DNA from: Anaerolinea sp.
Lineage (GTDB): Bacteria > Chloroflexota > Anaerolineae > Anaerolineales > Villigracilaceae
DNA: 35,705 nt
Assembly: GCA_020049345.1 (NCBI GenBank)
Contig: JAIFKY010000027.1
Coordinates: forward strand, 1 to 35,705
Reading direction: 5' to 3'
In this document: one piece after another, positions 1 to 35,705 of the stretch
Position numbering within the stretch: the first letter of the stretch is position 1
How the letters are laid out: each line of letters begins with the position of its first letter
The notes under the pieces: model-generated
Database searches by the model: none
Told to the model about the DNA's origin: nothing
The model's input: the letters and a program-made list of their open reading frames with translations, nothing else
Made by a program: the position numbers and the translations under genes

Positions 1-21
1 TCTCTGAAAATTGATCCTAAA

Positions 22-57
22 AACAAACAGCCTTCTCGCAACGAGGAGGCTGTTTTG
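22..57 (+). terminator. Rho-independent terminator-like hairpin
   Basis: AACAGCCTTCTCG-caa-CGAGGAGGCTGTTTT: stem with one mismatch followed by a T-run; lies at the window edge. Confidence 0.75.
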
Positions 58-85
58 ATTATTCTGGCAGTGCAACGCGCCGAAC

Positions 86-895
86 CTACGCAAACCGGTA
101 CAACAACACCCCCGCCGCAACCGCAAGGTTGAGCGAACTCACACGACCCTGCATTGGCAATGAAACGGTTACATCACATGCGGCGGTTTGATGTGAAGAC
201 AGTCCCTTTTGTTCATTCCCCAAAACCAAGACCCACGGAACTTGCGGAACAAGGGTCTGGTATTCCACATCGGCTTTGGCGGATGTGCCGATCAGTTGAT
301 AATTTTCCTTGCGCGCCCATTCGATAAATTCATCAAAACTTGATTGGATAATTGGCTTCCAGAATAGCGTTCCCATGCTGGCGCGGACTACGCTGGGATG
401 GTACAACTCCACGCCGCCATCGAGCAGGAAGAGTACATCCGCGCCGACCGCATCAAGAGTGCGAAGAATTGTCCCAACATTGCCCGGGTCTTGCGGAGCT
501 ACAAGCGCCACCGCGCGTTTGAATGGTTTGACGTCTTTGATCTGACTCTTCCGCTGATGAACCATAGCAATAATTCCCTGCGGGTTTTCCTTATCAGCCA
601 GAGTTTCCATCACTTGTGCGGTAACAGGCTGGGGATTAAAGGAGAAGCGGGAGATCAAATCATGGGCGAAGGGACTGGTCAACACACCCGATGAATACAG
701 AATCGATTCAATTTCCCAGCCGGCTTCGACCACTTCACCGACATGGTGAATGCCTTCAACAAGAAATAACCCGCTTTCATTCCGCGCTTTCTTTTGGCGC
801 AAGGCGCGCGCTTGTTTAATCAAAGAATTACTGGGGCTGGCGATTAATGGTTTTTGCATACCTTTATTGTAAATGATTACCCGCCAACTCAGCAA
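86..895 (-). CDS. TrmH/SpoU family RNA methyltransferase
   Basis: SPOUT motifs: ALVAPQDPGNVGTILRTLDAVGAD, LVLGNEQKGLS, VSLPMQGRVSSLNLAVAAGVLLY. Confidence 0.9.
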   Translation of the reverse strand: MLSWRVIIYNKGMQKPLIASPSNSLIKQARALRQKKARNESGLFLVEGIHHVGEVVEAGWEIESILYSSGVLTSPFAHDLISRFSFNPQPVTAQVMETLADKENPQGIIAMVHQRKSQIKDVKPFKRAVALVAPQDPGNVGTILRTLDAVGADVLFLLDGGVELYHPSVVRASMGTLFWKPIIQSSFDEFIEWARKENYQLIGTSAKADVEYQTLVPQVPWVLVLGNEQKGLSSHQTAACDVTVSLPMQGRVSSLNLAVAAGVLLYRFA

Positions 896-896
896 C

Positions 897-1025
897 TCTC
901 AGAGACTGTTTAATAACTTCACCACAAAGTCACCAAGACACAAAGCCACAAAGTTTTTCCCTTCGAGTCTTTGAGACTTCGTGCCTTTGTGGTCAAAAAG
1001 TGGGATTATTAAACAATCTCTCAGT
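897..1025. repeat. Long imperfect inverted-repeat element, copy A (CACAAAG family)
   Basis: Outer arms ctgtttaataa / ttattaaaca; core ACCACAAAGTCACCAAGACACAAAG...CTTCGTGCCTTTGTGGTCAAAAAG; same core recurs near 3130-3260 (inverted) and 17521-17661. Confidence 0.85.
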
Positions 1026-1328
1026 ATGTTTTTTATTCATCCATTCTCTACCGTACAAATGTCACTGCGCGGCGGTTTGCGCCGAAACAATCTCCGTACG
1101 CAAAGTGTCCATCCAATCTGTGTTCAAAAATATTTTAATCACGGCAACTTCCAGGCTTGGTGGTGTTGTCATTAAACAGTTTCTAAGATTTTTCTACTTT
1201 GAGTAAGCCATAAGTTATGCCCCATTGCAAATATTTTATTATCGGGTGTTCGTTTATAATTCCACCCATGAAGTATTTCCGCTGACTAACAAACACGTTG
1301 CATTTTTCAAAGACAGGAAGAAATAAAC

Positions 1329-1871
1329 ATGACCGACAACTTACCCAATGGACCTTACACCGGCACACCACTTTACACAACCACACCTGAAAAAACCGGG
1401 GTTGCATGGTGGGTTTGGGTAATTTCCGGAATTTTCGTTTGCGTTTGTCTTGCCTGTGCAGGCACAGCAGGCTTTGTATCCTATTTTGGACGCGAACCCG
1501 AAGACCTGCGCGTCTCCTATTCCATGACATCTGTCGTGCAAAGAGATGAAAAATTTGATCTCACGCTTTTACTCAGCAACACCGGCAGCGAAACCTTCAC
1601 AATATCTGATATTGATCTGGACGAAGCCCTGAGCGGCTCAATTCTGGATGGCGCAGTTGTCCTCGAAACAGATCCGCACATGGAACGCGATTATTCCATT
1701 AGCGGCATTAAGACTTTTAAATATAACGAAACCCTCAAGCCAGGCGAAAGCAAAGAGGTAATTTTCCACATGCAGGCAATTACAGTTGGTGAATTTGGCG
1801 GTTCCATTGGACTATTTGTTGGAAACATCGCCAAACGCATAGGTTATGTTGGAATCGTCGTTCAGGAATGA
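1329..1871 (+). CDS. Membrane-anchored hypothetical protein, one TM helix plus extracytoplasmic beta-type domain
   Basis: ORF with TM segment VAWWVWVISGIFVCVCLACAGTAGFVSYF; overlaps the next ORF start by 4 nt. Confidence 0.65.
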   Translation: MTDNLPNGPYTGTPLYTTTPEKTGVAWWVWVISGIFVCVCLACAGTAGFVSYFGREPEDLRVSYSMTSVVQRDEKFDLTLLLSNTGSETFTISDIDLDEALSGSILDGAVVLETDPHMERDYSISGIKTFKYNETLKPGESKEVIFHMQAITVGEFGGSIGLFVGNIAKRIGYVGIVVQE

Positions 1872-3100
1872 TTGCCAACATGAAAATTATGCGCGCGGTT
1901 GTGCCGACCTTCGCCTTTTTTTTGTTCGCGTGCCAGCCGCAATCGCCCCACCGCATCACAATCCTTGATGGGGATAATATCCAAACCATCACAACAAATG
2001 AACAAACGCCATCATTGATATTAACTCAATCGGGATTGCGCGTTGCCGCCAGTGATCGCATTTACCAAAACGGGATTCAAGTTGCGCCAGATGCGCCCCT
2101 GCCAAATGTTGATCTCACCCTTCAAATTCGCCACGCTGTGACACTAACCCTCGTCACGCCTCAGGGACAGCAAACGATTGAAACTTCTGCGTTAACGGTT
2201 GGAGAGGCTTTGAGCAACGATGCCGGCTTGACTTTGACCCAAGGCGATCTACTTGACCCGCCCGCCGAGACCCCAATCACACAAGCGTTGACCGTCACAT
2301 TCAGCCCGGCGCGTGACTTGACGATTTTTGCCGGCGATAAAGTCCTAAATATTCGCTCTGCGGCCGGGACTGTTGGAGAGGTTTTGGCTGAGGCGGGGAC
2401 TCCGCTCGTTGGGTTGGATACCAGTTCTCCGCCAGAGAGCGAAGCGCCGCCGCCCGATGGTCAAATCCGCGTGGTGCGAATCTATGAAACTTTTGAAGTG
2501 GCACTGGAGTCGATCCCATTCACTGAGGAAGTGACCTACTCGCCTGATGTGGCATTTGGTCAAAAAGAAACGATCCAGTCCGGCGTGGAAGGCATTGCCA
2601 TGATCCGCTCGCGGATTCGGTACGAAGACGGCAAAGAGGTCAGCCGCACAACCGAATCTAAAACCGTGGCGCGTGAACCACAGACGCGCATTGTGCAAAG
2701 CGGAGAAAAAATTGTGCTTGCGCCTGTCGGCGGGAACATTCCGTATGAATATTGGTACGCCACAGAGATGTTTGCTTCGGTTTATTCACCGTGTGAATCC
2801 GGCACAGGCTCATGTTCGTATGGAACCACAAGCGGCGCGCGCGCTGGGCAGGGCGTGGTGGCAGTGGATTACTCAATCTACAATTCTTTGGCGGGTATGC
2901 AAGTATATATCCCCGGCTACGGCGTGGCTACCATCGGCGACACGGGCGGCGGTCCGATCATCGAAACCGCATTCGGCGTGCCGCGCACCAAATGGATCGA
3001 TCTGGGATTCAACGATGGCGAGTTAAGAGACATGACCGGCTGGGTCACCGTTTATTTCCTTGCGCCCGCACCGGCTGAGATTCCGTATTTTCTAAAGTAG
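1868..3100 (+). CDS. Secreted G5/DUF348-like protein with C-terminal 3D domain
   Basis: Ubiquitin-like DUF348-type repeats (VTLTLVTPQGQQTIETSALTVGEAL; LTIFAGDKVLNIRSAAGTVGEVLAEAG), G5-like segment, 3D signature with conserved Asp (VVAVDYSIY...GVATIGDTGGG...WIDLGF). Confidence 0.85.
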   Translation: MIANMKIMRAVVPTFAFFLFACQPQSPHRITILDGDNIQTITTNEQTPSLILTQSGLRVAASDRIYQNGIQVAPDAPLPNVDLTLQIRHAVTLTLVTPQGQQTIETSALTVGEALSNDAGLTLTQGDLLDPPAETPITQALTVTFSPARDLTIFAGDKVLNIRSAAGTVGEVLAEAGTPLVGLDTSSPPESEAPPPDGQIRVVRIYETFEVALESIPFTEEVTYSPDVAFGQKETIQSGVEGIAMIRSRIRYEDGKEVSRTTESKTVAREPQTRIVQSGEKIVLAPVGGNIPYEYWYATEMFASVYSPCESGTGSCSYGTTSGARAGQGVVAVDYSIYNSLAGMQVYIPGYGVATIGDTGGGPIIETAFGVPRTKWIDLGFNDGELRDMTGWVTVYFLAPAPAEIPYFLK

Positions 3101-3119
3101 GTCACGTTTGAAACGTGAC
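3101..3119. repeat. Perfect 9-bp-arm palindrome directly after a stop codon
   Basis: GTCACGTTT-g-AAACGTGAC directly following the TAG stop at 3098-3100. Confidence 0.75.
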
Positions 3120-3128
3120 AAAAGTAGA

Positions 3129-3261
3129 ATAGACCTCTTGCAAAAGTCCATTTTTGACCACAAAGGCACAAAGTCTCGAAGACTCAAAGAAAAAAACTTA
3201 GTGACCTAGTGTCTTGGTGACTTTGTGGTTTATAACGCTTTACTTATGCAAGAGGTCTAAT
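3129..3261. repeat. Long inverted-repeat element, copy B (CACAAAG family, core inverted)
   Basis: 13-bp perfect arms TAGACCTCTTGCA (3130-3142) / TGCAAGAGGTCTA (3247-3259) around the reverse-complemented core of copies A and C. Confidence 0.85.
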
Positions 3262-3301
3262 AAAAAAATTATCATACTGCAAGCGTGACCAACGGTAAAA
3301 A

Positions 3302-4450
3302 ATGACGAAATCACAAAAAATCACTCTCACCATTCTTTCACTCATCGCCTTTGTTCTTGTTGGCACAGCGGGATATTTTTCACTGAGCAGTTATCGGGCA
3401 TTTGCATCCAAGCCGCTGGGACCCGCGTTGCCGGTGGCGCAACAAACCCTGCCTCCCATTTGGACAGCCACACCGCTCAGCTCATCATCGGTGGATGTTG
3501 CAACAATGGCGCCACTTTCCACTGTCACAAAAACGCCAGAACCATTGTGCGGCGGTCCAAGCATGATGACCATTCTTGCCATCGGTCAAGATCAACGATC
3601 CAATAATTACAACTACGGGCTGGGAGACATCGTGCGCGTGGTACGCGTGGATTTTGTGACCCCAAAAATTACCGTGTTGGAATTTCCGCGCGACCTGTGG
3701 GTGGAAATTCCATACATCGCAGACAACCTCAACGGGCTGGATCATGGCAAACTCAACCAGGCGTATTTATACGGACAACCCGGAGACGGCTTCGCCTATT
3801 GGGACGATCCAAGTCAGGGGCCGGGCTTGCTCTCGCTAACGCTGACTCTCAACTTCGGCATTCTGGCTGATCATTATGTAGCAGTCAATATGCGAACCTT
3901 TGAAAATGTGGTCAACGCCATTGGCGGCATCACCATCAACGTGCCCGATCTGGAAACCGCGCACAACACCGGACTGCCAATGGGCAAGAATCACCTTGGC
4001 GGCTCAGAGGCGCTCAAAGTGGCGCGCAACCGCGAAGAAGGCATGTTCGAGCGCGTTGGCAACCAAAACCTTGTCCTGTGCGCCATGCGTGAAAAAGTTC
4101 TCAGCCCAAGCACCGTTACGAAAATTCCAGAACTAATTGCCTCGTTTCAAGACAACATCCAAACTGATTTCACTCCCGACCAATTAAGCCAACTCGCCTG
4201 CCTCGGCACAAAACTGCCGGTCGAAAACATCGCCTTTGCCAGTTTCCCCGAAGACCTGTTTACAGAAGTTAGAACCTTTGAAGACCCCGCATATTCAAAA
4301 GGTCTGTTGATTTTCGACGCAGATTTCAACATCCTGCGCGAGTATGTCATGCGCTTCAACGCCGGCACCTGGCCCAGCCTGGCATCATCCACTTCAAGCG
4401 ACGAAACCACCACAGAAGAAGCCTCTTCCTCATCCTCTTTTTGCCCATGA
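3302..4450 (+). CDS. LytR-CpsA-Psr (LCP) family protein
   Basis: N-terminal TM; ILAIGQDQR, VLEFPRDLWVEIPYIA, GGITINVPD, KVARNREEGMFERVGNQNLVL; Ser-rich C-terminus. Confidence 0.85.
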   Translation: MTKSQKITLTILSLIAFVLVGTAGYFSLSSYRAFASKPLGPALPVAQQTLPPIWTATPLSSSSVDVATMAPLSTVTKTPEPLCGGPSMMTILAIGQDQRSNNYNYGLGDIVRVVRVDFVTPKITVLEFPRDLWVEIPYIADNLNGLDHGKLNQAYLYGQPGDGFAYWDDPSQGPGLLSLTLTLNFGILADHYVAVNMRTFENVVNAIGGITINVPDLETAHNTGLPMGKNHLGGSEALKVARNREEGMFERVGNQNLVLCAMREKVLSPSTVTKIPELIASFQDNIQTDFTPDQLSQLACLGTKLPVENIAFASFPEDLFTEVRTFEDPAYSKGLLIFDADFNILREYVMRFNAGTWPSLASSTSSDETTTEEASSSSSFCP

Positions 4451-5283
4451 AAAATTTTTCAGCCATTCCCCCGCTCGATGCCGCCGCCGTCCTCAAACGC
4501 TTTAATATCCGCGCCGATAAAAGCCTCGGACAAAATTTTTTGCAGGATGTCTCTGCCCTCGAAAACATTGCGCTCGCCGCCGAAATTCAAGAGGATGACT
4601 GCGTCCTGGAGATTGGACCCGGCTTGGGGAGTTTGACTCGCTATCTGGCTGTTTCCGCCAAAGAAGTGACCGCAATCGAACTCGACCCAGACATGCTGCC
4701 GCCGCTACGGGCAGTTCTCAAGCCTCATCAGAATGTGCGCGTGGTGCATGGTGATATTCTCAAGACCGTCATTTCAGAGATCATCCACAAAACAGACTAT
4801 CTGGTAGTTGCCAACATTCCATATTACATCACCTCCGCAGTCATTCGACACCTGCTCGAAAGCAACCCAAAGCCGCGCCGCATTGTGTTGACCATTCAAA
4901 AGGAAGTTGCAGAACGCATCTGCGCCAAAGCAGGTGATTTGAGTCTGCTGGCTTTAAGCGTACAAGTCTACGGGAAACCCAGCATCGCCGCCATCATCCC
5001 CGCCGACTCATTCCACCCCGCCCCCAAAGTGGATTCCGCCATCCTGAGAATTGATATTTACGACCAGCCGCTCATCCCGAATGACTTGCTCAAAACCTTC
5101 TTCAAACTCATCAAAGCAGGCTTCAGCCAAAAACGCAAAACGCTTCGCAACTCGCTTTCGTCCGGCTTACACATCCCCACCGCCGAATCCGAAGCGTTGC
5201 TCACTTCTGCTGGAATAAATTTCATGCGCCGCGCAGAAACGTTATCCATTGACGAGTGGAAAGTGCTGTGTGAGATAAAATAA
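4441..5283 (+). CDS. rsmA: 16S rRNA dimethyladenosine transferase
   Basis: FNIRADKSLGQNFLQD, VLEIGPGLGSLTRYL, VVANIPYYITSAVI, FHPAPKVDSAILR. Confidence 0.95.
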   Translation: MPMKNFSAIPPLDAAAVLKRFNIRADKSLGQNFLQDVSALENIALAAEIQEDDCVLEIGPGLGSLTRYLAVSAKEVTAIELDPDMLPPLRAVLKPHQNVRVVHGDILKTVISEIIHKTDYLVVANIPYYITSAVIRHLLESNPKPRRIVLTIQKEVAERICAKAGDLSLLALSVQVYGKPSIAAIIPADSFHPAPKVDSAILRIDIYDQPLIPNDLLKTFFKLIKAGFSQKRKTLRNSLSSGLHIPTAESEALLTSAGINFMRRAETLSIDEWKVLCEIK

Positions 5284-5292
5284 TTACAAGGA

Positions 5293-5321
5293 TTGTGAAA
5301 TACAAGACAAAGTCCTATAAT
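5293..5321 (+). promoter_or_regulatory. Sigma70-like promoter
   Basis: TTGTGA - 17 nt - TATAAT, ~73 nt upstream of the ATG at 5394. Confidence 0.55.
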
Positions 5322-5393
5322 CTACCCAACAAAACTTGGGATACGGCACACATCAGTTGTCGTCGGGAACGCCCGTTACAGCGCGGGAGGAAC

Positions 5394-6128
5394 ATGAACA
5401 GGAAAGTCTTTGCGTTTTTTGTGTTTGCATTTAGCCTTTTATTTTCTGGTTGCGGACCCGGTCAATTGCTTGGACCAACCATCACGCCAACGCCAACAAG
5501 TACCAGCACTCCAACCCCTACATCCACACCAACTGCAACATTCACGCCTACAGCAACTGCAACAGCAACGTTCACCCCCACGCCCATGCCCGTTTGCAAT
5601 CCGAACTCCACTGTGCAAGGAACAGCAGACGAATCCCTGCCAGGTTACATGGATATGCTTGGTGTCACCTCAACATTGGATGGATATAATTTCACCGTGG
5701 TATTCACCGTCAGAGATATTCCTGATGAAATCGTTATTGACAATAACAACTTGAAAAAGGGAAATATTGAAATGGCGTGGGGCGTTGCCATTGATACAGA
5801 CAATAATCCAGACACAGGCGAGCCAGCCGCTTTTATCGGATCAGGCTATGGTTACGAAACCCTGCTGTTGGCATTTAACTTCAAACAAGGTTCAGAGCGC
5901 AGCGGAGCCATTCAAAACCTGTTTGGAAATCGAACTCATGTCTGGATATATCAAGAAGGCGGAGGGATAAGCAGCGGCTCATCAGGGAAAATTACCGTGG
6001 ATCAAAGCGCAAAAACAATCACACTGACAAGCGCCAATATACAAGGCATCACACCAGAATCGTATCTTCACTTTTTTACATTCCACAACGTTACGCAAAT
6101 GGTTGTAGACGAAATCTGCCGCCGATAA
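5394..6128 (+). CDS. Putative lipoprotein with Thr/Pro-rich linker
   Basis: ORF track starts at 5295, but ATG 5394 has RBS gggagg and begins MNRKVFAFFVFAFSLLFSGCG (lipobox), followed by a TPTPTSTSTPTPTSTPTATFTP linker. Confidence 0.7.
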   Translation: MNRKVFAFFVFAFSLLFSGCGPGQLLGPTITPTPTSTSTPTPTSTPTATFTPTATATATFTPTPMPVCNPNSTVQGTADESLPGYMDMLGVTSTLDGYNFTVVFTVRDIPDEIVIDNNNLKKGNIEMAWGVAIDTDNNPDTGEPAAFIGSGYGYETLLLAFNFKQGSERSGAIQNLFGNRTHVWIYQEGGGISSGSSGKITVDQSAKTITLTSANIQGITPESYLHFFTFHNVTQMVVDEICRR

Positions 6129-6149
6129 TCCATCAATTGTAAATTTATA

Positions 6150-6187
6150 AAAAAGTCCCGCGGACGCAAAGCGTTCGCGGGACTTTC
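6150..6187. terminator. Bidirectional intrinsic terminator
   Basis: AAAGTCCCGCGGACGC-aaa-GCGTTCGCGGGACTTT between convergent genes. Confidence 0.85.
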
Positions 6188-6218
6188 ATTTTTCATCCTT
6201 CCGAATTTATCCTTCGGG

Positions 6219-7547
<1,329 letters not shown>

Positions 7548-7566
7548 TTATTACTCCTTTATTATA

Positions 7567-7621
7567 TGTAGGGCGGGATTTTATCCCGCCAAATTTAGCG
7601 GCGGGTTACAAACCCGCCCTA
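7567..7621. repeat. REP-like double palindrome
   Basis: GTAGGGCGGGATtttATCCCGCC and GGCGGGTTacaAACCCGCCCTAC: two hairpins whose outer ends are also complementary. Confidence 0.8.
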
Positions 7622-7626
7622 CGAAA

Positions 7627-8583
7627 TTACTTCAACAACACATCCAACCTGCCGCCATCGTCAAAATGACTGCGGAAGCGTTGGACAAATTCCTGCTTTG
7701 TGTACCCGTGATTTTGCGTGCCGCGTTGTTCAAGACAGTATACAGCAGAAAGCGAACCGATTTCACCGCACAACTTCCAATCAAAGCCGTGAGCATAGCC
7801 CGCAAGGAAACCACCACGGAAGGCATCGCCTACGCCGGTTGGGTCAACAATTTCTTTTTCGGGAACTGTTGGGATGTGAACCGAATCTGCGCCTGAGTAT
7901 AAATCTGCGCCATCCTTGCCGCGTGTGATGACCAGAACTTTCACGTGTTCAAGAATCTGATCCAAGCTCCAATCTGTTTTTTTGGAGATCAGCCCAAATT
8001 CGTAGTCGTTGCAGAAGAGGAATTGCGCTCCTTCCATATCCCGCGCAAGTTCTTGGCCTTCGAGTCTTAACACTTGCTGGCTGGGATCGTAAAGATAGGG
8101 AATGCCCAATTCGCGACATTCAGCGGGGAACTTCATCATCGCATCGGGCGCGCTGGGCGAGACAATCACGAGATCGGGTTTTTGTTCAACGTCTTTGAGA
8201 GACTGCGAGGCGGAAACTCCCATTGCCCCAGGGTAGAAAGAAGCAATTTGAGCAGAAGCCTGATCGGTCGTGGCAAAGAACGAGGCGGTGAATAATCCGG
8301 TAATAACTTTCATTAGCGAAGTATCCACGCCTTTTGAATCAAGCCATGCGCGGTAATCGCCAAAGTCTTCGCCGACAGTTGCCATGACGCGTGGTTTTTC
8401 GCCAAGCAAAGCCATGGTGTAGGCGATGTTCGGCGCGATGCCGCCGCGCTGTTTTGACATGCCGTCTACAAGGAATGAAAGGCTGATGGATTCCAACCGT
8501 TCAGGCAAAATTTGTTCCTTAAACAGACCGGGAAAGGTCATCAAATAATCATACGCGACAGAACCAGTGAGCAATATATCCAA
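7627..8583 (-). CDS. PfkB-family carbohydrate/nucleoside kinase (possible adenosine kinase)
   Basis: ILLTGSVAYDYLMTFPG N-terminus; EKEIVDPTGVGDAFRGGFLAGYAHG PfkB signature. TTG start at 8583 preceded by GGAGG preferred over the 8619 start of the ORF track. Confidence 0.85.
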   Translation of the reverse strand: MDILLTGSVAYDYLMTFPGLFKEQILPERLESISLSFLVDGMSKQRGGIAPNIAYTMALLGEKPRVMATVGEDFGDYRAWLDSKGVDTSLMKVITGLFTASFFATTDQASAQIASFYPGAMGVSASQSLKDVEQKPDLVIVSPSAPDAMMKFPAECRELGIPYLYDPSQQVLRLEGQELARDMEGAQFLFCNDYEFGLISKKTDWSLDQILEHVKVLVITRGKDGADLYSGADSVHIPTVPEKEIVDPTGVGDAFRGGFLAGYAHGFDWKLCGEIGSLSAVYCLEQRGTQNHGYTKQEFVQRFRSHFDDGGRLDVLLK

Positions 8584-8606
8584 TGGGAACCTCCAAAAAT
8601 TACGCA

Positions 8607-8633
8607 GGAAAAAGCGCACTCACAAGAGTGCGC
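8607..8633 (-). terminator. Intrinsic terminator or attenuator in the leader of the pfkB gene
   Basis: Minus strand GCGCACTC-ttgt-GAGTGCGC-TTTTTCC: perfect 8-bp stem plus U-tract ~24 nt upstream of the TTG start. Confidence 0.75.
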
Positions 8634-8734
8634 CCTGTTGCTGTGAACGGGCGAAAGTTTATCATGGCACTTTGGGAATGTAAAGTTTTCAGGCTATCAG
8701 TTTTCTAAGAAACCTGTTTTACTACTTTCCAAAC

Positions 8735-9061
8735 TTAAAGTAAATTATCAAACCCTAATGAAAATATAATCGCCTCACGGACTTCCTGCATCTTTTCCGG
8801 GGATAACTGTGTAATGAACGCACCAAGATTAGCCTTTTGTATAGTTTGAATATTGTCTGTATTCACCACACAATCTTCAGGCATTGCATCTTCTTCAACG
8901 GTTAAGAGAACTTCAGAAGGAATATTTCGAATTACGGTCGTAACGGGGGCAACAGTAATTCCAGTTAATAACGGAATGGCTGAATTTCGCGTTAACAACA
9001 ACACAGGACGGCGTTTATCGGGAGCGTGAAAGGTGTACCAGTAAACATCGCCCTGCTTCAC
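8735..9061 (-). CDS. MazF/PemK-like toxin (type II TA)
   Basis: VKQGDVYWYTFHAPDKRRPVLLLTRNSAIPLLTGITVAPVTT...NTDNIQTI. GTG start with GGAGGAATC RBS, 4-nt GTGA overlap with the upstream ORF stop. Confidence 0.85.
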   Translation of the reverse strand: MKQGDVYWYTFHAPDKRRPVLLLTRNSAIPLLTGITVAPVTTVIRNIPSEVLLTVEEDAMPEDCVVNTDNIQTIQKANLGAFITQLSPEKMQEVREAIIFSLGFDNLL

Positions 9062-9315
9062 GATTCCTCCCACACCTGTTCCGATTCCCACCCGGCAATA
9101 TCCTCTTTTGTTTGAGGATGTTTAGCGTATCCTTCGGCATAACGTTGTTCCATGACTAAAATCTTTTGGCTCTGAGCCGCCCGATCCATAACTTCCTGGG
9201 TTGGTTCTTCATTAAGAATCGTAATAATCACCCGTCGCATTTTGGGCAACTTAATAGATTCAAGAATTCTCAAAATTCCTTTTTCGTCAATCATTGCTTC
9301 AACAGTTTGTAACAT
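9058..9315 (-). CDS. Putative antitoxin partner of MazF-like toxin
   Basis: Small acidic ORF directly upstream and overlapping the toxin; C-terminal RYAEGYAKHPQTKEDIAGWESEQVWEES. Start at MLQTVEA preferred over 9360. Confidence 0.75.
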   Translation of the reverse strand: MLQTVEAMIDEKGILRILESIKLPKMRRVIITILNEEPTQEVMDRAAQSQKILVMEQRYAEGYAKHPQTKEDIAGWESEQVWEES

Positions 9316-9369
9316 GACATACCTCTTTTCAAGATCGTCTTGATAAATCAAACTATACAACCATTCATA

Positions 9370-10404
9370 CTATTTGACAACGCTCCTCAAGTTGATTTCA
9401 AACGGCGGATAGACGACCCCGTTCTCGGTGACGATGCCGCTGAGCAGGCGGTTCGGGGTGACATCGAAGGCTGGGTTGCGCGCTTTGGCATTTTTCGGCG
9501 CGATGGGTTCGCCGTGAAATTGGATGCCCAAGACTTCATCTGTATCGCGTTCTTCGATGGGAATTAATCCGCCATGCGCGAGGGATAGGTCAATGGTAGA
9601 GGTTGGCACAACGGCATAAGCGGGGATGCCGTTATCATGCGCGGCAAGCGAGAGCATGTAGGTGCCGATCTTGTTTGCCACGTCGCCATTTGCGGCGACA
9701 CGATCTGCGCCGAAGAATACTTTTTGCGCCTTGCCCGCCTTCAAGAAATAGCCAGACATGTTATCGCTGATGATTTCGTAGGGGATGCCGTATTGCTCCA
9801 ATTCCCAGGCTGTAAGGCGCGCGCCCTGCAAACGCGGACGGGTTTCATCCACCAGCACATGAATCTTTTTGCCTTGTTCATGCGCGGTGCGGATCACGCC
9901 CAACGCGGTTCCCCAATCTACCGTGGCAAGTGCGCCTGTATTGCAGTGATGGATGATGGTATCGCCGTCGTTGATCAACGCCGCGCCATGCTCTGCCATG
10001 CGTTTGTTAATTTCCACATCTTCATCTGCCAGTTTTTGCGCTTCATCCAAAATGACGCCGCGAACTTCATCGGGAGAGCCATCCACGGAACACGCAACGC
10101 CCATTAAACGATCCACTGCCCATGCCAGGTTCACGGCTGTTGGGCGCGAGGCTTTCAAGGTGGCGGCAGATGCCTGTAGATCGGCAATCAAGCCTTCGGT
10201 TGAGGTGGCTGCGGATTCATATCCCGCAAGCGCCAGCCCAAATGCGGCGGCGGCTCCAATGGCGGGGGCGCCGCGCACGACCATATCTGTAATTGCGCGG
10301 GCGACTTCTTTATGCCCGCGATATGAGACTACTTCAAAACGCGCCGGCAGAATGCGCTGATCGATCATTTTCAGTTCGTTATTTTCCCAAAATACAGTTC
10401 GCAT
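9370..10404 (-). CDS. mtnA: S-methyl-5-thioribose-1-phosphate isomerase
   Basis: AITDMVVRGAPAIGAAAAFGLALA, HHCNTGALATVDWGTALGVI, VLVDETRPRLQGARLTAWEL, VFFGADRVAANGDVANKIGTY. Confidence 0.95.
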   Translation of the reverse strand: MRTVFWENNELKMIDQRILPARFEVVSYRGHKEVARAITDMVVRGAPAIGAAAAFGLALAGYESAATSTEGLIADLQASAATLKASRPTAVNLAWAVDRLMGVACSVDGSPDEVRGVILDEAQKLADEDVEINKRMAEHGAALINDGDTIIHHCNTGALATVDWGTALGVIRTAHEQGKKIHVLVDETRPRLQGARLTAWELEQYGIPYEIISDNMSGYFLKAGKAQKVFFGADRVAANGDVANKIGTYMLSLAAHDNGIPAYAVVPTSTIDLSLAHGGLIPIEERDTDEVLGIQFHGEPIAPKNAKARNPAFDVTPNRLLSGIVTENGVVYPPFEINLRSVVK

Positions 10405-10407
10405 GTT

Positions 10408-11553
10408 TTACTCCTTTATTTCTGTCCAAATGGCATCGTATAACAAAAGCGCGCCGCCCAAATCTTTGACTTCGTGACCTTTTGCGAAAATATCTGCGGG
10501 GGTGTTGGTGATGGGTGAAGCCATGTACGCTTCATAAACATCGGTATGATTTGCTTTTGCGAATTCCAGCGCGGCTTGGTTTGGGTTGGTGTACGGGTAG
10601 TCCACCAGCGTCAGCCAGGATACATCGCCTTGCATCATGTAATTAAACCATGCATAACTTACGTCGGGATGCGGCGCGTTGGTTGGGATTCCCATGCCGT
10701 CATAAAAAATGATCGAACCTTCTTCGGGAAAGACATATTCAAAGGAGGGGTTTTCCTGCTTTGCGAGGAAGGCTTCGCCGTTCCAGACAATTCCCAAATC
10801 TACATCGCCAGCCAACAGCGGAGATTTGGGGCTGTCGCTGTCGAAGACTCGAATGTTCGGCATCAGTTCGATTAATTTTTCTTTTGCTTCTTTCAACTGC
10901 GCTACGTCAGTGGAGTTTACGTCATAGCCAAGCGTGAGCAAGGTCATGCCGATGACGACTCTGTTATCGTCCACGGCAACGATGCGACCTTTGTAGTCTG
11001 TGTTCCACAGGTCTGCCCAGGAGGTCGGCGGATTGGGCACGGTCTCGCTGTTGTAGACAATGGCTTGCGTTCCCATTTGGTACGGCGCAAGGTAATTAAG
11101 CGCGTCGCCGTAGGCGCTGACCAGACCCGCATCCAAATTTTTGGTGTTTGGTAATTTGCTTTGATCCAGTTTTTGCAAGAGTCCCTCGCGGATCAAAACA
11201 CCGATCATGTAATCGCTTGGATGAACCACATCATACGGATTGACGTTTTCGCCAAACGACATCTTGGTGTACAACTCTTCATTGGAAGAAAAATAATCCT
11301 TGTTAACTTTTACATTGTAGACCAGTCCGAAGCAATCCATCATGTCTTCCGGCACATATTCCGCCCAGGTGTAAATATTGATCTCTTTGCTTTCAAATTC
11401 CACACGTGGATTCGGCTCGGGGCAGGCAAATCCGCTGGAGGTAACTTTTGCCGCTGATTCTTCCTGTTTGGCCGCGCAACCTGCAACGGCAAACAACATA
11501 AAGACAACCAAAATCAACCGACCAAGGTGATAAATTTTGCGCTGTTTGTTCAC
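10408..11553 (-). CDS. PotD/PotF-like polyamine ABC transporter substrate-binding lipoprotein
   Basis: Lipobox VAGCAA; INIYTWAEYVPEDMMDCF; YDVVHPSDYMIGVLIREGLLQKLDQSKLPN. GTG start. Confidence 0.9.
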   Translation of the reverse strand: MNKQRKIYHLGRLILVVFMLFAVAGCAAKQEESAAKVTSSGFACPEPNPRVEFESKEINIYTWAEYVPEDMMDCFGLVYNVKVNKDYFSSNEELYTKMSFGENVNPYDVVHPSDYMIGVLIREGLLQKLDQSKLPNTKNLDAGLVSAYGDALNYLAPYQMGTQAIVYNSETVPNPPTSWADLWNTDYKGRIVAVDDNRVVIGMTLLTLGYDVNSTDVAQLKEAKEKLIELMPNIRVFDSDSPKSPLLAGDVDLGIVWNGEAFLAKQENPSFEYVFPEEGSIIFYDGMGIPTNAPHPDVSYAWFNYMMQGDVSWLTLVDYPYTNPNQAALEFAKANHTDVYEAYMASPITNTPADIFAKGHEVKDLGGALLLYDAIWTEIKE

Positions 11554-11627
11554 TTTCTTTTCCTCTTTTTTATTTGAATATTTTTGATTACTTTAATATA
11601 ACACACACAATCTGAATTAGACTTTGC

Positions 11628-11656
11628 TTGACGCGCCTGCCGTTTACCAGTATAAA
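11628..11656 (+). promoter_or_regulatory. Sigma70-like promoter
   Basis: TTGACG - 17 nt - TATAAA; predicted +1 coincides with ATG 11663. Confidence 0.7.
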
Positions 11657-11662
11657 AATAGG

Positions 11663-14080
11663 ATGAAACACATCCGCACCCTTCTTGGATTTTGGCTTGT
11701 TGTTGCGATAACGGGCTGCTCCATCCTCCCGAACCTTCCCGGCATCGTCCCAGACGTGACTGTGACCCCAACCATTTCCCCCACTCCCGCAGCAACCTTC
11801 ACGCCCACCGTCGTCCCCACTCCGCTGCCCGGCGCGCGCGTGGATGTGGGCGACCGCGCCTTCTTTAATGGGGAGTACGAAAACGCATTGCTTTATTATC
11901 AGACCGCGTTTCAAGATTCGCCCGATGTGCAGGTGCAAGCAGCCGCAAAATGGGGGGAAGCGCGTGTGTACTTTGCAGAAGAACAGTACGAAGAAACGCT
12001 GGGCGCAATCCAAACGCTGATCACGGAATATCCACAATCTACTCATTTGGGACAGGCTTATTTTCTACAAGGGCTGGCAAATTATCGCTTGACGAATTAT
12101 CAAACCGCCGCAGATGCGTGGCAAAAATATCTCGTACTGCGCCCAGGTTATTTGGATGCATACGCGCAGGAGTTGCGCGGCGACGCGCTCTTCGATGCAT
12201 TGAATTATGAAGCGGCATTGCCCGCCTACACAGCCGCCATTCAAGCCGCCGCTCTTGGAGATGACATCACAATTGACATGAAAGTTGCCGCAACACAGGC
12301 AAAGTTGGGTGATTACGAATCCGCGCTGGCATTGTACGACGGCATTTCCGCGCGCGCGGCAAATGATTACATCAAGGCTCAGGCGGCGTATGAGTCTGGG
12401 ATGTCGTATCAGGCTCTCGGTAAAACAGAAGAGGCGTTGGGTAAATTCCGCCTGTCTGTCGAAAATTATCCGCTTTCCTACTATGCCTATCTCAGCCTGG
12501 TTGCGCTGTTGGAATCTGGCGCAGAAGTAAGCCAGCTCGATCGCGGACTGGTGGATTATTTCAACGGGCACTACCCTGAAGCCGTCGCAGCTTTTGATCG
12601 CTACATTACGGAAAATCCAGCCAATGACGGCACGGCTTATTATTATCGCGCGCTGGCTCATCGTGACCTGGGTGACTTTGAAGTGGCATTGAAGGACTTT
12701 TCAATTTTCACCACAAACTATCCAACACACCCAAGTTGGGGAGATGCCTGGGGCGAAAAAGCCTTTGTCGAGTGGTATCACCTCGGCTCGAATGACGTAG
12801 CCGCAAAAACACTGCTCGATTTCGTCGCAGGCGTTCCCAACAGCGAACTGGCGGCAGACTATTTAATGAGCACGGCGCGAATTTATGAACGTAACGAAAA
12901 GTATGAAGAAGCCCTGCAAATTTGGGCGCGGATAGCAAATGAATACCCTGGCTCAGAGCAAGCCTCGACGGCTGTATTTTTGATGGGCATTATTTATTAT
13001 CGCAATGGAGATACCAATTCTGCGCTGGATGCTTTCACGCGCAGTCTGACGCTTTCTGCGCGCGCAGAAGATCAAACGCGCGGGTATTTATGGGTCGGCA
13101 AGGCTCAACAAAAACTTGGAAATCAAGAAGCGGCGATGGATGCCTGGCGACAGGCGCAAAACCGCGACCCCGGCGGATATTACAGCGAACGCGCCCGCGA
13201 TCTTTTGGTGGAGCGCGCGCCCTTCACGCCGCCGCTCTCTTCAAATTTAACACCCGATCTGGTTGCCGAGCGCAAAGATGCAGATTCATGGGTGCGGCTC
13301 ACTTTCAAACTCACAGCAGATACCGATTTAAGCGGATTGGGCGTCCTAGCGGTTGATGCGCGAATCGTTCGCGGAACTGAGCTGTGGCAACTTGGTCTTT
13401 ATGAAGATGCGCGTCTTGAATTTGAAAGCCTGCGGACTGAATTGGAACTCAACAGAGACGCGGTTGGAAGTTATCGGCTGACAAATTATTTACTGGAGAT
13501 TGGCTTGTACCGCTCTGCCGTATTTGCCGCGCGCCAAATTCTTACACTGGCCGGGCTGGATGAACACACCGAATCCATGATGGCGCCGCCCTACTTTAGC
13601 CACATCCGCTACGGGTTGTATTACCCTGACCTTGTGATTCCCGACGCGCAAACCAACGGATTTGATCCGCTGTTTGTTTTCAGCGTCATCCGACAGGAGA
13701 GTTTGTTTGAAGGATTTATCCAGTCAAACGCAGGCGCGCGCGGATTAATGCAAGTCATTCCCTCAACCGGCGCACAGATGGTCTCGCAACTCAACTGGCC
13801 GATTAACTACGATGAAAAAGACCTATACCGCCCTGATGTCAGCATCGCACTGGGCACACACTATCTTGCAAATAATCGCGAAATGCTGGAAGGCGATCTT
13901 TACGCGACATTAGCCGCATACAACGGCGGACCGGGCAACTCACTGCAATGGAAGGAACTCTCAGGCAATGACCCTGATCTGTTTTTGGAAAGCGTGCGTT
14001 TTGAAGAAACGCGCAATTACATCCGAAACATTTATGAAATCTACGTCATTTACAAACGGTTATATGGCGCGGCTGAATAA
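11663..14080 (+). CDS. TPR-containing lytic transglycosylase lipoprotein (Slt-type)
   Basis: MKHIRTLLGFWLVVAITGCSILP lipobox; tandem TPRs; VIRQESLFEGFIQSNAGARGLMQVIPSTGAQM and AYNGGPGNSLQW catalytic motifs. Confidence 0.9.
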   Translation: MKHIRTLLGFWLVVAITGCSILPNLPGIVPDVTVTPTISPTPAATFTPTVVPTPLPGARVDVGDRAFFNGEYENALLYYQTAFQDSPDVQVQAAAKWGEARVYFAEEQYEETLGAIQTLITEYPQSTHLGQAYFLQGLANYRLTNYQTAADAWQKYLVLRPGYLDAYAQELRGDALFDALNYEAALPAYTAAIQAAALGDDITIDMKVAATQAKLGDYESALALYDGISARAANDYIKAQAAYESGMSYQALGKTEEALGKFRLSVENYPLSYYAYLSLVALLESGAEVSQLDRGLVDYFNGHYPEAVAAFDRYITENPANDGTAYYYRALAHRDLGDFEVALKDFSIFTTNYPTHPSWGDAWGEKAFVEWYHLGSNDVAAKTLLDFVAGVPNSELAADYLMSTARIYERNEKYEEALQIWARIANEYPGSEQASTAVFLMGIIYYRNGDTNSALDAFTRSLTLSARAEDQTRGYLWVGKAQQKLGNQEAAMDAWRQAQNRDPGGYYSERARDLLVERAPFTPPLSSNLTPDLVAERKDADSWVRLTFKLTADTDLSGLGVLAVDARIVRGTELWQLGLYEDARLEFESLRTELELNRDAVGSYRLTNYLLEIGLYRSAVFAARQILTLAGLDEHTESMMAPPYFSHIRYGLYYPDLVIPDAQTNGFDPLFVFSVIRQESLFEGFIQSNAGARGLMQVIPSTGAQMVSQLNWPINYDEKDLYRPDVSIALGTHYLANNREMLEGDLYATLAAYNGGPGNSLQWKELSGNDPDLFLESVRFEETRNYIRNIYEIYVIYKRLYGAAE

Positions 14081-14102
14081 ATAGCACTTCCCCCAAAGAC
14101 GC

Positions 14103-14146
14103 AAAAGGACAAAGGACTTATTTTATTAAAGTCCTTTGTCCTTTTT
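14103..14146. terminator. Bidirectional intrinsic terminator
   Basis: AAAAGGACAAAGGACTT-attttatt-AAAGTCCTTTGTCCTTTTT. Confidence 0.8.
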
Positions 14147-14194
14147 ATTTACTGAAAAATCAATTGCACTTCGGAAGTGGAACTTCCGACCCGT

Positions 14195-14342
14195 GCCTTA
14201 AAGAGCGTTTCTTAAGTCCAAGTTTGTACAAGAAAAGAGCATTAACCACAGAGAACACTGAGGTCACAGAGATTTTTAATGGTTTTTTCTCAGTGATCTT
14301 CGTGATCTCAGTGGTAAAAAGCCTTTAAGAAACACTCTCTTA
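14195..14342. repeat. Long inverted-repeat element, copy D (CACAGAG family)
   Basis: Arms TTAAAGAGCGTTTCTTAAG / CTTTAAGAAACACTCTCTTAA; core CCACAGAGAACACTGAGGTCACAGAG...CTCAGTGATCTTCGTGATCTCAGTGGT; closely matches the reverse complement of 26029-26152. Confidence 0.85.
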
Positions 14343-14648
14343 ATCCATGTGAGCTAAAACACGTTGATGCGCGGTTTCCACATCCATGTCCATTACAGAA
14401 ACCAGTTTATCCCGGCCGTTTTCGCCTGCCACAATTTCCACACGCGATTTTGGCACGCCAAGCACTTCAGCCAGATAACTGAGCAACTCGGCATTTAATT
14501 CATCGTCGGTTGGCTCAGAAACAAGGTGTACCTTGATCGTGCCATCGTTCAATACACCCACGATCTGGTTTTGGCTGGCACGCGGTGTGATACGTACCGC
14601 CAGGGCTGCCCCACGTTGCCCGCTGTGAAGTTCATATTTTCTAGTCAT
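14340..14648 (-). CDS. DUF167/YggU family protein
   Basis: LAVRITPRASQNQIVGVLNDGTIKVHL...DDELNAELLSYLAEVLGVPKSRVEIVAGENGRDKLV. Confidence 0.9.
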   Translation of the reverse strand: MTRKYELHSGQRGAALAVRITPRASQNQIVGVLNDGTIKVHLVSEPTDDELNAELLSYLAEVLGVPKSRVEIVAGENGRDKLVSVMDMDVETAHQRVLAHMD

Positions 14649-14656
14649 GGTTCACC

Positions 14657-14923
14657 TCAATTTAAAGAAACAAAGATGGCGTTCAAAACCCGCGCTACAA
14701 GTTGGATTACTATAATTAATATCAGTGGACTGAAATCAAACATACCCGCCATAGGTACCAGACGACGAATTGGATTCAAAAATGGGTCAACGATGCGATC
14801 CAACGCTTCGCGCACAGGGTGATAGGGCGGGAGAAAAAACGAAAGCAAAGACGAAGCAATGACCACCCATACAAAAATCTGAGCAATGGTATTTATAAAA
14901 AAAATAAGTACCGAAAAATCCAT
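14657..14923 (-). CDS. YggT (YlmG) family membrane protein
   Basis: Two hydrophobic segments flanking HPVREALDRIVDPFLNPIRRLVPMAGMFDFSPLILI. Confidence 0.9.
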   Translation of the reverse strand: MDFSVLIFFINTIAQIFVWVVIASSLLSFFLPPYHPVREALDRIVDPFLNPIRRLVPMAGMFDFSPLILIIVIQLVARVLNAIFVSLN

Positions 14924-14976
14924 CCAACCTCCAAATTACTGCATCTGGTTTTACCAATGAAAATCAAAATTCCGGT

Positions 14977-15705
14977 TCATGTATATTGTCGCGCTCCAAC
15001 AATGGCAGTGCCAACCCTTACCAAAGTAGCGCCCTCTTGCACGGCTGTTTCATAATCGCCGCTGGTTCCCATGGAAAGTTCTGAAAAATTCACCTGCTGA
15101 AATTGCGAAGCAAGGTATTGCTGTAAACGCTTTAATTTTTGAAAGAAAGGTCGTGAAAATTCAGAAGTTCCGCCGAGCGGGGGCATGGTCATCAAACCAC
15201 GCACCTGCAAATTTGGCAGAGCCACCACAGCCGCAAGATCATCGAGAAGCGCAGACCAGTGCGTCTCATCTCCAGCCAGCCAGCCAGATTTGCTATCCTC
15301 GCCGCCTACGTTGAACTCCAACAAGACCGGCAATGCGCGCCCCGCTTCGCCGCAAAATCGATCCAGCCGTTTTGCAAGTTTCAGGCTATCAAGGGAATGT
15401 AACAAGTTAAAGTTCTGTGCCACGAGTTGCGCTTTGCGGCTTTGCACATGACCAATCATGTGCCATTCTACCGCAGAAAACTGACGCATTGATTGAAGTT
15501 TCATAACACCCTCTTCGGGGTAATTCTCTCCCAATAAATGCGCGCCTGCTTCAATCGCCGCCTGCACTACTTCGACGGGTTGTGTCTTTGTGACCACCAC
15601 CAACTTAACCGACTCTGGTTTGCGCCCTGCGCTTTGCGCGGCACAAGCAATGTTCTCAAGTGTTTGCAAATATCTTTCGCGGATCAGTGGAACCAAGTCG
15701 CTCAT
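14977..15705 (-). CDS. YggS/YlmE PLP homeostasis protein
   Basis: KLVVVTKTQPVEVVQAAIEAGAHLLGENYPEE, WHMIGHVQSRKAQLV, LSMGTSGDYETAVQEGATLVRVGTAIVGAR. Confidence 0.93.
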   Translation of the reverse strand: MSDLVPLIRERYLQTLENIACAAQSAGRKPESVKLVVVTKTQPVEVVQAAIEAGAHLLGENYPEEGVMKLQSMRQFSAVEWHMIGHVQSRKAQLVAQNFNLLHSLDSLKLAKRLDRFCGEAGRALPVLLEFNVGGEDSKSGWLAGDETHWSALLDDLAAVVALPNLQVRGLMTMPPLGGTSEFSRPFFQKLKRLQQYLASQFQQVNFSELSMGTSGDYETAVQEGATLVRVGTAIVGARQYT

Positions 15706-15714
15706 GCGCTAATT

Positions 15715-16497
15715 TTACCCCCGCAACGACATCAACGCGCCGAACCTGCCCGTTTTGCCTTTTTCGGCGCGATGCGAAAACCAATCGTCGAGGTGGCAGG
15801 CTGTGCAAACGCCCGAAATTTGGATTTGCTCCACGCCTGCGTTTTTGAGTTGAATGGCATTTGCTTTCCACAAATCCAGATATACGCTTCCGCTTCTGGT
15901 CTGCAAAATTTGATCTGCGTCCTGCGCATGTTTTTCCCGAACCTGAGAAATGACATCCGCGCCAACTTCATAATGATCGACGCCGATGGAGGGACCAATG
16001 CCAGCGATGATATTTTTGGGATCACAGCCATAATGCGATTGCATCCCCCGCACGGCGGAACCGACGACCCCGCGCATGGTGCCCATCCAACCGGCATGGG
16101 CAATGCCGATCACTTTTTTCACAGGGTCATGGAACAGGATCGGCACACAATCACCGAAACGCATAAACAAGGAAACGTTGGGCGTGTCGGTAAAGATGAT
16201 GTCTGCTCTTGGGGAAGGCTCTGCAATGGGACGCGAACTTTCAGCGTAGACAATGTCTGTGCCGTGAACCAGCCAAACGTCGTGAATGGACGCGGGGTCA
16301 CATCCCATGCAATTAAATACGCGCTCACGATTTTCGATCACATTTGCGGGGTCGTCGCCCACAGAGCCGCCCAGGTTAAGTGAGTGCCAGGGGGCTGGGC
16401 TGACGCCGCCGCGCCGCGTGAAAACGGCTTGTGTGATGGCGTTGGAAAAAACATCAAAACTGTAATAACGTAAACCGTTGCGCTCGTGAAAAGGCAT
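15715..16497 (-). CDS. pgeF: PgeF/YfiH family peptidoglycan editing factor
   Basis: VWLVHGTDIVYA, FGDCVPILFHDPVKKVIGIAHAGWMGTMRGVV, GPSIGVDHYEVG. Confidence 0.9.
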   Translation of the reverse strand: MPFHERNGLRYYSFDVFSNAITQAVFTRRGGVSPAPWHSLNLGGSVGDDPANVIENRERVFNCMGCDPASIHDVWLVHGTDIVYAESSRPIAEPSPRADIIFTDTPNVSLFMRFGDCVPILFHDPVKKVIGIAHAGWMGTMRGVVGSAVRGMQSHYGCDPKNIIAGIGPSIGVDHYEVGADVISQVREKHAQDADQILQTRSGSVYLDLWKANAIQLKNAGVEQIQISGVCTACHLDDWFSHRAEKGKTGRFGALMSLRG

Positions 16498-17507
16498 TAC
16501 TGTGAAGCCTCGTGGACTGCAAATTTTTTAACAAAGTACTGGCGTGTTTCGCTCATGGATTCTTCAATATTGGGGTAGGCGAACCACGCGGTGGACAGCC
16601 CAAAAAGAGCGCCGGTGAGCGCGCGTAAAAATGGCGTGCTTTCGCGGTATGGAATGACAGCGGCGAACCATGTCCAATTGAATTGGCTAAAAAGTTGTGA
16701 GAAGCCGTCCAAGCCAATGGGACCCAGCCCAATGAGAAGCCATAAAACCCAATGCAGAGATTTTATACGGCGTCCTGATAAACCAAAGATAATGCCGAAG
16801 ATCAACATGGAAAGGTAGATGGCTACGTCGCGTTCGCAGAGCGCAACTTTATAACCTATCGTTTCATCACCGATGTAGTTCCGCGCCTGAAAACGCGTGA
16901 TGCTGTACGGGTCATCCAGTTTGGAAATGCCAGTGACCTGCTCGAATGTTTTTACGCCGTCCACCTTTGCCTCGGCCAGCGGATAAAAAGCCTGTTCTCC
17001 ATAAAGGAAAAATGAGCGAAAGCCAAATTGATGGCAAAGCGGGCTGTAAATTCGATAGATTGCTTTTGCGGGCAGGGTGGCGCCCATCTTCATTAAAGTC
17101 GGCGCGAGGAGCGGCAAGCCAACATAAAAAAGCATGAACAGATTCAGCAAAAGCAAGTAACGGCGTGCAATCCAATATGAAACGCGGTCTCCAGTGGTCA
17201 CTTTTTTTCCTTTTTTGATTCGCATAAGATATTCCGGGTCGCCGATCTGCTCAAGTTGATTCTTTCTATCAGAGGCGGCGCCGAGAGTCATTTGTAATTT
17301 CTGGCGGGTGATGGGGGCTTTCAGGCTGTAAGGTCCCACTTCGATGACAGGAATTTCCAATCCAAAATTTGCTTTCAATGCGGCATCGCTTTCAATATCC
17401 ACTTCCACCAATCGGTGCGGATATTGAGATTGCAGTTCGCCCAACTCGGTTTTTACTTCATCGCATAATTTACATCCCATGCGGGTGTAGAGAGTTACAT
17501 TGAGCAT
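16497..17507 (-). CDS. Glutaredoxin-like (CKLC) domain fused to DUF2085 membrane domain
   Basis: N-terminus LYTRMGCKLCDEVKTELGEL; C-terminal multi-TM region with YSPLCHQFGFRSFF, VALCERDVAIYLSMLIFGIIFGL, GPIGLDGFSQLF. TAATG overlap with pgeF. Confidence 0.8.
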   Translation of the reverse strand: MLNVTLYTRMGCKLCDEVKTELGELQSQYPHRLVEVDIESDAALKANFGLEIPVIEVGPYSLKAPITRQKLQMTLGAASDRKNQLEQIGDPEYLMRIKKGKKVTTGDRVSYWIARRYLLLLNLFMLFYVGLPLLAPTLMKMGATLPAKAIYRIYSPLCHQFGFRSFFLYGEQAFYPLAEAKVDGVKTFEQVTGISKLDDPYSITRFQARNYIGDETIGYKVALCERDVAIYLSMLIFGIIFGLSGRRIKSLHWVLWLLIGLGPIGLDGFSQLFSQFNWTWFAAVIPYRESTPFLRALTGALFGLSTAWFAYPNIEESMSETRQYFVKKFAVHEASQ

Positions 17508-17520
17508 AAAAGTCCTTAAA

Positions 17521-17661
17521 TAGACTTCGGAAGCACTAGAAACTGTTTAATAACTTCACCACAAAGTCACCAAGACACAAAGTTTTTTTCTTCGAGTCTT
17601 TGAGGCTTCGTGCCTTTGTGGTCAAAAAGCGGGCTTATTAAACAGACACTTCCGAAGTCTA
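17521..17661. repeat. Long inverted-repeat element, copy C (CACAAAG family) with nested arms
   Basis: Outer 13-bp perfect arms TAGACTTCGGAAG/CTTCCGAAGTCTA, inner 11-bp arms CTGTTTAATAA/TTATTAAACAG, core shared with A and B. Confidence 0.9.
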
Positions 17662-17669
17662 TTCCTGAA

Positions 17670-18395
17670 TTAAATTCCAAAATCAAAGAAGAAAAATTGT
17701 CCCTGTTGGGCAATCAACTCAAATACGCCGGTAAAAAGCATAACGCCGATGATGACAAGAATTACACCCATTGCAATTTCAACATAGCGCATGGTTTTAC
17801 CGTATTTTTTCAAAACAGTCGTCACCCAGCCAATGCCGAGTGCGGCAATCAAAAACGGAATAGCCAGTCCGGTTGAATAGGCAGTTAATAACGTCGCGCC
17901 AAGCGGAACCGATCCGCCGTTGATCGCCAGGGTGAGGATCGCGCCCAGCACAGGACCCACACACGGAGACCAGCCGGCCGAAAAAAAGACGCCCATCAAC
18001 ACAGAGGAGAGATAGCCCCATTTTGGATCAGGAGCCTGCTGCACGCGGGTGTCATACGCCAGAAATGGAATGTGAAAAACGCCGATCATGTGCAACCCGA
18101 AAATAACCACCACAATGCCGCCGATCTTTGCCAGCCAGAAGCGCAGATCAAACAGTAATGCTCCGGCAAAAGCGGCAATCACGCCAAAAAGCACAAACAC
18201 CACGCTAAATCCCAGCACAAAGGCCAGCCCGTGACTGAATGTGACCCAACGATTAGATTTTCCATTTTCGCCGCCAGCGGCAAGTCCGCCGAGATAACCT
18301 ACATAAGCAGGCACCAGCGAAAAAACGCATGGCGAAAGAAAAGATGCCAAACCTGCAAGGAAGGCAAGCCCAACTGATATTTGAGAGATTTCCAT
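17670..18395 (-). CDS. CcdA/DsbD-like thiol-disulfide membrane transporter
   Basis: GLASFLSPCVFSLVPAYVGYLGGLA and FSAGWSPCVGPVLGAILTLA, multi-TM. Confidence 0.92.
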   Translation of the reverse strand: MEISQISVGLAFLAGLASFLSPCVFSLVPAYVGYLGGLAAGGENGKSNRWVTFSHGLAFVLGFSVVFVLFGVIAAFAGALLFDLRFWLAKIGGIVVVIFGLHMIGVFHIPFLAYDTRVQQAPDPKWGYLSSVLMGVFFSAGWSPCVGPVLGAILTLAINGGSVPLGATLLTAYSTGLAIPFLIAALGIGWVTTVLKKYGKTMRYVEIAMGVILVIIGVMLFTGVFELIAQQGQFFFFDFGI

Positions 18396-18436
18396 TTGAT
18401 TGATACCTTATAAATTTTTGAAAACAATCTAAAAAA

Positions 18437-19573
18437 CTACGCCTTCAACTCGGTAACAGTAACCGTTGTGCCATGTTCGGGCCAGGTCATGCGCGCTTCA
18501 CTTTGCACCAGTGAAATATATGGGGTCGTCCAGCGGAAAATCCACTTGGAATCTTCGGGTTTGACATTGATGCAGCCGTGCGAACGTCTTTCGCCAAAGT
18601 CATTGTGCCAGAACGCACCGTGGATGGCGATGCCCTCGCCAGAAATCACCGTATCCCAGGGAACCGCGGGAGTGGAATAACCAGAAGCCGAACTGCCGCC
18701 GCTCATATTCAAGGAAAGAATCTTCCAGTGCGTATTCAAATCTCCAACCGGAGTTGCAAAACTATCTGTTGGCGCGCCGTACGCATCAAATATTGCGCCG
18801 CTGGAAATACGGCAGAAAAACACTTCGTTATTTCCTTCAAAACATGAAAGCGTTTGGTAGGTAAGGTTTGCCACAATCTTCTTTTCGACAGGGTCAATAT
18901 CTGGACTGATGGGTGCAACATCCTGTTCCGTTAAAACTTTCAAACCTGCGCCATCTGCCCAGAAAATATCGCCGGGACCATAGCCGCGCCCAGGGGCTTC
19001 ATTCCAACGATATTCTACAAATCCATTGTTCTGGCGGACCTGGTCAATCCAAATCACCTGTCCATAATAAACACGCGGCGGGAAATTATAAGACTGCAAA
19101 CTCTGAAGCCAGGTGGATACCACCGGACCTTCCAAAGCTAAATCAATATACGGCACGGTGACTTCAGCCCAAAACCCTGGCACGCCGGCGGGCATTTCGG
19201 TGATGGGGGTATTGGGTAAATTACGGGTGGGCTGTACACGCGAAGACCAAACATACCCTCCCGCTGTTTCGAGATATTTTTGGTTCGTTAAGCCTACTGC
19301 AACGCCCAGCACCTCGCGCCGCCACTCGATCAAATTATCGTCGTACAAGACGCCGGTTGTCGTGGCTTGCAAAGGATCGTTGGACGGGCGATTATGAACA
19401 TCGGTCATGCCGGTCATACGCCCGATGATCTCGCTGGCGGGGAATTGCGGCAAACGCTTTGGCGCGTAGAGCGCGTCGTAATACTTGTCAAGTTTTAACG
19501 GGCGAAATGCCAACGCACCCAGCCCAACGCCTGCAACTTTTAGAAAATCTCGACGGGAAAAATTATGTTTCAT
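18437..19573 (-). CDS. Tat-exported L,D-transpeptidase (YkuD domain)
   Basis: Twin-arginine signal FSRRDFLKVAGVGLGALAF; IHGAFWHNDFGERRSHGCINVKPEDSKWIF catalytic motif. Confidence 0.9.
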   Translation of the reverse strand: MKHNFSRRDFLKVAGVGLGALAFRPLKLDKYYDALYAPKRLPQFPASEIIGRMTGMTDVHNRPSNDPLQATTTGVLYDDNLIEWRREVLGVAVGLTNQKYLETAGGYVWSSRVQPTRNLPNTPITEMPAGVPGFWAEVTVPYIDLALEGPVVSTWLQSLQSYNFPPRVYYGQVIWIDQVRQNNGFVEYRWNEAPGRGYGPGDIFWADGAGLKVLTEQDVAPISPDIDPVEKKIVANLTYQTLSCFEGNNEVFFCRISSGAIFDAYGAPTDSFATPVGDLNTHWKILSLNMSGGSSASGYSTPAVPWDTVISGEGIAIHGAFWHNDFGERRSHGCINVKPEDSKWIFRWTTPYISLVQSEARMTWPEHGTTVTVTELKA

Positions 19574-19792
19574 GCTTCACCTTAAAAAATATTATGTAAG
19601 TTGAAAGTTTTTAGACACACCTTCGGCTTTTCGTGGGCTAAGCCCTCGAAAGAGTAAAAGGGGGATTCCCCTCCCGAAAATGCAGGGAGGGTTCTAAAAT
19701 TATTTTCGACGATTTACTTAACGCAAAACAACATCATGCGCCGCAAGCATACCTGCAAACAAAAAGAGCGTCAACAGCACAGTGAGAATGGA

Positions 19793-20452
19793 TTAATCTT
19801 TTAAGTAAGTCTCCAATGAATGCAGGCAATTCGCGCTCAATTTATGTCCCACTTCATCTTCGCAATACGTAATTTGCGCGCCAGCCTGTTCGAGCAACTC
19901 CATCGAAGAGCGCGCGCGGTCAATGGGAATCGTTTGGTCTTGTGTGCCATGCGCCACGAAAATATTTTTTCCAGCCAGCGGCTTTTGCTGAATCAACCCT
20001 TCAACTCCGGCGGGAACAAATCCGGCCAGCACGCCCATCTTGCGGATTCTGTGCGGATGAAGCATGGCGATCAAATTGGTCATGGCGGCGCCCTGACTGA
20101 ATCCCATTAAGTCGAATTGCAGCGCATCCAAATTAACCGAAGCGGAGTACTGGTCAATGAGTTTGATCAACGCCTCAACAGCAGGAGCAAACGCCGCAAG
20201 CGCGGGAAAACCAAAGGTGGCAGGATCAAGCACACGCCACGAAAATCCGCTTGGGTTGGCGGCGTAAGGCGCGCGCGGCGCAATGATCCAATAATCGGGC
20301 GAAAGTTTGCGCGTGAAAAGCCACATGGAATTTTCATCGCCTGTCCAGCCATGTAATAAAACCAGCAAACGCGGGCTGGCTGATTGCGACGGTCGCACGC
20401 GCAAAGTCCAATCGTCATATGAAATCAATTGGGTGTCAGTCGCGGTTCGCAC
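19793..20452 (-). CDS. Alpha/beta hydrolase (phospholipase/carboxylesterase family)
   Basis: LVLLHGWTGDENSMW, FDLMGFSQGAAMTNLIA, VAHGTQDQTIPIDRA, EVGHKLS. Confidence 0.85.
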   Translation of the reverse strand: MRTATDTQLISYDDWTLRVRPSQSASPRLLVLLHGWTGDENSMWLFTRKLSPDYWIIAPRAPYAANPSGFSWRVLDPATFGFPALAAFAPAVEALIKLIDQYSASVNLDALQFDLMGFSQGAAMTNLIAMLHPHRIRKMGVLAGFVPAGVEGLIQQKPLAGKNIFVAHGTQDQTIPIDRARSSMELLEQAGAQITYCEDEVGHKLSANCLHSLETYLKD

Positions 20453-20666
20453 GTTTCACGATCCAATCTGTCAGGTTGAGAAAAAGCAGGATCAGCCCAA
20501 TCGGGACGAATGCGCCGAGCATACACATCAGCCCCATTACCGCCGCGCCGAAGCCATAGATCAACCAGATCAAGCCATCGCCCACGATAAATAACAAGGC
20601 AAGTGCGCCAACAATCAGCCGCACATTGGTCTCTTTCATATAACTGCGTAAATCACGACTCATCAT
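20436..20666 (-). CDS. Small two-TM membrane protein
   Basis: Two hydrophobic helices; overlaps both neighbours. Confidence 0.6.
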   Translation of the reverse strand: MMSRDLRSYMKETNVRLIVGALALLFIVGDGLIWLIYGFGAAVMGLMCMLGAFVPIGLILLFLNLTDWIVKRANRD

Positions 20667-21538
20667 TTACCTCTAAATATTTTTTTCACGCGCGTTGTCC
20701 ATGAAGTGGCTTTTTTCAACTTGGGCAAAATTTCTTCCACGGCAACTTCGCCGAGCAACGCCACCTCTTTGACAACAACCTTGTCAAGCAGATCAAGGTG
20801 ATGCACATTCGGGCGGACGATGACATCGGGCGCATCTGCTTCAAGGCGGTAATGCGCCACGGCGCGACTGCTGAGGTCTACGGCGCGCATGAAAATATCA
20901 AACGCCTGCGCCACATGCAGGCGATGTATGCGATCTGAAATCTGCTTCGGCAAAATGGATGGGACGGGAATGGCGTAGGTGCGGAGGGGTATATCCAGCG
21001 GGTCATTTAAAACTACGGCAACAATTGGCAGGTCAGGCGAGAGCATCCGCGCCACGGTTACGGGCACAGGGTTCAAAACGCCGCCATCCATCAATTCCCA
21101 ATCGTTCAAACGGTGCGGTGGGAAAATACCAGGCAGGGCAATTGTGGCAAGCACGGCATCCCTCAAATATCCTTCCGAGATGACAACTTCGCTGCCTGTC
21201 TTTACATCCACCGCAGTAACGGCGCATGGAATTTTCAGGTCGTCAAAAGTCTTTTCACCCAAAACGGTATCGAGCAATTTGCGGGCGCCAGAAAGTCCAA
21301 GCAGGGAGGGACCATCATTTGAATCGCGCGCATACAAACTTCCTTGATCGGTTGCGGTGAAAATTTCCTCGATCTCGTCCGGGGTAAGTCCCGACGCATA
21401 CAAGACACCTACCAGCCCGCCAAAACTCGTGCCAGCCACCGAGGAGATTTTGTATCCTTCTTTTTCGAGGCGGCGAATGACGCCAATATGCGCGTTGCCC
21501 TTGGCTCCACCGCCGCCTAATGCCAGTGTAATATCCAT
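20663..21538 (-). CDS. Patatin-like phospholipase (RssA-like)
   Basis: LALGGGGAKGNAHIGVIRRLEKEGYKISSVAGTSFGGLVG; DGGVLNPVPV catalytic Asp. Confidence 0.92.
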   Translation of the reverse strand: MDITLALGGGGAKGNAHIGVIRRLEKEGYKISSVAGTSFGGLVGVLYASGLTPDEIEEIFTATDQGSLYARDSNDGPSLLGLSGARKLLDTVLGEKTFDDLKIPCAVTAVDVKTGSEVVISEGYLRDAVLATIALPGIFPPHRLNDWELMDGGVLNPVPVTVARMLSPDLPIVAVVLNDPLDIPLRTYAIPVPSILPKQISDRIHRLHVAQAFDIFMRAVDLSSRAVAHYRLEADAPDVIVRPNVHHLDLLDKVVVKEVALLGEVAVEEILPKLKKATSWTTRVKKIFRGK

Positions 21539-21647
21539 AGTTTTTATAAACCTTCCATCAGTTAGACAGTGTGAATGAAAAGGATTATACCTTGCGAAAA
21601 TTTTGTAATTCTCTGCATGAAAAAGTGAGCGATGACACGGAAAGCGT

Positions 21648-21870
21648 TAAGAAACCATTTCACCACAGACAATACCTTCGCCAAATTTCATAAACTTGGT
21701 CTTCGTGGGGCGGATTGACAATCCGCCCGCCAGATACGGCAAAAAGTTAAATTCAATCCCATATTTTGTAGCGCGGGATGCCATCCCGCGCTACAAAATA
21801 TGCAAAGGTGTTGCACAGAGGTCACAGAGTTTTTTCTCCGTGAACTCTGTGGTTATTGATGGAGAAATCC
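21648..21870. repeat. Composite palindromic region, copy F
   Basis: Contains GGCGGATTGACAATCCGCC, a near-perfect ~20-bp-arm palindrome CATATTTTGTAGCGCGGGAT-gcc-ATCCCGCGCTACAAAATATG (21760-21802), and a CACAGAGGTCACAGAG...CTCCGTGAACTCTGTG hairpin. Confidence 0.85.
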
Positions 21871-21889
21871 TGGGATAATTTTCAAGTTA

Positions 21890-23050
21890 CTAAATCGAGT
21901 TAAGCGCCTTCCGCATTCGATCCAGTCCTTGTTCGAGCAGTTTGCGCGAAGTACCAAAATTCAAGCGGATATGCCCCTCGCCTTCCGCGCCGAATATCAG
22001 ACCTTCGCTCACGGCAACCTTGGCATTCTTCAAGAAAAATTCATAGGGCGAGCCGACAATGCCGGTCTGTGTGAAATCAAGCCAGCCAAGGTAGGTTGCA
22101 TCGGGAATGGTCATGCGGACATTGGGCATGTACTCGGCGACATATTCCACCAAGAAATTGCGATTGAGTGTCAGATAATGGCGAAGTTCATTCAGCCAGC
22201 CGTCACATTGACCAGAAAATGCAGCCTGTGCGGCGATCAAACCGGCGCTGCTGACATGCATCCGCAAATGATTAACTTCCTTTTCGTAGCGTTCGCGCAG
22301 CTCTGGATCGGTGATGATCGCAAATCCGCAAAACAAGCCTGGGACATTGAAGGTCTTGGACGGGGCAATTAATGTAATGGTATGTCTGGCAATATCAGAA
22401 GATAACTTTGCGAGCGGGGTGAAGGTATTCCCATCCAACAGCAATTCAGAATGAATTTCATCTGAAACGATCAACACATTGTTTTGGATGCAGATTTTCG
22501 CCATCTTCAACAACTCACTGCGCGAGAAGATAATGCCCAGCGGGTTATGCGGATTGCAAAGCAGGAACATGCCCGCCTTCTTAACCTGCTTTTCAAAAAT
22601 ATCCCAGTCAATTTTGTAATTGAGAATTCTCCCATCTACACGCGTGATGAGCGGCGCGTCAAGTTGCGGAATACCAAGATTGTTTTTCACTTCATGAAAT
22701 TCATTGTAAACGGGCGTTTGGATCAGCACGCCTTTTTTGGGAGTGCAGGCAATTCGCGCCGCAACACTCAAGCCGCTGACAATGCCGGTGACGGCAACCA
22801 CCGCTTCGGGCTTGATCTTCCAGCCGTATAACTTATCCATGCGGGCGGCGACGGTTTCCTTCAACGCGGGTGTGGGCATTTCATATCCCATCACGCCATG
22901 ATCCACGGCTTTGTGAAGCGCTTTCAAAATCGGCTTGGGCGCGGAAAAGTCCATATCAGCCACCCACATGGGAAGCACATCTTTTGGATACCTCAGCCAC
23001 TTGATCGAGTTGGTGTTACGGCGGTTGGGAACAATGTCAAAGTTTGTCAT
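21890..23050 (-). CDS. MalY/PatB-family PLP-dependent aminotransferase / C-S lyase
   Basis: LPMWVADMDFSAPKPILKAL, LLCNPHNPLGIIFSRSELLKMA, VSDEIHSELLLDG, LIAPSKTFNVPGL. Confidence 0.9.
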   Translation of the reverse strand: MTNFDIVPNRRNTNSIKWLRYPKDVLPMWVADMDFSAPKPILKALHKAVDHGVMGYEMPTPALKETVAARMDKLYGWKIKPEAVVAVTGIVSGLSVAARIACTPKKGVLIQTPVYNEFHEVKNNLGIPQLDAPLITRVDGRILNYKIDWDIFEKQVKKAGMFLLCNPHNPLGIIFSRSELLKMAKICIQNNVLIVSDEIHSELLLDGNTFTPLAKLSSDIARHTITLIAPSKTFNVPGLFCGFAIITDPELRERYEKEVNHLRMHVSSAGLIAAQAAFSGQCDGWLNELRHYLTLNRNFLVEYVAEYMPNVRMTIPDATYLGWLDFTQTGIVGSPYEFFLKNAKVAVSEGLIFGAEGEGHIRLNFGTSRKLLEQGLDRMRKALNSI

Positions 23051-23164
23051 AAAGTCCTCTGGTTATATGAATTGGGAAATAACGATGCGGGATATTGTAC
23101 TGTACTGTCAGGTTTACTTTTTGGCATCGAATTGTCATGCGAAATTCAGGCGGTTAAGGCAATA

Positions 23165-23773
23165 ATGAATTTGATGAAAAGCCGCTTCTCGATTTTATTC
23201 TGGTTTGGTCTGGCTGTTTGCATGGGGATAGTTATGCCTGCCATCCATGCAAGGCAAACGTTGCATCCCATGCCGCCCAGCCCGCCATCTCACTACGGCG
23301 GAATCGAAATCAGGGGCGACGCAAAATTTGTCATACAAACCCGCGCCGCCCTGATTCTGTTGGATCAAAAAGCCCCCGCCGCATTTGAAAAAATTCAAAC
23401 GTATGTCGGCATGATCGAGCAGGGAGAACATAGCGGCATGTGGGCATGGGAAACCCCGCCGCGTTACGAGGTGGGCGATGCGACCGCGTTTTTCAGCGTC
23501 ACCTGGTACGCATCCACCATCGCGCATGACGCGACCCATTCGGAGTTGTATGCCCAATATCAAGCAGCGCACCCAAATCAGCCCGTGCCAGAAGATGCCT
23601 ATGGCGGCGTGGAAGTAGAACGCTTCTGCATTGGCTATCAACTGGATGTGTCCAAGCAAATCGGCGCGCCACAAAGCGAAATGGATTATTTATCCACGTT
23701 GGACGGCACGCACTGCGACCTTGATCACGATGGCGACTGTGATTGGGATGATTACCAGAATCGGAATTGGTAG
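23165..23773 (+). CDS. Secreted hypothetical protein with HDxxH motif and C-terminal Ca2+-loop-like motif
   Basis: Signal MKSRFSILFWFGLAVCMGIVMPAIHA; STIAHDATHSELY; terminal DLDHDGDCDWDDY. Start moved from 22898 to 23165. Confidence 0.6.
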   Translation: MNLMKSRFSILFWFGLAVCMGIVMPAIHARQTLHPMPPSPPSHYGGIEIRGDAKFVIQTRAALILLDQKAPAAFEKIQTYVGMIEQGEHSGMWAWETPPRYEVGDATAFFSVTWYASTIAHDATHSELYAQYQAAHPNQPVPEDAYGGVEVERFCIGYQLDVSKQIGAPQSEMDYLSTLDGTHCDLDHDGDCDWDDYQNRNW

Positions 23774-23850
23774 ACAAAATAATTACTTTCATCGTTTACA
23801 CAAGGAACCAGGGTACGGCACACATCCTCAAATCGGAGTAAAATCCAGCC

Positions 23851-24180
23851 ATGACATCGCCCGTCCGCTGGAAAGTAAAAGACCGATACGGTAACAGCAT
23901 TTACCTAAACCAGGAACGATGGGAGCATATTATTGACCCGCTCAACCATCCTGAAATGGAAGATTTCGAGGAAGAGTTGAAAGAGACCGTTCAAACGGGC
24001 TCGCGCAAACAAGATCCGCTCAATCCGCAAAAATACCGATACTCAAACTGTTTTGAAAACCTGCCATCCAACAACACACACATTGTAGCCATCGTGCTGT
24101 TCAGACTGCGCGAAAGCGGAGTTGGCGAAATTGAGTCGAATAATTTTATCGTCACGGCCTACCAGAAAGAAATAGGGTAA
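23851..24180 (+). CDS. Small protein, possible PBECR/RelE-like nuclease toxin
   Basis: RYGNSIYLNQERWEHIIDPLNHPEM...YRYSNCFENLPSNNTHIVAIVLFRLRE...NNFIVTAYQKEIG; ends 4 nt before the DUF2283 gene. Confidence 0.45.
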   Translation: MTSPVRWKVKDRYGNSIYLNQERWEHIIDPLNHPEMEDFEEELKETVQTGSRKQDPLNPQKYRYSNCFENLPSNNTHIVAIVLFRLRESGVGEIESNNFIVTAYQKEIG

Positions 24181-24184
24181 CAAT

Positions 24185-24547
24185 ATGAATTCACCCATAA
24201 TCAACTACGATGAGACCAGCGACACTTTATACATTTCCTTTATCCCCAATGTCAAAGCAACTGGAATTGAATTAAACGATCATATCCTCCTCAGAATTGA
24301 CAAGGAAAACCGCCAAGGTGTTGGATTGACCTTCCTCAACTACTCAATCCTCATCCAAAAGGCAGATTTCGGTCCACGCAGTTTTCCACTGACTGGGCTG
24401 GCAAAGTTATCTGATGAAACACGCGAACTTGTAATGGAAATTATCGAAAAATCGCCTGTGAAGGAGATTTTATCCCTTTCCACGTTTACCCCATCTTTCT
24501 CTGAAGCGATACCGATCACACTGCTGCATTTACCACAACCAGCATAA
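24185..24547 (+). CDS. DUF2283 domain protein (putative antitoxin)
   Basis: NYDETSDTLYISFIPNVKATGIELNDHILLRIDKENRQGVGLTFLNYS matches the DUF2283 pattern. Confidence 0.7.
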   Translation: MNSPIINYDETSDTLYISFIPNVKATGIELNDHILLRIDKENRQGVGLTFLNYSILIQKADFGPRSFPLTGLAKLSDETRELVMEIIEKSPVKEILSLSTFTPSFSEAIPITLLHLPQPA

Positions 24548-24617
24548 AAACTAACATGCCCGCGTTGGATGGCGCGGGGTTGAAAAAAAGTGCAATGAAC
24601 CAGCCGCGTTCAACCTA

Positions 24618-24646
24618 AATCGGCAGTTACCAGATAACTGCCGATT
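24618..24646. repeat. Perfect 12-bp-stem hairpin
   Basis: AATCGGCAGTTA-ccaga-TAACTGCCGATT; no strong T-run. Confidence 0.7.
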
Positions 24647-24714
24647 GCCTTGCAAAAATCACAGCCAACCAACGAAAAATTTATCTTCCTCGTCAATCCA
24701 AAAATCTTATTTAC

Positions 24715-24723
24715 TGTTAGAAT
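24715..24723 (+). promoter_or_regulatory. Extended -10 promoter element
   Basis: TGTTAGAAT (TGnTAGAAT); predicted +1 at the start of the 24730-24751 hairpin. Confidence 0.45.
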
Positions 24724-24729
24724 AACCGA

Positions 24730-24751
24730 GAAAGCCCAAACGGGCTTTTTC
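24730..24751 (+). terminator. Terminator/attenuator-like hairpin in the sulfotransferase 5' leader
   Basis: AAAGCCC-aaac-GGGCTTTTTC, 37 nt upstream of ATG 24788. Confidence 0.55.
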
Positions 24752-24787
24752 ACTGCAAGTAACCATCGCAAGGATACACACCCGTAC

Positions 24788-25984
24788 ATGAAATATAACT
24801 TTCCCCTTTTCTGGCGTTCCCTCTACCGCTCCTTCTTCGACTCCAAAAACACCACAGCCCGCCTCACCCGAAAACGCATTATTTTCCTTGCGCTCTTCAT
24901 CATCGTCTGGATTCCCGGTATGCTCATCCACTGGTTTTTTTTCTGGCTGGATGACATTCTCTTCCCCGACTATAAAAATCAACCCATCGAAAAGCCGTTG
25001 TTCATCCTCGGCAACCTGCGCAGCGGATCAACCTTCCTGCACCGCCTGCTTTCCCGCGACTCGCAGACCTTCACCAGCCTGACCACATGGGACATCTACC
25101 TGACGCCCTCGGTCACACAAAAGAAGATCACGCAATTCGTAGCGCGGATCGACACCAAATATTTCGGCAACGCTCTGCACCGCCTGCTCCACAAATTTGA
25201 CGACGCCACGCTCGGCAAATTGAAGATTCACCCCATCTCCTTCTTCCAACCTGAAGAAGATGAAAACATCCACCTGCTCATTTGGGACGGATACTTCGTC
25301 ACCTTCCTCTTCCCCTTCATGGACGAAATGCCCAACTACCAGCATTTCGACGAAGCGCTCAGCCCCGAACACAAACGCCGCATCATGACCTTCTACAGAT
25401 CCATGTTGCAGCGTCACATGTACGCCACAGGCAAAAAATATTTCGTCGCCAAGAATCCCGCTTTCAGCGCCAAGATCGAAACGCTGACCGAATTCTTCCC
25501 CGAAGCGCGCATCATCTACCTCGCCCGCAACCCGCTGGATATGCTGCCCTCCACCGTCTCGTGGATCAACTATGCGCGGCGGCAGTTCACCGAACCTGAG
25601 TCTGGATTTCATTACATAGAAGAAATCCTCGACATGACCCAACACTGGTACAGCCACCCGCTCAAGTATTTAGACGCGCACCCCTCGCCCCGTCACTTGA
25701 TTTTGAAATACGACGACCTGATCCAACGCCCTGAGGCGGTCATCCGTGGCTTTTATGAACAATTCGGCTATCCCGACAAACCCGGCTTGCCCATCATCAT
25801 TGATCAAGCCGTCAAAGAAACACTCACCTTCAACAGCGACCACGCCTACTCTTACAAAGAAATGGGCTTTACCCGCGAACAGATCGTAAAAATGTACCCC
25901 GAAGTTTTCAAACGCTTCAACTTTGAAACCCGCGAACCATTTGTGGAAAGAGAAAAAGTGGAAGTGGAAAGAGTGAAGAGGTAA
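24788..25984 (+). CDS. Sulfotransferase family protein
   Basis: PAPS-binding-like LFILGNLRSGSTFLHRLLSRD and ARIIYLARNPLDMLPSTVSWI. Start at MKYNFPLFWRSL preferred because the upstream region holds a promoter-like -10 and a hairpin. Confidence 0.85.
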   Translation: MKYNFPLFWRSLYRSFFDSKNTTARLTRKRIIFLALFIIVWIPGMLIHWFFFWLDDILFPDYKNQPIEKPLFILGNLRSGSTFLHRLLSRDSQTFTSLTTWDIYLTPSVTQKKITQFVARIDTKYFGNALHRLLHKFDDATLGKLKIHPISFFQPEEDENIHLLIWDGYFVTFLFPFMDEMPNYQHFDEALSPEHKRRIMTFYRSMLQRHMYATGKKYFVAKNPAFSAKIETLTEFFPEARIIYLARNPLDMLPSTVSWINYARRQFTEPESGFHYIEEILDMTQHWYSHPLKYLDAHPSPRHLILKYDDLIQRPEAVIRGFYEQFGYPDKPGLPIIIDQAVKETLTFNSDHAYSYKEMGFTREQIVKMYPEVFKRFNFETREPFVEREKVEVERVKR

Positions 25985-25995
25985 TTGGTAATTTG

Positions 25996-26028
25996 GAGTC
26001 CGCAAGTTCTACTTGCGGACTTTTTTAT
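25996..26028 (+). terminator. Intrinsic terminator
   Basis: AGTCCGCAAG-ttcta-CTTGCGGACTTTTTT. Confidence 0.85.
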
Positions 26029-26152
26029 TTAGAGAGTGTTTCTTAAAGGCTTTTTTACCACTGAGATCACGAAGGGCACTGAGAATTAAAAATCTCTGTG
26101 CTCTCTGTGGTTAATGCTTTTTACAAACTTGGACTTAAGAAACGCTCTCTTA
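26029..26152. repeat. Long inverted-repeat element, copy E (CACAGAG family), inverted relative to copy D
   Basis: AGAGAGTGTTTCTTAAAGGC...GGACTTAAGAAACGCTCTCTTA; core closely matches the reverse complement of copy D. Confidence 0.88.
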
Positions 26153-27574
26153 CGGAAAATATTGTTCCAACAACTGTCCTGCCATCACGCCATTTGCGCC
26201 ATTGGGGTCGGCGCTTTGCACATAGGTTAATTTATCAAACGCAGCGGCACGATTGCCTTGCGCGAGATAGGTCATGGCAAGGTGAATGTGCGCGGAAAAT
26301 TGATCGGGGAAACGCTTAATCACATCCAACAAAACCTGCTCGGCATTGGAATACCTGCCCGAAGAGAGGTAAGCCCAACCCAACGCATCCAAAGCAAGCG
26401 AATCGTCTGGCGCAAGGTCTACGGCTTTTTGCGCGGCGGGCAAACCCACATCATCCAAATGCACACCACTCTCGGCGCAAAAGACAGCCAGAGATCTCCA
26501 ATAGGTTGATTCATTCGGCGCGAGTTCGGTTGCGTGTTGATAAGCCGCCAGCGCAGAGACAAGGTCGCCGCGTCTGGTGTACGCCTCCCCAAGACCCGCC
26601 TGCCATGTAGGGTTGGTTGGCTCGTATTCTGCGGCAAGCAAATACTCAGCCAGCATCTGCGGATATTTTTCCTGGCGATTCCAATACAAAGCGCGTAACG
26701 CGCGAACAACAACAGACGTATGATCAAGAATTACCGCCCGATCAAGTTCTGCGCGCCCATCGCCACCCGCTTGCTGTTTCGCCTCCCCAAGCCATGCCCA
26801 CGCCTCGGCATTTTCGCCATCCATTTTGATCGCTTTCTCAAAAGCCGCAGCGGATAAATCCCATTCCTGCACCAAGCCCAGCGCGCGTCCAAGAGTCACC
26901 ATTTGCTGAGAAGCGTCAGGTTGTGTTGAAGATAAATTCAAGGCGGCGCGCATGGTCTGCACAGCAGGATCAAACTCAGGGTTAAGGGTAGAGGCGAGCA
27001 TCAAATGCGTGAGCGCCTGCTCAGGTTCCAGTACAGCCAGCAAAAGTCCCGATCTGTATTGAGAATAAGCATCCCCCACATTTTGCCGAAGTTTATTAAC
27101 CAATGTATCGCGCTCGGCAGTCCAATTTTTTTGCTGACGATAAATAAGCGCAAGCAGATCATACGCGGGGGGCAAATGTTCAAGGCGAAGACTCTCGTCA
27201 AGCGCATTGATGGCTGAAGGAAAATCACCGCCTTTGTAATATGAATACCCAAGCAACATCCAGCCTTCAGCAGAAAGTGTTGGCGACTGTTTGAAAAATT
27301 GTATGGCTTCGCGGTCATTGCCATTTCTTGCGGCGGCAATGCCTGCTTTTTCCCATAGATCATCGCGCCAGGGGAAAAGTTGCGCGGCTTGTTTATAAGA
27401 CTCTGCCGCACGCGCATAATCCCGTGCGGCAAAGTCAGATTCCGCATGGTTGAGCGCGAGATAGCCTGTTAAAATAATCGGCAGCACAACAGCGGCAAGC
27501 AAAATTGTGATCGTAATGGGCACAGCAATTTTTTTATTAAGCATTGTAATGATAATTATACGTGAGCAAACCAT
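26150..27574 (-). CDS. Membrane-anchored TPR repeat protein
   Basis: N-terminal TM plus many TPR units (AWAWLGEAKQQAGG, WQAGLGEAYTRRGDLVSALAAYQHATELAP). Confidence 0.8.
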   Translation of the reverse strand: MVCSRIIIITMLNKKIAVPITITILLAAVVLPIILTGYLALNHAESDFAARDYARAAESYKQAAQLFPWRDDLWEKAGIAAARNGNDREAIQFFKQSPTLSAEGWMLLGYSYYKGGDFPSAINALDESLRLEHLPPAYDLLALIYRQQKNWTAERDTLVNKLRQNVGDAYSQYRSGLLLAVLEPEQALTHLMLASTLNPEFDPAVQTMRAALNLSSTQPDASQQMVTLGRALGLVQEWDLSAAAFEKAIKMDGENAEAWAWLGEAKQQAGGDGRAELDRAVILDHTSVVVRALRALYWNRQEKYPQMLAEYLLAAEYEPTNPTWQAGLGEAYTRRGDLVSALAAYQHATELAPNESTYWRSLAVFCAESGVHLDDVGLPAAQKAVDLAPDDSLALDALGWAYLSSGRYSNAEQVLLDVIKRFPDQFSAHIHLAMTYLAQGNRAAAFDKLTYVQSADPNGANGVMAGQLLEQYFP

Positions 27575-27608
27575 ATTTTTTTGAACTGGCAGTATAATAA
27601 CAGGTGAA

Positions 27609-29975
27609 ATGAGCGCATTTACCAGCCTAATCCTTACGCAATTGACCGTCCCTCCTGGGGACTTAATTTATTACATTGTCCTGGTGTTTGCTGTCGCAAG
27701 CGCACTCCAGTCGGCTTTTAATCACTGGCGGGCAAGTGAATTCCCGCAAGCGCGGAGGGCTTTCGTAGGGCTTGGGGTACTGCTTGCCGCGCAGGTGATC
27801 ATGTTTGCATTTAGCGGCCTCGGCTGGCAGCACCTGGTTGACCCGCAAATGATCCTGCCACCCATGGATCGCGCTTTCATTTTATTTGGAATTATCTGGA
27901 TCACATGGCTCTACGCCTTCCCTGAACCAAGCCGCAGCGCAGACGCGACAACCGCGTTGTTGAGTATGCTGGTCATTATTGCGTTTGGAATAAGTTTAGT
28001 AATCTGGCGTCCGCAAATTACAGACCTGACCTACAACGAAACGCTTGACGACATGGTCTGGCAGATTAGTTCACTGCTTGCTGCGTTGATTGGGATCGCC
28101 ATCCTTTTCACACGCAAACCAGATGGTATGTGGAACGGAATTATATTGCTCTCGCTTGGCTGCCTTGGTCATGTAGGGCATTTGCTCTTCCTTGTTAAAG
28201 GAAATTATTCGGGCATTGTACGCCTCGCGTATATGGCGGCATACCCCATATTGCTTACTTTGCCACAACGCTTCTCGATACCGTCGTCATCATCAACAAC
28301 ATCCACCGGCATTAATACGCCTGTCCGCCCCACAACCCAAAAACAAGATGCGGGACTGCCTGAACGCAGACGCTACAGCACAGACCCAAAAACCTTCCAC
28401 GCCATGCTGGCGCTTGCGGCAGAAACAAATCCCACAAAAATAAGCCAGGCAATCACACGTGCCATTGCACAGACCATGCTTTCTGATCTGTGTTTTATGA
28501 TCTACCTGACAGATAACAACAACCAATTATTGATCGCTGGCGGGTATGACTTGATCCGCGAAGACAGCCTGGACGGCGGCTCGCTAAACAAGAACACAAT
28601 TCCGATGCTCGCCAATTCATTACAGCGTGGGCGTCCGTTGCGTATGCCGGCCAGCAGCACCTCGGCTGATGTAAAAGGTCTGGGAGATATTCTTGGTCTG
28701 ACCAATCCTGGTCACCTGTTATGCGTGCCGATCCTCACGCCGGAAAAGGAATCTTTGGGCGGCGTGCTTTTGCTCTCACCTTATTCAGACCGCACCTGGA
28801 CAGCAGAAGATCAGGCTTACCTCACAAACATCGCAACGGCTTTGGTGCCGATCATCAAACGCAGTCAAAATGCCAATAAACTGGAAGCGCAAAGCGATCA
28901 GACTCAGGCAAGAATCATTGATCTGGAACATTATGTAAAGGAACTTACCCAGCAATTGGATGCCGCCCGTGTTGAGAGCCAGAAGAGCACCAGCCCTTCA
29001 GTAGAAATGGCGTCCATTCTGATCGCGCAGGAAGAATCACAGCGCATCATTGAGCAGTTACAGATTGAAAATGGAGAACTACGTTTAGGTAGAAGCCTCC
29101 AACCCGCCTCCCCTGCCACGCAGATGGAGCAGGAATTAAAAGCAACCTTGCAGGAACTGGCTCATTTGCAAAACCAACTTGCAGACGCCAATATAAAAAC
29201 ACACGAACTGGAAAAAGGGCATGTAACCATCAAAAGCACCGAGCAGGCAGAAGTGATCGCATCCATCTCACAGGAATTGCGCCAGCCGCTGTCTTCCATT
29301 GTTGGCTACACTGACTTGCTTCTGGGAGAATCAGTGGGCATCCTCGGCGCATTACAGCGCAAATTTGTTGAACGCATCAAAGCCTCAACCGAACGCATCA
29401 ACAGTTTGACAGACGATATGATTCAAATCACAACCTTGGAAGCCGAGTTGAACGATCTCAAACTTGAGTCGGTGGATTTAAACGTTGTGATTGACAACGC
29501 CATGGCTTACACCAGCACGCAGGTGCGCGAGAAAAACATCTCGATGCACCTTGAATTACCAAAAAAACTTGAGCCCATTCAGGCGGATCGTGAAGCGTTG
29601 CAACAAATCCTCATTCACCTGCTGCAAAATGCGGGGGCGGCAACTCCATTCGAAGGCACGGTCAGGCTCAAAGTCCAAACACGAACCGAAGAGAACACCG
29701 AGTTCATCCTCATTCAAGTCACAGACACAGGCGGCGGAATTTCAGCTGGAGACATTCCGCGCGTATTTACCCGTCTTTATCGCGCAGACAATGTGTTGAT
29801 CCAAGGTGTGGGCGATACTGGCGTGGGACTTTCGATCACAAAGACTCTGACCGAAGCGCATCATGGGCGCATTTGGGTGGAAAGCGAACAAGGCGTCGGC
29901 TCCACTTTTAGCGTACTATTGCCCATCGCCGGCGGTTCTGCTGAAAGAAACAATAAATCCAAAGGAAAGAAATAA
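27609..29975 (+). CDS. Histidine-kinase-like membrane protein (multi-TM, GAF-like, coiled coil, HATPase); H-box His replaced by Gln
   Basis: HATPase motifs LLQNAGAATP, VTDTGGGIS, GVGDTGVGLSITKTLTEAHHGRIWVES; dimerisation box reads ISQELRQPLSSIVGY. Confidence 0.88.
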   Translation: MSAFTSLILTQLTVPPGDLIYYIVLVFAVASALQSAFNHWRASEFPQARRAFVGLGVLLAAQVIMFAFSGLGWQHLVDPQMILPPMDRAFILFGIIWITWLYAFPEPSRSADATTALLSMLVIIAFGISLVIWRPQITDLTYNETLDDMVWQISSLLAALIGIAILFTRKPDGMWNGIILLSLGCLGHVGHLLFLVKGNYSGIVRLAYMAAYPILLTLPQRFSIPSSSSTTSTGINTPVRPTTQKQDAGLPERRRYSTDPKTFHAMLALAAETNPTKISQAITRAIAQTMLSDLCFMIYLTDNNNQLLIAGGYDLIREDSLDGGSLNKNTIPMLANSLQRGRPLRMPASSTSADVKGLGDILGLTNPGHLLCVPILTPEKESLGGVLLLSPYSDRTWTAEDQAYLTNIATALVPIIKRSQNANKLEAQSDQTQARIIDLEHYVKELTQQLDAARVESQKSTSPSVEMASILIAQEESQRIIEQLQIENGELRLGRSLQPASPATQMEQELKATLQELAHLQNQLADANIKTHELEKGHVTIKSTEQAEVIASISQELRQPLSSIVGYTDLLLGESVGILGALQRKFVERIKASTERINSLTDDMIQITTLEAELNDLKLESVDLNVVIDNAMAYTSTQVREKNISMHLELPKKLEPIQADREALQQILIHLLQNAGAATPFEGTVRLKVQTRTEENTEFILIQVTDTGGGISAGDIPRVFTRLYRADNVLIQGVGDTGVGLSITKTLTEAHHGRIWVESEQGVGSTFSVLLPIAGGSAERNNKSKGKK

Positions 29976-30793
29976 TGCGGCTGCGCGACTTTGGCAACGC
30001 GCTGATAGTGGCTTTGATCTCAATTGGATTGATGGTCGGAGCATTGTCCATTTCGCTTGTGGAGTTCGCTCCACAAGCAACGCCGACGGCGGCGGAAGAT
30101 TTGCTCCCCCCGCCTGCGCCTCTGACAGCCACCGCAACAACGCCCCCCACGCTAACCCCAACCATGGGGCTTTTATCTCCAACTCCCAGCATTACGCCAA
30201 CCTCCACCATTACCGCCACTCCGCCCGCTTCGTGTCAACCACCAACCGGCTGGGGACAAATCACCATCCAAGCAGGGGAAACACTGGATAGCATTGCGGT
30301 ACGGTATCGCGTTAACAAAGATGAATTACGCCGCGCCAATTGTTTAATAATTGATAACCTGGTTGCCGGCGCAATTTTATACGCGCCTCCGGTGGCGCCC
30401 AATACGCCTGTGGTATGCAGTCAAGGTGCAGACAAATGGATCAAAGGCTATACGGTTAAGCCCGGCGATACATTCTTTGCCATTGCAGCCAACCACTACA
30501 CAACTGCAAATTTACTAAAATCTGTAAATTGCCGTGTCAGTGATTTGGTTTATGTGGGCGAAACACTTTGGGTCCCCAACATCGCTACACGCACACCCTA
30601 TCCGACACCATTGCCTGGTAGTACCATTACGCCCATAACCTACCCCACCGACCCATTAACAGAAACTGCCCTGCCTTTCACGATCACTGTTGTGCCAAGT
30701 AACACACCTGTGGCGGCTACATCAACAGCAGTTCCCACGTTGACGGCTGTCCCCACGCTGACGGCAAGTATGACAGCCTTTCCAACACCCTAA
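29975..30793 (+). CDS. Membrane-anchored protein with two LysM domains
   Basis: N-terminal TM; ITIQAGETLDSIAVRYRVNKDELRRANCL and YTVKPGDTFFAIAANHYTTANLLKSVNC...VGETLWVPN; 1-nt TAATG overlap with upstream gene. Confidence 0.85.
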   Translation: MRLRDFGNALIVALISIGLMVGALSISLVEFAPQATPTAAEDLLPPPAPLTATATTPPTLTPTMGLLSPTPSITPTSTITATPPASCQPPTGWGQITIQAGETLDSIAVRYRVNKDELRRANCLIIDNLVAGAILYAPPVAPNTPVVCSQGADKWIKGYTVKPGDTFFAIAANHYTTANLLKSVNCRVSDLVYVGETLWVPNIATRTPYPTPLPGSTITPITYPTDPLTETALPFTITVVPSNTPVAATSTAVPTLTAVPTLTASMTAFPTP

Positions 30794-30904
30794 TTTGGAC
30801 AAACCGAAACAGAAGGTTGTGGTGAGAAGTTTTCTTGTTTTTCACGCAGCGGCAAGCATTTCATTTCCAAGCGCCTAATTTAAGAAGTTCGTTTCGTTTC
30901 AATT

Positions 30905-30970
30905 GAAACCGCCCCGAAGGTTGATAAAAGTGATTCAATTTTCTCAACAAAACCTTCGGGACGGTTTTTC
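30905..30970 (+). terminator. Long-stem intrinsic terminator
   Basis: GAAACCGCCCCGAAGGTT...AACCTTCGGGACGGTTTTTC. Confidence 0.75.
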
Positions 30971-31027
30971 TATCAAGTCCATTCAAGCACACATTCAATC
31001 CTTTTTTACGCCTCTCAAAACGCCCAC

Positions 31028-32530
31028 ATGAAATCGCCTTACATTCTTCTTTTATTTATTTCTGCAATCTTATTATCTGCCTGTGGTTCTAAAGCGCAAG
31101 CATCCGCGGCAGTCCCACTGCCATTTATATTAATTACCTCCGCGCCGAACCCATCAGCCACACCCACACCATTTCAACCCGCACTTTATACGCCAACACA
31201 GCCTTCCTTGTTGTCATACGGTCTTAATACGCCAACGCCGCAACAAATTCTGCCGACTGAAACTGCCTCCCCTACACCAATCCCACCAATTGCGCCCACT
31301 GCCACAGTGGATGTGAGTCAATTATTCCCAACCTTGGCCGCCCCCCCTATTGTCGAATCTGTTGCGGTTGCGCCCACAGCCCTGCCGCCGCTGACCGACA
31401 ACGAAACCATCAACTTCCTGCTGATCGGCTCGGATAAACGCCCCGGTTCGTCGTATCGCACCGACACTTTGGTTATCGCCATTGTCTGGCCCAAGGAAGG
31501 GCAAGTCTCGCTCATTTCCATTCCACGCGACTTGTGGATTTATATTCCAACCGTGGGAATGCAACGCATCAACACCGCCTATCAAAGCGGAGAAATTACC
31601 GGCTATGTGGGCGGCGGGCCGGGCTTATTAAAAGACACCATTGCATACAACCTCGGCATTCGCATTGATCACACTGCCATGGTCGAGTTTGATGGTTTTC
31701 GCCGCATCGTGGATACGCTCGGCGGCGTGGAAGTGCCGATCTCCTGCGCCTACACCGACTGGCGTTTAATTGATCCGTCGTACGACCCTGAAAATGAAAA
31801 CAACTGGTGGCTCTTCACCGTTGGACCCGGACAGATTCACATGGATGGCGACCTTGCGCTCTGGTATGCGCGATCACGTTCCAAATCCAACGACTTTGAC
31901 CGCGGACGCCGCCAGCAGGAAGTCATCCGCACCATATTTACCAAAGCCCTGCAAACCGATACGTTCAGCAAAATTCCCCAACTGTACAATGACTTCTCCA
32001 GCACCATCATCACCGATCTTGGCATTACAGACCTGTTACGCATGTCACCCTACGCGCTCAACTTCACCAACGCAAACATTCGCGGCTATTACATCCGCCC
32101 GCCCTACGTCAGCTCGTGGACAACTCCCGGCGGCGCGGCTGTGCTGCTGCCAAACGAAGCCGAACTGAATCAAATGCTGATCGAAGCCACCACCCTCTCA
32201 ACGTACGCAGTGCAGCGCAAAACCATCAACGTGGAAGTGCAAAACGGCGCCCCTTTCGATACTTGGGACGCCCTCGCCGCCTCGCGTCTTAATTACGCGG
32301 GCTACCAGACCAGCATTGCGACCGCTGACCGCCGCGACTACACCTCATCTGTGATTGTGGATTTCACCCCCGCGCAGGATCCAAATCAACGGCAGACGAT
32401 CATCTCGACCCTCAACCTGTATTCGGCAAATGTGCTTTCCCTACCCGACGCAAACAGCCCCGTTCAATATCGTGTGATCCTTGGTTATGATTATGAGCCA
32501 TGCTTCCAGCCACAGGATTTGTCGCATTAA
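31028..32530 (+). CDS. LCP family lipoprotein with C-terminal LytR_C-like domain
   Basis: Lipobox LLSACGS; NFLLIGSDKRPGSSYRTDTLVIAI, ISIPRDLWIYIP, ARSRSKSNDFDRGRRQQEVI; INVEVQNGAPFDTWDALAASRLNYAGY. Confidence 0.9.
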   Translation: MKSPYILLLFISAILLSACGSKAQASAAVPLPFILITSAPNPSATPTPFQPALYTPTQPSLLSYGLNTPTPQQILPTETASPTPIPPIAPTATVDVSQLFPTLAAPPIVESVAVAPTALPPLTDNETINFLLIGSDKRPGSSYRTDTLVIAIVWPKEGQVSLISIPRDLWIYIPTVGMQRINTAYQSGEITGYVGGGPGLLKDTIAYNLGIRIDHTAMVEFDGFRRIVDTLGGVEVPISCAYTDWRLIDPSYDPENENNWWLFTVGPGQIHMDGDLALWYARSRSKSNDFDRGRRQQEVIRTIFTKALQTDTFSKIPQLYNDFSSTIITDLGITDLLRMSPYALNFTNANIRGYYIRPPYVSSWTTPGGAAVLLPNEAELNQMLIEATTLSTYAVQRKTINVEVQNGAPFDTWDALAASRLNYAGYQTSIATADRRDYTSSVIVDFTPAQDPNQRQTIISTLNLYSANVLSLPDANSPVQYRVILGYDYEPCFQPQDLSH

Positions 32531-32568
32531 CCAGAGGGTGCGCCGGTAATTTTCATACCCTCCCCCTG

Positions 32569-32597
32569 TTGACAACCCCCCTTATATTCGCTAAACT
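32569..32597 (+). promoter_or_regulatory. Sigma70-like promoter
   Basis: TTGACA - 17 nt - TAAACT upstream of ATG 32636. Confidence 0.65.
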
Positions 32598-32635
32598 ATA
32601 CGAAAAGACTATGCGCTACCGCGCAAGGATAACCT

Positions 32636-33535
32636 ATGGCAAACATAACTGACTCTGCACATATTACAAGCAAAACCCTGCTCCCTACTGCATTCAACGG
32701 CTGGGAAATGTTCATGTACGATCAAGGGCGTTCGCCGAACACCGTCAAAGCCTTTCTTTCAGATGTTCGTCTGCTGACTCAATTCCTCGCGCCCGATCAA
32801 TCCATCGGCAGTATCACTACGGATGATCTCAACCGTTTCTTTGCGTGGATGGAAAAAGAGCGCGGCATTCCATGCAGCCCAAAAACTTTATCTCGGCGCA
32901 TCACCTCTGTGAAATCATTTTTTCGCTGGCTGCACCAGTACGGCACATTATCCATCAACCCGGCCGAAAAGGTTTTGCAACGCTCTGCCATCAGTCCGCT
33001 TCCGCAAATATTGAGCAATGATGAATATGAGGCTGTCCTGCTTGCCGCAGATCGTCACCGCCGCCAGACCAAGCCAGATGCCCGTTTTTTCACGCTGGTT
33101 TATCTCCTGTTGACCACGGGCATTAAGAAAAGCGAATGTCTGGGCATCCACACCAATCACATTGACCTTCAGGCTAAGAATGGTCCACATATTTTCATCC
33201 GCTATGCCAGTCCGGCAAACCGTTACAAAGAGCGAAAAATAGAATTGAAGGAAGATTGGATTGCCGCCTACAAGGAATATCAGGCGCAATACAAGCCCGT
33301 TGATCAAGTCTTCGCATGGTCGCCGCGCAGATTGGAATATTTGCTTGAAGATATTGGCACAGAAGCCAGCCTGACCAAACACCTGTCCTTTGATATGTGC
33401 CGTTGGACATGCGCCGTGCGCGATTACCAAGCCGGCGTCGAAGCGGATGCCATTCGCCAGAAACTGGGCGTATCTAAAATTCAATGGCGTGAGTTGTTTA
33501 TTAAACTAAAACAATTGAATGGCGAAATGAAGTAG
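32636..33535 (+). CDS. XerC/XerD-like tyrosine recombinase homologue lacking catalytic residues
   Basis: N-terminal SAM-like domain (FMYDQGRSPNTVKAFLSDVRLLTQFL) and catalytic-domain fold motifs TTGIKKSECLGI, KERKIEL, LSFDMCRWTCAVRDYQAGVEADAIRQKLGVS. Confidence 0.82.
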   Translation: MANITDSAHITSKTLLPTAFNGWEMFMYDQGRSPNTVKAFLSDVRLLTQFLAPDQSIGSITTDDLNRFFAWMEKERGIPCSPKTLSRRITSVKSFFRWLHQYGTLSINPAEKVLQRSAISPLPQILSNDEYEAVLLAADRHRRQTKPDARFFTLVYLLLTTGIKKSECLGIHTNHIDLQAKNGPHIFIRYASPANRYKERKIELKEDWIAAYKEYQAQYKPVDQVFAWSPRRLEYLLEDIGTEASLTKHLSFDMCRWTCAVRDYQAGVEADAIRQKLGVSKIQWRELFIKLKQLNGEMK

Positions 33536-33554
33536 GACTTTTGCAATCAACCAT

Positions 33555-33588
33555 AAAAAATCCCGTCCAAAATGGACGGGATTTTTTA
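33555..33588. terminator. Bidirectional intrinsic terminator
   Basis: AAAAAATCCCGTCCA-aaa-TGGACGGGATTTTTTA; overlaps the tilS stop codon. Confidence 0.9.
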
Positions 33589-35025
33589 TGCTCCTTTCTC
33601 GCGCGGACGCGAAATGGAGAAATATAAAACGCTTTTGGTTACCGCCGTAAGCCGATAGGCATGTGCGGGACGATAGCCAGGCACCCAGATAATCTCCTCG
33701 CCCGCGCACAAGAGGGGCCAGTTATCTCTCGCGCGCTGCGGCATTTTCACATTTACAAAGAAGTCGGATAGTTTCTGTGAATGACCGTTCAAACCAAATG
33801 GGGAAAATTGATCGCCCGCGCGGCGGGTTCGCAGATTAAGCGGCTTTGATAAATTCTCCACGTCCAACCAGACCTGAAACATGTCTTCGTTTCGTTCCGC
33901 CTGTTCCCGCGCTAAAACAGGCATTCCCCAACGTTCACAATTAAACTTCCACCCGCCTGCAAGTTCAATTTGGGTTGGGATCGAGACTAGCGCAGAGCCG
34001 ATTCCTGTCAGTTGGGGCCAAAGGTTGAAAGGCAGTTCTGCATCTACGGTGCAAATATATACATGGTTTGCTTCGCGGAACATTCGCAAACCGCCTTTCA
34101 AATCTACACGCGAGAAATGAGTCGGAGAGTTGATCATTGAAACAGCGCGCTCCAGCGTGGAATAGGATACATCCACTGCGGGGTGCAAAGTTTGCATGGC
34201 TTGTTTGACCAGATTGCGTTGAAGCCCAAGCGAACACTTGGAAAGCAAATCAGAGTCGAATGTGATGGAATTCTCATCTGAGCTTGTCACGGTTTCATGC
34301 CAGGCAGTTTCGAGCATTTCCATTAAAAAGACATAATCGCCTTTAAGGGATTGGGACATCCGCAAAACTGCTTCGCGAAATTTTGGGTTGTAACTTTCAA
34401 GGTTGGGAATTAAAAGGTGGCGAATACGGTTGCGCTGAAAATCAATTGAATCGTTGCTTGAATCATAATGCGGGCGCAAGCCATTTGCGGCGCAAAACAC
34501 AACCGTTTCCTCGCGCCACATATTTAACAAGGGGCGCACAATGGGAATTTCGGGATCAAATGTTTTTATGACCGAACGATAAGACATGCCTTTCAAACCA
34601 TTGAGGGCGCTTCCACGCAGAAAGTGCATAATAATGGTCTCTACTTGATCATCTGCCGTATGCCCGACTGCCACCGCCTGGGCGTTTCGTTCACGTGCCA
34701 GCTTGAACATAAAACGATAACGCAGGTTGCGCGCGGCCTCTTCGATGGATAGTTTCTCCTGCTCGGCATGGGCGCGCACATCTTCGCTGCCAAATTGACA
34801 GCCCAACATTAATCGAGAGGCGGTCTTTTCCACCATGCGCGCATCTTCGCCGGACTCTGGGCGAAGTTGATGATCGAAATGCGCGACAACAAGTGAATAG
34901 CCAGCCTGCCGCAATGTTTCCAGCAGGCACAGGCTATCAGGTCCGCCTGAGACACCGACGACAATTGGGCGGTCTTTTACAAGTCCGCACTCACCCTTCA
35001 AAATGGCTTCGATGGTCTCTGACAT
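33586..35025 (-). CDS. tilS: tRNA(Ile)-lysidine synthetase
   Basis: VVGVSGGPDSLCLLETL PP-loop; VAVGHTADDQVETIIMHFLRG; RNRIRHLLIPNL; C-terminal LRTRRAGDQFSPFGLNGHSQKLSDFFVN. Confidence 0.95.
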   Translation of the reverse strand: MSETIEAILKGECGLVKDRPIVVGVSGGPDSLCLLETLRQAGYSLVVAHFDHQLRPESGEDARMVEKTASRLMLGCQFGSEDVRAHAEQEKLSIEEAARNLRYRFMFKLARERNAQAVAVGHTADDQVETIIMHFLRGSALNGLKGMSYRSVIKTFDPEIPIVRPLLNMWREETVVFCAANGLRPHYDSSNDSIDFQRNRIRHLLIPNLESYNPKFREAVLRMSQSLKGDYVFLMEMLETAWHETVTSSDENSITFDSDLLSKCSLGLQRNLVKQAMQTLHPAVDVSYSTLERAVSMINSPTHFSRVDLKGGLRMFREANHVYICTVDAELPFNLWPQLTGIGSALVSIPTQIELAGGWKFNCERWGMPVLAREQAERNEDMFQVWLDVENLSKPLNLRTRRAGDQFSPFGLNGHSQKLSDFFVNVKMPQRARDNWPLLCAGEEIIWVPGYRPAHAYRLTAVTKSVLYFSISRPREKGA

Positions 35026-35040
35026 GGTTTTTTAGTTAAT

Positions 35041-35445
35041 TTAGATTTGGTACAACTCTACCAGCACCCCGCCCGTTGACTCAGGGTGGATGAAAGCGTA
35101 TTTTTTTCCATCTGCCGCAGTGCGCGGTTCTTCGTTAATGAGGCGAATATTCTTCGCCTTGAGTTGCAACATCATCCCATCAATATCATCCACTTCCAGG
35201 CAGAGGTGGTGCATTCCCGGTCCGCGCTTGGCGAGGTATTTGGCAATGCCTGAATCATCACTGGTTGGCATGACCAATTCCACTTCGGCGCCGGCCACGG
35301 GCAGAAACGCCACCTGTGATTTTTCAGCGGGGACATCGCGTAGTTCGTGCAATTGAATACCGAGCGCGTCACGCCAGAATAACAGGGATTTTTCCATATC
35401 ATCCACGACAACGGCGACATGATTAACTGCTTTAATTTGGGGCAT
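35041..35445 (-). CDS. mce: Methylmalonyl-CoA epimerase (VOC/glyoxalase family)
   Basis: VNHVAVVVDDMEKSLLFWRDALG...GPGMHHLCLEVDDIDGMMLQLKAKNIRLI...FIHPESTGGVLVELYQ. Confidence 0.9.
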   Translation of the reverse strand: MPQIKAVNHVAVVVDDMEKSLLFWRDALGIQLHELRDVPAEKSQVAFLPVAGAEVELVMPTSDDSGIAKYLAKRGPGMHHLCLEVDDIDGMMLQLKAKNIRLINEEPRTAADGKKYAFIHPESTGGVLVELYQI

Positions 35446-35569
35446 AAGTTCCTCTTGAATGTTTTTTTATTAAGCGATTCAATTTTACCCGAATAAAGTG
35501 TGGGCAACGATTCAGCAGTTCAGGGTCGGTGAACAGGTTTTCGTGAATGTAGATTTCGCACCAATTCAG

Positions 35570-35609
35570 TACAAATATGATAAAATACCTGTGCAAAACC
35601 TTTGCAAAA
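35570..35609 (+). promoter_or_regulatory. 11-bp-phased direct repeats over an extended -10 promoter
   Basis: TACAAAT (35570), TAAAATA (35581), TGCAAAA (35592), TGCAAAA (35603) at 11-bp spacing; extended -10 TGATAAAAT at 35578-35586. Confidence 0.5.
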
Positions 35610-35627
35610 TATTAATTTGGAGTAGAA

Positions 35628-35705
35628 ATGTCCTTTAGCAAAAATCCAGCCTTTAACTTAAAAGTTGTTCTGCAAGAAACCAACCTTGCGGCAGACACTT
35701 TGCGC
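35628..35705 (+). CDS. N-terminus of a MerR-type regulator (truncated by window end)
   Basis: RBS ggag then MSFSKNPAFNLKVVLQETNLAADTLR, resembling the start of a MerR HTH. Confidence 0.6.
   Translation, partial: MSFSKNPAFNLKVVLQETNLAADTLR

What the first reader, a model, noticed from the sequence alone, without database searches (positions are those of the whole stretch)
32636..33535. XerC/D-like protein with the nucleophilic Tyr replaced by Phe and most of the catalytic set lost
Aligned by eye to XerC/D: Arg I (TGLR-SEL) is Lys in TGIKKSECL (codon 33125-33127). The beta-hairpin Lys is kept (KERKIEL). The H of HxLRHT is Phe (SFDMCRWT), Arg II is kept (CRWT), and the H of LGHS is Val (LGVS). 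The Tyr eight residues after LGHS is Phe (LGVSKIQWRELF, TTT at 33497-33499). The ORF is intact with a good promoter and terminator, so it looks like a maintained non-catalytic DNA-binding protein, not a decaying gene.
Basis: partly seen in the sequence, partly recalled or inferred. Interest (0 to 1): 0.65.

Follow-up and report, generated by a model that had tools for sequence, protein, structure and literature searches.

The report
Conserved dead Xer recombinase in Chloroflexota
A gene that looks like the enzyme bacteria use to cut and rejoin chromosomes has lost nearly all of its cutting parts, yet it has been kept across a large part of a bacterial phylum, usually with a one-of-a-kind DNA motif in front of it, which suggests that it now works by binding DNA and not by cutting it.

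Summary
Window 32636-33535 (+) encodes a 299-aa Xer-fold protein (AlphaFold pLDDT 91; best PDB match XerA) that keeps one of six catalytic positions, Arg II (R256). Arg I is K164; the Lys position is N195, not K198; the first His is D253, not Phe; the LGHS His is V279; Tyr is F288. This is not local decay: single copy in 36 of 37 genus genomes, about 84% of sampled genomes of its class, 83 of 301 sampled Chloroflexota; dN/dS about 0.05. All 39 dead relatives tested form one clade (support 100/99). The Phe itself is not conserved. New: just upstream lies a 9-mer, CTAYRCGMA, in 1-3 direct copies (51/51 in the genus, 57/71 in other families of the order, 3-7% by chance). The tandem form occurs once per genome in 11 of 12 genomes, always at this gene; its reverse complement resembles the XerC arm of dif. 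Best explanation: a recombinase turned sequence-specific DNA-binding protein that regulates its own gene, with catalysis left to other, intact recombinases, one of which has its own dif-like palindrome. DNA binding itself is inferred, not shown.

The parts
32636..33535 (+). catalytically dead Xer-like protein, 299 aa
   Evidence: ORF; Pfam/NCBIfam; AlphaFold model with PDB match XerA 5hxy, E 4.8e-12, probability 1.00; orthologues
32636..32971 (+). N-terminal core-binding (SAM-like, DNA-binding) domain, residues 1-112; helix 82-101 (PKTLSRRITSVKSFFRWL) is the most conserved stretch
   Evidence: Pfam PF02899 on residues 24-100; mean column identity 0.79 in helix 82-101 against 0.60-0.69 for most other stretches; invariant K83, R87, R88, T90, K93
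32972..33532 (+). C-terminal 'catalytic' domain, residues 113-299, active site dismantled
   Evidence: Pfam PF00589 on residues 126-282; alignments
33125..33127 (+). K164 at the Arg I position (K in most, R in 3 of 27 within the order); followed by K165, invariant in the order
33218..33220 (+). N195 at the catalytic Lys (XerD K172) position, variable in the family
33392..33406 (+). D253-M-C-R256-W257: first His lost (D253), Arg II invariant (R256), second His replaced by W257
   Evidence: R256 in 40 of 40 rows of A2, W257 in 27 of 27 of A1
33470..33472 (+). V279 at the His of LGHS (V/I/L in the order; L/V/A/I across the phylum)
33497..33499 (+). F288 at the Tyr nucleophile position (variable in the family)
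32569..32574 (+). -35 hexamer TTGACA
   Evidence: conserved in the genus
32592..32597 (+). -10 hexamer TAAACT
32596..32604 (+). copy 1 of the CTAYRCGMA repeat (CTATACGAA), overlapping the -10 box
32609..32617 (+). copy 2 of the repeat (CTATGCGCT), 13 bp downstream, in the leader
33552..33590 (.). hairpin terminator between this gene and the convergent tilS
   Evidence: 18-pair stem

Best explanation
The protein is an ancient, vertically inherited Xer-type tyrosine recombinase that has lost catalysis and works as a sequence-specific DNA-binding protein. Shown by computation: Xer fold; active site gone in every aligned member except Arg II; strong purifying selection; monophyly of the dead proteins; and a repeat, CTAYRCGMA, next to the gene that in its tandem form is found only there. 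Inferred: the conserved basic core-binding helix reads a XerC-type half-site (5'-TKCGYRTAG), one monomer per repeat; binding across the -10 box and start of transcription represses its own gene; the remaining Arg II and neighbouring new invariants (K165, R200, W257, Q283, W284, E286) hold DNA or the protein interface and not a scissile phosphate for cutting. Chromosome-dimer resolution would then fall to separate intact recombinases.
For: Five of six catalytic positions lost and no exception restoring the set. dN/dS 0.04 against the nearest relative, median 0.055. 36 of 37 genus genomes, 21 full copies plus 1 fragment in 24 other genomes of the order, about 249 of 298 in the class (my count at E < 1e-40), 83 of 301 in the phylum with a clear gap to canonical Xer (2.5e-55 against 6.7e-45). 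One clade, bootstrap 100 / SH-aLRT 99. Fold: pLDDT 91, XerA best. pI 9.3; the best-conserved helix is the basic one in the DNA-binding domain. Repeat upstream in 51/51 (genus) and 57/71 (other families of the order) against 6-7% in shuffles and 2.9% in random flanking windows. Tandem repeat exactly once per genome in 11 of 12 genomes, always at this gene; reversed-pattern control 3 hits in all 12. Reverse complement of the repeat agrees with the XerC arm of dif at 8 of 9 positions with the same degeneracies (dif sequences in PMC2731167, PMC3025954). Intact recombinases in the same genomes. No relatives above about 27% identity in the plasmid and phage hits listed and none in viral contigs.
Against: No direct proof of DNA binding. 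The repeat could be read by another factor or act in the mRNA; it lies almost always on the gene's own strand. The repeat is absent from other classes and from the deeper families of the order although the protein is there, so it is not the whole function. The genus-level promoter core is not unusual: the neighbouring histidine-kinase promoter is as conserved (28/28). The likeness to dif was noticed after the fact; by my estimate a random 9-mer would match dif this well about 1 time in 100.
Confidence: 0.55

Rival explanations
1. Non-catalytic architectural partner of an active Xer: it occupies one arm of a dif-like site and supports synapsis or control by an intact recombinase, as one half of a XerC/XerD-type pair.
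For: Xer proteins act as tetramers; the upstream repeat resembles the XerC arm; most genomes also hold an intact Xer-type recombinase, and in the genus one with a linked dif-like palindrome.
Against: That palindrome has two matching arms, as expected for one recombinase acting alone. Genomes G040 and G047 have the intact recombinase without the dead protein, and G037, G048, G049, G051, G053, G056, G059 (at least 93% complete) the reverse. A heterotypic tetramer with dead subunits could not complete both strand exchanges.
Confidence: 0.15
2. The protein binds DNA but acts mainly elsewhere (chromosome organisation or segregation, or a wider regulon); the upstream repeat is read by another factor or is an mRNA leader element.
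For: The protein is more widespread than the repeat (no repeat in other classes); streptococcal XerD-like proteins that are likewise non-recombining lie beside scpA/scpB (from memory).
Against: The repeat is tied to this gene and essentially no other place in 11 genomes, as expected for the gene's own product; no conserved link to segregation genes was seen in the neighbourhood analysis.
Confidence: 0.22
3. It is still a recombinase that uses another nucleophile or partner residues in trans.
For: Arg II is invariant; L045 has Tyr at the position; other classes have Tyr three residues later (16 of 40 rows).
Against: Both His positions and the catalytic Lys position are lost in all 27 rows within the order, with a single Lys at the last; Arg I is Lys in 24 of 27; the Tyr position is filled by seven different residues.
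Confidence: 0.04
4. Decaying gene or remnant of a mobile element.
For: One genus member (G014) has a broken copy with three stops.
Against: Intact in nearly all others, dN/dS about 0.05, conserved synteny with LCP and tilS, no close relatives in phages, plasmids or viral contigs.
Confidence: 0.01

Closest known systems
XerC / XerD / XerA (dif recombinases)
   Same: Fold and domain order; best structural match XerA 5hxy; Arg II; candidate binding motif like the XerC arm of dif
   Different: Five of six catalytic positions lost; 80-90 bits against cut-offs of 220-335; direct repeats and not an 11-6-11 inverted site
Streptococcal XerD-like protein (XerDL, NCBIfam NF002685/PRK02436)
   Same: Chromosomal, vertically kept Xer-like protein reported not to recombine dif (from memory; the primary paper was not held)
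   Different: No match to NF002685 in this genome nor for P0001; different neighbours; different phylum; separate origin likely but not tested by tree
TnsF of Tn6022 (PMC10293859)
   Same: Inactivated tyrosine recombinase domain used as a DNA-site selector
   Different: TnsF has an N-terminal zinc-finger region and is transposon-borne; this protein has neither
XerS/dif-SL and XerH/dif-H (PMC2731167)
   Same: A Xer gene with a unique site in or near its promoter
   Different: Those enzymes are active and the site is an inverted repeat; in this genus that arrangement belongs to another gene

Membership tests
Tyrosine recombinase fold (Phage_integrase clan) | Core-binding SAM-like domain plus integrase catalytic-domain fold | tested here: met
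   Pfam PF02899 and PF00589 above cut-off, 39 of 40 family members; Foldseek XerA E 4.8e-12
Active tyrosine recombinase (XerC/XerD/XerA) | Catalytic R-K-H-R-H/W plus Tyr nucleophile | tested here: not met
   Only Arg II kept; alignments
XerC or XerD equivalog | NCBIfam cut-off 329.6 / 335.15 bits | tested here: not met
   88.4 and 82.1 bits
Streptococcal XerD-like (NF002685) | NCBIfam model cut-off 178 bits | tested here: not met
   No match in own genome at 1e-10; absent from the P0001 list at E 0.01; 19.8 bits for a distant relative
TnsF | N-terminal zinc fingers, Tn7-type neighbourhood | tested here: not met
   No such domain found; neighbours are LysM, LCP, tilS, epimerase
Sequence-specific DNA-binding protein | Binds a defined DNA site | not testable with these tools
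   Only indirect: fold, charge, conserved helix, upstream repeat
Dead-Xer clade described here | Monophyly apart from intact recombinases | tested here: met
   39 dead against 18 intact Chloroflexota rows, support 100/99; recombinases of other phyla were not in the tree

The most novel reading that the evidence does not exclude
The dead Xer and its one-per-genome repeat form a stand-alone protein-site pair in which a former recombinase marks a single chromosomal locus (a landmark, segregation or cell-cycle switch), not merely a self-repressor.
Probability: 0.1. Interest if true: 0.85.

Novelty: new variant of a known kind. Interest (0 to 1): 0.6.

Why it matters
Catalytically dead tyrosine recombinases are known as isolated cases. 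Here a whole clade spans much of a phylum, kept under strong selection for a very long time, with a candidate DNA target that looks like half of dif. It offers a clean test of how a DNA-cutting enzyme becomes a regulator, and it warns annotation pipelines: a 'XerC/XerD' label in these genomes can fall on a protein that cannot recombine, while the likely working enzyme is another gene with its own linked palindrome.

Tried and rejected
Mobile-element origin: no close relatives in viral contigs, phages or plasmids. Operon-based function: conserved neighbours LysM-LCP upstream and convergent tilS downstream hold within the order but not beyond, and suggest no shared pathway. Rfam: no RNA family in the window. 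PADLOC: no defence match. A classical dif (XerC arm-6-XerD arm) was not found: hits were no more numerous than the control. Promoter conservation in the genus alone was rejected as evidence for an operator because the histidine-kinase promoter is equally conserved; the repeat across families is the better evidence. A conserved 'Tyr to Phe' swap was rejected: the position is variable. The literature searches held no description of this family. Whether the clade occurs outside Chloroflexota is open: the 80 best hits of the genome-wide scan carry Chloroflexota-lineage titles, the other 342 were not listed.

Full report
What is there. The ORF at 32636-33535 (+) encodes a 299-residue protein with the two domains of Xer-type tyrosine recombinases. 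It scores 88 bits against the XerD model, whose cut-off is 329.6. AlphaFold2 on a 27-row alignment gives pLDDT 91 and pTM 0.64; the relative placing of the two domains is thus less sure than each fold. Foldseek returns only tyrosine recombinases among the 50 best matches, XerA first (E 4.8e-12).

The active site. Alignment with intact recombinases of the same phylum and with XerA/XerD sequences gives: Arg I = K164; Lys = N195; His = D253; Arg II = R256; His/Trp = V279; Tyr = F288. Across the order R256, W257, R200, K165 and the motif QW(R/T/S)E are kept, while the Lys, first His and Tyr positions vary. Across 40 phylum-wide rows only E167, R200, R256 and G278 are invariant.

It is an old, maintained gene. 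It is present in 36 of 37 genus genomes and, complete, in 21 of 24 other genomes of the order, in about 249 of 298 genomes of the class (my count of rows with best E below 1e-40) and in 83 of 301 phylum genomes, where the profile scores leave a wide gap to canonical Xer. dN/dS is about 0.05. All dead sequences fall on one side of a branch with 100/99 support, and the quick tree broadly follows the taxonomic groups. Within the order the gene lies downstream of LysM and LCP genes and convergent to tilS (82 of 132 loci have tilS, 61 have LCP). It is not found in viral contigs, and only distant canonical recombinases (about 27% identity or less among those listed) appear in plasmids and phages.

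A linked DNA element. In the genus the promoter reads GTTGACAA-N-TTCGCTAAACTATACGAAAAGACTATGCGCT with little change. In other families the -10 box and its surroundings change, but the 9-mer CTAYRCGMA persists in one to three direct copies 12-24 bp apart, sometimes well downstream of the -10 box. At least one CTAYRCG lies upstream in 51/51 genus genes and 57/71 genes of other families of the order, against 6-7% in shuffled and 2.9% in random flanking sequence; it is rare in other orders of the class and absent in other classes. The tandem pattern is found once, and only once, in 11 of 12 genomes searched, each time directly upstream of this gene; the 16-mer around the -10 box is likewise essentially unique. 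The reverse complement, TKCGYRTAG, differs by one base from the XerC arm of dif as listed for several bacteria (TTCGTATAA, TGCGCATAA, TGCGTATAA; PMC2731167). This likeness was seen after the fact and is suggestive only.

Who does the cutting. None of 12 genomes has a match over the XerD cut-off, but each has other recombinases, most with the full catalytic set. In the genus one of them (L285 type, R-K-H-R-H-Y intact) carries, just upstream, an 11-6-11-like palindrome TTCGATAAGTATTATTATCGAA in 14 of 15 genomes checked (the fifteenth has a degenerate version) and in G309. That is the arrangement of XerS/dif-SL and suggests, without proof, that this is the dimer-resolution enzyme. It was not detected in the window's own incomplete genome (79%).

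How it most likely works. The parts needed for binding DNA are conserved (core-binding helix 82-101 with K83, R87, R88, K93; pI 9.3; Arg II), those needed for cutting are not, and the gene sits beside a unique repeat resembling a Xer half-site. The simplest account is a DNA-binding protein that occupies these half-sites and controls its own promoter. Binding, repression and stoichiometry are inferences. Since the protein reaches classes where the repeat is missing, either the site has diverged there or another role is older. Rival accounts (silent partner of an active Xer; chromosome organiser) remain open.

Novelty. Dead tyrosine recombinases are known (streptococcal XerD-like protein, from memory; TnsF, PMC10293859). 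This clade fails the tests for those families and was not found described in the library searched. I rate it a new variant of a known kind.

Noticed in passing
L285:1378-1399 (and just upstream of its orthologues, e.g. G031:C1:3612224, G032:C99:20134, G036:C21:10762): An intact Xer-type recombinase of the same genus has a near-perfect dif-like palindrome TTCGATAAGTATTATTATCGAA immediately upstream (14 of 15 genus genomes), which looks like a new single-recombinase Xer/dif pair; in some genomes the asymmetric centre is inverted relative to the gene.
   Followed up: partly
L285:1400-1440: The intact recombinase gene appears to be leaderless: TTGACA-17-TATAAT followed directly by about 6 bases and ATG.
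   Followed up: no
L036 (G014:C4:1409-2305): One genus member has a broken copy of the dead Xer gene with three stops and a gap, in an otherwise similar neighbourhood; could be assembly error or true loss.
   Followed up: no
L244, L245, L246 (G119): One genome of the class carries three copies of the dead Xer family, two of them with the same matched score and span, in a divergent branch with R-R in place of K-K at Arg I.
   Followed up: no
G327:C1:287398-287419: A near match to the dif-like palindrome lies 68 kb away from the intact Xer gene in this genome, possibly an unlinked dif.
   Followed up: no
window 27575-27608: The histidine-kinase gene upstream has a promoter element (AACTGGCAGTATAATC) conserved in 28 of 28 genus genomes.
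   Followed up: no
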